Positions 1-64,000 of a stretch of 64,000 nucleotides of DNA are shown in pieces. Below the pieces are notes generated by a model, which did not search any database, was not told where the DNA came from, and was given only the letters and a program-made list of their open reading frames with translations. Within the stretch, counting starts at the first letter, position 1. Each line of letters opens with the position of its first letter. Source of the DNA: Salinispora tropica CNB-440. GTDB taxonomy: Bacteria; Actinomycetota; Actinomycetes; Mycobacteriales; Micromonosporaceae. The DNA lies in contig NC_009380.1 in NCBI RefSeq assembly GCF_000016425.1, forward strand, positions 4,530,144-4,594,143, written 5' to 3'. A program made the position numbers and the translations under genes.

Positions 1-310
1 GTTCCGTGCGGGCCCGGGCGAGGAAGTCCGCCAACCCGGACTCCGGCTCGTCCGGCTCCGGGTGACGGATTCCGGGAGCCGGCGGAACCACCAGGACCCG
101 GTCCACCGGACCCGGCCGGTCGCGCCAGAGCTTCGCGTGCCACGGCGCGCCGAGCAGGACTATCTCCGCGGCGGGGTACGCGGCCCGCAACGCGGCCAGC
201 GTCGGCAGGACGAAGATGAAGTCCCCGAGCGCGTTGGCCCGCAGCACGGCGATCCGCTCCACCTCGGGTACGCGCTCTGCGGTGGGGCCGAGCAGGTGCG
301 GGGCGACCAT
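1..310 (-). CDS. Glycosyltransferase family 9 (heptosyltransferase-like), N-terminal part
   Basis: The frame opens at an ATG at 310 and runs off the left edge of the window, so only about 103 residues are visible. They begin MVAPHLLGPTAERVPEVERI and continue into RIAVLRANALGDFIFVLPTL, which matches the first beta strand and nucleotide-sugar loop of ADP-heptose:LPS heptosyltransferase-like enzymes (GT9). In actinobacteria such enzymes transfer sugars to unknown acceptors, since these cells lack LPS. The gene lies 7 bp downstream of the small heat-shock gene on the same strand and may be co-transcribed with it. The family call is good; the substrate is unknown. Confidence 0.75.
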   Translation of the reverse strand, partial: MVAPHLLGPTAERVPEVERIAVLRANALGDFIFVLPTLAALRAAYPAAEIVLLGAPWHAKLWRDRPGPVDRVLVVPPAPGIRHPEPDEPESGLADFLARARTE

Positions 311-317
311 CGGCGCG

Positions 318-851
318 CTACGGCCGGCCGGTCTCGACGTTCGGTTGGTGCAGCTCCCGGTTGACGGCGGGGTCGACCGGGAACGGGGTATCGCCGTCGA
401 CGCCGCGAGCACCGCTGTGCCCGACGGTGATGGTGCGGGGCTCGGGTCGGGCGGTCCGGGGCAGCCGAATCCGGAGCAGACCGTGATCCATCACCGCGTC
501 GATGGCCTCCGGGTCCACCCGGGACGGCAGGTCCACCCGGTACACGAACGCACGGGCCTCGGAGCCGTCGAGGATCCCGTAGTCGGCGTTGACCTCGGCC
601 TCCGACCGGGCCCGTACGCAGAGCTCACGGTCGTCCAGCTCGACCGCCACCTCGTCGGGCGCCACCCCGGGCAGCCGAACAACCACCTCCCAACCGTCGG
701 CTGTCTCGTCCAGTTGGAGGTCCGTCAGGTCCGACCGGCCCCCGACCAGCCGCCCCAGCTCGGCGCGGAGCGAATGCAACTCGCCCATCGGGTCCCACCC
801 CTGCTGCCGTCCGCGCCTGCCCTGGCCGATCCCGCCGCCGGGTTCACTCAT
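318..851 (-). CDS. hsp20: Small heat-shock protein, Hsp20/alpha-crystallin family
   Basis: This 177-residue protein has an alpha-crystallin domain at about residues 46-133. It includes DGWEVVVRLPGVAPDEVAV and the C-terminal signature GLLRIRLPR (124-132). Hsp20 proteins are ATP-independent holdases that form oligomers and keep unfolding proteins soluble in the cytoplasm. The ATG at 851 was chosen because AGGAG lies seven bases upstream. An in-frame GTG 18 bp earlier lies on that ribosome-binding site and is less likely. The protein sits between a DUF2231 membrane protein upstream and a glycosyltransferase downstream, all on the same strand. The C-terminal tail after residue 135 is longer than in minimal family members. 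Confidence 0.9.
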   Translation of the reverse strand: MSEPGGGIGQGRRGRQQGWDPMGELHSLRAELGRLVGGRSDLTDLQLDETADGWEVVVRLPGVAPDEVAVELDDRELCVRARSEAEVNADYGILDGSEARAFVYRVDLPSRVDPEAIDAVMDHGLLRIRLPRTARPEPRTITVGHSGARGVDGDTPFPVDPAVNRELHQPNVETGRP

Positions 852-865
852 CACACTTCTCCTAT

Positions 866-1354
866 TCACTGGGTGCTTGCCGAGGGCCGCAGGGAGCTGG
901 GCGCGTCCAGGTCGGCGTCCCGGTCGACCCCCACTCCGAGGCGGTCAACCAGTTCTCCGCCGAGCCACGCGCTGATCCCGAGGATGGCCAAGGCGACGAT
1001 CTCGATCGCGATGAGCGCGCCGCCGGCGGCCCGGGTATCGGCGTTGAGCCGGACCGCCCAGACCGCGGCGAAGAGCAGGATCAGCGCCACGTTCGCGGCG
1101 GCGTGGGTGAGCGCCACCCGCTTGGCTCTGGTGCCGGTCGGGATGGCGAGCAGGTCGAACGTCCCGGCCACCGCGGCCAGCAGGCCACCGACCAGGCCGA
1201 CGGTGAGGTTCCAGTAGGCGACCTCACCGAGGAAGTCGGGCCCGCCGACGGTGTCGACCACGTCGAAGAGCACGGCGGTGGCGAGCAGGGCGACCGGGAA
1301 CATCACCAGCATTGGGTGGAGGGGGTGACCCAACACTTTGAGTCGGCTCTCCAT
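866..1354 (-). CDS. DUF2231 four-helix membrane protein
   Basis: This 162-residue protein starts MESRLKVLGHPLHPMLVMFP, the hallmark GHPLHPMLV opening of DUF2231. Four hydrophobic segments are visible at about 13-32, 50-72, 83-102 and 112-132, so it is an integral membrane protein of unknown biochemical role. The ATG at 1354 is preceded by GTGGAGG. An upstream in-frame extension lacks a ribosome site and disagrees with the family's usual start. It ends 14 bp before the Hsp20 gene, which suggests a shared stress-related transcript. It is divergent from the flavoprotein gene that starts at 1539. Confidence 0.85.
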   Translation of the reverse strand: MESRLKVLGHPLHPMLVMFPVALLATAVLFDVVDTVGGPDFLGEVAYWNLTVGLVGGLLAAVAGTFDLLAIPTGTRAKRVALTHAAANVALILLFAAVWAVRLNADTRAAGGALIAIEIVALAILGISAWLGGELVDRLGVGVDRDADLDAPSSLRPSASTQ

Positions 1355-1538
1355 ACCGGGCCTCCACTGTTCGGTCCTGCCGGCGCTCGTTGGTCCTACC
1401 TGCCCTGTTTGTGGTCCTACTGCCGGATCGGGTGCGGCGGGTACCCTCCACCACACCGGGCAAACCTCACCCCGGTCGAGGCCACCTAGACTGCCGATGA
1501 CGCACCGCCGCCATGGTCAACGGACGAGGGAGGGCCGC

Positions 1539-2156
1539 GTGACGGTAGACATCACCATGCACGAGGAGTTGCGGGAGCTACTGGGCGTACCGACGGCCCA
1601 GGCCGCCACGAAGGAACGGACCCACCTGCACGAGCGGGACCGGCAGTGGCTTGCCGCCTCCCCGTTCTGCCTGGTCGCCACGGCCGGCGCGGACGGCACC
1701 TGCGACGTCTCACCGAAGGGGGACCCGCCCGGATTCGCCCTGCCGATCGACGACACCACCATCGCCATCCCGGAGCGACCCGGCAACAGACGGGCCGACG
1801 GCTTCCACAACATCCTGGACAACCCACACGTCGGGCTGATCTTCCTGATTCCCGGGCGCACCGACACGTTGCGGATCAACGGTCGGGCCCGACTGGTCCG
1901 GGAGGCGCCCTTCTTCGACTCGATGACGGTCAAGGGCCACCGGCCGATCCTGGCCCTGGTGGTAGCGATCGAGGAGATCTTCTACCACTGCGCGAAGGCA
2001 TTCCTCCGGTCGCAGCTGTGGAGCCCGCAGACCTGGACGCCCGAGGTTCTGCCGTCGCGGGCCCGCCTGGCCAAGGAGGTCGAGGTCCGCGCGGAGAGCC
2101 TGGCCGACCTACAGAGTTACTACGGCCCGGAGTACGCCCGCCGCCTCTACACCTGA
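1539..2156 (+). CDS. Pyridoxamine 5'-phosphate oxidase-family FMN flavoprotein
   Basis: This 205-residue split-barrel protein contains FCLVATAGADGTCDVSPKGD, the typical first strand and FMN-phosphate contact of PPOX-type flavoproteins, followed by DNPHVGLIFLIPGRTDTLRI. It most resembles the MSMEG_1061-like subgroup of general FMN or F420 oxidoreductases, whose substrates are unknown. The GTG at 1539 follows GAGGGAGGG; an ATG at 1557 is possible but shorter. It is convergent with the AidB-type gene, only 12 bp away. The fold assignment is firm and the reaction is not predicted. Confidence 0.82.
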   Translation: MTVDITMHEELRELLGVPTAQAATKERTHLHERDRQWLAASPFCLVATAGADGTCDVSPKGDPPGFALPIDDTTIAIPERPGNRRADGFHNILDNPHVGLIFLIPGRTDTLRINGRARLVREAPFFDSMTVKGHRPILALVVAIEEIFYHCAKAFLRSQLWSPQTWTPEVLPSRARLAKEVEVRAESLADLQSYYGPEYARRLYT

Positions 2157-2168
2157 CCGCCCGCCCGG

Positions 2169-3797
2169 TCAGCCCACCTTCGGCGTGGCGCGGTCGATGA
2201 TCGCCGTGAGATCGACCCCGGCTGGCAGCGTGCCGTACGCGTAGCCGTGCGCACCGCCCAGCCGGGACGCGCAGAACGCCTCGGCAACCGCCGGGTGACC
2301 GTGGCGTACCAGCAGCGCCCCCTGTAGGACGAGGGCGAGCCGCTCCACCAGGTGCCGCGCCCGCAGCGGGGCGTCGGCCGGGTCAGCCAGGCTCGCCCGC
2401 AGCCGCCGGACCGCGGCGTCGAGCCGGGCGTCCGCACCGGCGGCGGCATCCACCTCTGCCTCAAACGCGGCCAGCACCCGCGGCTGGCGGGTCAGCGCGC
2501 GCAGCACGTCCAAGACGGCCACGTTGCCGGAACCCTCCCAGATCGAGTTCAGCGGCGACTCCCGAAACAGGCGGGGCATTCCGGATTCCTCCACGTACCC
2601 GTTGCCACCCAGGCACTCCAAGGCCTCGGCGGCGTGGCCCGGCCACCGCTTGCAGACCCAGTACTTGCCGACCGCGACGCCGAGCCGTCTGAAGGCCGCC
2701 TGGTCGGCGTCACCCCGGGCAGCGCGGTCCGTCGCACCGGCGAGCCGCAGCATCAGGACGGTCGCGGCCTCCGACTCCACCGCCAGGTCGGCGAGGACGG
2801 TACGCATCAACGGCTGGTCGACCAGTTGGCGCCCGAACGCCCGCCGGTGGCGGGCGTGGTGGACCGCGGTGACGACCTCCTGGCGCATCCCGGCGGCGGC
2901 ACCGATCAGGCAGTCGAGCCGGGTGAGGTTGACCATGTCGATGATGGTGCGCACACCGCGCCCCTCGTCGCCGACCCGCCAGGCCACCGCGTGCTCGTAC
3001 TCGATCTCTGCGGAGGCGTTCGACCGATTGCCCAGCTTCTCCTTGAGCCGCATCAACCGAAGCGGGTTGCGTGTGCCGTCGGGCAGCACCCGGGGCACCA
3101 GAAAACAGGTCAGCCCACCCGGGGCCTGACCAAGAGTCAGGAAGAGGTCGCACATCGGTGCGGAGGTGAACCACTTGTGCCCGACGAGCCGGTAGCTGCC
3201 GTCCGCCTCCGGCTGGGCGATCGTGGTGTTGGCGCGGACGTCCGAACCGCCCTGCTTCTCGGTCATCGACATGCCCGCCAGCAGGCCGTGCTTGCCGAGC
3301 GCCGGACGCAACCCCGGGTCGTACGTCGTGGCGGTCAGCAGCGGCTCGTACCGTGCGGCCAGCTCCGGGGCGTGCCGCAGGGCCGGCACCGCCGCGTAGG
3401 TCATCGAGATCGGGCAGCCGTGCCCGGCATCCGGCCGCCAGGTGTAGAACTTCGCCGCGCGGGCGACATGCGCTCCCGGCCGGTCGTCGGCCCAGGGCGC
3501 GGCGTGCAGGCCGTAGGTCACCGCGGTCCGCATCAGCTCATGCCAGGACGGGTGGAACTCCACCTCGTCCACCCGGTGCCCGTAGCGGTCGTGGCTACGC
3601 AGTACGGGTGGGTACTCGTTGGCCAACCGGCCATGCTCGATCGCCGCCGCGGCGCCGCCGAGCCGGCCGAGGTCGTGCAGCTCGGCGGCGGCCCAGCCGG
3701 CCCCCTCCCGGGCCAGCCCGGAACGCAACGCCGGGTCGTCCGCCACGTCGTAGTCGACCAGGGGCGGCACCTGGTTGAACACCTCGTGCGTCGGCAC
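2169..3797 (-). CDS. AidB-type acyl-CoA dehydrogenase
   Basis: This 542-residue flavoprotein is almost the length of E. coli AidB. It opens with PTHEVFNQVPPLVDY, keeps GRLAN and EFHPSWHELM, has the flavin-binding loop MTEKQGGSD at about 178-186, and has the late AidB signature EALECLGGNGYVEES. AidB is a FAD-containing acyl-CoA dehydrogenase homologue. In E. coli it is linked to the adaptive response to alkylation, and it can show isovaleryl-CoA dehydrogenase activity. The GTG at 3797 was preferred over an in-frame TTG at 3857 because GGGGAGGG sits five bases upstream and the start then matches the family. No adaptive-response regulator is visible nearby. Confidence 0.88.
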   Translation of the reverse strand: MPTHEVFNQVPPLVDYDVADDPALRSGLAREGAGWAAAELHDLGRLGGAAAAIEHGRLANEYPPVLRSHDRYGHRVDEVEFHPSWHELMRTAVTYGLHAAPWADDRPGAHVARAAKFYTWRPDAGHGCPISMTYAAVPALRHAPELAARYEPLLTATTYDPGLRPALGKHGLLAGMSMTEKQGGSDVRANTTIAQPEADGSYRLVGHKWFTSAPMCDLFLTLGQAPGGLTCFLVPRVLPDGTRNPLRLMRLKEKLGNRSNASAEIEYEHAVAWRVGDEGRGVRTIIDMVNLTRLDCLIGAAAGMRQEVVTAVHHARHRRAFGRQLVDQPLMRTVLADLAVESEAATVLMLRLAGATDRAARGDADQAAFRRLGVAVGKYWVCKRWPGHAAEALECLGGNGYVEESGMPRLFRESPLNSIWEGSGNVAVLDVLRALTRQPRVLAAFEAEVDAAAGADARLDAAVRRLRASLADPADAPLRARHLVERLALVLQGALLVRHGHPAVAEAFCASRLGGAHGYAYGTLPAGVDLTAIIDRATPKVG

Positions 3798-3964
3798 GCT
3801 GGCCCTCCCCACCCGGGTCGACGCGACCCGCTCGGCAAAGATCGCACCCGCGGTCAATCATCGTCGGCGCAGAGGTGCCCGCGAAAGGTCTGTTGACGGC
3901 GAACCATCAGCATACCTTTTCAGCTGTTTTTTCGCGTTCATGTTTATTCATGCCATTTGCCCGG

Positions 3965-4070
3965 TTTAGGTTGCGAGGTGGCTGCTACCGCCGCTTGGTA
4001 GCCGAGGGTCGCCCCCGTGGTGCGGGTGGTGGGTCCTTGTCGCTCACGGGGGAAGGACATCGATTTCACG
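3965..4070 (+). promoter_or_regulatory. Conserved structured 5' leader of beta-helix gene copy 1
   Basis: The leader runs from TTTAGGTTGCG to the start codon and is shared with copies 2 and 3. Helix A pairs GGTGG (3977-3981) with CCGCC (3988-3992). Helix B pairs GCTACC (3984-3989) with GGTAGC (3997-4002). They overlap, so they exclude each other. CGAGG (4003-4007) can pair with CCTTG (4035-4039) around an inner CCCG/CGGG hairpin, while GTCCTT (4033-4038) can instead pair with the purine-rich AAGGAC (4053-4058) ahead of the ATG. This looks like a cis-regulatory RNA; I do not recognise a known riboswitch class. Confidence 0.6.
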
Positions 4071-5507
4071 ATGAGTAATCAGGACCAGACTCAGGGGCCG
4101 GTGCGGCCGGTTGGACGTCGGGCGAAGTCGCGGTGGCGGTGGTGGGCGGTGGGGTTGGCCGGGGTGACCGGTCTGGCCCTGGGTGCTGTCGGCGTTGCTG
4201 CCAGTCCGGCCGCGGATGCGCTCGGGCGCACCCTGACCGCTGCCGATGATCACGGTGGCGACCGCGGCGGTGACCGCGGCAAGCGGGACGCGGGTAAGCA
4301 CGACGGGGGTAAGCGCAAGCACGACGACAAGGGCAAGGACGGGAAGAAGGGCAAGGACGGGGAGAAGAGCAAGGGTTCGGAGAAAAAGCCGACGGGGATT
4401 CCGGTCCCGTGTGACGCGGACGCGTTGATCGCGCAGATCACCCTGGCCAACGCCCGCGGCGGTGCCGTGCTTGATTTGGCCAAGGACTGCACCTACCTGC
4501 TCACCGCCGACATCGACGGTGCGGGGCTGCCCGCGATCACCGCCCCGATCACCCTCAACGGCGGCAAGAAGACCACCATCGAACGCGCCGCCGCTGTTGA
4601 CGAATTCCGGATCTTCACTGTTGACGTTGGTGGTGACCTCACCCTCAACAAGCTGACCGTCACCGGCGGGCAGACCGACGGCGACGGCGGGGGGATCCTG
4701 GTCAACGCCGGTGGAGCGCTGACCACCACGCACAGCACCATCACCCGCAACATCTCCGGCGGCTCAGGCGGCGGCATCGCCAACAACGGCACCACCCGAG
4801 TCAAGTACTCCACAGTCGACCGCAACACCGCCGCCACGGAGGGCGGCGGAATCTACAGCACCGGCCTGCTGGAAGTCGTCAAGTCCCACATCGACAACAA
4901 CACGGTCACCAATGGCGGTGGGGGCGGCATCTCCTCAGCCACCAGCACCGTCACCGTCAAGGGCGGCACCATCTCCGGCAACTTCGCGAACATCAGCGCA
5001 TTGCGGGTAGTCGGCGGCATCGGCACGGTTACCGGCACCACGTTCACCAACAACACGGCCCGCAGCAGTGGCGGTGGCGCCGCCCGGGTCGAGAGCGACG
5101 GACAACTCACGATGCGGAAGGTCAACCTGACCGACAACACCGCATCGGCCCTCGGCGGTGCCTTGTTCGTGGAATCGGAAAGTTTCGCTGTCGTCGAGGA
5201 CAGCATCATCAAGAACAACACCAATACCCTTGTAGCCGGCGGCGGAGGAATCTACAACGCAGGCCAAACAGTCATACGACACACCAAGATCATCGGCAAC
5301 CAAGCCCCCGACATCGGCGGCGGCATCTACAACGAAGGCACGATCAGCCTCTTCGCCACGAAGGTGGTCGAGAACATCGCCCTCACCGACGGCGGGGGCA
5401 TCTTCAACGCTGTCGCTGGCACGGTGAACCTGAACACCGCCACCGGCACCATCGTCATCAAGAACCGACCCAACAACTGCGTCAACGTCCCCGGCTGCGC
5501 CGGATAG
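4071..5507 (+). CDS. Secreted PMP-like right-handed beta-helix protein, copy 1
   Basis: The 478-residue product has a basic N-terminus, one hydrophobic segment ending in an Ala-rich signal-peptidase region (about 24-50), and a Lys/Asp/Gly-rich hydrophilic linker (about 59-108). The rest is a repeat domain of short units such as GGGILVNAGG, SGGGIANNG and GGGIYNAG, typical of chlamydial polymorphic membrane protein repeats and right-handed parallel beta-helices. Cys114/Cys140 at the head and Cys470/Cys476 at the tail are conserved in all four paralogues here. It is probably exported and surface-exposed; binding or adhesion is inference. ATG at 4071 follows GGGGGAAGGA at an unusually long spacing of about 13 bases. 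Confidence 0.82.
   Translation: MSNQDQTQGPVRPVGRRAKSRWRWWAVGLAGVTGLALGAVGVAASPAADALGRTLTAADDHGGDRGGDRGKRDAGKHDGGKRKHDDKGKDGKKGKDGEKSKGSEKKPTGIPVPCDADALIAQITLANARGGAVLDLAKDCTYLLTADIDGAGLPAITAPITLNGGKKTTIERAAAVDEFRIFTVDVGGDLTLNKLTVTGGQTDGDGGGILVNAGGALTTTHSTITRNISGGSGGGIANNGTTRVKYSTVDRNTAATEGGGIYSTGLLEVVKSHIDNNTVTNGGGGGISSATSTVTVKGGTISGNFANISALRVVGGIGTVTGTTFTNNTARSSGGGAARVESDGQLTMRKVNLTDNTASALGGALFVESESFAVVEDSIIKNNTNTLVAGGGGIYNAGQTVIRHTKIIGNQAPDIGGGIYNEGTISLFATKVVENIALTDGGGIFNAVAGTVNLNTATGTIVIKNRPNNCVNVPGCAG
4407..4761. repeat. 355-bp inverted repeat, left arm (beta-helix copy 1)
   Basis: This stretch of copy 1 reads base for base the same as the reverse complement of 10243-10597 in copy 2. It encodes the segment from the first conserved cysteine to the first beta-helix turns. 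Identity stops abruptly on both sides at single mismatches. Confidence 0.8.
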
Positions 5508-5524
5508 CGAAGCCGCAGAACCAC

Positions 5525-5564
5525 GAGGGCCCGTTCCACCGGCAGCCGGTCGGAACGGGCCCTC
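5525..5564 (+). terminator. Terminator hairpin after beta-helix copy 1
   Basis: GAGGGCCCGTTCC (5525-5537) pairs with GGAACGGGCCCTC (5552-5564), and the inner ACCGG/CCGGT extends the stem to about 18 bp with one bulged C. There is no long T tract, as is common in actinobacteria. Confidence 0.75.
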
Positions 5565-5623
5565 CGCCGGCGGGTCGAGACCGAGCCATCTAGAAACGAC
5601 GAGTCTCCTGCCAGAATCCGTCC

Positions 5624-6118
5624 ATGAACCGGACCCACACCTACGAGATCGCGACCACCTGGACCGGTGACCGTGGGCGCGGCACGGCGGACTACCGCGC
5701 GTACGACAGGTCGTACGACACGGTGAGCCCCGGCCGTCCGCTCCTCGCCGGCTCCGCCGACCCGGCATTCCGCGGCGACCCGCGACAGTGGAACCCGGAG
5801 CTGCTTCTCGTCGCGTCGCTGAGCCAGTGCCACCTGCTGTGGTACCTGCACCTGTGCGCGGTCAACGAGGTCGTGGTCGTCGGCTACCACGACGCCGCCC
5901 ACGGCACGATGCGCGAGGACGGCACCGGTGCCGCCCGCTTCACCGACGTCCTACTCCGCCCGGTGGTGACGGTCACCGATGTCGACATGGTCAAACGGGC
6001 GACCAAGCTGCATGTCGAGGCGAACGCCCGGTGCTTCATCGCCGCCTCGGTGTCGTTCCCGGTGCGGCACGAGGCGCGCACAACGGTCCGGCTACCACCA
6101 CCAGAACTGGCCAGCTAG
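5624..6118 (+). CDS. OsmC-family thiol peroxidase-like protein
   Basis: This 164-residue protein has the OsmC arrangement of two reactive cysteines. Cys69 lies in SQCHLLWYLHLC before a long helix, and Cys137 lies in NARCFIAASV in the C-terminal half. OsmC/Ohr proteins reduce organic hydroperoxides with a dithiol-dependent mechanism in the cytoplasm. The extended N-terminal strand with WNPELLLVASL is typical of the broad OsmC group rather than classical Ohr. It is flanked by a beta-helix gene and a serine hydrolase on the same strand, but a terminator separates it from the former. The specific peroxide substrate cannot be told from sequence. Confidence 0.85.
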   Translation: MNRTHTYEIATTWTGDRGRGTADYRAYDRSYDTVSPGRPLLAGSADPAFRGDPRQWNPELLLVASLSQCHLLWYLHLCAVNEVVVVGYHDAAHGTMREDGTGAARFTDVLLRPVVTVTDVDMVKRATKLHVEANARCFIAASVSFPVRHEARTTVRLPPPELAS

Positions 6119-6206
6119 CAGCATCGATATCGAAGCTCGGTCCGTCGACACTGGGTTCCTCCCAACGAGCCCGCCCTCGATACGAGGGCAATGAGGAGTT
6201 GTTCCC

Positions 6207-7379
6207 ATGTCCGACCGGAATCGCCCACACCGCCGCCCGACGGTGTTCTCGACCCGGCGACGCGTGCTGGCAGCCGTGTCGTCGATCGCCCTCGTCGGCG
6301 GTCTTGCCCTCAGTGGGGCCGCCCCCGCGGCGAGCGCTGACACCGTCCACCCCCGCGACGGCGTACAGGCCGACCTCGACCGCCTCGTGAGCGAGGGCAC
6401 GTTCCCAGCCGCCCTCGCCGCCGTCCGCACCTCCGACAGCCGTACCCGTAACTACACCGCCGGCGTGGCCGAACTCGACACCAGACGGAAGCCGCCGGTC
6501 GATGGGCGGGTGCGCATCGGCAGCAACACCAAGACCTTCGTCGCCACCGTGGTCCTGCAACTCGTCGGCGAGGGCAAGGTCGACCTGGACGAACCGATCG
6601 AGACGTACCTGCCCGGCCTGATCCGTGGCGACGGCATCGACGGGCGACAGATCACCGTACGGCAGGTGCTGCAGCAGACCAGTGGCCTACCCGGCTATGT
6701 GGACGACATCGCCCCAGACTTCTTCCTCCTCCGGCACACCTACTTCGAGCCGCGCGACCTACTCGACCTGGCCCTCGCGGACAAGGCGAGCTTCGCACCC
6801 GGCACGAGGTGGGAGTACAGCAACACCAACTACCTCGTCGCCGGGCTGCTCATCCAGAAGGTCACCGGCCGTCCGGTGGCCGAGGAAGTCACCAACCGCA
6901 TCATCGTTCCCCTCCGGTTGCGTGACACGTACTTCCCCCGCGTCGGCGAACAGGGCATCCGGGGCCGGCACCCGCACGGCTACTTCACCGACGACCCGGA
7001 CAAGCCGCTGCAGGACGTCACGAAGATGGACCCGTCCTGGGGCTGGGCGGCCGGCGCGATGATCTCCAGCCCCAGCGACACCAATCGCTTCTTCGCCGCC
7101 CTCCTCGCCGGGGACCTGCTCCGGCCCGCCGAACTCGACCAGATGCGCACCACGGTCCCCGCCTTTCCCGGCCGCGGCTACGGCCTCGGCCTGATGAGCT
7201 GGGACCTGACCTGCGGCGACCGCGCCTGGGGCCACGGCGGGGACATCCCCGGCTTCACGACCCGCGGCGGCGTCACCGAGGACGGCCGTGCCGTCACCCT
7301 CGCCGTCACCTCGACGCCGACGACCGAGACCAGCGCCAACCAGGTGGACGCAGCCGTCGACGCGGCTCTCTGCAGGTAG
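6207..7379 (+). CDS. Secreted serine hydrolase, beta-lactamase class C / DD-peptidase family
   Basis: This 390-residue protein begins with a signal sequence (hydrophobic core about 20-38, ending near ASA). All three penicillin-recognising motifs are present: S106-N-T-K109 as the nucleophile motif, Y204-S-N206, and H343-G-G345 in place of KTG. This is the layout of class C beta-lactamase-related DD-carboxypeptidases and esterases such as the Streptomyces R61 enzyme. It is likely extracellular and acts on peptidoglycan stems or esters; which one is not decidable here. GAGGAG lies just upstream of the ATG at 6207. A bidirectional hairpin follows the gene. Confidence 0.88.
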   Translation: MSDRNRPHRRPTVFSTRRRVLAAVSSIALVGGLALSGAAPAASADTVHPRDGVQADLDRLVSEGTFPAALAAVRTSDSRTRNYTAGVAELDTRRKPPVDGRVRIGSNTKTFVATVVLQLVGEGKVDLDEPIETYLPGLIRGDGIDGRQITVRQVLQQTSGLPGYVDDIAPDFFLLRHTYFEPRDLLDLALADKASFAPGTRWEYSNTNYLVAGLLIQKVTGRPVAEEVTNRIIVPLRLRDTYFPRVGEQGIRGRHPHGYFTDDPDKPLQDVTKMDPSWGWAAGAMISSPSDTNRFFAALLAGDLLRPAELDQMRTTVPAFPGRGYGLGLMSWDLTCGDRAWGHGGDIPGFTTRGGVTEDGRAVTLAVTSTPTTETSANQVDAAVDAALCR

Positions 7380-7388
7380 GCCCCCGGT

Positions 7389-7426
7389 GCGTTCCGTGCC
7401 TCGCCCCCGGTCGGGGCACGGGACGC
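7389..7426. terminator. Bidirectional terminator between convergent genes
   Basis: GCGTTCCGTGCC (7389-7400) pairs with GGCACGGGACGC (7415-7426), giving 12 pairs including one G-U. It sits between the serine hydrolase and the convergent TauE-type gene. Confidence 0.7.
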
Positions 7427-7437
7427 CGGCCGGGCAC

Positions 7438-8550
7438 CTATCCGACATCCTGCAGGTCCTCCCTGCTGCGGACTTCAGTGTTGGGTACGGCCGGCCGCCC
7501 CGCGGCCCCGGCGCCCACATCCGCCCAGGTGACATCCCCGAGTCGGACCGGCCCTGGCCGGGCGTACGTGTCCTGACGGATCAGGACCAGGCAGACGATC
7601 GTGAACAGTACGAGCGCGGCCACGCTGCCAACGGCCATAGCGGGAGTGAACGGCACCAGCAGGAGGGTGCTGACCAACTCCGCGAAGATCAGCACGAACA
7701 GCACCCCGCGGATCGTCAGGGGCGTCAGCCGGGTACAGATCCACGCCCCTAACGGCGCTCCCACGGCCACCACCGGCGCGGCAGTGATCCAGTAGTCAAC
7801 CACAAATCCGGTAAAATCGCGGACGACGAACACATGCGTCAGAAACGCGGCGATCGACACCAGCGTCATCATTACCACCGTGGTCGGGGTTGCCACCTTC
7901 TCCGACACCCGAAAGAGCAACACGAGCAGCAAGAACATGACGCAGTTCTCACCCACCCCGGCCACGCCGCTGAGCAACCCACCAAAGAAGCCGGCACCCA
8001 GGACCAGATTGCGCTCCCGCCCAGTCCACGTCGGCACCACGAAGTTTCGCTGATATCCGCGCTGACGCAGTTGCACCAGTAACGCTACCGCGAGCGCCAC
8101 AAGCAGCATCGTAAACAGCACCCGCACCAGCTTCAGCGGCACATGTGGAGCGATCATCGTCACGCTGAGCACCACGCCGAGTATTCCTGCGGTGGAGCCG
8201 TACAGCACCACCCGTCGTTCTATCGGCACCCGGCACAACAGGATCGACAGCGAAGCCGCAGTCATACCGATCGACTGAATGGCAAAGGTGAAGATACGCG
8301 CCTGGTCCGGCGGCACGGTCAGCACTTTCGTCATCACCGGAAAGGCAATCGCACCACCACCCTCACTGGTCCCACCACCGACCAGCGAGCCGAACACCAT
8401 AGTGAGCGCCACCGGCCAGTTCTCTTCGAGTCGAGTGAAGTAGCCCCACCCCCACACCTTTGCCCAGATCAGCCACACGATCGCCGCAAGAACAGCGTTC
8501 ACCAGCAACACTCGGGGCACTCGTACCATTTCTGCCGTCCCGCCTTCCAC
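7438..8550 (-). CDS. TauE/SafE-family sulfite exporter-like permease
   Basis: This 370-residue polytopic membrane protein has about eight or nine hydrophobic segments and the two internally related halves of the TauE/SafE (DUF81) family. The first half has GSLVGGGTSEGGGAIAFPVM and the second GFFGGLLSGVAGVGENCVMF, both glycine-rich re-entrant signatures. Family members move sulfite, sulfoacetate or other organic anions across the cytoplasmic membrane. The GTG at 8550 has AGGGA upstream; an ATG seven codons in is a possible alternative. There is no sulfur-metabolism gene beside it, so the substrate is open. Confidence 0.82.
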   Translation of the reverse strand: MEGGTAEMVRVPRVLLVNAVLAAIVWLIWAKVWGWGYFTRLEENWPVALTMVFGSLVGGGTSEGGGAIAFPVMTKVLTVPPDQARIFTFAIQSIGMTAASLSILLCRVPIERRVVLYGSTAGILGVVLSVTMIAPHVPLKLVRVLFTMLLVALAVALLVQLRQRGYQRNFVVPTWTGRERNLVLGAGFFGGLLSGVAGVGENCVMFLLLVLLFRVSEKVATPTTVVMMTLVSIAAFLTHVFVVRDFTGFVVDYWITAAPVVAVGAPLGAWICTRLTPLTIRGVLFVLIFAELVSTLLLVPFTPAMAVGSVAALVLFTIVCLVLIRQDTYARPGPVRLGDVTWADVGAGAAGRPAVPNTEVRSREDLQDVG

Positions 8551-9019
8551 AGTATTCCCTGAATCATCGGCCGCGGTCTAGTCGTTCACAGTCACCGACG
8601 TTCGGCAAGGACCAAAAAGAGCAAAACAAAAGAATTGGGCGGCGGGCCGGCAGGTCACCCAGCTCCGGTTGCACCCGGCGCACTTCTGATGGATTGGGCT
8701 GGTCTGGTGGATTGGGCTGGATTGGGAGAGGCCGCACACCGCCCCCTGAAGGCCCGGGGCTCCGACCCTGACGCAGCGTGACCTCCACAGGACCACCACC
8801 AGCGATCCACAGAACCACGAGGGCTCGTTCCCACCGTCAGTCGAGGAGAACGGGCCCGCTACGGGCAGCCCGCTTGCTCCCGACGGGGCCCGCCTCCGAC
8901 CTCACACCAGGACGAACCCGCCACGGCAAGCCGCACCAACGGCCCATCCGGATTGTTGGTACGGACGGAGATCAGCCGGATGGGGGTTCTCAGGGCCCCT
9001 ACCTGGGTACCGTCATGGG
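8551..9019. other. Gene-poor interval with short tandem repeat and decayed terminator copy
   Basis: No gene is supported here. GGATTGGGCTGG occurs at 8691-8702 and 8709-8720 with a third partial copy at 8719-8727. The sequence from about 8812 (agaaccacgagggc) to 8862 resembles the terminator region after beta-helix copy 1 (from 5517), but the stem arms have diverged. Confidence 0.5.
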
Positions 9020-9400
9020 ATGGTGTACATGCCGTCGCTACCGCAGCCGCAGCGGTTGCTCCTGGCTGAACTGGCAGGCACAGCCAACCGGTACAGCATC
9101 GGCGAAGGTCGGGGCCTGCCGCAGGAGGTGGCGGTTGCCGCGGTACGGGCGATCACCGACGACCCAGTGTTACTGGGCATCCAGGCCGGGGTGGCGATGG
9201 CGGATCCTTACGGGGTCAGTCAGCCAACCGTCGAACTGCTTCAGGCCGCCGGCGCTGACATGACCATCGCACAGCAGCACGCGACCGAGGTGCGGGAACG
9301 GTTGGAGCGGATCGGGATCGCCAGCGAGTCCGACGGTGACGATGCCGATGGGCGACGCGGCCAGCGTGGTGACGGGCAGCCAGACGGCCAGTGCGGCTAG
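9020..9400 (+). CDS. Hypothetical protein, 126 aa
   Basis: I do not recognise this protein. It begins MVYMPSLPQPQRLLLAELAG, has a mostly helical middle with ITDDPVLLGIQAGVAMADPY, and ends in an Asp/Gly/Gln-rich tail. No signal peptide, membrane segment or metal-binding motif is visible. Codon third positions are strongly G/C, as expected for a real actinobacterial gene. A strong hairpin terminator 25 bp downstream with a T-rich run on the + strand supports transcription in this direction. Its ribosome site is weak. It faces beta-helix copy 2 tail to tail. Confidence 0.55.
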   Translation: MVYMPSLPQPQRLLLAELAGTANRYSIGEGRGLPQEVAVAAVRAITDDPVLLGIQAGVAMADPYGVSQPTVELLQAAGADMTIAQQHATEVRERLERIGIASESDGDDADGRRGQRGDGQPDGQCG

Positions 9401-9424
9401 GGACCCACGGTCCCGATAGAGGGA

Positions 9425-9461
9425 TGATCCCGCCCCGTCGCCTTTGGCGACGGGGCGGGAT
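9425..9461 (+). terminator. Strong terminator hairpin between convergent genes
   Basis: A 17-bp perfect stem is formed by 9425-9441 and 9445-9461 with a TTT loop, followed by TCTTTCTT on the + strand. It probably serves the 9020 gene and, in reverse, beta-helix copy 2. Confidence 0.85.
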
Positions 9462-9487
9462 CTCTTTCTTCGTCCGTTTGTGGAGTG

Positions 9488-10891
9488 TTATCCGGCGCAG
9501 CCGGGAACGTTGACGCAGTTGTTGGGTCGATTCTTGATCACCACAGTACCGGTTGCGGTGTTGAGATCGACCGTACCAGCGGCGTTGAAGATACCCCCAC
9601 CATTCGTTACGGCAATATTCTTGATGACCTTTGTCGAGAAGAGCGAAGTCGTGGCCTGAGTGGAGTTGAAGATGCCGCCACCCCGGTCGGCCTGGTTGTC
9701 GATAATCTTCGTGTTCCGCACGACCGTCTGGCCCCCGTTGAAGATCCCTCCGCCGTCAAATTCCGTAGCGATGTTGTTCTTGATGATACTGTCCTCGACG
9801 ACCGCGAAGGAAGCGCCCCCATTGGTGGGCCCGGAAACTCCCAAGCCACCAACAGTCTGCGCTGTGTTATCCGTGAGTGCTACCTTCCGCAACGTTACCT
9901 GCCCGACAGTGGAGACCCGGACACCACCCGTGTCGGCGGCGGAGTTCCCGGCGATCCGGGTGCCGGTGACCACGCCGATACCGCCGGACACGTACAGCCC
10001 GCCGCCGATGGCCGCCTGATTACCGGAGATGGTGCCGCCCTTGACCGTGACCGTGCTGCTGGACGAGTAGATGCCACCGCCAAATTCAGAAAGATTGTTG
10101 TCGATGTGGGATTTGACGATCTCCAGGAGTCCGGTGCTGTAGATCCCGCCTCCCTGCTCGTTGGTGTCGTTGGCGGTGTTGCGGTTGACTGTGGAGTGGT
10201 TGACCCGGGTGGTGCCGTTGTTGGCGATGCCACCTCCCGAGTCGCCGGAGATGTTGCGGGTGATGGTGCTGTGCGTGGTGGTCAGCGCTCCACCGGCGTT
10301 GACCAGGATCCCCCCGCCGTCGCCGTCGGTCTGCCCGCCGGTGACGGTCAGCTTGTTGAGGGTGAGGTCACCACCAACGTCAACAGTGAAGATCCGGAAT
10401 TCGTCAACAGCGGCGGCGCGTTCGATGGTGGTCTTCTTGCCGCCGTTGAGGGTGATCGGGGCGGTGATCGCGGGCAGCCCCGCACCGTCGATGTCGGCGG
10501 TGAGCAGGTAGGTGCAGTCCTTGGCCAAATCAAGCACGGCACCGCCGCGGGCGTTGGCCAGGGTGATCTGCGCGATCAACGCGTCCGCGTCACACGGCAC
10601 CGGGATACCCGCCGGCTTCTGCGACCCCCTGCCCTTACCGTCGCCCTTACCCCTGTCATCCCCCTTGCCCGCGTCGCGCTTGTTCGTGTCGTCGCGCCTA
10701 CCGCGGTCGCCACCGTGGTCATCAGCGGCGGTCAGGGTACGCCCAAACGCACCCACGGCCGGACTCGCGGCGACACCAACGGCACCCAGGGCCAGACCGG
10801 TCACCCCGGCCAACCCCACCGCCCACCACCGCCACCGCGCCCGACTCCCGCCAGGCCGCACCGGCCCCTGAGTCTGATCTTGATAACTCAT
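9488..10891 (-). CDS. Secreted PMP-like right-handed beta-helix protein, copy 2
   Basis: This 467-residue paralogue of the 4071-5507 gene has the same plan. It has a basic start MSYQDQTQGPVRPGG, a signal-type hydrophobic segment (about 22-46), a Gly/Asp/Lys linker (about 57-94) and a glycine-rich beta-helix with units such as GGGIYSTG, GGGIFNGG and RGGGIFNST. Cys100, Cys126, Cys459 and Cys465 are the conserved set. The first part of the helix domain is identical to copy 1 at DNA level, while the C-terminal two thirds have diverged. The ATG at 10891 follows the shared leader. It is probably exported; the function is unknown. Confidence 0.82.
   Translation of the reverse strand: MSYQDQTQGPVRPGGSRARWRWWAVGLAGVTGLALGAVGVAASPAVGAFGRTLTAADDHGGDRGRRDDTNKRDAGKGDDRGKGDGKGRGSQKPAGIPVPCDADALIAQITLANARGGAVLDLAKDCTYLLTADIDGAGLPAITAPITLNGGKKTTIERAAAVDEFRIFTVDVGGDLTLNKLTVTGGQTDGDGGGILVNAGGALTTTHSTITRNISGDSGGGIANNGTTRVNHSTVNRNTANDTNEQGGGIYSTGLLEIVKSHIDNNLSEFGGGIYSSSSTVTVKGGTISGNQAAIGGGLYVSGGIGVVTGTRIAGNSAADTGGVRVSTVGQVTLRKVALTDNTAQTVGGLGVSGPTNGGASFAVVEDSIIKNNIATEFDGGGIFNGGQTVVRNTKIIDNQADRGGGIFNSTQATTSLFSTKVIKNIAVTNGGGIFNAAGTVDLNTATGTVVIKNRPNNCVNVPGCAG
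10243..10597. repeat. 355-bp inverted repeat, right arm (beta-helix copy 2)
   Basis: This is the reverse complement of 4407-4761. Conserved coding sequence alone would allow third-position changes, and none are seen. Confidence 0.8.
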
Positions 10892-10998
10892 CGTGAACTC
10901 GACGTCCTTCCCCCGTACGCCACAAGGAACCCACCACCCGCGCCACGGGGGCCGCCCCTCGGCTACCAAACGGCGGTAGCAGCCACCCGCAACCTAAA
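10892..10998 (-). promoter_or_regulatory. Conserved structured 5' leader of beta-helix gene copy 2
   Basis: Read on the minus strand it starts TTTAGGTTGCGGGTGG and repeats the copy 1 plan. GGTGG/CCGCC competes with GCTACC/GGTAGC, CGAGG can pair with CCTTG around CCCG/CGGG, and TCCTT can pair with AAGGA ahead of the ATG. Upstream, beyond the leader, TTCTTCG is shared with the sequence preceding copies 3 and 4. Confidence 0.6.
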
Positions 10999-11130
10999 CA
11001 GACATGCACCCCATACAATTGTAAACACGAAGAATATGCCTGAAACGGGCAGTCATCCTTTGATCATTGCTCATCTGGACCGGCATCCCGGATGGCTGAG
11101 GTGGGGCGCCGTTCGCTACTGTCCTGCCCT

Positions 11131-11685
11131 GTGGCAAGCACGAACCTCCGCACCGAACGCCTCGAACTTCGGCCGGTACGTGACGAGGACATCGACCGCA
11201 TCCTGGAGTACCGCAACCTGCCGGAGGTCACCCGCTGGCTGCTCCGCACCGACGTTGACCCAGCGGCTTTCCGAGCGGCATGGCGACGCTCAGCGGAAGA
11301 CCCCCACGACCACAGGGTGGCGGTGACCCGCGACGGCGTCGTCATCGGCACCGTCTCGCTCGACGTGCGCACCAGTATGGGGCAGCCCGGCACGCCGCCG
11401 GGGACAGAAGCCGAGGTCGGCTACATCTTCGACCCGAGGTACGGCGGCCACGGCTACGCGACTGAAGCGGTCACCGCGATGGTCTCCTACTCGTTCGCCC
11501 GGTTGGGCGTACGCCGGATCACCGCTGGTTGCTATGCGGACAACCTCGCCTCGGTGCGGCTCCTCGAAAAAGTCGGCATGCGGCGGGAGCAGCACGGCGT
11601 CGGCAACTCCTGGCACGCCGAGTTGGGCTGGGTGGACGGCTACACGTACGCCCTGCTCGCCGAGGAGTGGTCCAAACAGCCGTAA
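11131..11685 (+). CDS. GNAT-family N-acetyltransferase (RimJ/RimL type)
   Basis: The protein has the RimJ-like opening LRTERLELRPVRDEDIDRIL, a central strand ending in GTVSLDV, and the acetyl-CoA pyrophosphate-binding loop RYGGHGYATEAV. It then has NLASVRLLEKVGMRRE, the family's final helix. Such enzymes acetylate N-termini, aminoglycosides or small amines; the acceptor is unknown. I chose the GTG at 11131 because the family normally begins a few residues before LRTERL. An ATG at 11092 would add 13 residues without a ribosome site. It is convergent with the next gene, three bases apart. Confidence 0.85.
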   Translation: MASTNLRTERLELRPVRDEDIDRILEYRNLPEVTRWLLRTDVDPAAFRAAWRRSAEDPHDHRVAVTRDGVVIGTVSLDVRTSMGQPGTPPGTEAEVGYIFDPRYGGHGYATEAVTAMVSYSFARLGVRRITAGCYADNLASVRLLEKVGMRREQHGVGNSWHAELGWVDGYTYALLAEEWSKQP

Positions 11686-11688
11686 CCC

Positions 11689-12189
11689 TTACCCCACCGG
11701 CTGTTCAGGACTCCGGCGGATCGTCACCGGCACCTCACCGAGGCGGTAGTGGACGACCTCGAACGGCCACGCCGCTCGCAGCCACGCCCCCACAATCTCG
11801 GTCAGCAGACCATCCAGCTCCGCGCGAGCAGCGGACACCCACGACGAGGCCGCCACCTCCCGCTCACCCGTCGACGACGGCTCGAAATACACGCAGCCGA
11901 CCACGTCACCGGTGGCGATGTCGATGACCGAGTACGCGAAGTCCACCCGCTGATGTGACCGCTGCGCATGCCCCGCCAGGTCCTCGTGGTTCTCGGCGAG
12001 CGTCATCCCGGCCACCGGCGGCCAGCCCTGGTCGAATCCCGGCGTTGACCGGATGTGCGCAATACTCGACATCCAGGCAGCGTGATCCGCCTCGTTGTGT
12101 TGCGGCCCGAGCAACTCGAGCCGCAACCCATGGGCAACACACACATCTGGTACAGCGAACGAAGCCGCGACGAGCGGTAGGTCGGTCAC
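11689..12189 (-). CDS. Putative GNAT-like N-acetyltransferase
   Basis: This 166-residue protein starts MTDLPLVAASFAVPDVCVAH. Its central FAYSVIDIATGDVVGCVYFE resembles the beta4-beta5 core of GNAT enzymes, and SWVSAARAELDGLLTEIVGAWL could be the helix after the acetyl-CoA loop. A clean Q/RxxGxG/A loop is not visible, so either it is a divergent member or it is catalytically altered. No signal peptide or membrane helix is present. It is convergent with a typical GNAT gene at 11131-11685. Confidence 0.6.
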   Translation of the reverse strand: MTDLPLVAASFAVPDVCVAHGLRLELLGPQHNEADHAAWMSSIAHIRSTPGFDQGWPPVAGMTLAENHEDLAGHAQRSHQRVDFAYSVIDIATGDVVGCVYFEPSSTGEREVAASSWVSAARAELDGLLTEIVGAWLRAAWPFEVVHYRLGEVPVTIRRSPEQPVG

Positions 12190-12273
12190 CTGCGGAGCCT
12201 AACAGCCCAACTGCTGGCTGGCAGTGCAGCGGACCGGCCGATGGCGGTCCGCCCAGGCACGCCGGCCGGTAGG

Positions 12274-13593
12274 TCAGCCCTGGCACGTGGGAACGTTCAC
12301 GCAGTTGTCTGGTCGATTCTTGACCACAGTGGTGCCGGTAGCACTGGAGAGATCAACCGTGCCGCCGATCTCGTTGAAGATGCCGCCGCCGTCGGTGCCG
12401 GCGACGTTCTCGACAACCTTCGTGCGCAGCAGGGTGAGCGCGCCGACCGATCCGTTGAAGATGCCGCCGCCCGACTCGGTGGCCTGATTACCGGTGACCT
12501 TTGTACGCAGAAGCGTCAACGTGCCGAGATTGTGAATGCCACCACCGTTGACTCCGACATTGTCCTTGATGACACTGTCCTCGACGAGCAGGGCTCCCCC
12601 TTGCAGAAAGATCGCACTCTGGCCGGTGCCGGCTGCGGTGTTGGCCGCGATGGTGACCCGGGACATGGTGAGCTGGAGGGGCCCACCGGCGACAGCGGAA
12701 CCGCCGAAGCCCGTTGTCGTGTTCTCCTCGATGCGGGTGTCGGCGATAGTCCCGGTCACCCCACCGAGGAGGAAAATAGCTCCCCCCTCGGAGGCTTGAT
12801 GACCGACCAACTCGCTCCGGGTAACGGTCAACTGACCACTGATCGTGAGAGCACCGCCAGTCAGCGCAGTATTCGCGTCGAGCCGCGACTTGTCGATGGC
12901 GAGTGTACCGATACTGAAGATCCCGCCGCCGATATTAGCAGCAGCATTTCGACTGAGGTCGGAGTGTTCGATATGGAGCACGCCGCCAATGTTCGCGATC
13001 CCGCCGGCGTCGCCGCCACTGGATACATTTTCGACAATCTTACTCTTCCTGACTGTGGCACCGCCACCTGGGTTGATGAGAATCCCGCCGCCGTCGTTGT
13101 CACCAGAGAGCCGCCCACCGGTGACGGTGAGGTGATTAAGGGTGAGTCGACCGTTGGCGTTGACGGTGAGGATTCTGAAGTCGTCGGCCGCGGCGGAGCG
13201 TTTGAGGGTGGTGTTCTTTCCGCCGTTGAGGGTGATGGGAGTGGTGATCGCCGGCAGGCCGGCACCGTCGAGGTCAGCGGTGAGCAGGTAGGTACAGCCC
13301 TCGGCAAGGTCGAGCACGGCACCACCCCGGGCGTTGGCTCGGGTGATCTCGGCGATCAGCCGACTCGTGTCACAGGGCACCCGCGTACCCTTCGGCTGCC
13401 CGAGTTGGTCATCGACGACGGCAGCGTGTCCGACACCCTCGCCGCCGGGGGCGGCGGTGAGGGTGGTGACGGCAGCGGCGGTAAGCGCCAGGCCGGTCGC
13501 TCCGGCCAGCCCGGCAGCCCACCATCGTGACCTCGCCTGACCTCCGTTGCGATGCTCCGGGTTGGATCTGGTCGTGTGACGCTGATGGTTCAT
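12274..13593 (-). CDS. Secreted PMP-like right-handed beta-helix protein, copy 3
   Basis: This 439-residue paralogue is the most divergent of the four. It starts MNHQRHTTRSNPEHRNGG, has the signal segment RWWAAGLAGATGLALTAAAV and almost no charged linker (VVDDQLGQPKG only). Its helix turns include GGGILINPGG, GGGIFSIG, GGAIFLLGG and GGGIHNLG. Cys74, Cys100, Cys431 and Cys437 are conserved, as is the tail TVVKNRPDNCVNVPTC. Copy 3 is read divergently from copy 4, with 760 bp between their start codons. An exported surface protein is likely; no enzymatic motif is visible. Confidence 0.82.
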   Translation of the reverse strand: MNHQRHTTRSNPEHRNGGQARSRWWAAGLAGATGLALTAAAVTTLTAAPGGEGVGHAAVVDDQLGQPKGTRVPCDTSRLIAEITRANARGGAVLDLAEGCTYLLTADLDGAGLPAITTPITLNGGKNTTLKRSAAADDFRILTVNANGRLTLNHLTVTGGRLSGDNDGGGILINPGGGATVRKSKIVENVSSGGDAGGIANIGGVLHIEHSDLSRNAAANIGGGIFSIGTLAIDKSRLDANTALTGGALTISGQLTVTRSELVGHQASEGGAIFLLGGVTGTIADTRIEENTTTGFGGSAVAGGPLQLTMSRVTIAANTAAGTGQSAIFLQGGALLVEDSVIKDNVGVNGGGIHNLGTLTLLRTKVTGNQATESGGGIFNGSVGALTLLRTKVVENVAGTDGGGIFNEIGGTVDLSSATGTTVVKNRPDNCVNVPTCQG

Positions 13594-13690
13594 CGCGGTG
13601 TTGACACCCTTCCCCGTGAACGACGAGGAGCCCGACGGCCGGGTTCTCCTCGGCTACCGGGCCGGCGGTAGCAGCCACCCGCACGCTAGA
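13594..13690 (-). promoter_or_regulatory. Conserved structured 5' leader of beta-helix gene copy 3
   Basis: The minus strand reads TCTAGCGTGCGGGTGG and then GCTACC/GGTAGC as in copies 1 and 2. The CGAGG helix is longer here (CGAGGAG with CTCCTCG) around CCCG/CGGG. Relative to copies 1 and 2 the CCTTG partner has become CCTCG, so a G-U pair is replaced by G-C and pairing is kept. Confidence 0.6.
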
Positions 13691-14353
13691 CCGACACCGA
13701 TCCGATGTAGCTACAATTCCGAAGAAAATACTTAAACCAGACAAAATTCCCAATCCGGATATGGACCGGCCGCACGCCCCTCGCAGGGCCGTGACCGCAG
13801 GCGGAACCACACAGCGATGGCCAAGGACGCCGCCTTCCCCGACCTGCTGCACGCCGGAACCGGTGGTGGCCGCCGGAACCGGGCCTTCGCCAACTCGGCA
13901 CCCGCGGGAAAGCCCAGGCCATCATCGCCGGCTACGAACTCAACTACACCCACAAACAACACCGCACGGTTGTCGGCGTCATGTCCTGTTCCGGCGTCCA
14001 TCTGGCAGATCGTTGACTTGAGCTTGGCGTGTTCGTCGTGGCGGACCTCGGATGCCCTGCGGGACCGGCACAGATGCGCCAACCACGCCCGCCTGCTCCG
14101 TCGTCGCACCCGAAGCCGGCACCTACTCCTGGGCGCGCCCCAGGTCCGCAACCCCGAAGTCGGGGTGGACCTGTTCGGGCCGGGCCAGCTAGGACGAACG
14201 TACCGTTTGGGTAGTTTCTTCGGTTTCATGTTCGCATGAGGCCAGTATCGGTTTTGCTCGGGGTGATTGCTACGCCTGCCGTGGGCAGGGAGCGGCCACA
14301 GCCGTCGCGCGGTTCGCTGCTCGTTTGAGACGGGGAAAGGACACCGAGACCGG
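13691..14353. other. Divergent interval between beta-helix copies 3 and 4
   Basis: No intact gene is convincing. One + frame (about 13880-14015) contains GKAQAIIAGYELNYTHKQHR and then stops, which could be a decayed coding fragment. The copy 4 leader (about 14225-14353) has TTCTTCGG and ACGGGGAAAGGACACC like the others, but it lacks the GGTGG/CCGCC and GCTACC/GGTAGC pair; a CCTGCC/GGGCAGG hairpin sits there instead. Confidence 0.4.
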
Positions 14354-15727
14354 ATGAACCATCAGCACCAGGTATCCACACCAGGCCCCCGCCGCACACC
14401 CCGGGCGAAGGCGAAATGGTGGACTGTCGGGCTCGCTGGCGTGACTGGGCTGGCCCTCACCACCGGCGTCGCCGCCGCCCCGGCCGCCGCCGCGGTCGGA
14501 CGCACCCTCACCCCCGACGGCTGGACCTCCGCTGAGGACCACCGCGAACGCGGCATGAGCGAGGGCGAGGCCAGGGGCAAGGGCAAGGGCAAGGGCAAAA
14601 AGGACACCGCACCCAACGGCACCCCCGTGCCCTGCGACGCGGACGCCCTCATCGCCGCGATCACCCTGGCCAACGCCCGCGACGGCGCCGTGCTCGACCT
14701 CGCCAAGGACTGCACCTACCTGCTCACCGCCGACATCGACGGCAACGGCCTGCCCGCCATCACCGCCCCCATCACCCTCAACGGCGGCAAGAACACCACC
14801 ATCGAACGCGCCGCCACCGCCGACGGATTCCGCATCCTCACCGTCGATGCCGGCGGCAACCTCATCCTCAACAAATTGACCATCACCGGCGGGCAGACCG
14901 ACGGCGAAGGAGGCGGCATCCTCGTCAACCCCGGCGGCACCCTTACCACCAACCACAGCAGCATCACCCGCAACATCACCAACGTCTCCGGTGGCGGCAT
15001 CGCCAACAACGGCACCACCCGAGTCAACCACTCCACAGTCGAACGGAACACCGCCACCAGCCAAGGAGGCGGGATCTCGAGCACCGGTCTCCTGGAAGTC
15101 GTCACGTCACACATCGACAACAATAAATCAATCCCTGCCCTGGGCGGCGGCATCTACCAAGCCGGCAGCACCGTCACCATCAAGGGCGGCAGCATCTCCG
15201 GCAACCAAGCAGAGGTCGCTGGCGGTTTGTTCGTCTCCGGAGGCGTCGGTGTGGTTACCGGCACCCGAATCACCAAAAACACGGTACGCAGCAGTGGCGG
15301 TGGTGGTCTCCGGTCTGACGCCGGCGCGCAACTCACGCTACGAAAGGTCCATCTAGCCGACAACGCCTCACCAGTCCTCGGCGGCGGCATGTTCGTCTCG
15401 ACCGGCAGCTTCGCCGTAGTCGAGGGCAGCACCGTCAAGAACAACAACCTTACGACGAACTCGCCCGGCGGAGGAATTTACAACGCAGGGCAAACCGTGC
15501 TGCGACGCACAACCGTCATCGGCAACCAGGCCGGTCAAGGCGGCGGCATACTCAACGAAGGCACGATGGACCTCTTCACCACGAAGGTGATCAAAAACAT
15601 CGCTGTCACCGACGCTGGAGGCATCCTCAGCATCGCCGGAACCGTGAACCTGAACACCGCCACCGGCACCGTGGTCATCAAAAACCGACCCAACAACTGC
15701 GTTGGCGTCCCCGGCTGCCCAGGCTGA
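14354..15727 (+). CDS. Secreted PMP-like right-handed beta-helix protein, copy 4
   Basis: This 457-residue paralogue starts MNHQHQVSTPGPRR. A hydrophobic export segment (about 22-48) is followed by a linker containing GKGKGKGKK, encoded by a GGCAAG tandem repeat. The glycine-rich beta-helix includes GGGIANNG, GGGIYQAG and SGGGLRSDAG. Cys94, Cys120, Cys449 and Cys455 are conserved, and the C-terminus keeps VVIKNRPNNCVGVPGC. Start at 14354 follows GGGGAAAGGA with the same long spacing as the paralogues. Its leader has diverged from the other three. Confidence 0.82.
   Translation: MNHQHQVSTPGPRRTPRAKAKWWTVGLAGVTGLALTTGVAAAPAAAAVGRTLTPDGWTSAEDHRERGMSEGEARGKGKGKGKKDTAPNGTPVPCDADALIAAITLANARDGAVLDLAKDCTYLLTADIDGNGLPAITAPITLNGGKNTTIERAATADGFRILTVDAGGNLILNKLTITGGQTDGEGGGILVNPGGTLTTNHSSITRNITNVSGGGIANNGTTRVNHSTVERNTATSQGGGISSTGLLEVVTSHIDNNKSIPALGGGIYQAGSTVTIKGGSISGNQAEVAGGLFVSGGVGVVTGTRITKNTVRSSGGGGLRSDAGAQLTLRKVHLADNASPVLGGGMFVSTGSFAVVEGSTVKNNNLTTNSPGGGIYNAGQTVLRRTTVIGNQAGQGGGILNEGTMDLFTTKVIKNIAVTDAGGILSIAGTVNLNTATGTVVIKNRPNNCVGVPGCPG
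14575..14598 (+). repeat. GGCAAG hexanucleotide tandem repeat in beta-helix copy 4
   Basis: About four consecutive GGCAAG/GGCAAA units encode the Gly-Lys linker. In copies 1 and 2 the matching linker differs in length and composition. Confidence 0.7.
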
Positions 15728-15744
15728 CGGTCACGACGCATCAC

Positions 15745-15791
15745 GAGGGGTTCCGTCTCTTGCCGCTCAAAGGCGAGGAACGGAACCCCTC
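15745..15791 (+). terminator. Terminator hairpin after beta-helix copy 4
   Basis: GAGGGGTTCCG (15745-15755) pairs with CGGAACCCCTC (15781-15791). The stem opening GAGGG resembles that of the copy 1 terminator. Confidence 0.7.
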
Positions 15792-15968
15792 GGCCGCTCG
15801 CGCAATTCGTCGAGCGAGTCCGTCACGTCGAGGGTGGCCTATCCTCGACAAAGGCCCGCATCTGGCCGCCTCCCGAACTGGACAGACCTATCGGCCGACC
15901 AGACCTGTCCTGTATGTACCAGCAGATCAACCAATTGACCCTGGCCACACCCGTCCGGCAATGTCATC

Positions 15969-16286
15969 ATGTGCCGCATGACTGAGCCACTAACCAGTAT
16001 CGTCCTCGTGTACGCAGGGCACAAATGGGACCGTGATCTGCCCATCTATCAGCAGAAGAACGCGCCAGGACATATCCGCCACATGCATGAGCAGGTCGCA
16101 TCGGGCGCCGCTATCGTGGCTGGCCCGATGCACAACGGGGCAGGGCTGCTAGCGGAAGAGCTGCTCGGGGTCGTCATCTATGATCGCCCGGTACCGGAGG
16201 CGACGGAAATTGCCGCCGCGGATCCGGCCGTTGTCGGTGGGCAACTCCGGGTTGAGGTGCGTCCCCTCTACCGAGTCACGGTGTAA
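15969..16286 (+). CDS. YCII-related domain protein
   Basis: This 105-residue protein has YCII-like features: a short beta-alpha-beta fold with SIVLVYAGHKWDRDLP, the helix APGHIRHMHEQVASGAAIVA, and a late GVVIYDRPVPEATEIAAADP that matches the family's (D)DP-containing loop. YCII domains are ferredoxin-like and often act as small hydrolase or accessory domains; the substrate is unknown. Starts at 15969 and 15978 are both ATG and neither has a clear ribosome site. About 240 bp before it hold a terminator and no gene. Confidence 0.65.
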   Translation: MCRMTEPLTSIVLVYAGHKWDRDLPIYQQKNAPGHIRHMHEQVASGAAIVAGPMHNGAGLLAEELLGVVIYDRPVPEATEIAAADPAVVGGQLRVEVRPLYRVTV

Positions 16287-16398
16287 ACCGACGCCCTCGG
16301 TGAGCACCGTCGAGGTATTGCCCCCAGTGATGACCGCGCCGCCACAATGTGGCTTGGTCGCGGCCTGCGATGGGCTACGGAAGCTGCCGACGGGGCGA

Positions 16399-16686
16399 TC
16401 ATTCCCGGGCGTTCTTGGCGCGTTTGAGGGCTGCCCTCCACAGTCGTTCCTGCGCGGCGGCGTCTGGGGCGTCAGCGGCACCGGCGGCGGATGCTAAAGC
16501 GTCACGGACTTCGTCCGGGCTCCACCCGTTGGCCAGTAGCGCGGCGATCTGGTGAGCGAGCGCGGAGGCTCGCCCCCGGGCCAGTCTGGCTTGGGCGTCC
16601 GTGTGGCCAACGCGCCACGGCAACGCGTCGATCACCTGATCAGCGTCGCTGAGGTGTGCCTTCACGTCGACTGGGCCGGTGCTCAC
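16399..16686 (-). CDS. Hypothetical protein, 95 aa, overlapping the TetR gene
   Basis: I do not recognise this small protein. It starts MSTGPVDVKAHLSDADQVID and is almost entirely helical. A plausible helix-turn-helix-like stretch LARGRASALAHQIAALLANG is followed by WSPDEVRDALASA. Its start codon overlaps the stop of the upstream TetR gene by four bases (ATGA), so the two are translationally coupled. It may therefore act with that regulator or simply be co-expressed. Confidence 0.65.
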   Translation of the reverse strand: MSTGPVDVKAHLSDADQVIDALPWRVGHTDAQARLARGRASALAHQIAALLANGWSPDEVRDALASAAGAADAPDAAAQERLWRAALKRAKNARE

Positions 16687-17360
16687 GCTGATGCCCCACC
16701 TTCTTCAAGCCGTCTCCGGGCGACACGGGGCCCGGCGGGGGCGAAGTGTCGCACAGCCGGCCCGACCGGATCAGGCCCTAGGGCGGTGTCGATGAGGGTG
16801 GTGGCGGCGGTGCGGGCATGGTGGACGGGGCTGTCGGTGCCGGTGATGGCGGCGGTGGTTTGTGCCCCTTCGGCGAGGACGGCGAGTTGGTCGGCGAGGG
16901 CTGCGGGTGCGCCGGTGGCGGCGACGATGCCGGCCAAGCGTTGCTGAAACTGGACTTTCTGGTCGCGGACGAGGGCGGCGATGTGGGGTGTGGTGCCGCC
17001 GAGTTCGCTGAAGGCGTTGACGAAGATACAGCCTCGGAAGCCGTCTTCGGTGGACCAGCGGGCGAGCATGTCGTAGATGGCCAGGAGTTGTCCGCGGGGC
17101 GTGCCCCCTCCGGCGGCGACAGCGTCGTCGACCCAGGTGTTCCAGATCTGACGACGGCGGTGCAGGACGGCTTCGACGAGGGTCTCCTTGGAGGGGAACA
17201 GCTGGTAGAGGCGCCTGAGGGAGACACCGGACTCGTCGCGGAGGACGTCCATACCCACGGCGTGGATACCGCGGTGGTAGTAGAGCCGGTCGGCCGTACC
17301 CAGGACGTGCTCGCGGATCTGCTCGACCTGTTGAGTCCGGTTTCGGCTGGTAGTGGGCAT
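16683..17360 (-). CDS. TetR/AcrR-family transcriptional regulator
   Basis: This 225-residue protein has an N-terminal TetR DNA-binding domain (about 14-60). GIHAVGMDVLRDESGVSLRR and LYQLFPSKETLVEAVLHRR form the helix-turn-helix and its following helix. The C-terminal two thirds form the ligand/dimerisation domain with STEDGFRGCIFVNAFSELGG. It is divergent from the chloroperoxidase-type hydrolase. Two inverted repeats of the form GAGAACG-NN-CGTTCTC in the intergenic space are the natural operator candidates. The ligand is unknown. It is expected to repress the hydrolase genes and itself. Confidence 0.88.
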   Translation of the reverse strand: MPTTSRNRTQQVEQIREHVLGTADRLYYHRGIHAVGMDVLRDESGVSLRRLYQLFPSKETLVEAVLHRRRQIWNTWVDDAVAAGGGTPRGQLLAIYDMLARWSTEDGFRGCIFVNAFSELGGTTPHIAALVRDQKVQFQQRLAGIVAATGAPAALADQLAVLAEGAQTTAAITGTDSPVHHARTAATTLIDTALGPDPVGPAVRHFAPAGPRVARRRLEEGGASA

Positions 17361-17426
17361 GGTGTCCTCCTGTCTGGGGCGGTGTGGCGACAGTCACGGT
17401 GGGATGGCGCTGATCCGACTGGCACC

Positions 17427-17442
17427 GAGAACGTTCGTTCTC
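17427..17442. promoter_or_regulatory. TetR operator candidate 1
   Basis: GAGAACGTTCGTTCTC is made of perfect 7-bp arms GAGAACG/CGTTCTC with a TT spacer. It lies between the divergent TetR gene and hydrolase gene. Confidence 0.75.
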
Positions 17443-17462
17443 TACTGTACTCCCCAGGATAA

Positions 17463-18335
<873 letters not shown>

Positions 18336-18461
18336 CCCACCGGGGCGGGGGCCCGCGCCCGCCGTGACGCTGGCCCCGCCCTCGCACACACAGACACCAG
18401 ACACGCCCGCTTCGATCAACGCCCGGCCCCCGCGGGCCGCACATCACGTAAGGACACTGAC

Positions 18462-19478
18462 ATGGAAACTCTCGACACCCCTACCCGCTCGACCAGTAGC
18501 AGCCGTCGCCGGCTCGTCACCGCCCTGCTGGCGGGTGTGACCGCGGTCGGTATCGCCGCCGGCGGTACCGCCATCGCCACCAACAGCAGCAGCGAGGCCC
18601 AGGCCGGCGCCGCGGCCGCGGCCGGGAAACGGTCGAACCTGAACGAGGGATTCGTCACCACCCGCGACGGCGTGGACATCTTCTACAAGGACTGGGGCCC
18701 CCACGACGGACGACCCGTGGTCTTCAGCCACGGCTGGCCCCTGAACTCCGACAGCTGGGAATCCCAGATGATGCACCTGGCCGACAACGGCTACCGCGTC
18801 ATCGCCCACGACCGCCGGGGCCACGGCCAGTCCTCCCAGACCTGGGAGGGCAACGACATGGACCACTACGCCGACGACCTCGCCACCGTCATCACAAAGC
18901 TGAAGCTACGGGACGTGACTCTGGTCGGGTTCTCCACCGGCGGCGGAGAAGTCGCCCGCTACGTCGGCCGACACGGCACCGACCGCATCGCCCAGGTCGC
19001 CCTCGTCGGCGCGGTCACCCCACTGATGCTCAAGACCCCTGACAACCCCAACGGCGTACCCATCGACGTCTTCGACGGCCTCCGGGAAGGCTCCCTCACC
19101 GACCGCTCCCAGCTCTACCGCGACCTCGCCGAAGGACCGTTCTTCGGCGCCAACCGCCCCGACGCCGAGGTATCGCAGGGCATGAAGGACACCTTCTGGC
19201 TACAGAGCATGCAGGCCGGCCACAAAGCCGCCCACGACTCGATCAAGGCGTTCTCCGAAACCGACCTCACCGAAGACCTCAAGCGCTTCGACGTACCCAC
19301 CCTGATCATCCACGGCGGCGACGACCAGGTCGTGCCAATCGAGAACTCCGCCCACGAAGCACACGAGATCGTGGCCGACTCCACCCTCAAGGTCTACCCC
19401 GACGGCCCCCACGGCATCACCGACACCCACAAGCAGCAGCTCAACAACGACCTACTCACCTTCGTCAACAGCCTCTAA
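18462..19478 (+). CDS. Alpha/beta hydrolase, chloroperoxidase type, exported (probable Tat substrate)
   Basis: This 338-residue protein has a chloroperoxidase domain from about residue 62, preceded by [18 protein letters not shown]. That has an SRR-x-L twin-arginine-like motif and a weakly hydrophobic core, so Tat export is plausible. The triad is Ser158 (GFSTG), Asp288 (HGGDD) and His317 (GPHG). It is the exported counterpart of the 17502 gene; the pair share [11 protein letters not shown]-type and [10 protein letters not shown]-type motifs. Folding before export is consistent with Tat. A hairpin terminator follows directly. Confidence 0.88.
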
Positions 19479-19492
19479 CCATCACACGCCCC

Positions 19493-19520
19493 GCGGGGTG
19501 GGCCAACCAGCCCACCCCGC
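19493..19520 (+). terminator. Terminator after exported hydrolase
   Basis: GCGGGGTGGGC (19493-19503) and GCCCACCCCGC (19510-19520) form an 11-bp perfect stem with a CAACCA loop. Confidence 0.75.
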
Positions 19521-19579
19521 ACCCTTCCGACCCGCCAGCGACGTCATCCGCGCGGCGGGCGACGCGAAAAGGAGCCCTG

Positions 19580-19952
19580 ATGTCCACCACCCCAACTGCT
19601 GGCGTTGTTCAGGCCACCCACTACCGGTGATGTCGGCGTCGCCCTCGACACCATCGCCACTACCGCACGTACCCTTGCCGACACCATCGCCGAACGTGCC
19701 GCCGCGATCGGCACACCACCGGACGGACGCGGCATCACCATCGTGGCCACCAGCCAGCTACCCCAACTGGACGCCGGCGTGTTGCGTGACGACACCGTGA
19801 TCGAAAAAGTCGAGGACATCCTCACCACCACCGCCGCAGGAATCCACCAAGCGATCGACGTCACCGCCGACGACCCCATCACCCAGGACATCCTCATCGC
19901 CACCGGCCACGACATCGAACAGCAATCCTGGCTCCTCCGCTCGCAGCGATAA
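19580..19952 (+). pseudogene. Truncated and frameshifted Dps-family protein
   Basis: A good ribosome site (AAAAGGAG) precedes the ATG at 19580, which opens MSTTPTAGVVQATHYR and stops at 19630. A second frame continues with DVGVALDTIATTARTLADTI, AERAAAIGTPPDGRG and a C-terminal DPITQDILIATGHDIEQQSW, the middle and end of a Dps mini-ferritin. The N-terminal helix with the usual ferroxidase His and the HWNV motif is missing. The gene is therefore both deleted and frameshifted, and it should neither store iron nor oligomerise normally. A shorter, start-less polypeptide cannot be excluded. Confidence 0.65.
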
Positions 19953-20406
19953 CGCGTCAACCGCCCCGGGCATCGAACCAGCAGACACAACACCGGCCGA
20001 TACCCACCATCAGGTACCGGCCGGCAGCCCACAAAACCGTCGTGAGTGAGGAATCCAGCTCCACCGAGTACACCCACGTCACTGGTGTCTGTTTGATGCC
20101 CCTGTGGGGTGTGGTTGGGGCCATGGCGGCGGCGGAATTCGGGCGGGCGTCGGGGCGTTACACCCTGCGTACGGCCGAGGAAGCGCCCCGCTCCGGCGGG
20201 TGTCGCCCGTGCGTGTGCCCCGGGAATGATGGTGGCCGGCCGGTCGTTACATCTGGACCCGGCGTCGTGTGAGCCCGTCCAGGGCCGCGGTCGTCTGAGG
20301 ATCTTCTTTCGTTTGTTCTGTTGAGCGCCGGACGGTGCTTGCACCCCGCTCCCGACCCCCTTTTCGGGATGTGTGTGGGTGTCGACCCCCGAATGGAGCA
20401 CACCTG
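19953..20406. other. Interval without a supported gene; contains a terminator
   Basis: CCGGCCGATACC (19993-20004) and GGTACCGGCCGG (20013-20024) form a stem with one mismatch that could end the Dps remnant transcript. The rest, up to the transglycosylase-like gene, shows no convincing coding sequence. Confidence 0.5.
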
Positions 20407-20991
20407 ATGAACACGATTCTGCGTCGTAGCGTCCTGGGTATCGCTGGTCTGGCCCTGTCCACCGGTGTCGTCGCCGGCCCCCTGGCCACCCTCACCGACA
20501 GCACCCCGGCCTCGGCTTCGGCCGCGGCGGTGCAGGTCGCGAAGCCGGACCTGGACACCCTGATCCCGCACGGCACCCAGGGCAAGCAGTCACGCATCAC
20601 TCTCGGTGATGAGCAGACCGGGAACGTGAAGGCCATCATCGAGGCCACGAAGGCCGCCGGGATGGACGAGCGGGCCGCCGTCGTGGCGATCGCTACCAGC
20701 TTGCAGGAGTCGAAGCTGGAGAACCTGGGTCACCTGGGTGACCGCAACGACCACGACTCGCAGGGCCTGTTCCAGCAGCGCCCCTCCTCCGGCTGGGGCA
20801 CGGTCGAGCAGATCACCGACCCCGCCTACTCCACCACCGCGTTCCTCAACGGGCTCAAGCAGGTTGAGGGTTGGCAGGAGATGCCGTTGACCGAGGCCGC
20901 CCAGACGGTGCAGGTGTCGGCGTACCCGTTCCACTACGCCCAGTGGGAGACCCAGGCCGCCGACCTCGTGGCCGAGCACTGGACCAGCTGA
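20407..20991 (+). CDS. Secreted lytic transglycosylase-like protein
   Basis: This 194-residue protein has an N-terminal signal (RRSVLGIAGLALSTGVVAGP, cleavage near ASA). The compact domain has AAVVAIATSLQESKLENLGH, where the Glu in LQES would be catalytic, and then DSQGLFQQRPSSGWG and a late SAYPFHYAQWE. This arrangement is common in actinobacterial exported lysozyme-fold proteins that act on peptidoglycan. The ATG at 20407 has GGAG upstream and matches a normal signal-peptide start. It could be a host cell-wall enzyme; a phage origin is less likely given the signal peptide. Confidence 0.75.
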   Translation: MNTILRRSVLGIAGLALSTGVVAGPLATLTDSTPASASAAAVQVAKPDLDTLIPHGTQGKQSRITLGDEQTGNVKAIIEATKAAGMDERAAVVAIATSLQESKLENLGHLGDRNDHDSQGLFQQRPSSGWGTVEQITDPAYSTTAFLNGLKQVEGWQEMPLTEAAQTVQVSAYPFHYAQWETQAADLVAEHWTS

Positions 20992-21035
20992 CCCAGCACA
21001 CCACCACATATCTGACCCGCAAAGGGGAACACGTT

Positions 21036-21068
21036 GTTGGCCGGCACCCGGTTCGGGTGCCGGCCAAC
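21036..21068 (+). terminator. Strong terminator after transglycosylase-like gene
   Basis: Perfect 15-bp arms at 21036-21050 and 21054-21068 with a GTT loop. Confidence 0.85.
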
Positions 21069-21293
21069 AGCCGTATCTGGGGTACTGCCGTGGGAAGCCA
21101 CGGCCACGACTACTGACCTCAGGCCCACCAGTTTCCCTTCCACAACAGAGGCTGGTTCCGCGAGGCCCACCCACGCCGAGTGAGCCGCCCACGAGCAGGC
21201 CCGCCAAGCCTCCCAGGCCGCGGCCAGCGGCGACAACACCGCCGCCCGCGCCATCGCCGGCCGCCGACATTGACGAGCGGCCGGCGGTTGCCA
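21069..21293. other. Interval without an intact gene
   Basis: A + frame fragment AAHEQARQASQAAASGDNTA (within about 21180-21275) looks coding-like but has stops on both sides. Nothing else is supported. Confidence 0.35.
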
Positions 21294-21428
21294 AGCCTCG
21301 TCGGTACACACATCGGTGTAGCCGATGGCGCAGCGGGGACGGGCGGCCGGGGGTAGATCAAGGCGCAGGACGCGGGCGCGTAGTGCGCGCCATCGGGTGG
21401 TGCTGCCGCCCTGCCAGGATTGGCTCAT
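21294..21428 (-). pseudogene. N-terminal remnant of an HNH endonuclease (phage type)
   Basis: The frame from the ATG at 21428 reads MSQSWQGGSTTRWRALRARV and then PPAARPRCAIGYTDVCTDEA. This is the usual opening of small actinophage HNH endonucleases, including the first zinc-ligand cysteine region. After CTDEA the expected D/EADHxxP...H..N..LxxxCxxCN core is absent, so only about the first 45 residues survive. In phages this gene normally lies beside the terminase genes. Its presence here suggests that the prophage module to the right once extended past this point. Confidence 0.55.
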
Positions 21429-21474
21429 AGCGTGGCTCACCGAAATGGTTGTGCTCGCGTCGCATCATGGCGTG

Positions 21475-21900
21475 ATGAAGCTCTCACACAAGATCGCCAT
21501 TGGAATTGCGGCTGTTGTCGCGCTCGGCGCGGGGGCAGCAACGTTGGTGGTCATCCTCCAGTCAGACAGCCCGGATACTGCGGTAGCGGAAGGCTCGTCC
21601 CCGAACGCGGGATCGGCGCCGGAGGGACAGTTGCGGGTTGCGGCGCTAATGGATCAGGCGGGCTGTGACGGGTCGGTGGTCGAAACGCAGCTCTACTCGT
21701 ACGAGACAGGCCACTGCACACTGGGCGGATCCGACGTCACCATCGCGGTATTCCGAACCGACAGCCAGCGTGACGAGTGGATCTCGGTTGGCGGTGAATT
21801 CGGCGGCACGGTGGTGTCTGGCAGCGGCTGGGCGGCCATCTCGGAGCACCCTGACCCAGCCGGCACACTCGCTGAATCCCTGTCCGGCACGGTGCAGTAG
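21475..21900 (+). CDS. Small membrane-anchored or secreted hypothetical protein
   Basis: This 141-residue protein has KLSHKIAIGIAAVVALGAGAATLVVIL at its start, a single N-terminal anchor or signal. The outside domain contains Cys residues in DQAGCDGSV and TGHCTLGGS that could pair, and SDVTIAVFRTDSQRDEWISV. I do not recognise a family. The gene ends one base before the convergent tail-like gene, and it resembles the 24369 gene in plan: an anchor plus a small two-Cys domain, read against the prophage genes. It may be a phage accessory gene. Confidence 0.6.
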   Translation: MKLSHKIAIGIAAVVALGAGAATLVVILQSDSPDTAVAEGSSPNAGSAPEGQLRVAALMDQAGCDGSVVETQLYSYETGHCTLGGSDVTIAVFRTDSQRDEWISVGGEFGGTVVSGSGWAAISEHPDPAGTLAESLSGTVQ

Positions 21901-21901
21901 G

Positions 21902-23041
21902 TCATCGCACGTAACTGAGACCGTCGAGACTCAACGCGGTCGCGCCGGACTGGGTGCGGCGTACCACGATGTCACCGGTGGTCATGATCTCGCAGGGGGC
22001 GGCGATACCGCCGGTGGTGGGCACCGACAGCAGCTGGCGGTGGGTGGGTGCGTGGCCGGTGGGCAGGGCCGCCACGACATGTCCCCAGCTGGTGCCACTG
22101 GAGGTGACGGCGATCCTGCCCCGTAGCCAGGTCCGGTCGTCGCTCTCCTGGCGCACGGCCAGGGGTGCGACGCCGGTACTGGTGTCCATGCTGTACCGGC
22201 CGGTCGCGTCGGGGTCGACGGCGGTGATGTCCTGCCACGCGTACAGGCTGGTTTGGAGTCGCCCGTCCTGGTCGATCCCCCCGGTGGTGACACGCAGGTC
22301 GGCGCCGTCGCGGCGCTCGAACCGAATCAGCGCCCCGGTGGCCGCAGCGTAGGAGCCGATCAGGGTGATCAGGTGGTCGTAGCCGAACCCGCCCGGCTGC
22401 TGCTCAGCCCGATAGCGCAGGGCCTCGTTGAACCACGTGGCGAGTTTGAGCTGACCGCCGATGGTGATGTGCGCCTCGGCGAGGTTGACGGCGCTGCCGC
22501 CGGGGACGTCGTTGAAACGGGCCGACAGCAGCGGGGCGGTAAGTGCGGTGGACGCGCCCACGTAGGCGCGGGGCGTGTAGGTGCCGGACAGGTCAGGCAC
22601 CTGCCCGGCGGGCAGCAGCGCACTGCCGTCGAGGGGCCCGGCCGGGCCGGTGGCGGTGCCGACCGACGCTTTGGTGACGTAGGTACTCGCCGGATCCGGT
22701 GCCGTGGAGGTCGTCGGCACCAGGTCGGCGAGACTCGCGGGCGGGCCGGCGGGGATCGCGATGTCCGCCCGGTACCGCCAGGCGGTGGTGTCCACGTCGA
22801 GGGTGTACGCCCACCCGGACGGCGACCAGTCGACATCGTCCGAGACGGGCACGTCGAGTGTGTACGCGCCGCCGGCGTCAAGGGTGGCCGTGTGCGCGCC
22901 GGGCTGGATCGTCACATCGTCGGCGGGGCCTTGCAGGGGGATGGCCCGGGTCAGCCGGATCGTGCCGGCAGCGGGGGCACCGTCGGCGGTCAGGATGACA
23001 CCGGCGATGGTGCGGGTGCCGAGACTAGCCGGATACGTCAC
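21902..23041 (-). CDS. Phage minor tail / tail-fibre-like protein
   Basis: This 379-residue protein starts MTYPASLGTRTIAGVILTAD. It has an Ig-like N-terminal part with WAYTLDVDTTAWRYRADIAIP, then the linker LDGSALLPAGQVPDLSGTYT typical of actinophage minor tail proteins. The C-terminal half has no recognised motif. It would sit at the distal tail and contact the host. This is the only structural phage gene in the element. It is separated by hairpins from the upstream small genes, so it is probably not part of the early operon. Confidence 0.65.
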   Translation of the reverse strand: MTYPASLGTRTIAGVILTADGAPAAGTIRLTRAIPLQGPADDVTIQPGAHTATLDAGGAYTLDVPVSDDVDWSPSGWAYTLDVDTTAWRYRADIAIPAGPPASLADLVPTTSTAPDPASTYVTKASVGTATGPAGPLDGSALLPAGQVPDLSGTYTPRAYVGASTALTAPLLSARFNDVPGGSAVNLAEAHITIGGQLKLATWFNEALRYRAEQQPGGFGYDHLITLIGSYAAATGALIRFERRDGADLRVTTGGIDQDGRLQTSLYAWQDITAVDPDATGRYSMDTSTGVAPLAVRQESDDRTWLRGRIAVTSSGTSWGHVVAALPTGHAPTHRQLLSVPTTGGIAAPCEIMTTGDIVVRRTQSGATALSLDGLSYVR

Positions 23042-23069
23042 GACCGCCCCCTGTACTGATCGGTGGTGT

Positions 23070-23100
23070 GCGGGCAGGCCCCAGCCAGTGACCTGCCCGC
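23070..23100. terminator. Hairpin upstream of the tail-like gene
   Basis: GCGGGCAGG (23070-23078) pairs with CCTGCCCGC (23092-23100). A second stem, AGCCCGGT (23134-23141) with ACCGGGCT (23158-23165), follows on its right. Together they separate the early operon from the tail-like gene. Confidence 0.6.
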
Positions 23101-23216
23101 ATCCCTGGTCGCGTCCCGCCCTGGACGCGCAACAGCCCGGTGGCGCTGACGCGTCCTACCGGGCTTTGGGCACACTCCGCCTATGCGGTGAATGTGTGAT
23201 GACCATGATGGCGTGG

Positions 23217-23558
23217 TCAGGCGGCTTGCGTCAACTCGCCTTGCTGACCGCGTGCCGGTCCGCCGCGGTCCTCGACGGTGAGGCGGGTGTCTCGCTCGAC
23301 GGTGGACAACTCTTGGAGGTCGTACCAGGTGGTGCCGCGTGCTCGTCCGGGTGTGTGCCAGGTGGTGACCCGCCCGTGTAGCGGGTCGTTGGGGTTGCGG
23401 GAGCGGCGGGCCCAGTCACGGATCCGGGCGGCGGTGATGTCGGGGCCGAGGGTGTGGGCGATCTGCGCGGCGGTGCCGAAGCGGTCACGGGTGAGTGGGG
23501 TGTCGCCGGGGCAGCGGCCGTCGGTGTTGAGGCGGGAGCGGCAGTGTCGGCAGGTCAT
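23217..23558 (-). CDS. Small zinc-ribbon plus helix-turn-helix phage protein
   Basis: This 113-residue protein opens MTCRHCRSRLNTDGRCPGD, a CxxC...C metal-binding head. It continues FGTAAQIAHTLGPDITAARI and RDWARRSRNPNDPLHGRVTT, a winged or MerR-like helix-turn-helix as found in actinophage regulatory proteins. Its ATG overlaps the stop of the preceding gene by four bases, so the two are translationally coupled. It probably binds DNA; the target is unknown. It is the last gene of the minus-strand run before the terminator hairpins. Confidence 0.65.
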   Translation of the reverse strand: MTCRHCRSRLNTDGRCPGDTPLTRDRFGTAAQIAHTLGPDITAARIRDWARRSRNPNDPLHGRVTTWHTPGRARGTTWYDLQELSTVERDTRLTVEDRGGPARGQQGELTQAA

Positions 23559-24319
23559 GGTGCCATCCGGCCGGGCCTGAGGACTGCATCCCGCGGCCAG
23601 ATGTGGGCGACGCCCTCCACAGCGTCGGGCATGCCGCAACCGCAGCCCTGTCCTACGCAGCGGCAGCCGGCGGCACAGATGACCGTCCACGCTTCTTGCG
23701 GTCCGCTGGTCTGTACGTGCATGTGGCGGAGTCGACAGGCCGGGCATGCGACCCCACGGATCGGGTCCCGGTCGGGTCCGACCCGCAGCACCCGCCGGGC
23801 CCTCCCATCCAGTTTGCGCAGTAGGGCGGTGAGGGCGGCTGCGGTACCGGACTGCATGGCGGGTATGTGCTGGCGGACGCGCTGGAGGGGGTCTGCGGCG
23901 CCGTGGCCTGGCAGGTGTCGGGCAACGGTGTCGAGTTGGCTGATCATTGCGGTTTGGGTTTCGGCGTAGCGGTTGCGACGGGCGGGTCCGGCGGCGGCGG
24001 TGAGTATGGCATCGCTGGTGGGGTCGCCGTGTCCGCCGAGGGCGTGGCGGCGGCCCCAGGTGGGTGAGCTAATGGGCTCTGCGGCGGCGGCCTGCTCGGC
24101 GGCGATGGCGCGGGCCTCGGCGGTGGCGCGGGCCTCGAGCTGGGCGAGGGCGGCGTTCAGGGACCAGGCGGCGGCGGTGGCGTGCAGGTGGTGCGGTGTC
24201 ACGGGACGGCCCTCTCGGCGAGCGATGGTCAGGGTCTGGGTAGCCGGGCGGGCACGTGGGCGCGGGTGCGCCGCCAGGCGCTGGTGCTGCCGCCGCGCCG
24301 CTTTTGACTCGGCTGACAT
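23555..24319 (-). CDS. Hypothetical phage protein with Cys-rich C-terminus
   Basis: This 254-residue protein starts MSAESKAARRQHQRLAAHPR. A helical, Ala-rich region LEARATAEARAIAAEQAAAA follows, and the C-terminal part carries a CPAC, an AGCRC and a GCGC motif, which looks like a zinc-binding module. No catalytic motif is recognised. The ATG at 24319 shares the palindrome CATG with a potential + start at 24318, so the two divergent genes cannot both use those ATGs comfortably. It is coupled to the 23217 gene. Confidence 0.6.
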   Translation of the reverse strand: MSAESKAARRQHQRLAAHPRPRARPATQTLTIARREGRPVTPHHLHATAAAWSLNAALAQLEARATAEARAIAAEQAAAAEPISSPTWGRRHALGGHGDPTSDAILTAAAGPARRNRYAETQTAMISQLDTVARHLPGHGAADPLQRVRQHIPAMQSGTAAALTALLRKLDGRARRVLRVGPDRDPIRGVACPACRLRHMHVQTSGPQEAWTVICAAGCRCVGQGCGCGMPDAVEGVAHIWPRDAVLRPGRMAP

Positions 24320-24368
24320 GATCAGCAGCTGGACGGTCAACCTGGATGAAGCAGAGGTGAGAGCAGGC

Positions 24369-24851
24369 GTGCGTAGATGGGTCATCGGTGGGGCGATCGT
24401 GATCGTTGTGGGGCTCGTGGGCGCGCTCGTCCTCCAGCTGCGGGGCACGACCCGGTTTGATGACCGGGCCTATTCGGGCAGCAGTTGGGGTAAGACCCCG
24501 GATGAGGTCTTCGTCGATTTCGACCTTGTGCTTCCCGAGTGCACCGAAGGACGGATGCGGTACTGGGCAGGCAGCCTGCAGCTGTACATGAAGATCACGG
24601 CACCGTCGGACTGCGTCGACCAGTTCATCGAGGTGAACCGGTTGAAAAGCAGCGAAACTGCTCTCTCCGGCCCAGTAGACCTCATCAACAGCGCAAACCG
24701 GGCGGCAGAGTTCGGATGGCAGTCGTCCGCGGACCGGAAGTACACCCGACACTCGCGCGGGGAGAACTGGAAGAACAACGTCTGGACCCATGCATTCGTC
24801 GACGATGGCACCACCGAGCGGTCCCTGTACCTGCACGCCTGGCACCAGTAG
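24369..24851 (+). CDS. Membrane-anchored hypothetical protein, probable prophage accessory (moron) gene
   Basis: From the GTG at 24369 the protein is 160 residues. It has RRWVIGGAIVIVVGLVGALV as a single N-terminal membrane segment and an extracellular domain with Cys in LPECTEG and APSDCVDQF. A basic/aromatic end KYTRHSRGENWKNN is followed by SLYLHAWHQ. An ATG at 24318 would add 17 residues. It is the only + gene inside a long minus-strand early operon, the arrangement typical of lysogenically expressed accessory genes. A surface or exclusion role is possible but unproven. Confidence 0.6.
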   Translation: MRRWVIGGAIVIVVGLVGALVLQLRGTTRFDDRAYSGSSWGKTPDEVFVDFDLVLPECTEGRMRYWAGSLQLYMKITAPSDCVDQFIEVNRLKSSETALSGPVDLINSANRAAEFGWQSSADRKYTRHSRGENWKNNVWTHAFVDDGTTERSLYLHAWHQ

Positions 24852-24862
24852 TCGGCGCGCGG

Positions 24863-25321
24863 TCATCGGTCATCCCGGCCGATGACAACCGTCCCGCTGG
24901 GAACAAAGCCGCCCATCCGTAGGCCCGTCACGGTGTCCACAGAGCCGCTGTGAGCGGTTGGAACGGTGCCGCCCATCGCATCCGCGCCGGGGTCTACACG
25001 GGCCTGTGCGTGGCTCTCAGCGGGCGGCACGGCACCCTGCGCGCTGCCGGGCCGGGAACCGGTGCGGGTGGTGGCGTACCGCGCCCGCGCCCGGTCGATC
25101 CGCTCGACGGCGTCGTCAAGCGTGGCGATCAGCTCCTGGGCGTCGCCGAGGGCGGCGCGGGCCTGGTCGCGTTCGGCGGCGAGCTGGTCAACAAACTGCG
25201 CGACCGAGCCGGGGTCGCTGTAGCCGGCCCGGTGAAGAGCGGCCGACACGTCGGCGAGCTCGTCGAGAGCGCGGTCGTATTCGCGGTGGATGGGTAGACG
25301 GACGTGCACATGGGTGACCAT
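24863..25321 (-). CDS. Hypothetical phage protein with coiled-coil middle
   Basis: This 152-residue protein starts MVTHVHVRLPIHREYDRALD and has a clear GAGGAG ribosome site. The middle (about 40-85) is a helical, probably coiled stretch including AQFVDQLAAERDQARAALGD and TLDDAVERIDRARARY. A flexible Gly/Pro/Thr region and a C-terminal GGFVPSGTVVIGRDDR follow. No family is recognised. It lies 57 bp downstream of the DnaC-like gene in the early operon. Confidence 0.6.
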   Translation of the reverse strand: MVTHVHVRLPIHREYDRALDELADVSAALHRAGYSDPGSVAQFVDQLAAERDQARAALGDAQELIATLDDAVERIDRARARYATTRTGSRPGSAQGAVPPAESHAQARVDPGADAMGGTVPTAHSGSVDTVTGLRMGGFVPSGTVVIGRDDR

Positions 25322-25377
25322 TACGTCTCCTCAGGCGGCGGTCGTGGGTATGGGTTGGCCGTGGCCGGCGGTGTGGG

Positions 25378-26082
25378 TCACCACTGGTTCACGACCCGCC
25401 GTACGGCTGGCCCGTCGAGGACGAGGACGCCGCCGTCGTCGATGAGTCGCTCGACGACGGGGTGGCCGTAGCGGGTGGCGAGTTCGTCGTAGGCGGCGTC
25501 GGCGTTGGGTCCGCTGTTGGTGGTGACGATGAGGCGGCGCTGGTGTGCGCAGCGGGCATCGACGATGCGTTGGAGTTGTTCGAGCCACCAGTCGGTGACG
25601 CGTTCGCGGCCGAGGTCGTCGAGGACGAGTAGGGGGCAGGTGGTGGCGTAGTCGTAGGCGAAGGGTTCGGTGGAGTCGGGTTTGAGGGCGGCGGATAGGT
25701 CGGCGGCGGTCCAGACGGTCACCCAGGTGTCGCGGTTGTGCACGTCGTTGGCGATGGCGTATGCGGCGGTGGTTTTGCCGGTGCGGGCGGGGCCGGCGAG
25801 GACGAGTGCGCGGGGGCCGTGGTCCCACCAGCGGGTGATCTTTCCGTCGGGGTTTTGGGCGGGTGTGAGTTGGTTGTAGGTGGCGTTGGCGTAGCGGGTG
25901 GGGCGGCGGCGGGTGTAGACGATGGCGCGGTTGGCGGCTTGGCGGGCGCGGATGGCGTCCATTTCGCGGCGGTCGGCGTCGGCTTGGAGCTCGGCGAGGG
26001 TGGGGCCGTTGGTGGTCGGGGTGGTGTTGCTGGCGGCGCGGGTGGGCCAGTCGCCGAGGGCGGTGTGGATGGGGGTGGTCAT
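25378..26082 (-). CDS. DnaC/IstB-like AAA+ helicase loader
   Basis: This 234-residue ATPase has Walker A in LAGPARTGKTTAAYA, Walker B in CPLLVLDDLGRERV and a sensor-like RRLIVTTNSGP. The remaining C-terminal part contains ERLIDDGGVLVL. In phages such proteins load the host replicative helicase onto the phage origin together with an initiator. Its start overlaps the stop of the preceding replication-organiser gene by four bases, matching the classic initiator-loader pair. It is unlikely to be an IS21 IstB, since no transposase or inverted repeat is present. Confidence 0.85.
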   Translation of the reverse strand: MTTPIHTALGDWPTRAASNTTPTTNGPTLAELQADADRREMDAIRARQAANRAIVYTRRRPTRYANATYNQLTPAQNPDGKITRWWDHGPRALVLAGPARTGKTTAAYAIANDVHNRDTWVTVWTAADLSAALKPDSTEPFAYDYATTCPLLVLDDLGRERVTDWWLEQLQRIVDARCAHQRRLIVTTNSGPNADAAYDELATRYGHPVVERLIDDGGVLVLDGPAVRRVVNQW

Positions 26083-26981
26083 GGGGCGGCTCCGGGGGTG
26101 CGGCTGGCGTAGGTGGCGGTGGCCTGGCCGTTGCGGAAGGGGTTGTCGTCGCGGCCGTTGAGGTGCCGGTTGGCGCCGGTGGCGCGGGAGCTGGGCGTGG
26201 ATTTGCCGTTTTCGGCGGCGCGGAGCATCCAGTTACGCCAGGTCGCCGGCCAGTCGAGCTTGGTGGCGTCCTTGCCGGACTTCGCGGTCCAGTAGTTGCG
26301 GAACTTCTCGGTTTCCCGTTTGCCGTCGACTCCGGGGCAGTTGGCGGTGAACCACGCCTTCATGTCGTTGTCGACCGCGAAGTTGTCGGGGAGTCGGGTG
26401 CCGCGTTTGGTGGGGGCGGGGGGCGGCGCCGGAGGCGACGCGGGGGCCTCTCTTCCTGTGTCTGTATGTGGCTCTGTATCTGTATGTGGCGTGGAGTCGC
26501 GCGCGTGAGGCTGGAATCCGTTCGGAAGCGGCCCGGAGGCGGGTTCGGAAACCGGACGGTTTCCGTCTGGTTTCCGTTCGGAATCCGGTCGGCTGTTGTG
26601 TCTACCTCCGGGCCGTTTCCGTTCGGTGTCCTTGGTCATGAGCTGGGAGATCTCGTCGGCGGAGCGGTTCCACTTGAGCCAGGATCGGACGGTCCAGCCG
26701 CCGCGCTGGTCGTCTCGGATCCACAGTCCTTCGCGGACAAGTGCGGCGGCGCGGGCCTTGAGCGTGCCGAGTCCAACGCCGACATGTGCGAGTTGCCGGT
26801 CAGAAATGAAGCCGTCGTTGAGCACATCCGCGCAGAATGCGAGCGACCGGGTGTAGAGAACCTCTGCTTTTTCGCCTGCCGCGATGACGGCGTCGTCCTT
26901 GTAGTAGTGCGCCGACAAGGGGGCGTAGCTCCCGTTGCGGCGGACCTTGTTGACTGGCACCGGTGGCTCTCCTGGGTTCAT
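26079..26981 (-). CDS. Phage replication organiser / initiator-like protein
   Basis: This 300-residue protein has an N-terminal winged-helix-like region (LYTRSLAFCADVLNDGFISD, LKARAAALVREGLWIRDDQR). A central hydrophilic Pro/Thr-rich linker (about 120-195) follows, and then a C-terminal domain with DMKAWFTANCP, FRNYWTAKSGK and WPATWRNWML. The layout matches phage DnaD-like or replisome-organiser proteins that bind the origin and recruit the DnaC-like loader encoded next. An origin often lies within such a gene's linker-coding DNA, and repeated GTTTCC/TCCGTTCGGAA-type motifs occur around 26540-26640. Confidence 0.7.
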   Translation of the reverse strand: MNPGEPPVPVNKVRRNGSYAPLSAHYYKDDAVIAAGEKAEVLYTRSLAFCADVLNDGFISDRQLAHVGVGLGTLKARAAALVREGLWIRDDQRGGWTVRSWLKWNRSADEISQLMTKDTERKRPGGRHNSRPDSERKPDGNRPVSEPASGPLPNGFQPHARDSTPHTDTEPHTDTGREAPASPPAPPPAPTKRGTRLPDNFAVDNDMKAWFTANCPGVDGKRETEKFRNYWTAKSGKDATKLDWPATWRNWMLRAAENGKSTPSSRATGANRHLNGRDDNPFRNGQATATYASRTPGAAP

Positions 26982-26997
26982 GTGGTGCTGCGGGGGT

Positions 26998-27033
26998 GGT
27001 TGGGCCGGCCCCGCCCCCGGGGCCGGCCCAACC
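26998..27033. terminator. Strong hairpin inside the early operon
   Basis: GGTTGGGCCGGCCCC (26998-27012) pairs perfectly with 27019-27033 around GCCCCC. It lies between the tiny ORF and the replication gene, so it could attenuate or end the upstream transcript. Confidence 0.75.
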
Positions 27034-27035
27034 GG

Positions 27036-27068
27036 TCAGGGGGTGGCGCGGAGGACTTCGGCGCTCAT
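27036..27068 (-). CDS. Ten-residue ORF coupled to the upstream gene
   Basis: ATG at 27068 overlaps the stop of the preceding gene (ATGA) and encodes MSAEVLRATP before a stop three bases from the strong hairpin. It could be a leader peptide or simply the relic of a deleted gene. Confidence 0.35.
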   Translation of the reverse strand: MSAEVLRATP

Positions 27069-27427
27069 ACGTGTGCCTCCTCGGGGTGTGCGTGGCGGGT
27101 GATGATGCCGCGGACCGTGGACGCGGGAACGCCGGTCGTGGCGGCGATCTGCCGGTGTGACCAGTGCAGGCCGGCGAGGCGGAGCACGACCGTGTCGTTG
27201 TCGGCGAGCCCGGTCACGTCGACCGGCTCGTCGGCGGGTAGCGGGTCGGCTGGTGCCTCGCACACGAGCCGGTCCCCGGTGACCGTCCAGGTCGGTTGTC
27301 CGGTGATGCGGGCACCGTCGGTGCGGGCCATGGCGTCGAGGCCGGCGGACGCCTCGGCGATCAGGGCCGAGGCGGTGCGGGTGTCGTCGAGGATCGGCCA
27401 CACCGCCCGGTAGACGTGGCCGGTCAC
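27065..27427 (-). CDS. Small helix-turn-helix phage protein
   Basis: This 120-residue protein reads from a GTG that overlaps the previous stop by four bases. The N-terminal half begins VTGHVYRAVWPILDDTRTAS. The C-terminal end contains LHWSHRQIAATTGVPASTVR followed by GIITRH, a clear sigma-like or resolvase-like helix-turn-helix. It probably binds DNA in the early regulation of the element. The rest has no recognised motif. Confidence 0.65.
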   Translation of the reverse strand: MTGHVYRAVWPILDDTRTASALIAEASAGLDAMARTDGARITGQPTWTVTGDRLVCEAPADPLPADEPVDVTGLADNDTVVLRLAGLHWSHRQIAATTGVPASTVRGIITRHAHPEEAHV

Positions 27428-27816
27428 TGGGCGGCCTCGTCGCGGAGCCGGTCCAGCTCGGCGGCCAGCTCCCGGCGCAGCATCTCTAGGCGGGCCACCT
27501 CGTCGCGCCAGGCCGGCACGTCGTCGGCCACGGCGGCAGCCAGCAGTCCGGCGTCTGGCTGCCGGCCGCTGTCGCGGGCGTCGGCGTACGTGACGTACCG
27601 GCTGGTCATGGCGTACAGGTCGGCGGGTGCCGGCCGGGGGCCCGGGGCCGGCATGACACCGGCCCCGGGCTCGTAGCCGCCGCATGAGCACGTCGAGGTG
27701 GAGCAGCCGCCCCGGCGGCCTGCCCGCAGTGTGTGTAGCGGCTCCAGGTGCCCGCACTCGCACCAGCCCGGCTCCCGCACCGGCCCGCCGAGGGCGGCGT
27801 CGCGGTCGCGGATCAC
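27424..27816 (-). CDS. Cys-rich small phage protein with C-terminal coiled coil
   Basis: This 130-residue protein from a coupled GTG start has a Cys-rich first half, WCECGHLEPLHTL and GGCSTSTCSCGGY, likely to bind zinc. It ends in a heptad-rich helix EVARLEMLRRELAAELDRLR. No family is recognised. Translational coupling on both sides (GTGA) fixes the reading frame. Confidence 0.6.
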   Translation of the reverse strand: MIRDRDAALGGPVREPGWCECGHLEPLHTLRAGRRGGCSTSTCSCGGYEPGAGVMPAPGPRPAPADLYAMTSRYVTYADARDSGRQPDAGLLAAAVADDVPAWRDEVARLEMLRRELAAELDRLRDEAAQ

Positions 27817-28037
27817 AGCCGGTCCTTGCCGGCCACCGGGGCGCACGGGCACCCGCTGACGTTCATCACCGCCGGCCCGGCGGACACCAGCGCCCAGCAC
27901 GGCAGGCCACGCTCGGTGGCGGTAGCGCACAGCGGGGCGGTGCAGCATCCGCAGGCGCCGCAGTCAGGCGACGGCGGGCGGGCCCACGTGTGCTCCACCT
28001 CGGTGGCGTTGCCGTAGTACGGATCTCCGTGGCTCAC
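27813..28037 (-). CDS. Small Cys-rich phage protein, 74 aa
   Basis: The GTG at 28037 overlaps the recT stop by four bases. The product contains SPDCGACGCCTAPLC, GLPCWALV and SGCPCAP, at least eight cysteines, plus an internal hydrophobic stretch. A metal-binding role is likely and nothing more specific can be said. Confidence 0.6.
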   Translation of the reverse strand: MSHGDPYYGNATEVEHTWARPPSPDCGACGCCTAPLCATATERGLPCWALVSAGPAVMNVSGCPCAPVAGKDRL

Positions 28038-28933
28038 TGGGCACCTCCCGGCCGCGCGGCGTCCGGCCACTCCTGCTCGACATGCCCGCCGGCATCATCG
28101 GATCGCGCCGGCTCGGTGGGTGCCTCGTCGAGTACCTCACCGTCCAGGACGTCGCCCTGCGGTGCAGTGGCGCCGTCCGGGGCGTCCGCCGCGGACGCGA
28201 CCCGGTGGGCCTCAGCCGCGGCGCGTAGTTGCTCCCGCCGGAACTCCGCCGACGTGGGCACCCACTTCTGCAACTGCCGTACCGCCGACTTGAGCCACAT
28301 GGCGGCCTCGTGCTTCTGCCACGGGCTGTACTCGCTGTTCGCGCCCTGGCTGCTGGCCTTGATGCGGTCGATGTCGTCGCGGCTCAGCTCGACAACCCGG
28401 GACACCGCGCCGTCCTTCATGCGGGCGTATGCGTACACGCCGATCAGGGCGCCGCGTTCGGCGTCGCGGGCGAACGGCTTGTATCGGTGCACCGGCACGT
28501 CGTCGATGCCGCGCTGGTAGCGGTACTCGTCGTGCTCTCGCACGATCTCGGCGACCACCGAGGCAACCGCCCCGGCCCGGTACATCAACTCGATGTGCCC
28601 CTGGTAGCCGGTGATCCCTAGGATCTCCAGCCGGCCCTTCACTTTCCGCGGGGTGAGGTAGTACTGCTCAGTGCCAGGCTCCAGGCCCTGCCGGGCGGCG
28701 TCGAGCAGCGCGGCGAGGAACACGCCCGGGTTGTTCGAGGCGGCGATCTCCAACTCGAACCGGCCACCGTCGCCACGCTTGCCGCGCTTAAGCGCGCCCT
28801 GGGCCAGCCGAACCCACGTGGCCGGCTTGATGTGCGACGGCAATACCTGGGCGAACGACTCGGAGTACTGCGTGATCAAGCCGGCCGGGGAGTTGTCCCG
28901 GGTGGCCACGGCCTGTGAGACGGTCTGCGTCAT
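28034..28933 (-). CDS. recT: RecT-family single-strand annealing protein
   Basis: This 299-residue protein has the RecT core SFAQVLPSHIKPATWVRLAQ, NPGVFLAALLDAARQGLEPG, LGITGYQGHIELMYRAGAV and WQKHEAAMWLKSAVRQLQKW. RecT anneals complementary single strands and promotes strand exchange in the cytoplasm, working with an exonuclease that makes 3' overhangs. The partner YqaJ-type exonuclease gene directly upstream is frameshifted, so RecT here may be an orphan. The C-terminal 50 residues are acidic and Pro/Ala-rich. The start at 28933 overlaps the exonuclease stop by four bases. Confidence 0.92.
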   Translation of the reverse strand: MTQTVSQAVATRDNSPAGLITQYSESFAQVLPSHIKPATWVRLAQGALKRGKRGDGGRFELEIAASNNPGVFLAALLDAARQGLEPGTEQYYLTPRKVKGRLEILGITGYQGHIELMYRAGAVASVVAEIVREHDEYRYQRGIDDVPVHRYKPFARDAERGALIGVYAYARMKDGAVSRVVELSRDDIDRIKASSQGANSEYSPWQKHEAAMWLKSAVRQLQKWVPTSAEFRREQLRAAAEAHRVASAADAPDGATAPQGDVLDGEVLDEAPTEPARSDDAGGHVEQEWPDAARPGGAQ

Positions 28934-29903
28934 CGCTTGCTCCTTGCGGGGGTGATCCGATCGGTAGTGGAGGTGGTGGCGTACGCGGCGGCCATCTCCG
29001 GCTGGTCCGCCTTGAGGCGGACCGTGTCGACGCGGGTCACGTCGTAGACGGAGCGGGTGGCGACCTTCACCCCGGCGGCGTCGACCGCGGTGCGATTCGG
29101 GCCCATCTCGGCGCGCAGGCGGGCCTCGAACCGGTCACACAACCGGCTAGCGGCCTGCTTGAGGGCGCGGGCCCGCCGGTAGCCCGCGGCCGTCTCCGTG
29201 CTGACTTCCGTCTGCTCGTCGACCAGGTCAGGGTGCAGACGCTTGAGCGTGGCGAGCGTGGCAGTGTGCTCGTCGACCTGCGGCGGGTCACCGCCGTCGA
29301 CTCGGGCGAGGAGCCGACGACCCGCGTCGCGCATCACGGTCAGGTCCCGCTCGTCGCGGCGGATCGGCCCGTACGCCCGGAACCCTCCCGGGCCGAGCAT
29401 GGCTATGTGGCCCTCGTCGACACCGAGAACGTCGCACTGCCACAGCACCTGTGCGCGGTAGTAGACCGGGATGTCATCGGTGCCAGGCTCACCCCAGCCG
29501 TCCCAGGCGCCGGTCCACTTGCACTCCAGCACCGACATCAGCCGGCCGACGCCCGGCCGAACCCATGTCCTGACGAGCCGATCGGGGGTGGCTAGCTGCC
29601 ACCGCCGGGCCTCGTGCGCGTAGAGGCCAGCCGGACGGACGTACATGCCTGCCGGGGCGCCGACGGTGTGGCCCACCAGTCGGCGACAACCGGCTCCACC
29701 CGGCGACCAGTGGACATGTCCACGGTGTCGTCGGCGCACCAGCCGTTGATCTTCCGCCAGTAGAGCGAGAACGGGCTGTCCCACGGGCTAAGGCCGAGCA
29801 CGGCGGCAATCTCAGACGCGGTGACCCCGTCACGGCGCAGCGTGTGCCACTTCGGGTTTCCAGGATTGGCCTGCTCAGGGCTAAGTAACTCGACCGCGTT
29901 CAC
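28930..29903 (-). pseudogene. YqaJ-type viral recombinase exonuclease, frameshifted
   Basis: GTG at 29903 follows GGGAGGCGATC and opens VNAVELLSPEQANPGNPKWH, then GVTASEIAAVLGLSPWDSPF and VEPVVADWWA. There the frame leaves the family match and stops at 29592. The rest of the nuclease, YVRPAGLYAHEARRWQLATP and SVLECKWTGAWDGWG, is in another frame that reaches the stop at 28930. The total of 974 bp is one base short of a whole number of codons, which fits a single-base deletion near 29660-29690. The catalytic TPD and E-x-K motifs lie after the shift, so the two pieces cannot form one active polypeptide unless ribosomes slip back one base. Confidence 0.8.
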
Positions 29904-30102
29904 GATCGCCTCCCCGGGACTGCTCGCAGTTGCTGGCCACCAGGCACGCACCGGGATGCCGGTCATAGACGTCCGGCTCCCCACCGGCGCCGAGCGTGGC
30001 GGCGGGATGCACCGGCCACCGGCACCCGCCAGCACACGGCGCCCCGCCAGTAATCGCGGCCTGGGTAGCGGCGGCGCCATCCGCCCACCGCCCGGCCCTC
30101 AC
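29881..30102 (-). CDS. Small Cys-containing phage protein, 73 aa
   Basis: The GTG at 30102 overlaps the stop of the previous tiny gene. The product reads MRAGRWADGAAATQAAITGG, then APCAGGCRWPVHPAATLGAG and ACLVASNCEQSR. Four cysteines suggest a metal site. It overlaps the exonuclease start by 23 bp. No family is recognised. Confidence 0.5.
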   Translation of the reverse strand: MRAGRWADGAAATQAAITGGAPCAGGCRWPVHPAATLGAGGEPDVYDRHPGACLVASNCEQSRGGDRERGRVT

Positions 30103-30257
30103 CGCGGCCTCGCCGTCGGCCAGCGGTGAGAGCGGACCGTCCGTACCCGGACCGCCCGCGGCAGATCCCCCGGGATACGGCGGTGCCGGCCCGCCACCCG
30201 CACCGGCCGGGACAAGTGCGCGGCCATGGGCAGGACGATCGCGTCGATGAGGCTCAC
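30099..30257 (-). CDS. Tiny basic phage protein, 52 aa
   Basis: The coupled GTG at 30257 encodes MSLIDAIVLPMAAHLSRPVR followed by an Arg-rich tail. Support comes mainly from GTGA overlaps on both sides and its place in the operon. Confidence 0.45.
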   Translation of the reverse strand: MSLIDAIVLPMAAHLSRPVRVAGRHRRIPGDLPRAVRVRTVRSHRWPTARPR

Positions 30258-30532
30258 CGGCCCTCCCCTTCACGGCCGACGCCGAGCCGCTCCCGTGCGG
30301 CCACCAGACCCACCCGTAGCTGCTGGGAGGTGCTGATCGCCTGGTCCCGGTCGGCCCGTGCCTGCCGCAGGTCGGCGGACAGACCGCGGGCCAGGTCCCG
30401 CCACTGGGCGGCCTGCCTGGCACGCCGCTCGTAGGCGGCCTCGGCGATGTCCAGCTCGTCCTGGAGCCGGGACCGCTCGCGGTCGGCCGCATCCAGGGCG
30501 GCGGTCAGCTCCCGCACCATGTCGTCAGTCAT
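30254..30532 (-). CDS. Coiled-coil phage protein, 92 aa
   Basis: This starts MTDDMVRELTAALDAADRER and is helical throughout with heptad-like spacing (RLQDELDIAEAAYERRARQA, DLARGLSADLRQARADRDQA). It is probably a small coiled-coil oligomer. ATGA and GTGA overlaps couple it to both neighbours. The function is unknown. Confidence 0.6.
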   Translation of the reverse strand: MTDDMVRELTAALDAADRERSRLQDELDIAEAAYERRARQAAQWRDLARGLSADLRQARADRDQAISTSQQLRVGLVAARERLGVGREGEGR

Positions 30533-30759
30533 GTGAGGCTCCAGATCAGCAGGGCGGCCAGAAGATAGATGGCGGCACCGATCGGCACGCCGACCAGAAG
30601 GGCAGTGACAATGCGGACGGTGTCCGCGTGCGGATGCGGCGCGGCAGCGTGCCGGGGGCCCTCCAGCGCCGGGCAGCACACGCCGTGCTCACGGCCGGGG
30701 ACGGTCAGACAGCCGGGGCACACCCTGGGCCCGGAGTGGGTCTGCTCGTGGCGAGGCAT
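30529..30759 (-). CDS. Small membrane protein with Cys motif, 76 aa
   Basis: This starts MPRHEQTHSGPRVCPGCLTV, giving a CPGC pair and later VCCPALEG, then a C-terminal membrane helix IVTALLVGVPIGAAIYLLAA. It probably sits in the membrane with a cytoplasmic zinc-binding head. It is coupled to its neighbours by TGATG and ATGA overlaps. Confidence 0.55.
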   Translation of the reverse strand: MPRHEQTHSGPRVCPGCLTVPGREHGVCCPALEGPRHAAAPHPHADTVRIVTALLVGVPIGAAIYLLAALLIWSLT

Positions 30760-30983
30760 CAGGCCACCTCCCGCAGCGCCGGATCCGGCAACGGGACCAG
30801 GCCGGGGCAGTGCGGCGGCAGCGTCACCGGCTCGAATTCCGGCGGCGGGTAGGTCCCGTCCGCGACACCCCGCCAGTAGGCGCACGCCTCGTCGCAGGAC
30901 TCCCCGGGCAGGTGTCCACATCCCAGGTCCGGGACGGTGATCTCGGCGGCGTCGGCCGTGAGCGGCCAGGACGGGGCGCTCAT
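30759..30983 (-). CDS. Small phage protein, 74 aa
   Basis: This starts MSAPSWPLTADAAEITVPDL, then GCGHLPGESCDEACAYWRGV and a Pro-rich end PPEFEPVTLPPHCPGL. Four cysteines and His residues suggest a metal site. ATGA overlap with the upstream gene fixes the start. No family is known to me. Confidence 0.55.
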   Translation of the reverse strand: MSAPSWPLTADAAEITVPDLGCGHLPGESCDEACAYWRGVADGTYPPPEFEPVTLPPHCPGLVPLPDPALREVA

Positions 30984-31435
30984 CGGGCACCCCCGGCGTA
31001 CTGCGCGACCGCAGCCTCCAGGCCTATGATCCTGCCAGGTTTGTAGTGCCTGGCGTACCCGCGCGGAGCCTGGGTGATCACGCCGTCCAGATCGGTGTAG
31101 AAGTAGTCGTACCGGCCGGGCGCGACGGTGATCCGGATGTAGTGGCCGGCCCGGGGCATCACCCCGACGGCTGGGTAGGTGTGGTGCGCGCTGAGGGTGA
31201 ACGCTGACTCGATTTCCGCGAACGGGATTTCGCGGGTGCCCATCGGGGCCAGCCAGTAGCCCGTGTCGCATCGGCCATCGATCAGGCCGGACGAGGCGTG
31301 CTCACGCACGTCTACCCCGCACTCACGCGGGCAGGACATGTAGCCCGAGCCCGGGTCGGCCTGGTGCGGCGTGGCCTGCGGCTCTGCTGCCGGCGTGGGC
31401 CGCGCGGCGGTGTCGGGTACCGTCTTGTCTTGCAT
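30980..31435 (-). CDS. Hypothetical phage protein, 151 aa
   Basis: ATG at 31435 has AAGGAG eight bases upstream. After a flexible N-terminus the protein has YMSCPRECGVDVREHASSGL and a beta-rich second half, GHYIRITVAPGRYDYFYTDL and DGVITQAPRGYARHYKPGRI. Two Cys near residue 40 could bind metal. No signal or membrane helix is seen. I do not recognise the family. Confidence 0.55.
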   Translation of the reverse strand: MQDKTVPDTAARPTPAAEPQATPHQADPGSGYMSCPRECGVDVREHASSGLIDGRCDTGYWLAPMGTREIPFAEIESAFTLSAHHTYPAVGVMPRAGHYIRITVAPGRYDYFYTDLDGVITQAPRGYARHYKPGRIIGLEAAVAQYAGGAR

Positions 31436-31504
31436 CTGCACTTCTCCTTCTGATGGTTGGTTGGTGCGGGTGTCGAGCCCTTCGCCGCGTCATCGGCGGG
31501 GGGC

Positions 31505-31702
31505 TCACTTACTGCGCGCCTCATCGACGAGGCGCTGTATCTGCCACTCCCGCTCCTCGGCGAGAGTCGCCGGCCGCATCCACCTGGGCTCCGGCTCCTT
31601 GGCCGGCGACGCGGACAGCGAGGCCAGGCCGACCGCGATGAGGGCAAAGCCGACTGCGATGAGGGCTACCGCGCGGGCGAGTAGAGCGGCGGTGGCGGTC
31701 AT
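31505..31702 (-). CDS. Small membrane protein, 65 aa
   Basis: One N-terminal membrane helix (LLARAVALIAVGFALIAVGL) is followed by a charged C-terminus PATLAEEREWQIQRLVDEAR. Its ATG overlaps the antirepressor stop by four bases. The function is unknown. Confidence 0.55.
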   Translation of the reverse strand: MTATAALLARAVALIAVGFALIAVGLASLSASPAKEPEPRWMRPATLAEEREWQIQRLVDEARSK

Positions 31703-32553
31703 GCGATCAGCGCCGTCTGCTCATGCGTCCGCAACGGCTGCACACCACCCAGCCGGCGATGCAACAGATGCAGACCACGGGTGGTGACCCGCACCTGAGG
31801 CACATCAAGCACCAGCTCCCCCGTACGCGGGTGGTAGTGCGAGGCGGGTAGTTCGGACAGCCAGCCCGACTCGACAGCCCGCTGATACGGCCGCCAACGG
31901 CCGTCCCCGCGCTGCCGATAGATCCACTGCTGCTCGCCGAGGACCGTGAACAGCCGCCGCTCCCCCACGTTCAGGTTGGGATCGCGCGACAGGATCTTCG
32001 CGGCGTCCCGGACTGACCAGTCGCCGTCAGCCGACGCGAGGGTGTCCCACGACTGGGCCTTCGGCGCGGCCTCCGCCAACTCGGCAGCCTGCGCGTCAAG
32101 CTGCCGGGCCTGATCCGCGGCAAGCTGCAACGCATCCGCGTACGACTGCGGCACCGCCGGCACCGACTCGTACCGGCCCGTCGCCCGAATCGCGGGCAAC
32201 ACCTCGTGAGTCACCCAGCGGCGGAACGCACGTGCCTCAGGCTTACGACTCTGAAAGATCAAGTCGTATAGGCCGGACTCGTTGGTGATCCGGACGTGCT
32301 GCCTACGTCCCATGCCGTCGATGACCTCAGCAGTACTTAGGTCATCGGCGTGAAGCCTGCTCGCGGCCATGCTCGGGTTGGTGAGATCCAACCCCTGACA
32401 GGCGTCAGCGACCACGAACCAGGGCTCACCGCCGACCGTGACTGTCCTCAGCGGGAGATCGCCGAATTCGAAGGTTGTGATCTCGCGGCCGGGGCCGGTG
32501 GTGCCGCCGCTGCTTCCGCTGCCGCCTCCAGGCTGGCCAGGTGGGTGGGTCAC
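31699..32553 (-). CDS. Phage antirepressor (BRO-N plus KilAC domains)
   Basis: This 284-residue protein has an N-terminal BRO domain (about 25-130) with GEPWFVVADACQGLDLTNPS, TNESGLYDLIFQSRKPEARA and FRRWVTHEVLPAIRATGRYE. The C-terminal KilAC-like domain has DWSVRDAAKILSRDPNLNVG and GLHLLHRRLGG. Antirepressors of this type inactivate the lysogeny repressor and trigger early genes, or influence host processes. It is the first large gene after the excisionase, with overlapping start and stop, as expected for an immediate-early gene. Confidence 0.85.
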   Translation of the reverse strand: MTHPPGQPGGGSGSSGGTTGPGREITTFEFGDLPLRTVTVGGEPWFVVADACQGLDLTNPSMAASRLHADDLSTAEVIDGMGRRQHVRITNESGLYDLIFQSRKPEARAFRRWVTHEVLPAIRATGRYESVPAVPQSYADALQLAADQARQLDAQAAELAEAAPKAQSWDTLASADGDWSVRDAAKILSRDPNLNVGERRLFTVLGEQQWIYRQRGDGRWRPYQRAVESGWLSELPASHYHPRTGELVLDVPQVRVTTRGLHLLHRRLGGVQPLRTHEQTALIA

Positions 32554-32813
32554 GCCGCCGCCTTGCGCCGCTTCTTAAGGCTACGAGCCTGAGCCAGTTT
32601 GGCGTCGATGTACTCATCGATGGACGCGGCTTCGATCATCCGCCGCCGCCCGATCTTGCAGGAGCGCAGTTCCCCGCGCTGCACCATGAGGCCAATCTGC
32701 CGATAGGTGAGCTTGCCGAGCAGGTACCGCGTCGTCTCGACCGACACCAACCGGGGTTGACTGAACTCGGACTCTTCATGCGTAGCGGAGATCGCAGGTG
32801 GTTCTTCATTCAT
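32550..32813 (-). CDS. Excisionase / MerR-like DNA-binding protein
   Basis: This 87-residue protein has the excisionase-type winged helix ETTRYLLGKLTYRQIGLMVQ, RGELRSCKIGRRRMIEAASI and DEYIDAKLA, with a Lys/Arg-rich tail. It would bend attachment-site DNA and steer the integrase to excision, or act as a transcription regulator. It is divergent from the Xre/integrase pair. The start codon lies within an inverted CTTCAT/ATGAAG repeat, so its expression is probably repressor-controlled. Confidence 0.8.
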   Translation of the reverse strand: MNEEPPAISATHEESEFSQPRLVSVETTRYLLGKLTYRQIGLMVQRGELRSCKIGRRRMIEAASIDEYIDAKLAQARSLKKRRKAAA

Positions 32814-32817
32814 GAAG
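32804..32817. promoter_or_regulatory. Inverted repeat at the excisionase start, operator candidate
   Basis: CTTCAT (32804-32809), TC, ATGAAG (32812-32817). Related CTTCATG and CATGAAG copies occur near 32774 and 32839, giving a small cluster at the lysis-lysogeny switch. Confidence 0.5.
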
Positions 32818-33023
32818 ACACCGTACTACCTCATCGTGCATGAAGAAGGTCATACGTTCGGTTGATATCGCGCCCGGCCCGGTCGGCCTACCGTTGGACC
32901 ATGGCGTACTCGTATTCGTATGTGTTTCGAAGGTCTGTAGCCCGTGGCCGGGAACGTCGACGCACGTGGAGAATGCGTCACGAGCAGGGAATCGTCTCTA
33001 CGCGTGAGCCGTATGTTGGCCCC

Positions 33024-33470
33024 ATGGCCCCGCCGGTTGAGGTACGCAGAGACGCCTACGCGAAGTGGGTACGGCGCGTCCTGGCGCAGGCCAAAGAGGT
33101 CCGCGGGCTAGGCGTCGTCGAGATCGCCAAGATGGCCGGCATCGGCAACCCTACGATCTATCGATGGGCCAAGGGCGAGGGCAAGGAGTTGCCGAACCCC
33201 GAGCAGGTGCTCGCCTTCTGCGACGCACTCGACATCCCGTCGGCTGCCGCGTTCACCATCCTGTGGCCCGGCAAGACCGAGCTACGCACCGAGGCGGAAC
33301 CGATACCGATGGACGCCGACCTACAGACGCTCATGCGCAAACTCAACGATCCGCACGTAAGCGAGTTCGAGCGCGAGTTCATCCGCGAGACGCTTCGCCA
33401 GCTCGCTGACCGCCCGGTCCAGCGCGAGCGGCCACTAAAGCGCACCCGACGACGCGGCGTCGCAAGCTAA
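33024..33470 (+). CDS. Xre-family helix-turn-helix regulator, probable lysogeny repressor
   Basis: From the ATG at 33024 this is a 148-residue protein. VVEIAKMAGIGNPTIYRWAK is a lambda-type helix-turn-helix, and LPNPEQVLAFCDALDIPSAA is the following helix pair. The C-terminal part is charged. TATGTT lies just seven bases before the ATG, so the mRNA may be leaderless; an in-frame start at 32862 seems too early. It is co-directional with the integrase 17 bp downstream and divergent from excisionase and antirepressor, the expected seat of the repressor. Confidence 0.78.
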   Translation: MAPPVEVRRDAYAKWVRRVLAQAKEVRGLGVVEIAKMAGIGNPTIYRWAKGEGKELPNPEQVLAFCDALDIPSAAAFTILWPGKTELRTEAEPIPMDADLQTLMRKLNDPHVSEFEREFIRETLRQLADRPVQRERPLKRTRRRGVAS

Positions 33471-33486
33471 CCCGAAGGACAAGATC

Positions 33487-34950
33487 ATGCCCAGTAAGAC
33501 TGGGCGCCCGGGGTTCTCGTACCGCGGCATCTCCGTTACCTGGAGCGACCAGCGGAAGCGCTACGAGGGAAAGGTGACCGTCGGCAAGCGCGCCGACGGC
33601 CGCTATGACCGTAAAAGCGTATACGGAAAGACCTCTGACGCCATCAAGGCAGACATCCGAAAACTACAGGAGAAGGCCGACAGGAAGATCCCGATTGCAG
33701 CGGGCCGGACGCCGACTGTTCGGAAGTGGTTCACTGAGTGGCTTACCGAGCTGCATGCGACACTGGAGCGCCCTCTCGCGCCTCGCACGGTCGACGCGTA
33801 CCTATCGGCCTGCATGACATGGATCTTCCCGGCTATCGGCGATGTAGCTATCGACGAACTAACTGCGGCGAACCTTGACGCCTTGTATTCCAAGATGCGG
33901 CCCCACGTCGCCCCAACCTACCTGCTCAAGGTGCACGCGATCATTCGGCGTGGCCTGAAAATCGCAATGGCGCGCGACCTGGTACACCGAAACGTCGCAG
34001 CAATTCGCGGAAACCCAGGCAGCACGAAAGGGCGCAGGAAGAAGCCACTAACAGTCGAGCAGGCCCGCTGCCTCATTACTGCGATCGAACGGCGGCCGAC
34101 CGCGTTGCGGTGGAAAGTCGGCCTCTCAATCGGCCCCCGACAAGGCGAGGCGTTGGGGCTTACGTGGCCGTGCGTTGACCTGGACGCGGGCGCGATCGCG
34201 AAGGATTGGCAGTTGCAGCGCCTGAAATGGCGGCACGGCTGCCCAGACCCAGTGAAATGCGCAGCCCAGTTCTGCCGGCGCGAAAATTGCCAGCCGAGTT
34301 GGGCGCACGGGTGCACCGACCCGGGCCGCTGCTATCAGCAGCCGTTCCGGTGTCCAGCACGGACACCGGGCGACCGATGCCCCCGGCATCACCGCCCATG
34401 CCCGAAGCCTTGCCCGCCCGGATGCACCCGGCACGCCACCCGGTGTCCCCAACGCAGGGACGGAGGACTGAGGCTGACCCGGCCGAAGACGTGGCTGGCC
34501 TCCGACGACGACGAGGTGGCCACTGATCTAGTGCTGCTGCCGGCGACTCTCGCAGCGGAACTGCGCGAGCACAAGCGGCAACAGAGCGGGCTCAAACAGA
34601 GGCTGGGCAAGGAGTACAAAGACGAGGGGTTAGTGTTTTGCCAGCCCAACGGTCGGCCCGTCGACCCTCGCGCCGATCTCGACGACTGGTACCAGATCCT
34701 CGCTGAGGCTGGATTGCCGCGCGCGGGGTCGCACGTGGCGCGGCACACAGCAGCAACGATGCTGCTGGACGCTGGGCTCGATATCTCCGCAGTCCAGCAG
34801 GCCATGGGCTGGCGGGACATCCGTACGGCCCGTCGGTATGCGGCGCCGAGTCTCGGCCAGGCGAAACGCGCAGCCGAGGCGGCAGAGACGGCACTCTTCC
34901 GCCCCGTGTCCGATCTTGCTGAGCATCGGGCTCGGAAGAGCGCCGGGTAG
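33487..34950 (+). CDS. int: Tyrosine site-specific integrase with Cys-rich insertion
   Basis: This 487-residue recombinase has a SAM-like core-binding domain (about 75-175) with TVRKWFTEWLTELHATL and LTAANLDALYSKM. The catalytic residues are Arg218 (GPRQGEALGL), His416-x-x-Arg419 (SHVARHTA), Trp442 and the nucleophile Tyr451 (RRYAAPS). Between Arg218 and the His motif lies an insertion (about 250-322) with 12 cysteines, which fits a multi-zinc module seen in some actinobacterial integrases. It ends 121 bp from the 3' end of the tRNA-Thr gene, the likely attachment site. Confidence 0.92.
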   Translation: MPSKTGRPGFSYRGISVTWSDQRKRYEGKVTVGKRADGRYDRKSVYGKTSDAIKADIRKLQEKADRKIPIAAGRTPTVRKWFTEWLTELHATLERPLAPRTVDAYLSACMTWIFPAIGDVAIDELTAANLDALYSKMRPHVAPTYLLKVHAIIRRGLKIAMARDLVHRNVAAIRGNPGSTKGRRKKPLTVEQARCLITAIERRPTALRWKVGLSIGPRQGEALGLTWPCVDLDAGAIAKDWQLQRLKWRHGCPDPVKCAAQFCRRENCQPSWAHGCTDPGRCYQQPFRCPARTPGDRCPRHHRPCPKPCPPGCTRHATRCPQRRDGGLRLTRPKTWLASDDDEVATDLVLLPATLAAELREHKRQQSGLKQRLGKEYKDEGLVFCQPNGRPVDPRADLDDWYQILAEAGLPRAGSHVARHTAATMLLDAGLDISAVQQAMGWRDIRTARRYAAPSLGQAKRAAEAAETALFRPVSDLAEHRARKSAG

Positions 34951-34955
34951 CTAAG

Positions 34956-34975
34956 TGTCCTCAAATTTGTCCTCA
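34956..34975. repeat. Direct repeats after integrase, arm-type site candidates
   Basis: TGTCCTCA occurs at 34956-34963 and again at 34968-34975, 12 bp apart, between the integrase stop and the tRNA. Such short direct repeats are typical of integrase arm-binding sites. Confidence 0.4.
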
Positions 34976-35027
34976 GATAGCGATCATACGATGCGCTTGA
35001 TCGCCATCCGTCGACCCCAGACATGGC

Positions 35028-35061
35028 GAAGGGCCTGGTCAGCGGTGTGACCAGGCCCTTC
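35028..35061. terminator. Terminator hairpin downstream of tRNA-Thr
   Basis: GAAGGGCCTGGTCA (35028-35041) pairs perfectly with TGACCAGGCCCTTC (35048-35061). It is placed as expected for the minus-strand tRNA and could also stop integrase transcription. Confidence 0.8.
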
Positions 35062-35071
35062 GTTGTCCCGA

Positions 35072-35144
35072 GCCGCCTGACGGAATCGAACCGTCGACCT
35101 ACGCATTACGAGTGCGTCGCTCTAGCCGACTGAGCTAAGGCGGC
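35072..35144 (-). tRNA. tRNA-Thr (anticodon CGU)
   Basis: The 73-nt gene folds into a full cloverleaf. The acceptor GCCGCCT pairs with AGGCGGC, the D arm is GCTC/GAGC, and the anticodon stem ACGCA/TGCGT has loop CTCGTAA. The T arm is GACGG-TTCGATT-CCGTC. CCA is not encoded. It appears intact beside the prophage integrase, so integration preserved or restored its 3' end. Confidence 0.95.
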
Positions 35145-35298
35145 AACGATCAGCAAGTGTACGCCACCCGGCGGGGCCCGCCGATCGGGATCCCCCACCG
35201 CCACCGCGCGCCCGACAGCAGCACCTTCCCGATTCGGGCCACCGAAACCGACGTTCTCCAGACAGCGCCGCCAAGCCGACCGCACTACGCTGCGGCAG

Positions 35299-37116
35299 AT
35301 GACGGACGACCACGCTGCTGGTTTCCCGGACCAGCACCCCACCCCGCACGGGTCGGACGGCAACGGCAGCCAGGGCGAGACAGGCCCGGCACCCGCGACA
35401 CCGCCTGCCGGCCCCCAAGCCAGCGAGGCCGCCGGTGGCGAGCCGGCACGCCGCCCCCGCAGCACCGATCCGCTGGAGCTGGGCTTCACCCCCCGCAAAC
35501 CAGTGCCGTGGCTGGCGCCGCTCCTGCTGATCAGCACCGGTATCCGGACCCTGCTCGCGCTACTCTTCGGCGCTTACCTGGACAAGCGGGAGCTACAGAA
35601 CACCTTCGACGCGAAGGTGACCCGGCAGGTCGGGCCGGACGGCGGGCTCTGGCTGGACTACGTCGCCGACGTTGGTGACGGTTTCGACGCCACGTACTCG
35701 GTCGCGTACCTGCTGGCGCAGCGGGAGCTGACAGTGGATGGGCACCGGCTGCCCCGGGCTCAGGTCCTGGTGATGGGGGGCGACCAGGTCTACCCGTCGG
35801 CGGACTTCGAAACGTACGAGGACCGGTGCAAGGGCCCCTACCAGGCAGCGCTGCCGGTCACCCCACCCGAGCAGCCGACGCTCTTCGCGATCCCCGGCAA
35901 CCACGACTGGCACGACGGACTCACCGCCTTCCTCCGCCTCTTCGTCCGGTCTCGGGACCGGCACCTCGGCGGCTGGAACACCGAGCAGTCCCGGTCGTAC
36001 TTCGCGGTGGAGTTGCCAGCAAACTGGTGGCTACTCGGCCTGGACGACCAGTCCGGCTCATACCTGGACGACCCACAGCTCAGCTACTTCGACTCGGTCG
36101 CGCAGCGGCTGGGGCCCCAGAGCCGGGTGATCCTGGCCGTCCCGATGCCAGCCTGGATCAAGGCCACCAAAGACCCCTCGGCGTACGACTCAATCGACTA
36201 CTTCATCCGCACCATCATCGCGCCAACGGGGGCACAGGTACGCCTGCTCATCTCCGGCGACCAGCATCACTACGCCCGATACGCGGGGCCGGACCGGCAG
36301 CTCATCACCTGTGGTGGCGGCGGCGCGTACCTCTATCCGACGCACCTGTTGCCGGAGCGAATCCAGGTCCCGCCAGCGGAGACGCTGGCGCGGCGGGCGA
36401 GCGCCCCGCAGTCCTACGAGTTGGCGGGGTGCTACCCGGAGGCGACGCGGTCCCGGCGGTACGCCTGGGGCATCTTCCCGCGGCTGCCGTGGCGCAACCG
36501 GGGCTTCGCCACGCTTCTCGGCATCCTGTACACACTACTGATCCTGTCGATGGTCGGTGTGTGCACGAACCACGACAGTGCCCAGCTGCGGCTGTTCAGC
36601 GTTCCGTTGGTGGCGATGGTGCTGGTGACCCTGACCGGGGCGGTCCTCTTCGCCAAGGCACCCGGCTCCGGGGGTAAGCGACGCGTCCGGCACTGGCTCC
36701 TCGGTCTGGGACATGGTCTGGCCCACCTGGGATTGGCGGCCGCCGGCACCTGGGCGTGGCTGACGCTGCCGTTCCACGACTGGCCGTGGCCGCTGTCGGT
36801 GGTCGCCGCGGTCGTCTTCCTCGGCTCGGTGGGCGGGCTGGCGGCCAGCCAGCTGGTGGCGGCGTACCTCCTGGTGGCCAGCGCCTTCGGGATCCACGCC
36901 AATGAGCTCTTCGCCGGGCAGGGCATCGAGGACTCGAAGGGTTTTGTCCGCATGCGCATCACCCCGGACGGGACGCTGACGATCTACCCGATCGGGGTGG
37001 ATCGGGTGAGCCGTCACTGGCAGGTCAACCCCGACGACTCGGCCGAGTCGTCGTGGCTGGTCCCACGTACCCCGTTGGAGCCCCGCCTGGCCGAGCCCCC
37101 GGTGGTCCTCCGCTGA
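35299..37116 (+). CDS. Membrane-associated metallophosphoesterase
   Basis: This 605-residue protein has a Pro/Gly-rich N-terminus and a hydrophobic segment (WLAPLLLISTGIRTLLALLF). A calcineurin-like phosphoesterase domain carries D124-V-G-D127, GGDQVYP (about 160), GNHDWHDG (200-207) and SGDQHHYARY. About four further membrane segments follow (LYTLLILSMVGV, VPLVAMVLVTLTGAVL and others), then a C-terminal soluble tail. The two-metal site should hydrolyse phosphomonoesters or diesters; the substrate is unknown. No operon partner is visible on this strand. Confidence 0.82.
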   Translation: MTDDHAAGFPDQHPTPHGSDGNGSQGETGPAPATPPAGPQASEAAGGEPARRPRSTDPLELGFTPRKPVPWLAPLLLISTGIRTLLALLFGAYLDKRELQNTFDAKVTRQVGPDGGLWLDYVADVGDGFDATYSVAYLLAQRELTVDGHRLPRAQVLVMGGDQVYPSADFETYEDRCKGPYQAALPVTPPEQPTLFAIPGNHDWHDGLTAFLRLFVRSRDRHLGGWNTEQSRSYFAVELPANWWLLGLDDQSGSYLDDPQLSYFDSVAQRLGPQSRVILAVPMPAWIKATKDPSAYDSIDYFIRTIIAPTGAQVRLLISGDQHHYARYAGPDRQLITCGGGGAYLYPTHLLPERIQVPPAETLARRASAPQSYELAGCYPEATRSRRYAWGIFPRLPWRNRGFATLLGILYTLLILSMVGVCTNHDSAQLRLFSVPLVAMVLVTLTGAVLFAKAPGSGGKRRVRHWLLGLGHGLAHLGLAAAGTWAWLTLPFHDWPWPLSVVAAVVFLGSVGGLAASQLVAAYLLVASAFGIHANELFAGQGIEDSKGFVRMRITPDGTLTIYPIGVDRVSRHWQVNPDDSAESSWLVPRTPLEPRLAEPPVVLR

Positions 37117-37177
37117 GCCATCGGCCGCCACTCCCGCGCAGCCGCAGTTGTCGTCGCATCCACCCCCGCGATCGTGC

Positions 37178-38011
37178 TCAGCCGCGGTCACGCGCCTCGT
37201 ATGCCTGGCGCGATCCGCAGACGTCGGAGAGCGCGCATCGTCGGGTGGATCCGTCGGCGATCTGCCGCACGGTGACCGTTTCGCTGGGTGGATGCCGGGA
37301 CACGACCTTCGCTGTTCCCGCTGGTGTCTCGACTCGCTGACCCGAGGCGGGATAGGAACCGCTGTCGGAGTACAACGGATGCTCGAACTTGAGGCAGCAC
37401 ATCAGCCGACCGCACGCACCGGAGATGCGCAGCGGGTTGAGCGGCAGATCCTGGTCCTTCGCCATCCGGATGGTCACCGGTTCGAAGTCGGTGAGAAAGG
37501 TGGCGCAGCACAGATCCCGCCCGCAGGAACCGATGCCGCCCTGCACTCGGGCAGAGTCACGGGCGGAGAGCTGACGCAGCTCGACCCGGCAGTGCAGGGT
37601 CGCGCCAAGGTCCCGGACCAGCGACCGGAAGTCCACCCGGTGCGGGGCGGTGAAGTAGATCGTGCTTCGCTCGCCGCCCTCCGTCGCACCACGCACGTGG
37701 TCCACCGCGACCACCTTCATCGGCAGATTGTGCTCCCGGATCAGGCGTTTTGCCGCGACCTTCGCCTCGGCTCTGCGCTGTCGCAGCAGCTCGTCGCGGC
37801 GCAGATCCTCCTTCTGGGCCAGCCCAGCGAGGCGGGGGAATCCCTCGGTGTCGTCGGAGGTCCACTGGGCGGCCCAGACGCACTCGGCCACCTCGGGCCC
37901 CTCATCGGTGGGGACCAGCACCTTGTCGCCGACCTTGGGCCGAAACTCACCCGGATCAAGGTAGTAGAGGCGCCCGTACCGGTGGAAACTGACCGCGCAG
38001 AGCATGCCCAT
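37178..38011 (-). CDS. PSP1-domain protein, RicT/YaaT-like
   Basis: This 277-residue protein has the PSP1 domain and the six-Cys pattern of RicT: Cys163 and Cys168-Cys169 in GSCGRDLCC, Cys200 and Cys205-Cys206 in GACGRLMCC. In Bacillus subtilis RicT forms an Fe-S-containing complex with RicA and RicF that stimulates RNase Y and affects phosphorelay and biofilm control. The role in actinobacteria, which lack RNase Y, is not settled. The gene lies in the same strand series as the YbaB operon and holB, a conserved order in relatives. Confidence 0.85.
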   Translation of the reverse strand: MGMLCAVSFHRYGRLYYLDPGEFRPKVGDKVLVPTDEGPEVAECVWAAQWTSDDTEGFPRLAGLAQKEDLRRDELLRQRRAEAKVAAKRLIREHNLPMKVVAVDHVRGATEGGERSTIYFTAPHRVDFRSLVRDLGATLHCRVELRQLSARDSARVQGGIGSCGRDLCCATFLTDFEPVTIRMAKDQDLPLNPLRISGACGRLMCCLKFEHPLYSDSGSYPASGQRVETPAGTAKVVSRHPPSETVTVRQIADGSTRRCALSDVCGSRQAYEARDRG

Positions 38012-38074
38012 ACCCTCACCCTACGTCGCTGTCGGGCTGGCCCCGGGCCGCTGATTCCAGCCGGTGCACGGTGC

Positions 38075-38770
38075 TCACCAACCGACGTGGGTCGGAGTGT
38101 CGTAGCGGGGCGTTCCGATGACCGGCGCACGCCAGGGGGACTCGGCCAGACTGGGCCCCCACTGCCGTAGGAGTGTCTCCACCCCGTCGTAGGCGGCGGA
38201 GAGCACCGCCAGCACCCGCACGGCGATCTCGGCCGCCTCGGTCTCCGCCGCAGGGTGTGGCACCGACACCGCGAACTGCGCCGAGGCCGCGGGAGGCGCC
38301 GACGTCGCGGCGACCACCGCCACCGCCTCGGTCGAGCCCAGCGCGCCGGCCAGGGTCCGGGCGAGTGCATGCCGGCTGCCCTCGATCCAGTCGGCGAGGG
38401 CGTCGGCGTAGCCAGCGGTCGACTCCAGCCGCCCCACCAGGCTCTCCGGCCCCTCGTCGAGGTGACTCAGTAGCGCCGTCCGATACTCCCCGAAGGCGGT
38501 CGCGGCCGGGCCGGACCAGAGCACCGGTTCGGTGAGCGCGGCGGAGACCTCGTCATATCCCCGGACCAGCTGACGCACCGAGCGGCCGGCGTCGGAGAAG
38601 GCCGCGGCGGGTAGCTCCAGGAAGCTCCGGACAGCCTCGCCGGGAAGCACCTGCATGCGGCGCAGCAGCGGCCAGACCCGGTGCCCCTCCGGGGCGCCGG
38701 TGGCGAGCAGGATGTCGACCCGACGCAGCAGGTCAAGGCCGGGCTCGGCGAGTCGGTCCAGTGGGTCCAT
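38075..38770 (-). CDS. Hypothetical protein of the YbaB/EspC-like operon
   Basis: This 231-residue protein starts MDPLDRLAEPGLDLLRRVDI and is largely helical, with RRMQVLPGEAVRSFLELPAA, SDAGRSVRQLVRGYDEVSAA and WSGPAATAFGEYRTALLSHL. The W-S-G-P-A-A-x-AF element looks like the WxG turn of ESX/WXG100-type helical hairpins, but the protein is longer. The ATG overlaps the stop of the EspC-like gene (TGATG). It may be a type VII-related partner or a cytoplasmic scaffold; no signal peptide is visible. Confidence 0.6.
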   Translation of the reverse strand: MDPLDRLAEPGLDLLRRVDILLATGAPEGHRVWPLLRRMQVLPGEAVRSFLELPAAAFSDAGRSVRQLVRGYDEVSAALTEPVLWSGPAATAFGEYRTALLSHLDEGPESLVGRLESTAGYADALADWIEGSRHALARTLAGALGSTEAVAVVAATSAPPAASAQFAVSVPHPAAETEAAEIAVRVLAVLSAAYDGVETLLRQWGPSLAESPWRAPVIGTPRYDTPTHVGW

Positions 38771-39075
38771 CACGTCTCCCCCACGAACTGCCAACGAGCG
38801 TCCTGGTCGGTCTCGACGTAGTTGTCGGCGGCGGACCGAACGGCGGCTGCCACCGCGGCCAGCTGCTGGGCGGCCAGATGCGCCTCGCGGGCGCGGTCAC
38901 CGGTGGCGGCCGTCCACTGCCGGTGCAGGGCCCGGCCAACCTCGCCGGCGCGTCCCGGCGCGTCGCCGCCGAAGGCGACTCCCGGCGGATCAGTGGCCGG
39001 CGCAGCGTGGGAGAGGCTGGTCAGTGTCTCGCTCGCCGCCTCCAGCCGGACGGCGAGGGAGCGCAACGTCTCCAT
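38770..39075 (-). CDS. EspC/WXG100-like small helical protein
   Basis: This 101-residue protein opens METLRSLAVRLEAASETLTS. It has RALHRQWTAATGDRAREAHL at the mid-hairpin position and a second helix QQLAAVAAAVRSAADNYVET. It resembles ESX secretion-associated EspC-like or CFP-10/ESAT-6-like proteins in size and helix-turn-helix plan. The stop overlaps the downstream start and the gene abuts the YbaB-like gene, so all three form one operon. No ESX ATPase is visible in this window. Confidence 0.6.
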   Translation of the reverse strand: METLRSLAVRLEAASETLTSLSHAAPATDPPGVAFGGDAPGRAGEVGRALHRQWTAATGDRAREAHLAAQQLAAVAAAVRSAADNYVETDQDARWQFVGET

Positions 39076-39405
39076 TCAAGCCCCCGTGAGCGGGCGGTAC
39101 GCGGCGAAGGTCTCGTTGTGCAGCTTTTCCCGCGCCCACTGCGCGGCGTCGGCCGCGGCGGCCACCGCCGCCTGCACGGACCCGGCTACGTCGCGGGGTT
39201 GGCGATTCTGCAACGTGCCGAGGAACCGCACGTCGGTGATCCGCCCCGCCGCGGTGACCACCACCTCGACCAGCCCGTCCGGTGAGCGAACCGTGACCTC
39301 GACCGTCGTCACCGCCTGGTCGAACTCGGTCTGCAGCGACTCGATCCGGCGGTAGCGCCGCACCGCCTCCTCGATCCAGGCTTCGTCGATCTCCCCCCGC
39401 GGCAT
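39076..39405 (-). CDS. YbaB/EbfC-family nucleoid-associated-like protein
   Basis: This 109-residue protein starts MPRGEIDEAWIEEAVRRYRR and carries the YbaB core VTVRSPDGLVEVVVTAAGRI and TDVRFLGTL, with flanking helices. YbaB/EbfC proteins are dimeric DNA-binding proteins. This copy lacks the usual recR partner and instead heads an operon with an EspC-like gene, as other actinobacterial YbaB paralogues do. ATG at 39405 follows GGGAGGACGCC. Confidence 0.75.
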   Translation of the reverse strand: MPRGEIDEAWIEEAVRRYRRIESLQTEFDQAVTTVEVTVRSPDGLVEVVVTAAGRITDVRFLGTLQNRQPRDVAGSVQAAVAAAADAAQWAREKLHNETFAAYRPLTGA

Positions 39406-39535
39406 CGGCGTCCTCCCGCACTGGAATAGCTCAGCGTCGCCCCGCGTCACCATGGCACCCCGGACCGTACCGCACCAGAGTGGAACGTGTCGATGCCGCG
39501 GAACCGTCCAGCCAGAGGAGCAGGAGGCGGTCTGG

Positions 39536-40819
39536 TCAGCCCTTCCAGAGAGCGAGCATCATCGCCTCGACGGCGATCCGGGGCTTGACGTTCGCCTCGA
39601 TCGCGGCCCGGCAGGCCAGGACCGCTTCCAGGCGACGCAGCGCGCCGTCGGCTTCCCACTTGCGCGCACCCGCCCCGGCGACCGTGGCGGTGTCGGTGTG
39701 TACCGGTTCGACCGGGGCGCCCAGCGCCATCGTGAGCGCGTCCCGGTAGAAGCCGGCGAGATCCACCAGCGCCCGGTCCAGGGCATCCCGCTGCGCCCGG
39801 GTGGCCCGGGACTTCTGCCGCCGCTCCAACTCCTTGACCTGCCCGGCGGCGCCCCGGAACGCGCTGGCCGCTCTCCGGCCGGTGCCGCCCGCGCCGAGGG
39901 CCGTCTCCAACGCGGCCCGTTCGGCCGCATCGGTGTCCGCCACCAACGCCGCGGCCTCCGCCTCGGCGGCCCCGATCAGTGCGGCGGCAGCGTCGATCGC
40001 CGCGCCCACCCCGGTGAGCTGACGGGGCACCGCGAGCACCGCGTCCCGGCGGGTACGCGCCTGCGGGTCGCGGGCCAGCCGCCGAGCCCGCCCGACGTGC
40101 CCCTGGGCCGCGGCGGCCGCCCAGTTCGCCACGTCGGGCTCGACGCCGTCACGCCGAACGAGCACCTCGGCGACGGCCGCCGGTGCGGGCTGCCGCAGGG
40201 GTACGACCCGGCAGCGCGACCGGATGGTCACCGAGATGTCGTCGGGGTGGATGGACGGCGCGCAGAGCAGGAAGACCGTTCGCGGGGGTGGCTCCTCCAC
40301 CGCCTTCAACAGGGCGTTACCGGCGGCCTCGGTGAGGCGGTCCGCATCCTCGATGACCACCACCTGCCACCGCCCACCGGAGGGGGTGCTGGCGGCGCGA
40401 AGCACCAGGGCGCGCATCTCGTTGACACCGATGGAGAGCCCATCCGGTACCACCAGCCGGACATCGGCGTGGGTGCCGGCCATCGTGGTGTGGCAGCCGG
40501 GGCAGGCACCGCATCCGCTGCCGTGCCCGCACTGGAGGGCAGCGGCGAAGGCTCGCGCGGCGACCGACCGACCCGACCCGGGCGGCCCGGTGAAGATCCA
40601 GGCATGCGTCATCCCCGCCCCCGGTTCCCGCTCCGCCCGCTCGGCTGCACCGGCCTGCGCCGGGTCGCTACCGAAGGTGGGAGCCGGGTCAGCCGGGTCG
40701 CTCTGAGCCGTCAGGTCGGGCAGCCCGGCACGGAGCACGGCGGCGGCGTCCGCTGCGGCCCGCCGCAGTACGTCCACCGCCTCGTCCTGGCCGACCAGGT
40801 CGGCAAAGACGTCTGGCAT
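39536..40819 (-). CDS. holB: DNA polymerase III subunit delta'
   Basis: This 427-residue clamp-loader subunit starts MPDVFADLVGQDEAVDVLRR. It has a P-loop-like GPPGSGRS (78-85, Lys replaced by Arg), a zinc module with Cys97, Cys103, Cys106 and Cys109 (CGHGSGCGACPGC) and VVVIEDADRLTEAAGNALLK as Walker B. The C-terminal collar domain follows. Delta' is the stator of the clamp loader that opens the beta sliding clamp. Its start and the tmk stop share one base, the usual tmk-holB coupling. Confidence 0.93.
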   Translation of the reverse strand: MPDVFADLVGQDEAVDVLRRAAADAAAVLRAGLPDLTAQSDPADPAPTFGSDPAQAGAAERAEREPGAGMTHAWIFTGPPGSGRSVAARAFAAALQCGHGSGCGACPGCHTTMAGTHADVRLVVPDGLSIGVNEMRALVLRAASTPSGGRWQVVVIEDADRLTEAAGNALLKAVEEPPPRTVFLLCAPSIHPDDISVTIRSRCRVVPLRQPAPAAVAEVLVRRDGVEPDVANWAAAAAQGHVGRARRLARDPQARTRRDAVLAVPRQLTGVGAAIDAAAALIGAAEAEAAALVADTDAAERAALETALGAGGTGRRAASAFRGAAGQVKELERRQKSRATRAQRDALDRALVDLAGFYRDALTMALGAPVEPVHTDTATVAGAGARKWEADGALRRLEAVLACRAAIEANVKPRIAVEAMMLALWKG

Positions 40820-42936
40820 CAGGTCCGACGCTCCATCGTCACCAGCTTCGGGTCGGATAACTCGGAGTGAACCGCGGTGTCCGGCCCGCTCGCCGACGGC
40901 GGGTTGGGCCTACTCGCCGCGGGTGCGGTCGCCGTCGACTCACTCGCCGCCGGCGGGTTCGGCCCACCGGCCTGGGCACCGAGCAGCTCGGCGACCCGCC
41001 GGGCCACCTCGTCAGCGATCTCGTCGGTCGGACGGGCGGCGTCCAGCACCAGGTAGCGCCTCGGGTCGGCGGCGGCGAGGTCGAGGAACGCGTACCGGAC
41101 CCGTTCGTGGAAGCTGACCGACTCGGCCTCCAGGTGGTCGGAGACCCCGCCTCGGGCAGCCACCCGGGACAGCCCGGTATTCGGATCAATGTCCAGGAGC
41201 ACCACCAGGTCGGGCTTGAGTCCGCCGGTGGCCCAGGACGAGAGCCAGGAGACCTCGTCGACGGGAAGCGTCCGCCCCACACCCTGGTAGGCCAGGGACG
41301 AGTCGACGTAGCGGTCACTCGTCACGACGGCGCCCCGGGCCAACGCCGGCCGCACCACGGTGGCCACGTGGTGGGCCCGGTCGGCGGCGTAGAGCAGCGC
41401 CTCGGCGCGCGGGGAGGGCACCTCGGAGCCCGGCTGGCCGAGCAGCAGGGACCGGATTCGCTCGCCGACTCCGGTGGCCCCGGGCTCGCGGGTGACCACC
41501 ACGTCCCGCCCCTGGTCCCGCAGCCGTGCGGCGAGCAGGGCGAGCTGGGTGGACTTGCCGGCTCCCTCACCCCCCTCGAAGACCACGAAGAGCCCGGCGG
41601 AGGAGAACGGCTCGGTTGGCGTCAGTGGCCGCCCGCGTACCGAACCCCACAGGTCGGCCAGGACGGGAACGCCCTTCTTGTCGTCCATCTGCCTGAACGC
41701 GCTAACTCCGGCGAAGATGCCTGCCAGTCCCGCGGCGAGCAGCAGCAGCCGGGTCGACGAGATCGAGATCCCCAGGTTGACGACCTCGAAGCGTCGGGAG
41801 CCACCAACCCCGGCGAGTAGGCTGCTCAACGCGATGGCCAGGATCAGCACCAGCCGGGTACCGATCTGCACCACCGCGAAGACCCGTCCCCGCACCTCGT
41901 CGGCGATCTCGCCGCCGAGCAGCGTGGTGCCGGCGAGGAAGGCCATGCCGGCGCCCGCGCCGACCAGGACCGCGCCCACCATCGCCATGGAGAGGTGGAT
42001 GGCGAAGGCCAGGGTCATCACCGCCGCGCTGGCCAGCACGATGCTCATACCGAACCAGCGCCGCCGGGACATCTCCTTGACGATCATCGGGCCGAGCCCG
42101 ATGCCGATCGACAGGCCGATGAAGATGGCCCCGAAAAGCAGGTAGAAGGCGGCGTCACCGGCACCGAGCGAGTTGGCGAAGAAGCGGGCCGTGCCGATCA
42201 CGATGCCACCGCCGGCGAAGGCGCCGAAGATGCCCAGCACCAAACCCCGGACCAGCGGGGTCTGGCCGATGAACCGCCAGCCGTCCTTGAACTGGCGCAG
42301 CATGCTCTGCTCGGTCTGCCCCCGCTGGGCGGCGGGACCCTGGCTGATCTCCCGGATGCCGAACGCGACCACCACGGCGGTGGCCAGCCGGGAGAGTGCG
42401 TTGAACCAGAGCGCGAGCTGGGCCGGCTCGGCCCAGTCCGGGGCGGCCCCACCGGTGGCTGCCCGGACCACGCCGTCCAACGCGGCGAGGACGGTCGCCG
42501 CGACGACCGGGGTGAGGCCGTACGTGGTGATCAGCGTGAGCTGGTTGGCCGCTTCGAGCCGGGCCCGAGGGATCAGGTTCGGGACCGCGGCCTCCTTGGC
42601 CGGAATCCAGAGCAGGGTGATCGACTCGATCAGGAACGTGGCGATCGTGGCCCACCCGACCACCACCGCGCCGCTCGCGCCCAGGACGGCGACCAGCGGG
42701 ATCGAGGCGAACAGCAGGAACCGCAGCACGTCGCAGATGACCATCGTCCAACGGCGGTCGAACCGGTCGGCGAAGACGCCGGCGATCGGCCCGAGGACCA
42801 GAGCCGGCAGCAGCCGGATCGCGATGACCGTGCCGAACGCCGCCCCCTTGGCGGTGCTCCCCTCCACCTGGGAGGCGGCGAAGACAGAGGTGGCGAGGAG
42901 GCCGAACCAGTCACCGAACGAGGCGGCACCGAGCAC
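40819..42936 (-). CDS. tmk: MFS-domain / thymidylate kinase fusion protein
   Basis: The 705 visible residues from a GTG at 42936 comprise an MFS-like domain with about ten to twelve membrane segments (1-410) and a thymidylate kinase (about 448-655). The kinase has the P-loop GGEGAGKST (455-463) and TSDRYVDSSLAYQGVGR. It phosphorylates dTMP to dTDP; the role of the membrane part is unknown. Such fusions occur in actinobacteria. The coding match continues upstream of the GTG (IRSVLRIRPFRRLWLV) to about 43104, where a good ribosome site precedes ATC rather than ATG, so the true start is uncertain. Confidence 0.88.
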   Translation of the reverse strand: MLGAASFGDWFGLLATSVFAASQVEGSTAKGAAFGTVIAIRLLPALVLGPIAGVFADRFDRRWTMVICDVLRFLLFASIPLVAVLGASGAVVVGWATIATFLIESITLLWIPAKEAAVPNLIPRARLEAANQLTLITTYGLTPVVAATVLAALDGVVRAATGGAAPDWAEPAQLALWFNALSRLATAVVVAFGIREISQGPAAQRGQTEQSMLRQFKDGWRFIGQTPLVRGLVLGIFGAFAGGGIVIGTARFFANSLGAGDAAFYLLFGAIFIGLSIGIGLGPMIVKEMSRRRWFGMSIVLASAAVMTLAFAIHLSMAMVGAVLVGAGAGMAFLAGTTLLGGEIADEVRGRVFAVVQIGTRLVLILAIALSSLLAGVGGSRRFEVVNLGISISSTRLLLLAAGLAGIFAGVSAFRQMDDKKGVPVLADLWGSVRGRPLTPTEPFSSAGLFVVFEGGEGAGKSTQLALLAARLRDQGRDVVVTREPGATGVGERIRSLLLGQPGSEVPSPRAEALLYAADRAHHVATVVRPALARGAVVTSDRYVDSSLAYQGVGRTLPVDEVSWLSSWATGGLKPDLVVLLDIDPNTGLSRVAARGGVSDHLEAESVSFHERVRYAFLDLAAADPRRYLVLDAARPTDEIADEVARRVAELLGAQAGGPNPPAASESTATAPAASRPNPPSASGPDTAVHSELSDPKLVTMERRT

Positions 42937-43291
42937 GAGCCAGAGTCGCCGGAACGGGCGGATGCGCAGGACCGAGCGGATCGCGGCGTAGCCCGAGTGG
43001 TCGGGCTGGCTGGTCGGCGCCGCGGTCCCGGACGGGCCCGCCGGGCCGGACTGGGCTGCGGGCGGCGAACCGTTGGCCGATTCACCGTTCTGCTGGCTTT
43101 CGATGGCCGTACCTCCACGTGGCGACCCATTACTGAGCGGTCTCGGTGCAACACTCTAGCCCCGGCCGGACGGCCGGTTGCCAGGACATTCCCCTGCTCG
43201 CCGAGCCTAGGCGGGGGTGTCCACCCACCCGCAGCCCGCCCGAAGGCGAGAGTGCTTGGGCATCGCCCCCGGCACCGCTAGCGTGCACCAC

Positions 43292-44500
43292 GTGGCCACC
43301 GACAGCGCGAATCTGCGCGCCCGACTCGACCGCGCGACCGCCCACCTCGACCCGCCGTACGCCGTGGTTGATCTCCGGGCGTTCGACGCCAACGCCGCCG
43401 CCCTCGCCGAGCGCGCCCGGGGTAAGCCGATCCGCCTGGCGAGCAAGTCGGTACGCTGCCGGACGCTGATCTCCCGGGCCCTGGCCGCCCCCGGCTGGGC
43501 CGGTGTGCTGGCGTTCACCCTGGCCGAGGCGCTCTGGCTGGTCCGCTGCGGGGTCACCGACGACGCGGTGGTGGCGTACCCCTCGACCGACCGGGCCGCG
43601 CTCGCCGAACTAGCCGGTGATCCGACGCTCGCCGCCGCGGTGACCCTGATGATCGATGATCCCGCTCAGCTTGATCTGGTGGACGCCGTCCGCGCCCCAG
43701 GCCACCGGCCCGAGCTGCGGGTCTGCCTTGACCTGGACGCCTCCTGGCGACCGCTGGGCGGGCGGCTGCACCTCGGGGTACGCCGCTCGCCAGTGCATGA
43801 TCCACGGGCGGCCGGCGCCCTCGCCGCCACCGTCGCCGCCCGCTCCGGGTTCCGGCTGGTCGGACTCATGGCGTACGAGGCGCAGATCGCCGGAATGGGC
43901 GACGCGCCGCCGGGACGGGCACTGCTCGGCGCGGCGATCCGACTGGTTCAACGCGGGTCGTACCGGGAGCTGCTGGCCCGCCGGAGCGCGGCGGTGGCGG
44001 CGGTCCGCGAGCACGCCGAACTGGAGTTCGTCAACGGTGGCGGCACCGGCAGCCTGGCCGCCACCAGCGCCGACCCCGCGGTCACCGAGGTGGCCGCCGG
44101 GTCCGGACTGTACGGACCGACGCTCTTCGACACCTACCGGGCCTGGCGCCCGACTCCCGCCGCGTTCTTCGCCTGCGCGGTGGCCCGCCGGCCGGCACCC
44201 GGCTACGCCACCGTGCTCGGCGGCGGCTGGATCGCCTCCGGGCCGGCCGAACGCAGTCGCCTCCCCCGCCCGGTCCTCCCGGCCGACCTCCGGTTGGTCG
44301 GGGCGGAGGGCGCCGGCGAGGTGCAGACTCCGCTGACCGGCCGGGCCACCGACACACTTCAGATCGGCGACCGGGTCTGGTTCCGGCACGCCAAGGCCGG
44401 GGAGCTCGCCGAGCACGTCAACGAGCTCCACCTGGTGGAGGCGGAGACCGTCGGGACGGCCGCCGCCACCTACCGCGGTGAGGGGTGGGCGTTCCTCTGA
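43292..44500 (+). CDS. PLP-dependent alanine racemase-like amino acid deaminase/aldolase
   Basis: This 402-residue protein starts MATDSANLRARLDRATAHLD. It has DPPYAVVDLRAFDANAAALA, the PLP-lysine loop PIRLASKSVRC and FVNGGGTGSLAATS at the phosphate-binding site. This matches the alanine-racemase-fold D-threonine aldolase/amino acid deaminase group. The GTG at 43292 fits the family start; an earlier in-frame GTG at 43217 would add 25 residues. A bidirectional hairpin follows. Neighbouring TetR and lactone-oxidase genes may belong to the same pathway. Confidence 0.8.
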   Translation: MATDSANLRARLDRATAHLDPPYAVVDLRAFDANAAALAERARGKPIRLASKSVRCRTLISRALAAPGWAGVLAFTLAEALWLVRCGVTDDAVVAYPSTDRAALAELAGDPTLAAAVTLMIDDPAQLDLVDAVRAPGHRPELRVCLDLDASWRPLGGRLHLGVRRSPVHDPRAAGALAATVAARSGFRLVGLMAYEAQIAGMGDAPPGRALLGAAIRLVQRGSYRELLARRSAAVAAVREHAELEFVNGGGTGSLAATSADPAVTEVAAGSGLYGPTLFDTYRAWRPTPAAFFACAVARRPAPGYATVLGGGWIASGPAERSRLPRPVLPADLRLVGAEGAGEVQTPLTGRATDTLQIGDRVWFRHAKAGELAEHVNELHLVEAETVGTAAATYRGEGWAFL

Positions 44501-44527
44501 GGGACGCACCACCGACGCCGGGGCCCG

Positions 44528-44561
44528 CCCGCCCGGACCGGTTACGGACGGTCCGGGCGGG
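44528..44561. terminator. Bidirectional terminator
   Basis: CCCGCCCGGACCG (44528-44540) pairs perfectly with 44549-44561 between two convergent genes. Confidence 0.8.
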
Positions 44562-44571
44562 TGGACACCGA

Positions 44572-45243
44572 TCAGGCTGGCTGGGCGACCTCCACCGGCC
44601 GGTCCACGCCCCCCCGAGCGTCAACCTGGCGGTACAGGTACTCCCGGACCAACGCCTTCGCCTCCAAGAGCACCCGGTCGTCGCCCTCCTGCCGCCGGCG
44701 GAACGCCAGCTTGATGAGCGCGTCAGCGCCCTCGACCGCGATCTCGAGATGGAACCGAAGCTCCGGGACGTCGGTGAGTCCGAAGCGTTCGGTGAGGACG
44801 CGGGCCAGCTGATCCGCGATCACCCCGTTGTTGTCCCGCTGCTCATCGAGCAGGTGCAGGTCGACCACGTCGCCGAAGTGCAGGGTACGGAACCCGGGAA
44901 CGGTGCGGTGCATCGTGATGTACTCGTCGATTGCCGCGTCAACCCCATCCCACCAGTGGGTCAGGTCGTCAGAGGCGAACCTCTCGTCGAGCCGCTGGAG
45001 ATAGGACTCCATCGTGCGCAGGGTCAACGCCTGCACGATCGCCCGCTTGTCCGGGAAGAACTGGTAGACCGACCCGATCGCCACCTCGGCGCGCTCGGCG
45101 AGCAGCGTCGTGGTCAGCCCCTCGTACCCCACCTCGTCGACGAGCTCCGCACAGGCGTCCAGCATTCGCTGGACCCGAGCGACACTTCGACCCTGCACCG
45201 GTACGCGGCGCAGCGGCCCGGTCGTGGCGGCTGGTGTAGACAC
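44572..45243 (-). CDS. TetR-family transcriptional regulator
   Basis: This 223-residue protein has the TetR helix-turn-helix at about 30-75: ACAELVDEVGYEGLTTTLLA followed by ERAEVAIGSVYQFFPDKRAI. The C-terminal domain has DLTHWWDGVDAAIDEYITMH. GTG at 45243 follows a G-rich ribosome site. It is divergent from the lactone oxidase, and the shared intergenic space holds two good palindromes. It probably represses itself and the oxidase; the ligand is unknown. Confidence 0.87.
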   Translation of the reverse strand: MSTPAATTGPLRRVPVQGRSVARVQRMLDACAELVDEVGYEGLTTTLLAERAEVAIGSVYQFFPDKRAIVQALTLRTMESYLQRLDERFASDDLTHWWDGVDAAIDEYITMHRTVPGFRTLHFGDVVDLHLLDEQRDNNGVIADQLARVLTERFGLTDVPELRFHLEIAVEGADALIKLAFRRRQEGDDRVLLEAKALVREYLYRQVDARGGVDRPVEVAQPA

Positions 45244-45279
45244 TCGCCACCCCCCTTCGACGGATGAACATATCTGCAC

Positions 45280-45295
45280 GTCACGAGTCCGTGAC
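45280..45295. promoter_or_regulatory. Palindrome near the TetR start, operator candidate
   Basis: GTCACG-AGTC-CGTGAC, perfect 6-bp arms with a 4-bp spacer, 37 bp upstream of the TetR start codon. Confidence 0.45.
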
Positions 45296-45350
45296 TACCG
45301 GTACAACGAGCGGAACTCGATTGCGGTATTTACCAGGCACAACGTTCCTG

Positions 45351-45369
45351 ATATGAAGTCACTTCATAT
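45351..45369. promoter_or_regulatory. Palindrome before the lactone oxidase, operator candidate
   Basis: ATATGAAGT-C-ACTTCATAT is a perfect 9-bp inverted repeat about one nucleotide around its centre, ending 18 bp before the oxidase ATG. Confidence 0.7.
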
Positions 45370-45387
45370 TCATGTCGAGGAGCGTCC

Positions 45388-46701
45388 ATGGTCGCTACCG
45401 CAGGCTCCGTAAACGCCTGGTCCAACTGGGCCGGTAATCAACGTGGCACCGCCACCAGCGTGCTGCGCCCCACATCGAACGCCGAGATCGCGGAAGCGGT
45501 ACGGGCCGCCGTCGCAGGCGGAGAGCGTATCCGCCCGGTCGGCAGCGGCCACTCCTTCACCCCCGTCGCCCGGACCGACGGTCATCGGATGGAGCTGACG
45601 GGCCTGCCCCACGAGGCGCGGGTCGACCTCGATCGCCGGCTGGTCACGGTACCCGCCGGCACCACGCTTCGCACCCTCAACCGGCTGCTCGCCGGACACG
45701 GACTGGCCCTGCCCAACCTCGGTGACATCGACGCGCAGACCGTAGCCGGCGCGATCTCGACGGGCACTCACGGCACCGGCGCCCGATACGGCTGCCTGTC
45801 CACCTTCGTCACCGCGCTCACCCTGGTCACCGGCGTCGGCGAGGTGCTGCACTGCTCCGCCGACGAAAACCCGGATGTCTTCGCCGCCGCCCGGGTCTCG
45901 CTCGGCGCACTCGGCGTCCTGGTCGACGTCACCCTGAGCTGTGTGGACGCGTTCGTGTTGCACGCCCACGAGCGGCCCGCGCCGCTGGCCGGAGTGCTGG
46001 CCGAGTTGCCCGAGCTGGTAGAGCGACACGACCACGTCGAGTTCTACTGGTTCCCATACACCGATCGTGTCCAGGTCAAAAGCAACGACCGGGTACCCGT
46101 CAACGACCGTCCGCTGCCGGGCTGGCACCGCTGGCTCAACGACGAATTCCTGTCCAACACGCTTCTCGCCGGAGCCTGCCGGCTCGGCCGAGCCGTACCG
46201 GCACTCGCCCCTGGCATCAGCTCCGTCGCCGCGCGGGTGCTCACCGAACGCCGCTACACCGGCCCCTCCGACGCGGTCTTCTGTAGCCCCCGTCGGGTCC
46301 GCTTCGTCGAGATGGAGTACGCGCTGCCCCGCGAGGCCCTCGCCCCGGCCCTGGCCGACCTTCGCCGCATCGTGGACCGACTGCCGGTCAAGGTCCTCTT
46401 CCCGGCCGAGATCCGGTTCAGCGCCGCCGACGATGTCTGGCTCTCACACGGCTACGGCCGGGACTCCGCGTACCTCGCCGTCCACCAGTACGTGGGGATG
46501 CCGTACGAGCCGTACTTCCGTGCCGTCGAAGAGCTGGCCGAAGGGCTTGGCGGCCGGCCGCACTGGGGCAAACTACACTGGCGCGATGCGGCCTCCCTGG
46601 CCCCCGCCTATCCCCGGTGGGACAGCTTCCAGGCCGTCCGCGACCGGCTCGACCCGCACCGGGTGTTCGCCAGCGAGCACCTGTCCCGCATCCTCGACTG
46701 A
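45388..46701 (+). CDS. FAD-linked sugar-1,4-lactone oxidase
   Basis: This 437-residue protein has a PCMH-type FAD-binding domain with RIRPVGSGHSFTPVARTDG and TVAGAISTGTHGTGARYGCL. The C-terminal ALO domain has AVHQYVGMPYEPYFRAVEEL and HWGKLHW. Members oxidise D-arabinono- or L-gulono-1,4-lactone or related aldonolactones/alditols. There is no signal peptide. GAGGAG precedes the ATG at 45388 and a strong palindrome lies over the promoter region. The nearby PLP enzyme may act in a linked pathway, but the gap between them is not operonic. Confidence 0.87.
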   Translation: MVATAGSVNAWSNWAGNQRGTATSVLRPTSNAEIAEAVRAAVAGGERIRPVGSGHSFTPVARTDGHRMELTGLPHEARVDLDRRLVTVPAGTTLRTLNRLLAGHGLALPNLGDIDAQTVAGAISTGTHGTGARYGCLSTFVTALTLVTGVGEVLHCSADENPDVFAAARVSLGALGVLVDVTLSCVDAFVLHAHERPAPLAGVLAELPELVERHDHVEFYWFPYTDRVQVKSNDRVPVNDRPLPGWHRWLNDEFLSNTLLAGACRLGRAVPALAPGISSVAARVLTERRYTGPSDAVFCSPRRVRFVEMEYALPREALAPALADLRRIVDRLPVKVLFPAEIRFSAADDVWLSHGYGRDSAYLAVHQYVGMPYEPYFRAVEELAEGLGGRPHWGKLHWRDAASLAPAYPRWDSFQAVRDRLDPHRVFASEHLSRILD

Positions 46702-46720
46702 CCGTACAGCGGTGCGTGCG

Positions 46721-49552
46721 TCACTCGGCCGCGCTGCCCGCCCGCTTCGGCTTCGCCTGCTTGGCCGCGGTGCTGTTCACCGTCGCGGTCTTCTTCGCTG
46801 ACTTGGTCGCCGCGGCGGTCTTCTTCGTCGCTGCCGCCTTCTTCGTCGCCTTCTTGGCCGGCGTCGCCTTCTTGGCCGGCGCGGCCTTCTTGGCCGCCTT
46901 CTTCCGCGGCGCCGGGCCCTTCGCCCGCTTCTCGGCCAGCATCTCCGACGCCTGCTCCAGGCTCAGTGCCTCCGGCGTCTGACCACGCCGCAACGACGCG
47001 TTGGTCTCCCCGTCGGTCACGTACGGCCCGAACCGGCCGTCCTTGATGACCAGCGGCTTCTCGGTCAACGGGTCGGCGCCCAACTCCCGCAGCGGAGGCG
47101 CGGGGGCCCGACGCTGCCGGGTCTTCGGAGCGGCCAGCAGAGCCAACGCCTCGTCCAGCGTGACCGTGAACATCTTCTCTTCGGACTCCAGCGACCGGAA
47201 CTCCTCGCCCCGCTTGACGTACGGGCCGTAGCGGCCGTTGTTGGCGAAGACCTCGTTGCCCTCCGGGTCAGTACCGACCAGCCGAGGCAGGCTCAACAGC
47301 CGCAGTGCCTCGTCGAGGGTGAGGGCGTCCGGCGACTGGGAGCGCAGCAGGGACGACTTACGCTCCCCACTGGCCACGTAGGGGCCGAACCGGCCCGACT
47401 TGAGCAGAATCGGCTCCCCGGTGGCCGGGTCCTCCCCGAGCTTGCGCTCGCCACCGCCACCGAGGAACAGCTCGTGCACCTTCTCCGGGGTCAGCTCATC
47501 CGGGGCCAGCCCCTCCGGAATCGGAGCCCGGTCGCCCTGGCCGCCGCCCTCCTCACCGTCGGCGGCGGCCGCCTCGCCGGGCAACTCCCGCTGTAGGTAC
47601 GGCCCGTAGCGGCCCACCCGGACGACGACTGGCCGCCCCTCGTCGTCGCTGAAGAGCGGAATCGAGTTGACGCTCCGCGCGTCGATCTCACTCAGATTCT
47701 CCGTGACCAGCTTCTTCAGCCCACCGGAGCGGGCAATGTCCTGGTCACCGGCGCCGTTGGTGATGCCGAAGTAGAACGCGGTCAGGAAGTCCACCGCCGC
47801 GTGGTCGCCACCGGCGATCTCGTCCAGCTCGTTCTCCATGCTGGCGGTGAAGCCGTAGTCGATCAGGCGCGGGTAGTGCCGCTCCATCAGCCCGACCACG
47901 GCGAAGGCCAGGAACGACGGGATCATCGCCTGGCCACGCTTGGCGACATACCCCCGGTCCTGGATGGTCTGCATAATCGACGCATAGGTGGAGGGGCGGC
48001 CGATACCCAGCTCCTCCAGCGCCTTGACCAGGGACGCCTCGGTGTAACGGGCGGGCGGCTGGGTGTGGTGCCCCTGCGCGGCGAGCTGCTCGCCGGTCAG
48101 CGGCTGGTCCTTCACCAGATGTGGCAGACGCCGCTCGGCATCCTCCGCCTCGGCGTTCTCGTCGTCGCTGGACTCCACGTAGGCACGGAGGAAACCCGGG
48201 TCGGTGATGGTCTTACCGGTGGCGCCGAAGTCCGCCTCCTCACCGGCGGCCGTGACGGCACGAATCCGCACCGAAACGCTGGAGCCCACAGCATCGGTCA
48301 TCTGGGAGGCGATGGTGCGCCGCCAGATCAGTTCGTAAAGCTTGTACTCCTCAACCGACAGCTCGTTGCGCAGCTCACCAGGGGTACGGAAGGTGTCGCC
48401 CGCGGGGCGGATCGCCTCATGCGCCTCCTGCGCGTTCTTCACCTTGCCGGTGTAGCGACGCGGCTCCGGTGGAACGCTACGTTCCCCGTACAGCTCGACG
48501 ATCTGCCGGCGAGCCGCCGCGATGGCGGTCTCCGACAGGTTCACCGAGTCGGTACGCATATAGGTGATGTAGCCGTTCTCGTAGAGCCGCTGCGCGGTCC
48601 GCATCGTCTGCTGGGAGGAGAAGCGCAGCTTGCGGGCCGACTCCTGTTGCAGCGTCGAGGTGATGAACGGCGCGTACGGACGGCGACGGTACGGCTTCTC
48701 CTCGACCCGGGTGACGGTGAACGGCCGATCCGCCAGCCGGGCGGCCAGCCCCCGGGCCCCGCCCTCGTCGAGGTGCACCACGCCGGCACCGGGACGGACC
48801 CGCCCGGTGGTCGGCTCGAAGTCCTTGCCGGTGGCGATCCGGTCACCGTTGAGCGCGACCAGGGTGGCGTTGAAGGTACGGGGGCCCTCGCCGGGCTGTT
48901 CGCCGGCGAGCGTGGCGAGGATGTCCCAGTACTCGGCGGTGCGGAACGCCATCCGCTGCCGCTCCCGCTCGACCACGATGCGGGTCGCCACCGACTGCAC
49001 CCGGCCCGCCGAGAGCTTCGGCATGACCTTCTTCCACAGCACCGGGGACACCTCGTAGCCGTACAACCGGTCGAGGATGCGGCGGGCCTCCTGGGCATCG
49101 ACCAGATCGCGGTCGATCTCGCGCGGGTTCGCCACCGCGGCCTGGATCGCCGGCTTGGTGATCTCGTGGAAGACCATCCGCTTGACCGGAACCTTCGGCT
49201 TGAGCGTCTCCACCAGGTGCCAGGCGATCGCCTCGCCCTCCCGGTCCTCATCCGTGGCCAGGAGGATCTCGTCAACCTCCCGGGCCAGCTTGGTCAACTT
49301 GCTGATCTGCTGCCGGCGGTCCGACGAGACGACGTAGAGGGCGTGGAAGCCGTTGTCGACATCGACGCCGAGCCGGGCCCACGCCTCGCCCTTGTACTTC
49401 GCCGGCACATCGGCGGCATTGCGCGGCAGGTCGCGGACGTGCCCGAAACTGGCCTCCACGACGTACCCCGGGCCGAGGTAGCCCGAGATCGTCTTGGCCT
49501 TCGCCGGGGACTCGACGATGACCAGACGGGTGGTTCCAGTATTGCTCGGCAC
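46721..49552 (-). CDS. topA: DNA topoisomerase I (type IA)
   Basis: This 943-residue enzyme starts with TTRLVIVESPAKAKTISGYL (Toprim) and has ATDEDREGEAIAWHLVETLK. The active-site Tyr331 lies in ITYMRTDSVNLS. Four C-terminal repeats carry GRYGPYL, GRFGPYV, GRYGPYV and GRFGPYV, and a 70-residue Lys/Ala-rich tail (AKKAAPAKKATPAKK) follows. It relaxes negative supercoils by single-strand passage. The GTG at 49552 follows GGAGAGAG. The basic tail is the typical actinobacterial replacement of zinc fingers. It is convergent with the lactone oxidase. Confidence 0.97.
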   Translation of the reverse strand: MPSNTGTTRLVIVESPAKAKTISGYLGPGYVVEASFGHVRDLPRNAADVPAKYKGEAWARLGVDVDNGFHALYVVSSDRRQQISKLTKLAREVDEILLATDEDREGEAIAWHLVETLKPKVPVKRMVFHEITKPAIQAAVANPREIDRDLVDAQEARRILDRLYGYEVSPVLWKKVMPKLSAGRVQSVATRIVVERERQRMAFRTAEYWDILATLAGEQPGEGPRTFNATLVALNGDRIATGKDFEPTTGRVRPGAGVVHLDEGGARGLAARLADRPFTVTRVEEKPYRRRPYAPFITSTLQQESARKLRFSSQQTMRTAQRLYENGYITYMRTDSVNLSETAIAAARRQIVELYGERSVPPEPRRYTGKVKNAQEAHEAIRPAGDTFRTPGELRNELSVEEYKLYELIWRRTIASQMTDAVGSSVSVRIRAVTAAGEEADFGATGKTITDPGFLRAYVESSDDENAEAEDAERRLPHLVKDQPLTGEQLAAQGHHTQPPARYTEASLVKALEELGIGRPSTYASIMQTIQDRGYVAKRGQAMIPSFLAFAVVGLMERHYPRLIDYGFTASMENELDEIAGGDHAAVDFLTAFYFGITNGAGDQDIARSGGLKKLVTENLSEIDARSVNSIPLFSDDEGRPVVVRVGRYGPYLQRELPGEAAAADGEEGGGQGDRAPIPEGLAPDELTPEKVHELFLGGGGERKLGEDPATGEPILLKSGRFGPYVASGERKSSLLRSQSPDALTLDEALRLLSLPRLVGTDPEGNEVFANNGRYGPYVKRGEEFRSLESEEKMFTVTLDEALALLAAPKTRQRRAPAPPLRELGADPLTEKPLVIKDGRFGPYVTDGETNASLRRGQTPEALSLEQASEMLAEKRAKGPAPRKKAAKKAAPAKKATPAKKATKKAAATKKTAAATKSAKKTATVNSTAAKQAKPKRAGSAAE

Positions 49553-49842
49553 GTCTCTCTCCGACCTCACTCCCGCATCACGACCGCGGTGCCCGGAACG
49601 GGGCGCATTGACCCCGCCGGTGCCCAACAGTCCGGATGTCCAACGTAACGCGTCGTCCGGGATTCCGGTTTCGTGGGCGACAACACCGGAGGGACCCGAC
49701 CCGGCGTCACCGTACACTGCCCGTAGACCCGACCACCGCTTCCCGTGACGAACAGGACCCAACCCACCCGGTCGGGGGCAGGTGTGTCATCGGGAGGCCA
49801 CCGCGCCGCCAACCCGACGCTGCGGCTGCCGAGCGCCGCTGC

Positions 49843-50559
49843 TCAACGGCGGTACGGCCAGGCCGTGTGGGGCACGGTGGGGGGCGGGTCGCCGACCAGT
49901 TCGGCGAAGCGGTTCAGCAGTCGGCGTCCGGTGATCCGGTAGGCCAGGCCGTCCGGGCCCGACTCCGGCACGGCGGGCAACCCCACCGCGGCGAGCGCCG
50001 CCCCCACCGACGCCACCCGCTGGTGGGCGGCCGGCCCGAGGCGGAGCAGGACGTCGGAGTCCATCACTGCACCGGCCGCGACGAGCCACAGGCGCAGCCC
50101 TCGCCCATCCAGGTGGAAGGCGTCGGGCGGATGCTTCGCCGGGCCGTTCAGCCACGCCGCCACCAGCGGCTTCAGCACCCTCGTGTACGCCGTCCGCACG
50201 GTATGCCGTCCACCGCCCGCCGCCGCCCAGCTCGTGGGGAGGTGCCGCGCCTCCAACTCGGCGACCAGCACGTGTACCCGCCAGGCGTCGTCGACAACCA
50301 CGGCCAGACGGGCGGTACCCCCCATTACGGATATATCGGCCGGTCCGGCGAGCAGGCCGGCCACGTCGGCGACGGCGGGTTCGGCGGCCTCGGCGCCGAA
50401 GAAGGTGAGCTGACGACCCGCGTCGTCAGATCGAGCGGCGGCAACACCCCGGCCCACGGCCCGGTTGGTGCCGCCCCGGATGGCGGGCGGGGCCAGCAGC
50501 TCGGGCGCCGGGAAGAGTCCCGGCGCCGGCTCCCCGTCCACCGGCCCGGTCAACGGCAC
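49843..50559 (-). CDS. Hypothetical actinobacterial protein, 238 aa
   Basis: This starts MPLTGPVDGEPAPGLFPAPE. It has an N-terminal Pro/Ala-rich stretch, then RQLTFFGAEAAEPAVADVAG and TARLAVVVDDAWRVHVLVAE. Later it has HTVRTAYTRVLKPLVAAWLN and DAFHLDGRGLRLWLVAAGAV. No catalytic motif, signal or membrane segment is seen. It overlaps the lipoprotein gene upstream by 10 bp, so the two are co-translated. It lies in a conserved position between topA and the pyrophosphatase. Confidence 0.65.
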   Translation of the reverse strand: MPLTGPVDGEPAPGLFPAPELLAPPAIRGGTNRAVGRGVAAARSDDAGRQLTFFGAEAAEPAVADVAGLLAGPADISVMGGTARLAVVVDDAWRVHVLVAELEARHLPTSWAAAGGGRHTVRTAYTRVLKPLVAAWLNGPAKHPPDAFHLDGRGLRLWLVAAGAVMDSDVLLRLGPAAHQRVASVGAALAAVGLPAVPESGPDGLAYRITGRRLLNRFAELVGDPPPTVPHTAWPYRR

Positions 50560-51086
50560 TCGGGGACCTCGGCGAAGGCGCGTCTCAACTCCTCCGAGTT
50601 CAGGTCACTGGCGTCCAACACGCTGGCCTCGTACTCCTGGTTCAGGGTCTGGACCGCGTCCCGCACCCCGTCGTAGAAGACGGTGGTCTGGCTCGTGCTG
50701 AGGCTGTCGATGGAGTCCCGGGCCTTGGAGTACGCGTCCCGCATCTGCGCCAGCGACGTGCGGAACCGCTCGGACACCTCGGCGCCCTGCGCCGCCTCGG
50801 GGATGCCGGCCTGCTCCACCTGGCGTCGCGCCGTCTCGCTGGCCCGCGCCGCCCCGTCGAAGAGCCGCACGAGGTTCTCCTTGGCCTGAGCCGGACTGGT
50901 CTGGGCAGTCATCTGCTGGTCGGTGCTGCTGGTGAGCTTCTTGATCTCGGCTCGCCACGGGGTCATGGCGGAACAGACCGAGGTCGCCCACGCCCCGGGA
51001 CTCGGCCCGCCACCGCACCCGGCGGTCAGGACAACCGTAGCCAGCACTGCCGCCAGCCTTCCAGCCGCTGCCCGGCACACACGCAT
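50550..51086 (-). CDS. Lipoprotein, 178 aa
   Basis: The N-terminal RLAAVLATVVLTAGCGGGPS is a lipobox signal (LTAGC), so Cys24 should be lipidated and the protein anchored on the outer face of the membrane. The mature part is helical: MTPWRAEIKKLTSSTDQQMT and VRLFDGAARASETARRQVEQ. It has a conserved Cys near each end (SVCSAMTP, VPECR) that may form a disulphide. No enzymatic motif is visible; it is probably a structural or binding lipoprotein. Confidence 0.75.
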   Translation of the reverse strand: MRVCRAAAGRLAAVLATVVLTAGCGGGPSPGAWATSVCSAMTPWRAEIKKLTSSTDQQMTAQTSPAQAKENLVRLFDGAARASETARRQVEQAGIPEAAQGAEVSERFRTSLAQMRDAYSKARDSIDSLSTSQTTVFYDGVRDAVQTLNQEYEASVLDASDLNSEELRRAFAEVPECR

Positions 51087-51204
51087 GCGTTGCAGCGTAC
51101 GGTGTCGCGCCGCCCGGTACAGCGCTCAGGTTCACCCGGACGTCCGCACCACCGCCCTCCCCACGCGAGCCAGGAGGACGGCAGTGCGGTGCGGTGTGAA
51201 CAGT

Positions 51205-53553
51205 TCAGGTGCGGACCGCCTCCGGACGTTGTTCCGAGCTGCCCGTACCTGTTCCGGGATCAGACATCGACACGCCCTGGCGCTTACTGAACAGCACGGA
51301 GGCGACAATGATCAGGGTCGCGACCACGGCGATCGAGATCCGCAGCCCGTTGTTGCGGTCGTCGCCCACGCTCCAGGCCACCACGGCCGGCGCGATCAGC
51401 AGCGAGACCAGGTTCATCACCTTGATCAGTGGGTTGATCGCCGGGCCGGCGGTGTCCTTGAACGGGTCGCCGACGGTGTCACCGATGACGGTCGCGGCGT
51501 GTGCCTCGGAGCCCTTGCCGCCGTACGCGCCATCCTCGACCATCTTCTTGCTGTTGTCCCAGGCGCCGCCGGAGTTGGCCAGGAAGACGGCCATCAGGGT
51601 GCCGGCACCGATCGCCCCAGCCAGGTACGACGCGAGCGCGCCCGGTCCGAGCCCGAAGCCGACCGCGATCGGCGCCATGATCGCCAACAGGCCGGGGGTC
51701 AACAGCTCCCGCTGCGCGTCCCGGGTGCAGATGTCGACGACCTTGCCGTACTCGGGGCGCTGGGTACGGTCCATGATCCCGGGCAGTTCCCGGAACTGCC
51801 GGCGGACCTCCATGACCACCGCGCCCGCCGAGCGGGACACGGCGTTGATGGCCAACCCGGAGAAGAGGAAGACCACCGCGGCACCGATGATGAGACCGAC
51901 CAGGTTCCGCGGGTTCGCCACGTTCAGCGAGTTGAGGATCTCGCCGCCGACATCGGTGATGCCCGCGTCGGCGTACGCGATGCGCAGCGTGTCGGTGTAC
52001 GAGCCGAAGAGCGCGGTCGCGGCCAGCACCGCGGTGGCGATCGCGATGCCCTTGGTGATCGCCTTGGTGGTGTTACCGACCGCGTCCAGTTCGGTCAGCG
52101 TGCGGGCGCCGTCCGCATCGATGTCGCCGGACATCTCCGCCACGCCCTGAGCGTTGTCGGAGATGGGACCGAAGGTGTCCATCGCGACGATGACGCCGAC
52201 CGTGGTGAGCAGTCCGGTACCGGCCAACGCGACGGCGAACAGCGACAGCGTGATGGAGCTGCCGCCGAGCAGGAAGGCGCCGAAGACGCCAGCCCCGATC
52301 AGCAGCGCCGAGTAGACCGCGGACTCCAGACCGACACCGATGCCGGCGAGGATGACGGTGGCCGGGCCGGTCTGTGAGCTGCGGCCGATGTCCTGCACCG
52401 GGCGGCGGTCGGTCTCGGTGAAGTAGCCGGTCAGTGCCTGGATCGCGGCGGCCAGCACGATACCGATGACGACCGCGCCGATGGCCACCACGCGCGGGTT
52501 CTGGTCAACGTCGGCCAGCCCCTGCGTCAACTCGGCGAAGCTGGCCGGCAGGTACGTCCAGGCCGCGATGGCAACCAGCACCGCGGAGATGAGCGCGGAG
52601 GCGTAGAAGGCCCGGTTGATGGCGGTCAGGCCGGAGCGGTCCGAGGTGCGCAGCCGGGTGATAAAGACGCCGATGATCGCAACGATCACACCGATACCGG
52701 AGACGATCAGCGGGAAGACCAGCCCCTGCTCGCCGAAGGCGGCCCGGCCGAGGATCAGCGCCGCGACCAGGGTCACCGCGTACGACTCGAACAGGTCGGC
52801 GGCCATGCCGGCGCAGTCGCCCACGTTGTCGCCCACGTTGTCGGCGATGGTGGCGGCGTTGCGCGGATCGTCCTCGGGGATGCCCTGCTCCACCTTGCCG
52901 ACCAGGTCAGCACCAACGTCGGCGGCCTTGGTGAAGATGCCGCCGCCGACCCGCATGAACATGGCGAGCAGCGCGGCGCCGAAGCCGAAGCCTTCCAGCA
53001 CGGTCGGGGCGTCGCCCCGGTAGAAGAGGACGACCAGCGCCGCGCCGAGGAGACCGAGGCCGACGGTCAGGAAGCCGACAACGCCGCCGGTACGGAATGC
53101 GATCCGCATGGCGGTCTCCCGGCCACCCACCCGCTCCCGGGCTGCGGCGGCGACGCGCAGGTTGGCCCGGGTCGCCAGCCACATGCCGGCGCCCCCGATG
53201 AACGCGCTGAAGAGCGCGCCGATGACGAAGAAGGCCGACCGGCCGATCTTGACCGCGGTCTCACTGCCGTCGGTCTCGTGCACCGGCAGCAGGAAGAGCA
53301 GCAGCACGGCGACGACCACGAAGATCGCCAGGGTACGGAACTGCCGGAGCAGGTATGCCGAGGCGCCCTCCTGCACCGCCCCCGAGATTTCCTGCATATT
53401 GGTGGTGCCCCTGCCGGCGGCCAGCACGGTCCGCGTCAGCGCGGCGGCGAAGGCCAGCGCCACGGCCGCGATCACGGCGGCGAGAACCACGTAGGTGACA
53501 TTGCTCCCGGTGAGGGAGATCCCGCCGCCCTCGGCGGCCAAGGTGTCGGACAT
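51205..53553 (-). CDS. hppA: Membrane-bound proton-pumping pyrophosphatase
   Basis: This 782-residue membrane protein has about 16 hydrophobic segments. Signatures are FTKAADVGADLVGKVEQGIP, DDPRNAATIADNVGDNVGDC (the pyrophosphate/metal site), and AYGGKGSEAHAATVIGDTVG DPFKD near the end. The GNTTKA motif carries Lys where K+-dependent enzymes have Ala, so this should be the K+-independent H+-pumping type. It couples pyrophosphate hydrolysis to proton export. ATG at 53553 follows CAGGAGGA. Confidence 0.95.
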   Translation of the reverse strand: MSDTLAAEGGGISLTGSNVTYVVLAAVIAAVALAFAAALTRTVLAAGRGTTNMQEISGAVQEGASAYLLRQFRTLAIFVVVAVLLLFLLPVHETDGSETAVKIGRSAFFVIGALFSAFIGGAGMWLATRANLRVAAAARERVGGRETAMRIAFRTGGVVGFLTVGLGLLGAALVVLFYRGDAPTVLEGFGFGAALLAMFMRVGGGIFTKAADVGADLVGKVEQGIPEDDPRNAATIADNVGDNVGDCAGMAADLFESYAVTLVAALILGRAAFGEQGLVFPLIVSGIGVIVAIIGVFITRLRTSDRSGLTAINRAFYASALISAVLVAIAAWTYLPASFAELTQGLADVDQNPRVVAIGAVVIGIVLAAAIQALTGYFTETDRRPVQDIGRSSQTGPATVILAGIGVGLESAVYSALLIGAGVFGAFLLGGSSITLSLFAVALAGTGLLTTVGVIVAMDTFGPISDNAQGVAEMSGDIDADGARTLTELDAVGNTTKAITKGIAIATAVLAATALFGSYTDTLRIAYADAGITDVGGEILNSLNVANPRNLVGLIIGAAVVFLFSGLAINAVSRSAGAVVMEVRRQFRELPGIMDRTQRPEYGKVVDICTRDAQRELLTPGLLAIMAPIAVGFGLGPGALASYLAGAIGAGTLMAVFLANSGGAWDNSKKMVEDGAYGGKGSEAHAATVIGDTVGDPFKDTAGPAINPLIKVMNLVSLLIAPAVVAWSVGDDRNNGLRISIAVVATLIIVASVLFSKRQGVSMSDPGTGTGSSEQRPEAVRT

Positions 53554-53987
53554 CTGTGTCCTCCTGTACCGAACGCTCGCGCCGACCGTTGGAGACGCAG
53601 GGCCGGCGCCTGGATGCGGTGTCGCAAGCACGCGCCAACCCACCGAGCGGACCAACGATGGAGCACCGTTCCCGCTGGCTGCGGAAGGGTTCACTTGCTG
53701 ACAACCCGGGTACTGTAGCTGTCCGCAGTGTCAGAGGTCACACCTGGTGGTCATCGTGTCGGAATGATCTCCATCGCTGTGCTATGAAGAAAACTCTGAT
53801 ATAGCGAAGCGCCGATAGGGATCAAGAGGACAACCAGCCCACCACCTGCCCCCAACCCAGGACAAGGCCGCCCCGGACAGGCCCCGAGGGGCAACGGTCG
53901 GGCCAGACGGGTCGGCGCGGGGTTCGGGCCCGGGCAGGAGTCGGGCTGGCAGGTCGGAGCGGGAAACCGGGCGGCGCTTCGGCGCGC
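53554..53987. other. Intergenic region before the pyrophosphatase gene
   Basis: No gene is supported. An AT-richer patch (about 53760-53800, with TATGAAGAAAACTCTGATATAG) likely holds promoter elements. The 53830-53980 part is GC-rich without open structure. Confidence 0.4.
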
Positions 53988-54422
53988 TCAGTGGCCGACC
54001 GGCCACACCATCCGCACCTCGGTACCGATGCCCCCCTCCGCGGGACGCACCAGGAGGTCATCGACGAAGCCAGCGAGCAGCGCGAAGCCGACGCCGGTGG
54101 TCAACGCATCCTCGCTGAGTGACTCCCGGGCCAGTTCGTACGGCGGCAACGCCGCAAGATCGGCTCCGGCCTCGAGCGGCGCCCGGTCCACCACCCGAAC
54201 GGCATACGTCCCAGAATCGGACATCTCAACCCGCACTGGGTCAGAAAGGTTGTACTGCTGGTGCAACGCCACCGCCCGGGTACACGCCTCACCGATCGCC
54301 AGTCGCACCTCGTCCAGCAGGCCCTGTCGGACCCCCGCGCGCCGCGCCACGGCGACACCGACCAACCGCGCCGTGCGGACATGCACCGGCGCGGGCGAGA
54401 AAGAGAGACGGACCACGGCCAT
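53988..54422 (-). CDS. Anti-sigma regulatory factor, RsbW/HATPase-like
   Basis: This 144-residue protein has a GHKL-type fold. AIGEACTRAVALHQQYNLSD corresponds to the N box (Glu and the following region), and VVDRAP...LSEDALTTGVGFALLAGFVDD to the G1/G2 region with TTGVGFALL. It would phosphorylate or bind the BldG-type antagonist and sequester a sigma factor. The ATG overlaps the bldG stop (TGATG), matching the Streptomyces bldG-anti-sigma pair. The usual N-box Asn is replaced, so kinase activity may be reduced. Confidence 0.82.
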   Translation of the reverse strand: MAVVRLSFSPAPVHVRTARLVGVAVARRAGVRQGLLDEVRLAIGEACTRAVALHQQYNLSDPVRVEMSDSGTYAVRVVDRAPLEAGADLAALPPYELARESLSEDALTTGVGFALLAGFVDDLLVRPAEGGIGTEVRMVWPVGH

Positions 54423-54757
54423 CACACGCCGGTCGCCGCGTCAACCGTCGGATACAGCGGGAATACCTGGTCAAGCGCGGTGATGCGGAAGATCTTCAGC
54501 AGTGGCTCCCGGTCGCAGACCAAGGCGAAGGAACCGCCGACGGTCCGCAGCCGTTTGAGGGCACCCACCAGCACACCAAGCCCGGTGGAGTCGAGGAAGT
54601 CGACTCCACCCAGGTCAACCACGACGTGCTCGACCCCGGCATCGATCAACTCGAGGAGTCCTTCCCGGAGCTGAGGTGCGGTGTAGACATCCACCTCACC
54701 GCCGACCACGACCACCGCGAACTCCCCCACGGTGCGCGTCGCCAGCGACAGCTCCAT
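54422..54757 (-). CDS. bldG: STAS-domain anti-anti-sigma factor BldG
   Basis: This 111-residue STAS protein starts [20 protein letters not shown]. It has [20 protein letters not shown] and the phosphorylation loop [20 protein letters not shown], with the acceptor Ser57. [18 protein letters not shown]-like sequence follows. In Streptomyces BldG Ser57 phosphorylation controls sporulation and antibiotic production through anti-sigma partners. The context (helicase, anti-sigma, hppA, topA) matches the Streptomyces bldG locus. GAGGAGGA precedes the ATG. Confidence 0.9.
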
Positions 54758-54906
54758 CAGATCCTCCTCGCAAGAGCCGTAAACTCTCCACGGGCATTCA
54801 ACCATCACCACGGGTGACACTGGATACCACCAGCGCCCCGTCGGGCAGGCACCGCGCCCCGAACCAACGCTACCCATCCCCGAACACCAGTGCGAGAGTG
54901 CAGGAC

Positions 54907-57315
54907 GTGACCTCCGACAGCCCGGCGCCCCGGCCGCGGCGCCCCGGCCGGCCGCCGTCACCCACGGCCACCCGCGCCGCAGCCCCCGGGCCGTCCCCGA
55001 CAGAGCTGCTGGGCCAGCTACGCGCCCGGCATGACGCCGACCCGGTAACCCACGTCGAACGGGTACCCGCCCGCGCCGGCGAGCCCGCGCCGTGGCCCAG
55101 CTGGGTCCCGGCGGATCTGCACGCGGCGTTCACCCGGCAGGGCGTGGAGACACCGTGGCAGCACCAGGCCGAAGCCGCCGATCTCGCCCACACCGGCAGC
55201 CACGTCGTCGTCGCCACCGGCACGGCATCCGGCAAGTCCCTGGCCTACCAGCTCCCGGCGCTGTCAACGCTGCTCACCGACCCCCGCGCCACCGTGCTCT
55301 ACCTCGCTCCCACCAAAGCACTCGCTGTTGACCAGCTACGGGCCATCACCGAGCTGGAGCTGGACGGAGTACGCCCCGCCTGCTACGACGGAGACACCCC
55401 CCGGGCCGAACGGGAATGGATCCGGCAGCACGCGCGGTTCGTGCTGACCAACCCCGACATGCTCCACCACGGCATCCTGCCCGGCCATGCCCAGTGGACG
55501 AGGTTCCTCCGCCGGCTCGCGTACGTGGTGGTGGACGAGTGCCACAGCTACCGGGGCGTCTTCGGCTCGCAGGTGGCGCACGTGCTGCGCCGACTGCGCC
55601 GGCAGTGCACTCGGATCGGCCGTACGCCGGTCTTCGTGCTGGCCTCCGCCACCTCGGGTGACCCGGCCGTGACGGCCGAACGACTCACCGGCCTGCCCGT
55701 GGCGGCGGTCACCGGAGACACCTCGCCCCGCGGCGGGGTGACCTTCGCGCTGTGGGAGCCGCCGACGCTGCCCACCCCGACCACCTCCCCCGACGACACC
55801 GACCTCGCGCCGGTACGTCGATCCGCGCTGCGAGAAACCGCCGACCTGCTCGCCGACGCGGTGGCCGCGGGGGTCCGCACGCTCGCCTTCGTCCGGTCCC
55901 GACGGGGGGCCGAGGCGGTGGCCGCCAACGCCCGCCGGGCCCTCGACGAGGCGGTATCCGGGCTGGGTAACCAGGTGGCCGCCTACCGCGCCGGCTACCT
56001 GCGCGAGGAGCGACGCGAACTGGAACGGTCCCTCCTCAGCGGTGAGCTGCGCGGACTCGCCTCAACCAACGCCCTCGAACTCGGCGTCGACCTGGTCGGG
56101 CTGGACGCGGTGCTGATCTGCGGCTACCCCGGCACCCGCGCCTCGCTCTGGCAGCAGGCCGGGCGGGCCGGACGCTCCGGCCAGGAGGCGCTGGCGGTGC
56201 TGGTCGCCCGGGACGATCCGCTCGACAGCTACCTCGTCCACCACCCCGAGGCGGTCTTCGGGGCACCGGTCGAGGCGACCGTGCTCGACCCCACCAATCC
56301 GTACGTGCTCGGGCCGCAGCTCGCCTGCGCCGCCGCCGAGGCACCACTCACCCCGGCCGACCTGGACCTGTTCGGGGACGGCGCGAAAGAGGCGGTGGAC
56401 GCTCTGGTCGAGGCCGGTGCGCTCCGACAGCGCCCCACCGGGTGGTACTGGCGCCACCGCGAGCGCCCCCAGGTGGAGCTACGCGGCGGAGACGGCGCAC
56501 CGATCTGCGTGGTGGAGACGGCGACCGGGCGGCTGCTCGGCACGGTCGACGGCGGGTCGTCGCACTTCCTGCTGCATCCCGGGGCGGTCTACCTGCACCA
56601 GGGCGTCTCGTACGTGGTCGACACCCTCGACCTCGCCGACGGGTGCGCGCTGGTGCACCCCGAGGAGCCGGACTGGTCCACCCATGCCCGCGATGTCACG
56701 TCGCTGTCGGTGGTGGCGGTCCGGTCGTACGTGGACGCCGGACCGGTCGGGCTCTTTCTCGGTGAGGTCGACGTGACCAGCCAGGTGGTGTCCTACCAGC
56801 GACGCCGAATTGCCACCGGCGAGGTCATCGACACCCGCCCCCTGGACCTACCCGCCCGGGAGCTGCGAACCGTGGCGGTGTGGTTCACGCTCTCGCCGGA
56901 GTCCCTCACCGCGAGTGGAGTCGACCCGGCCGACGTGCCGGGCGCGCTGCACGCCGCCGAGCACGCCGCGATCGGGTTGCTGCCGCTGACCGCCACCTGC
57001 GACCGGTGGGACATCGGCGGCTTGTCAACCGCGATGCATCCCGACACCGGGGCACCGACCGTCTTCGTCTACGACGGCCACTCCGGCGGGGCCGGCTTCG
57101 CCGAGCGGGCGTATGCAACGGCGGCGACATGGCTCCGGGCTACCCGGGATGTGGTCACGGACTGTGGCTGCGAGTTCGGCTGCCCGTCCTGCGTCCAGTC
57201 CCCGAAGTGCGGCAACGGCAACAATCCACTGTCCAAGCCGGACGCGGTCCGGGTCCTCGACGTCGTACTGGCCAACCTGCCATCCGGAACGGTTCAGGCC
57301 AGCCGGGCGTCCTGA
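54907..57315 (+). CDS. DEAD/DEAH-box helicase with DUF1998, MrfA/YprA type
   Basis: This 802-residue helicase has Walker A in ATGTASGKS (about 104-111), [11 protein letters not shown] (DECH box), RecA2 motifs [18 protein letters not shown] and [13 protein letters not shown]. The C-terminal DUF1998/Zn region has four cysteines in [18 protein letters not shown]. MrfA in Bacillus acts in mitomycin-lesion repair with a nuclease partner; the actinobacterial enzyme is likely a 3'-5' DNA helicase. The GTG at 54907 was chosen for a plausible length. It is divergent from bldG, as in Streptomyces. Confidence 0.9.
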
Positions 57316-57391
57316 GCGCCGACGGGCCCGGCGTTCCCCGGCACTCCCGCGTCCGCTGCCAGCCAGCGAACCGGCCGGGGTGTATGTGCGC

Positions 57392-57745
57392 TCAACCGCG
57401 CAGCGGGCCGGCCCGGGCCCGCCCGGTCGCGGCCCGGACCAGGCCCGGTAGCACAGTGGCGGTCACTTCCACGGTGACCAGCAGGTCCAAGCCCTCGAGC
57501 TGGCAGCTGACGAGCCGGCCACCGTTGTCGGTGACGATCGCCCGGGCCGACTCGCACGCGATGGTGGCGCCGAGCATGGCGGACGCCGCGCCGGCGAGCG
57601 CACCCAGGTCCGCCGCGACACCTGCCTGCTGTCGGGCTATCCGAGCCCCACCAACCGCCGCGCCCACCACCCCGAAGGCGACGAACGCGACCCCGACCGC
57701 GAGCAGCAGGACCGTGGCACCGCCCCGGTCGCCACCAGCGGACAT
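57392..57745 (-). CDS. TadE-like minor pilin, Rv3654c type
   Basis: This 117-residue protein starts MSAGGDRGGATVLLLAVGVA: a short basic leader, GDRG, and a long hydrophobic helix as in TadE/TadG-like pseudopilins. The rest contains ADLGALAGAASAMLGATIAC and two Cys that may bond. It probably sits in the Flp-type pilus base. The ATG at 57745 has GGAGAGG upstream. A GTG at 57835 would couple it to the preceding gene and is an alternative. It is the last gene of the tad operon. Confidence 0.75.
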   Translation of the reverse strand: MSAGGDRGGATVLLLAVGVAFVAFGVVGAAVGGARIARQQAGVAADLGALAGAASAMLGATIACESARAIVTDNGGRLVSCQLEGLDLLVTVEVTATVLPGLVRAATGRARAGPLRG

Positions 57746-57831
57746 CCGCCGCCTCTCCTCGCCGGCCGCCTTCCGTCCCAACCGAGCCCCCTCGTCCCGG
57801 CCGGCAGCGGGGCACCCCCGGCCACCGCCGG

Positions 57832-58239
57832 TCACCGGCTCACTCCCGCTCCACCGACGACAGCTTCGGCCAGTGGGAGGAAGGGCTCAGGGCCAGGTTC
57901 GACTGCGGCCACGGTGGTCGCCGTGACCGTCAGTCGGGGCATTCGCGCCCCGAGAGCCCGGACCGGAGCGCGAACAGTGACGCGTACCCGCTGCCCGTCT
58001 TTGTCGATCGACACCTTGGCTCCCGGTGGGGCTACCGCACGGACCACGGCCCACCCATCCGCACCCCGGGAGGCGGCGATCGCCGCCTCCCGGGCTGCGT
58101 GCAGACAGGCGCCCTTGGTACCCACCGCGTCGACCGCCGTCAGACCAACGAAGAGGAACACGAGCAGCGCCGGCAGGCCGGCCGCCAGTTCGGCGGTAAA
58201 GGAGCCCCGGTCTCGGCCGGCCCACCGGCACCGCCTCAC
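57832..58239 (-). CDS. TadE-family pseudopilin
   Basis: This 135-residue protein has the leader RDRGSFTAELAAGLPALLVF, with the Glu five residues after the putative prepilin cleavage site, and LFVGLTAVDAV as a membrane helix. Three or four beta strands follow (KVSIDKDGQRVRVTVRAPVR). TadE pseudopilins help assemble Flp pili. It overlaps the DUF4244 gene by four bases. Confidence 0.8.
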   Translation of the reverse strand: MRRCRWAGRDRGSFTAELAAGLPALLVFLFVGLTAVDAVGTKGACLHAAREAAIAASRGADGWAVVRAVAPPGAKVSIDKDGQRVRVTVRAPVRALGARMPRLTVTATTVAAVEPGPEPFLPLAEAVVGGAGVSR

Positions 58240-58409
58240 TGAAGTGCCCGGTCGATGACGGCGGTCAACGCGGTCTGCACGTTGTCAGAGGTGAGCACCT
58301 TGAGTAGAAGCCCGGCGAAGGCGACTGCGGCAAGCGTGCCGACGGCGTACTCGGCGGTGTTCATCCCGGCGTCGCCTCGAAGCCGGGCGGTGATTCTGCG
58401 CATGTCCAT
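58236..58409 (-). CDS. Flp-type pilin-like protein, DUF4244
   Basis: This 57-residue protein has MDMRRITARLRGDAGMNTAE followed by a hydrophobic helix VGTLAAVAFAGLLLKVL. The G-MNTAEY element with Glu at +5 is the class IVb prepilin cleavage signature, so it should be the major pilus subunit. AAAGGA precedes the ATG at 58409. It sits between the TadC and TadE genes as in other actinobacterial tad operons. Confidence 0.85.
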   Translation of the reverse strand: MDMRRITARLRGDAGMNTAEYAVGTLAAVAFAGLLLKVLTSDNVQTALTAVIDRALQ

Positions 58410-58429
58410 GCGTCCTTTCTCGAGATTGG

Positions 58430-59191
58430 TCAGAGCACGTCGCCGAGAACGGCGACGATCACCGGCACCAGGCCGGCGAGAATGAAGGCCGGTAGGAAGC
58501 AGAGCCCCAACGGCAGCACGATCAGAACCCCGGACCGCTGGGCTGTCGCCTCGGCCGCCGTGGTCCGGTCGGCCCGCAGGTCGTCGGCGAGGCGTGTCAA
58601 CGCACCCGCCAGGGAAGCACCGCTGGTTGCCGAGCGGAGCGCGGCGCCGACCAGGCGCTCGGCGCCGGGCACCGCCGCAAGCGTTGACCACGCCTCCGCA
58701 GGCTCCGCTCCAAGGCGAAGGAGACGCCCGACCCGGGCGAGCCGCTCCGCCAGAGGCCCGTCGAGCGCCTCTGCCACCGCCAGTACCGATCGGTCAACCG
58801 GGGCACCGGCGCGCATCGCCGACGCGAGTAGGTCAGCGGCGAGCGGCAGGGCCGCGTTCTCCCGTCGGCGCCGTTCCCGGGCGGCCGGTGACTCGACCCG
58901 CCGCAGCAGGCGGTCGAGCAACACCACGACGGGCAGGGCGCCAAGCAGGCCCGGCACTCCACCAACCAGCACAGCGATCGCCACGGCGGCGAGCACTGCG
59001 ACGAGCCGAATCGCGTCCCGCCGGTGACGGGACTCCGCCGGAGCCTCACCCGCCGACCTGATCAGCGGAGGGCCGGGCGGGACCCGGTCAAGGTCGCGCA
59101 GCCGACGGATCGGACGACGCCTCCTCCACCCGAGTCTGCCCAGCAGGGCTGGCAGGGACCAACGCTCGGCGGTCAGCACCGGCGGGGTCAT
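58430..59191 (-). CDS. tadC: TadC-like inner-membrane assembly protein (T2SF domain)
   Basis: This 253-residue protein has the type II secretion F domain, RRENAALPLAADLLASAMRA and RSATSGASLAGALTRLADDL. Three membrane segments are VLAAVAIAVLVGGVPGLLGA, VLIVLPLGLCFLPAFILAG and LVPVIVAVLGDVL. It forms the membrane platform of the pilus machine with TadB. Its start overlaps the TadB stop by four bases. Confidence 0.85.
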   Translation of the reverse strand: MTPPVLTAERWSLPALLGRLGWRRRRPIRRLRDLDRVPPGPPLIRSAGEAPAESRHRRDAIRLVAVLAAVAIAVLVGGVPGLLGALPVVVLLDRLLRRVESPAARERRRRENAALPLAADLLASAMRAGAPVDRSVLAVAEALDGPLAERLARVGRLLRLGAEPAEAWSTLAAVPGAERLVGAALRSATSGASLAGALTRLADDLRADRTTAAEATAQRSGVLIVLPLGLCFLPAFILAGLVPVIVAVLGDVL

Positions 59192-60183
59192 CCGATGTCC
59201 CCGCCGCGGATCGCGGTAAGCCGCTCCGCCCAGAACAACCCGGCGACCTGGAGCATGACTGCAAGGACCGCGCAGCTACCGCCAACCGCCGAGTGCAGGA
59301 GCACCGCGACCGGGTCGACACCGATGCCGTATCCCAGACCAATGCCGCCGAGCGGAAGTGCCGCGAGCAGCCAGGCGGTCGCCCGTGCCCCGGCCGCCTG
59401 CGCCGCCGCCGTGGCCCGGCCTCGGTCGGCGGCGCGGGCGTCCACGTCGATCCGTTCCAGCAGGTCGGCAAGGGGTGCACCGGTGCGATCCGCGAGCCGG
59501 ACAGCCGACCGGATCAGGGTGCTGCCCGACCTCCCAGCCGCCGACAGCGCCGTGGACTGGCCCACCGACAGGCCGGCCCGTAGGTCAGCGGCGAGGTCAC
59601 AGAGTTGGTCGAGGTGACGACGGCGAAGCTGGTCGGCCTGCCGGGCCGCCCATCGCCTCAGCAACGCCCGAACTCCCAGCATGCCGTACGTACCGGTGAC
59701 GACGGCCGCGACCGGACCGCCCAGCAGGGCACCCACGGCGACGGCCAGCATGCCCGCCACCAGCAGAGTGCGCCGGGGCGCCGCCACCAGGGGGCCGTAC
59801 CTGGCGGAAGTCGGCGGGGACACCGCCACCCGCGAGCCGGACACCGGAGCAGCCCGACGGCCACCGGGCATCAGATGAGCCGCCCCGCTCGGACGTCTCG
59901 AGTCATGCCGGGTCGGCGGCCCCGCCGAACGATCCTGCCCGCGTCGCCGGGGCCGCACCACCACCGGCTTCGACCGCACCGCGTCCCGCTCCGCCCCGGG
60001 CCCGCAGCTGGACGGCGGGGTGCTGCGCCGCAGACTGGACACCCAGGTCACCAGTGGGTCGTCAGCGGCACCCGAGTCGCCGGTGGCATGGACCCGTCGC
60101 CGGACGAACCGGGTCAACGGCCAAGCCGTGACGACCGTCAGGGCGACCAGGAGCAGAAGCAGCAGAAGCTGAACCGAGGTCAT
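59188..60183 (-). CDS. tadB: TadB-like inner-membrane assembly protein (T2SF domain)
   Basis: This 331-residue protein has an N-terminal membrane helix (LLLLLLVALTVVTAWPLTRF), a basic hydrophilic linker and a second membrane pair. The T2SF domain contains LDQLCDLAADLRAGLSVGQS and RLADRTGAPLADLLERIDVD. It partners TadC in the pilus platform. ATGA overlaps tie it to TadA and TadC. Confidence 0.85.
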   Translation of the reverse strand: MTSVQLLLLLLLVALTVVTAWPLTRFVRRRVHATGDSGAADDPLVTWVSSLRRSTPPSSCGPGAERDAVRSKPVVVRPRRRGQDRSAGPPTRHDSRRPSGAAHLMPGGRRAAPVSGSRVAVSPPTSARYGPLVAAPRRTLLVAGMLAVAVGALLGGPVAAVVTGTYGMLGVRALLRRWAARQADQLRRRHLDQLCDLAADLRAGLSVGQSTALSAAGRSGSTLIRSAVRLADRTGAPLADLLERIDVDARAADRGRATAAAQAAGARATAWLLAALPLGGIGLGYGIGVDPVAVLLHSAVGGSCAVLAVMLQVAGLFWAERLTAIRGGDIG

Positions 60184-61385
60184 CCCACACCTGCCTGACC
60201 GGGCCAGGGCCCCCGAAGGATCGGTGGCACCGCCACCTCCCGCCTGCCCAGTAACTCGGCCAGCGTCCGGGCAGCCGGGCCGGGGCCGCTGTCAAGGCCC
60301 CAGGCTGGAACCGCCCTGACCAGCCGATCAGGGCCTTCCGGCAGAAGTAGGCAGATGGAATCCAGTGCCCGTCCCCGATCCGCGCGACGGACATGCAGCA
60401 CCACCTGGAGTGCCGCCGCCACCTGAGCGTGCAGTGCGGGCCGGGGCAATCCACCGAGGAGACCGAGTGCCTCGAGCCGAGCCGGCACATCCGACGGGGT
60501 GTTGGCGTGCAGCGTCCCGGCACCACCCTCGTGACCGGTATTCATGGCCACCAACAGGTCGACGATCTCCCGGCCGCGGCACTCGCCGACGACGAGGCGG
60601 TCCGGTCGCATCCGCAGCGCCTGCCGGACCAGGTCGGTCAGGCCCACCGCACCTACACCCTCCACATTGGCTGTACGTGCCTGGAGGCCGACGACATGGG
60701 GATGTACGGGGTGCAGCTCAGCCGCGTCCTCTACCAGCACGATCCGCTCCGTGCCCGAAACCAGGCCAAGTAGCGTGTTGAGCAATGTGGTCTTGCCGGA
60801 ACCGGTGCCGCCGACCACGAGGTACGCGAGCCGGGCCGCCACCACCGCGGCCAGCACCGGGGCGACCGCCCGTGGCACGGCCCCCTGACCAACCATCTCG
60901 TCGAGCGTGAACGGGCGCTGCCGGAAGGTCCGCAGGGACAGGTATGGACCGTCGGTGGCCACTGGTGGCAGGACCGCGTGTAGTCGGGTGCCGTCGGCGA
61001 GCCGCGCGTCGACGCACGGCGAGCCGTCGTCCAGCCGCCTCCCCGCGCTGGCTGCGAGCCGCTGCGCGAGCCGCCGGACGTCGTCCACCGAACCCACCGG
61101 TACCGCGACCTCTTTCAGGCCCTCCCCTCGGTCGACCCAGACGTGAACGTTGTTGACGAGGACATCGGTGACGCGTGGATCGACCAACAGCGGGGCCAAC
61201 GGACCGGCGCCCACCAGGTCGTCGTGCACTCGGTCGGCGAGGCGGAGCAGCGTGGTGTCGCCGAGCACCGCGGCGGCCGGCTCGGCGCGCACGGCGGAGA
61301 CGATCGCCGCCGGGGTGACCGGAGTTGACGAGGACGCGATTCGCTGTCGGACTCTCGCGGCGAGGCCGTCGTCCGCCTTGGTCAT
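60180..61385 (-). CDS. tadA: TadA/CpaF-type pilus assembly ATPase
   Basis: This 401-residue protein starts MTKADDGLAARVRQRIASSS. It has Walker A in VVGGTGSGKTTLLNTLLGLV, the Asp-box ERIVLVEDAAELHPVHPHVV, and the Walker B/His-box region GECRGREIVDLLVAMNTGHE with GTLHAN. It powers assembly of Flp pili from the cytoplasm as a hexamer. The ATG at 61385 overlaps the stop of the CpaE-like gene. Confidence 0.92.
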   Translation of the reverse strand: MTKADDGLAARVRQRIASSSTPVTPAAIVSAVRAEPAAAVLGDTTLLRLADRVHDDLVGAGPLAPLLVDPRVTDVLVNNVHVWVDRGEGLKEVAVPVGSVDDVRRLAQRLAASAGRRLDDGSPCVDARLADGTRLHAVLPPVATDGPYLSLRTFRQRPFTLDEMVGQGAVPRAVAPVLAAVVAARLAYLVVGGTGSGKTTLLNTLLGLVSGTERIVLVEDAAELHPVHPHVVGLQARTANVEGVGAVGLTDLVRQALRMRPDRLVVGECRGREIVDLLVAMNTGHEGGAGTLHANTPSDVPARLEALGLLGGLPRPALHAQVAAALQVVLHVRRADRGRALDSICLLLPEGPDRLVRAVPAWGLDSGPGPAARTLAELLGRREVAVPPILRGPWPGQAGVG

Positions 61386-62482
61386 GCCGCCCCCGGCGCC
61401 GCACCGGTCAGTTCGTTGAGGAGTCGTTGGCACAGGGCGGCCAGTGGGCCCCGCCCGTCGGCCGCCGGTGCTTGGCCCCGTTCCAGTCCACGGCCGAGCG
61501 CCGGCTCCAGGCGCACCGTGCCGGCCAGCGGCAACCCGAGCGTCCGCGCGAGCTCGGTGGGCTTGAGCCGGCCAGGGGCGGGGCCACGGACGATCAGGGA
61601 GAGGTCGGCGCAGTGTGGTGCGGCGGCGCTGACCACCCGAGCGGCAGCGGCGGTCGCGCGGAGCTCGGCGGGTACCACGACGAAGGCCCGGTCGACCGAC
61701 TGTAGGGCAGTCACCGCCGCGTCATCCAGGTGCCGGGGCAGGTCAACCACGACCACGTCCCGGGCCCGCCGGGCAGCGTCGAGGGTCGCCGCCATCGCCA
61801 CGGCCGGCAACAACCGAAGATCACCTCGGTCCCACGAGAGGACCACCAGGTCGCCCCGGCTGGGCAGGGCCCGCACCAGCGACGAGGCGTCCACCCGGCC
61901 GTCGGCGTCGGTCAGCGCGGGCCAGCGCAATCCGCCCAGTTGTTCCCAGCCGAGCACCAGATCCAGCCCGCCTCCGAGCGGGTCGGCGTCAACCAGCAGC
62001 GTCCGCAGCCGGGCGCGGGCCGCTGTGACAGCGAGCCCGCCGGCGAGGACACTGGCGCCGGCACCGCCCCGTCCGCCAAGGACGGCGACGACCCGGGCCG
62101 CTACCGGGTCTGGTTGCTCCGGGCCGCACTCGACGAAACGATCAACCAGCCAGGGCTCGGCGGCGGGCAGGACGGCCACGAACTCGGCACCCATCAGGTC
62201 GGCCACATCCCGGCCCGGGTCGAGGTGCCCGGCGTGGCCGACCAGCACCAACCGCCGCCGGTGCGGCAACCGTGCCCGCAGGCACGGCTGCGCCTGGTCG
62301 CTGCCGACCAGCACCAGGGGCGCGGGAGACCAGCGGGACCGGGCGGCCACCGGGTCCGGCGCGAGGTCGACCTCGACGCCGCCGGCCGCGGCGAGCCGCA
62401 ACAGGTCGTCCAGGAGCACGTCGTCGGAGGTCACGAGGAGGGGCAGGCGGCACGGGGGCGGTACGGCGGGGCGAGGTGGCAT
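61382..62482 (-). CDS. CpaE/SsD-like septum-site-determining protein of the tad locus
   Basis: This 366-residue protein starts MPPRPAVPPPCRLPLLVTSD. It has a response-regulator-like N-terminal domain and a MinD/ParA-like C-terminal domain: VVAVLGGRGGAGASVLAGGL (deviant Walker A), RTLLVDADPLGGGLDLVLGW and VVVDLPRHLDD. Such proteins place the pilus machine at the pole or septum. The final residue of its P-loop is Ser where Lys/Thr is usual. GGAGG precedes the ATG at 62482. Confidence 0.85.
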   Translation of the reverse strand: MPPRPAVPPPCRLPLLVTSDDVLLDDLLRLAAAGGVEVDLAPDPVAARSRWSPAPLVLVGSDQAQPCLRARLPHRRRLVLVGHAGHLDPGRDVADLMGAEFVAVLPAAEPWLVDRFVECGPEQPDPVAARVVAVLGGRGGAGASVLAGGLAVTAARARLRTLLVDADPLGGGLDLVLGWEQLGGLRWPALTDADGRVDASSLVRALPSRGDLVVLSWDRGDLRLLPAVAMAATLDAARRARDVVVVDLPRHLDDAAVTALQSVDRAFVVVPAELRATAAAARVVSAAAPHCADLSLIVRGPAPGRLKPTELARTLGLPLAGTVRLEPALGRGLERGQAPAADGRGPLAALCQRLLNELTGAAPGAA

Positions 62483-63244
62483 CACGGCCTCCAGCAGTCG
62501 GCTCGGGCTTCGCTGGTCTGGAAGCGTGCGCGACCCGGCTGTCCCGAGGGCGGCCCCGGCTGCTGGTCTGTGGACGGGGACGGCACCTGTGGACAGAGTC
62601 CGCCCGAATAGTTGATCTGCTATGCCCGCGACGCTCGCACCCTCGACTACCCACCCCTGGCCAACGTCGGACAGCAGGCCACGGCCCGACCCGGCCCTGA
62701 CTGGTGCGGGCGGGTCAACAACTGGCCGAACCCACACGTCCGGCGGTGGGCCGCACATCGGCGCGGCAGCCAGTCGCCCCAGCATCAACGGCGGCCGCCC
62801 CCCGCGGTCGTCGCTTGCCCTGGCGGTACTGTCGGGACAGCGCGGAGCTCCGGCTCGGTCCGCGTGGTGAGCCCTGCTTCGAAACGTGGCTTCACCTGGG
62901 CCGACAACAGGAGAAGAAGGGACGACCCCCGTCGGGGGGAAGACGGGGGTCGTCGGGGTCCGGCTCCGGGGGGGGTGAGCCGAACCACTCAGCGGTCACG
63001 GGGGGGGGTGCAACCGCCGAGGGTCTGTCGGTTGTCCGGAAGATGAACGCCTGTTGTGTCGACAGTCTGCCTGAGTGCACCTGGCTACGTCGAGTGGTGT
63101 GGCCTCCACTCCCTGCTGAATCTTCCCGCAGTGTGTGATCGCGGTCACGCAGAGCAGGCCGACGGTCGACCACGTCGCACATCCGAGGGGTTGACGGACC
63201 CGGGCCCCCGCAGACGATAGACCATCGGGCTAGACTTGCGCGCC
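62483..63244. other. Intergenic region of tad operon and HAD gene, G-tract rich
   Basis: No gene is supported. A perfect 13-bp stem lies at 62921-62933 and 62942-62954. It is followed by runs of eight and nine G (about 62969-63009), which could form G-quadruplexes or length-variable tracts on the + strand. The promoters of both divergent transcripts must lie here. Confidence 0.5.
62921..62954. terminator. Perfect hairpin in the tad upstream region
   Basis: GACGACCCCCGTC (62921-62933) pairs with GACGGGGGTCGTC (62942-62954) around GGGGGGAA. Whether it is a terminator or a regulatory structure is unclear. Confidence 0.55.
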
Positions 63245-64000
63245 GTGGGCCGAAGCGCCGCTTTTTTCGATCTGGACAAGACCGTCATCGCCAAGTCAAG
63301 TGCGCTGGCGTTCGGTCGGCCGTTCTACCGAGACGGCCTGATAACCCGACGAGACGTTGTCAAGTCGGCGTACGCGCAGCTGATGTTCCGGCTGGGCGGC
63401 TCCGACGAACAGACCATGGCCCGGACCCGGGACTATCTCGCCGCGCTGTGTAAGGGATGGCAGGTGGAGCAGGTCCGCCAGATCGTCGCGGAGACCCTCC
63501 ATGAGCTGATCAACCCCTACGTGTATGCCGAAGCCGCCGCCCTGATCGAGGAGCACCAGGCCGCCGGCCGGGACGTCGTGCTGGTTTCGGCCTCCGGAGA
63601 GGAGATGGTCCGGCCGATCGGGGCGTTGCTCGGGGTGACCGATGTGATCGCCACCCGAATGGCCGTGGTGGACGGCCACTACAGCGGCGAGATCGAGTTC
63701 TACGCGGCCGGCCCGGCCAAGGTGGACGCGGTGGGCGAGCTGGCTCTCGAGCGGGGCTACGACCTGACCAACTCGTACGCCTACTCGGACTCGTACACGG
63801 ACCGGCCGTTGTTGGAGTGCGTAGGCCGCCCGACCGCAGTCAACCCGGACCGTCAGCTACGCAAGCTCGCCGCGGAGAACTCCTGGCCGGTGCTGGAGTT
63901 CCGGCACCCGATTCCCCTGGGGCGTCGGTTGCGTGATCGCCCCGCCGTGCCGGTCGCCGCCGCCGCGCTCGGCGTCGGGGTTGGCGTGGCGATCGGAATC
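63245..64000 (+). CDS. HAD-IB family hydrolase (SerB-like), partial
   Basis: The GTG at 63245 opens MGRSAAFFDLDKTVIAKSSA, and the frame continues to the right edge (252 codons without a stop). D9-L-D11-K-T is HAD motif I. Later DVVLVSASGEEMVRPIGAL is motif II, AAGPAKVDAVGELA motif III and YSDSYTDRPLLE motif IV. This IB subgroup includes phosphoserine phosphatase-like and morphological-differentiation proteins; a C-terminal membrane segment AVPVAAAALGVGVGVAIGI begins at the end. The HAD/tad neighbourhood is conserved in actinobacteria. Confidence 0.9.
   Translation, partial: MGRSAAFFDLDKTVIAKSSALAFGRPFYRDGLITRRDVVKSAYAQLMFRLGGSDEQTMARTRDYLAALCKGWQVEQVRQIVAETLHELINPYVYAEAAALIEEHQAAGRDVVLVSASGEEMVRPIGALLGVTDVIATRMAVVDGHYSGEIEFYAAGPAKVDAVGELALERGYDLTNSYAYSDSYTDRPLLECVGRPTAVNPDRQLRKLAAENSWPVLEFRHPIPLGRRLRDRPAVPVAAAALGVGVGVAIGI

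Follow-up and report, generated by a model that had tools for sequence, protein, structure and literature searches.

We identified a structured 5′ leader RNA of the Pmp genes of Salinispora tropica CNB-440 which, judged by comparative sequence analysis, probably controls how the Pmp proteins are made. The reading that we favour, with some reservation, is a cis-acting leader that sets the translation or the stability of Pmp mRNAs. The matches found place it in Salinispora, in the wider genus and in two or three genera related to these, and with good comparative support it forms a candidate new RNA class. Comparison of the leaders shows predicted helices of four kinds: a P1 hairpin whose GCUAC...GUAGC hardly varies, a P2 hairpin that differs in sequence from leader to leader, in the wider relatives a P3 hairpin that covaries and lies immediately ahead of the start codon and, in subtype 2b, a P0 helix joining the 5′ end of the leader to the start codon.

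A leader shared among Pmp genes

The window, a stretch of 64,000 nucleotides, belongs to a Salinispora genome of 5,183,331 bp and contains three leaders which, as described in an earlier note on this DNA, carry GGTGGCTGCTACCGCC, GGTAGCCGAGG and a G-rich tract in identical order. Copy 1, of type 1, runs from 3974 to 4073 on the forward strand (R2 86.1 bits, genome 4534117-4534216), reaching the ATG of P0001 (4071-5507, +), a predicted secreted beta-helix protein (Pfam Chlam_PMP 1.3e-7; NCBIfam POMP repeat 7.9e-6). Copies 2 (10889-10990, R2 80.1 bits) and 3 (13591-13682, R2 82.8 bits) lie on the reverse strand and extend to the ATGs of the Pmp genes P0002 (9488-10891, -), 80 % identical to P0001 and lacking its own Pfam assignment at E 0.01, and P0003 (12274-13593, -; Pfam Beta_helix 7.3e-7). 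A degenerate fourth leader (14259-14356, +; R2 44.9 bits, E 2.5e-8) precedes a fourth Pmp gene, an ORF at 14354-15727 (+; match at genome 4544518-4545867) that is divergent from copy 3 and 69 % identical to P0001. The R2 match at 6037-6132 (-) was rejected, as it looks like the terminal part of a coding gene on the opposite strand; it recurs at apparently syntenic places.

The leaders are real and far commoner than the earlier note stated. The exact core pattern occurs four times genome-wide, three of them inside the window, and a reversed-pattern control gave no match in the whole genome. The leader motif is present in 20 of the 23 close paralogues of the three window genes within their own genome, and the family, given as three paralogues, is real but numbers approximately 30 genes in S. 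tropica (34 match rows). Eight Salinispora genomes yielded 205 leader matches, at 18-34 per genome; the set of 192 Salinispora leaders contains about six chance or non-Pmp rows, weak but retained. In 168 of 354 Micromonosporaceae genomes (4 of 44 genera) homologous genes have a diverged relative in front of them, and 159 genomes of the wider genus have the leader, with one to four copies, often two, per matching genome. These numbers agree with the two Pmp copies given for Micromonospora in the Pmp passages of Penn and Jensen 2012 (PMC3314556).

Substitutions were counted on a tree of the 179 Salinispora leaders with letters at all 14 pairs, 13 others being dropped. Each P1 column underwent 1-14 events, apart from the variable loop-closing pair with 15 and 22, and each of the 60 columns upstream of the leader underwent 29-71. 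Constraint is strongest on the letters TGG, T, GCTACC, GCC and GGTAGCCGAGG; GGTGG, proposed as a shared block, holds for the three window leaders but varies among other paralogues. The likeness of the leaders is not due to chance, given how many close paralogues have the motif (20 of 23) and how little its core columns change.

The leader is associated with one gene family: 184 of 190 ORFs following Salinispora leaders match P0001-P0003, and a Pmp-like N-terminus comes after 93 of the 94 R3 leaders (blastp identified 55, and 38 were recognised by eye on short fetched ends). The R3 alignment drew on 100 sources (loci L360-L459 minus 6, plus 6 others); its lone g29 genome (G332, L417) is probably a chance match since it has neither P1 nor a Pmp. 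Weak R2 matches were also seen in 8 genomes outside Salinispora, which look like chance and have no Pmp relative near. The loose pattern used for the wider search, ACAAN{3,5}ATTTGTN{1,2}C, gave many matches outside the genus that likewise look like chance, and the fetched groups ACAACCCATTTGTCC and G161 ACAATCGATTTGTGAC do not stand in front of Pmp genes. The first covariance model (R1), with P2 one column off, was set aside together with its pair count.

Paired elements of the leader

P1 is formed by GCUACC/GGUAGC and P2 by CGAGG/CCUCG. Sequence and pair counts place P1 of copy 1 at 3984-4002 (+; GCTACCG 3984-3990, TGGTAGC 3996-4002), adjoined by P2 at 4003-4039 (+; CGAGG 4003-4007, CCTTG 4035-4039), for which sequence, folding and tree tests were combined. 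On the reverse strand, P1 and the 5′ arm of P2 fall at 10980-10974/10968-10962 and 10961-10957 in copy 2, and at 13672-13666/13659-13653 and 13652-13648 in copy 3.

Across the 20 leaders of the window's own genome 95.0 % of P1 and P2 cells are paired. Mean folding z-scores of Salinispora leaders against shuffles were -2.70 for the P2 segment and -2.18 for P1, with the flanks folding no better than shuffles (+0.11 upstream, +0.21 downstream) and the P2 interior, which lies outside the model description, at -1.23. On the tree of 179 leaders, pairing was kept by 25 of 45 one-sided events in P1 (12.7 expected) and 46 of 93 in P2 (27.5 expected). P2 also underwent 12 double events, 9 of which were paired. 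A saturation-robust transition test was suggestive only for P1 alone (22 keep, 12 break, p 0.06) and gave p 0.0025 for P1 and P2 together. The covariation score of the 20 own leaders was reached by 17 of 500 shuffles, predicted ensembles favour P1 in just 80 and P2 in 64 of 190 leaders, and of eight leaders folded singly, seven do not go below z -1.1. Pair counts, z-scores and tree tests nonetheless bear out the shared structured leader of the earlier note, with CGAGG pairing to CCTCG or CCTTG around an inner hairpin.

Among 94 distinct leaders from the wider relatives 92.6 % of cells are paired, rising to 99.4 % in P1, whose departures sum to 28 G-U cells against 4 non-pairs. Double-changed cells numbered 61 as opposed to 28.3 +/- 3.4 in shuffled alignments (0/500). 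The covariation test called for in the earlier note gave a score of 0.184 against 0.143, above all 500 shuffles and at most 0.091 when slid, and an unfitted alignment of 16 rows scored 0.130 against 0.108 (0/500 shuffles). Compensatory changes are found in P3, where 25 sequences have CG in place of UA. Ahead of the start codon the secondary structure is conserved and shows covariation, and an RNA structure of the leader is supported by these comparisons, the leader region presumably being transcribed. Rfam 15 contained no match to the window leaders at or above gathering score, in keeping with the view that they belong to no known riboswitch class; lax searches (271 bases around copy 1; five leader loci) returned three chance-level matches in total, none near gathering.

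Other helices fared less well. GGTGG/CCGCC, proposed as an alternative to P1, reaches 80 % pairing, which does not exceed that of shuffles, has a mean pairing probability of 0.08 and shows 10 Watson-Crick transitions keeping against 31 breaking pairing on the tree; as this helix is not conserved, neither is its mutual exclusion with GCTACC/GGTAGC. The DNA palindrome GGYTG/CTACC kept pairing in 17 of 55 one-sided events (9.2 expected), an excess which we discount because the palindrome overlaps P1 and a retained G-U pair has no significance in DNA. In Salinispora P0 receives weak support (85/188 against 75.8 +/- 3.2), and the excess vanishes when Watson-Crick pairs only are counted.

Alternative pairing and access to the ribosome site

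The CCTYG arm of P2 has a full 5-bp alternative partner in 136 of 184 leaders, compared with 34 +/- 4 when shuffled. This 5-mer partner lies 3-13 nt downstream and on inspection is mostly the CGGGG in front of AAGG; in type 1, P2 and P3 can share CCTYG. For copy 1, inspection by eye gives a candidate competing P3 at 4035-4051 (+; CCTTG 4035-4039, CGGGG 4047-4051), ending directly ahead of AAGGA 4053-4057. The direct pairing of CCTT with AAGGA put forward earlier applies where the P2 arm reads CCTT, in 28 of 177 leaders (27 of these 28 have AAGG downstream), and is not possible in the others. Between the CCTYG arm and the ATG the sequence has no folding advantage over shuffles (z 0.00), and when the 5′ arm of P2 is blocked, Shine-Dalgarno pairing climbs from 0.45 to no more than 0.56.

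Pairing of the start region was compared with controls in 60 leaders drawn for type 1, 60 for type 2 and 31 of subtype 2b. Start-codon pairing stands at 0.71 in subtype 2b, against 0.49 with shuffled upstream sequence (higher in 25/31), whereas types 1 and 2 show no rise (34/60 and 32/60 higher). The region from -27 to -14 is less paired than controls in all three, being higher in 15/60, 22/60 and 11/31 respectively. As the start codon is paired above controls in subtype 2b alone, types 1 and 2 lend no support to a general OFF state in which the ribosome site is hidden. With the alternative partner of CCTYG on one side, and the loss of GGTGG/CCGCC, the unremarkable fold before the ATG and the small Shine-Dalgarno effect on the other, the translational switch suggested for the three window copies is possible but weakly supported.

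Proposed mechanism and competing explanations

Transcription would start just upstream of P1, where we place it because of a TAnnnT-like box approximately 10 nt before the hairpin. P1, with its conserved sequence, may then serve as the recognition site of a putative trans factor (protein, small RNA or ligand), and the state of P1, relayed through P2, P3 or P0, would determine how accessible the ribosome site is or how long the Pmp mRNA lasts. A common leader would allow many Pmp genes to respond together.

It is conceivable, although we think it rather unlikely, that P1 and P2 are constitutive 5′-terminal hairpins which, without acting as a switch, shield the mRNA end and leave the ribosome site accessible. 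Leader hairpins of this stabilising kind are found in E. coli ompA and B. subtilis aprE, and the likeness extends to a hairpin beside the presumed 5′ end (P1 would lie within about 10 nt of the start), a second before the ribosome site and a gene for a surface or secreted protein; the low pairing from -27 to -14 in all three types tested also fits. A simple stabiliser, however, needs no near-invariant stem such as that of P1, and the Pmp leader further differs from these examples in that P3 and P0 of the wider relatives covary with the start region and that the start codon of subtype 2b is engaged by P0. A DNA operator, in which a repressor or activator would bind GCTACC...GGTAGC as an inverted repeat where transcription starts, could explain why the dyad adjoins a conserved upstream block and is so invariant in sequence, but we regard it as improbable: P1 has neither fixed dyad spacing (the spacer varies, mostly from 5 to 7) nor the indifference to G-T of an operator, its departures being mostly G-U, and P2 and P3, deeper in the transcript, covary too.

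That the leaders have no function of their own and are alike only through recent gene duplication is disfavoured and scarcely credible. Leaders do accompany Pmp genes, decayed copies included, but changes are several-fold to more than ten-fold rarer in core columns than in upstream columns and favour kept pairing, and diverged relatives from across the genus retain the layout. A leader acting in cis on translation or stability shares with translational riboswitches and protein-binding leaders, such as those of ribosomal proteins, a structured 5′UTR before one gene family with helices reaching the start region. It differs from them in matching no Rfam 15 family and in that the ribosome site is not hidden as a rule. 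More speculatively, the leader may be a new class, perhaps a riboswitch or protein-sensing RNA, whose invariant 5′ hairpin takes the signal and whose P0, between mRNA 5′ end and start codon and clearest in subtype 2b, opens or closes translation, copied in Salinispora with some 20 Pmp genes per genome; we hold this extension only tentatively.

The genes concerned are very probably the Pmp family of PMC3314556, with which the repeat annotation agrees and which counts 30 Pmps in S. tropica that passed as marine adaptation genes. The Pmp passages of that text treat the proteins alone and describe no leader, and a limited literature search found nothing on the control of Pmp proteins. Pmp amplification has been proposed there as a marine adaptation of Salinispora, and the shared leader would offer a direct handle on its control. 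If the leader is indeed a signal-sensing class, the whole surface-protein repertoire of Salinispora would be under one RNA-sensed signal.

Leaders of the Pmp genes in Salinispora

Sequence inspection found the three leaders present as the earlier note had described them. They span 3974..4073 (+), 10889..10990 (-) and 13591..13682 (-) and run through the ATG of genes whose products are predicted to be secreted beta-helix proteins and carry Pmp/POMP repeats. An exact core pattern has four matches in the 5,183,331-bp genome, three of them inside the window, while the reversed pattern, searched as a control across the whole 5,183,331 bp, has none. A shortened pattern returned 58 stretches, all from Salinispora, from one genome per species in GTDB 220, a search in which records identical or very near to the window may be absent. 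The source genome holds about 30 Pmp relatives (34 match rows), consistent with the 30 Pmps that Penn and Jensen (PMC3314556) report in S. tropica. The leader motif precedes 20 of the 23 close paralogues examined; two of the remaining three appear to stand second in a tandem pair, and the third is the fourth Pmp gene in the window (14354-15727, +), which is divergent from copy 3 and follows a degenerate leader at 14259-14356 scoring 44.9 bits. Leader remnants also stand before Pmp genes that read as decayed elsewhere in the source genome, at L209 (G000:C1:1855909), L210 (1386335) and, least certainly, L212 (1847455).

The leaders have no match in Rfam, and the earlier note recognised no known riboswitch class in them. 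Among open-licence PMC papers, the Salinispora riboswitch literature contained, among the matches listed, nothing on this leader by title or abstract start, and no description was found of Micromonospora RNA motifs or cis-regulation, of Salinispora Pmp leaders, or of polymorphic outer membrane protein in Micromonospora. A 6C RNA (RF01066, 76 bits) lies at 62917-62989 (-).

Helices P1 and P2 and their alternatives

At E <= 0.01, 8 genomes yielded 205 matches to a covariance model (R2) built from the 20 own-genome leaders; these merged to 192 distinct leaders, of which about six are chance or non-Pmp. The GCUACC/GGUAGC hairpin P1 directly abuts the CGAGG/CCUCG hairpin P2 (0 nt between) in 190 of 192 leaders, and its loop measures 5-7 nt in 179 of 187. 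Over 179 leaders the P1 columns underwent 1-14 events each, but 15 and 22 at the loop-closing pair; the 60 columns upstream underwent 29-71.

Cells of P1 and P2 are paired at 95.0% in the 20 own leaders, against 93.7% when shuffled (reached by 21 of 500) and 26-54% in a slid control. Fold z-scores were -2.70 for P2 and -2.18 for P1 versus +0.11 upstream and +0.21 downstream, with segment ends placed by the model and thus biased towards P1 and P2; the P2 interior, outside the model, gave -1.23 (187 leaders). When events were placed on a FastTree phylogeny of these 179 leaders, one-sided ones kept pairing in 25 of 45 cases for P1 (12.7 expected) and 46 of 93 for P2 (27.5 expected). A stricter test, confined to transitions within Watson-Crick pairs, counted 57 keeping and 30 breaking for both helices together (p 0.0025), and 22 against 12 when P1 was taken by itself (p 0.06). 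Against this, whole-leader folds gave a probability above 0.5 for P1 in 80/190 and P2 in 64/190, and single-leader folds gave z no lower than -1.1 in seven of eight. Weighing the z-scores and tree tests against these folds, we consider P2 well supported and P1 moderately supported in the Salinispora set, and reject the GGTGG/CCGCC helix that the earlier note made the first of its switch, for which Watson-Crick transitions kept pairing 10 times and broke it 31 times and which exceeded probability 0.5 in 13/190 whole-leader folds.

The CCTT/AAGGA pairing of the same proposal applies to 28 of 177 leaders. In 136 of 184 leaders (34 +/- 4 shuffled) a 5-mer lying 3-13 nt beyond the P2 3' arm (CCTYG), by eye mostly CGGGG preceding AAGG, offers that arm a full pairing partner; such pairing would put P2 in competition with P3, here a candidate hairpin shortly before the start codon. 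Against such a competition, the segment from the arm to the ATG has a z of 0.00. With P2 enforced and then blocked, Shine-Dalgarno pairing went only from 0.45 to 0.56, the direction being as expected in 114/174.

Diverged leaders in related genomes

R2, run on loci of homologous genes, revealed a diverged leader ending at the Pmp start codon, both in further genomes of this genus and before remote paralogues in the source genome. The genus (g1) comprises the Salinispora species together with larger genomes, which we take to be Micromonospora, since GTDB unites both genera. The diverged P1 is GCUACAA/UUGUAGC, and a further subtype has GGCGACAA/UUGUCGCC. We label leaders before MSNYL proteins subtype 2 and those before MSNDV proteins subtype 2b; both share P3 (CUGUCU/GGGCAG or CCGUCU/GGGCGG), which appears to be replaced by CCCUUU/AAAGGG in a subclade around L395-L403, and the 2b fold includes a helix spanning the start codon, P0 (AUCAGAG/CUCUGAU). 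A tandem pair in the source genome carries a 2b and a 2 leader (L058:695-792 and L058:2615-2709), an arrangement also found in other genomes of the genus.

A second model, R3, built from 16 diverged leaders, matched 168 of 354 family genomes and 4 of 44 genera at E <= 0.001, comprising 159 genomes in the genus and nine others, often with two copies each; the match in G332 is probably chance. A recheck of mostly divergent genomes matched 29/30. In 94 distinct matches, aligned by fitting to R3 and hence favouring the structure, 92.6% of cells are paired (P1 99.4, P3 92.3, P0 83.4), double-changed cells number 61 against 28.3 +/- 3.4 shuffled and the covariation score is 0.184 against 0.143 +/- 0.004 (each reached by 0/500), seven pairs show a double change against 4.5 (18/500), and slid scores are at most 0.091. 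An unfitted 16-row alignment agrees (score 0.130 versus 0.108, 0/500; 93.3% paired, 1/500). The P2 segment of R3 leaders has a fold z of -2.35, the upstream -0.16.

Type-1 leaders (as in copy 1) are preceded by a conserved block, TTTTTCG..TTCATGT and TGTCGGTTTAG, for example at 3920-3975, and TTCTCATACGGT stands before 2b leaders; these upstream blocks probably represent a shared promoter. An intergenic stretch conserved in four genomes of the genus (L350, L351, L353, L359) carries TTGTGAATACTTTCACGAAC or a close variant, resembling a Rex operator, then ACAACCCATTTGTCC. Short TTGTTCAA/TTGTGCAC-like repeats cluster at several places in one genome (G161, L346-L349).

Possible mode of action

Departures in P1 among the wider relatives sum to 28 G-U cells and four non-pairs. 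As G-U pairing has meaning in RNA only and the P1 loop varies in length, P1 is not explained by a DNA operator alone, a reading we regard as improbable. Start-codon pairing in subtype 2b is 0.71 against 0.49 with shuffled upstream sequence (higher in 25/31), while types 1 and 2 show no excess over such controls (34/60 and 32/60). In all three groups the region from -27 to -14 pairs less than its controls do, exceeding them in 15/60 type 1, 22/60 subtype 2 and 11/31 subtype 2b leaders. These pairing results lead us to prefer, with somewhat more confidence than doubt, a leader RNA acting in cis, its P1 sequence-specific, that would affect translation or stability, keeping beside the operator a plain stabilising leader as an unlikely but less remote rival. 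In the cis-acting reading the element would itself be transcribed, and the structured leader would in turn regulate the Pmp genes. The degenerate leader at 14259-14356 offers a natural test of the consequences of P1 decay.
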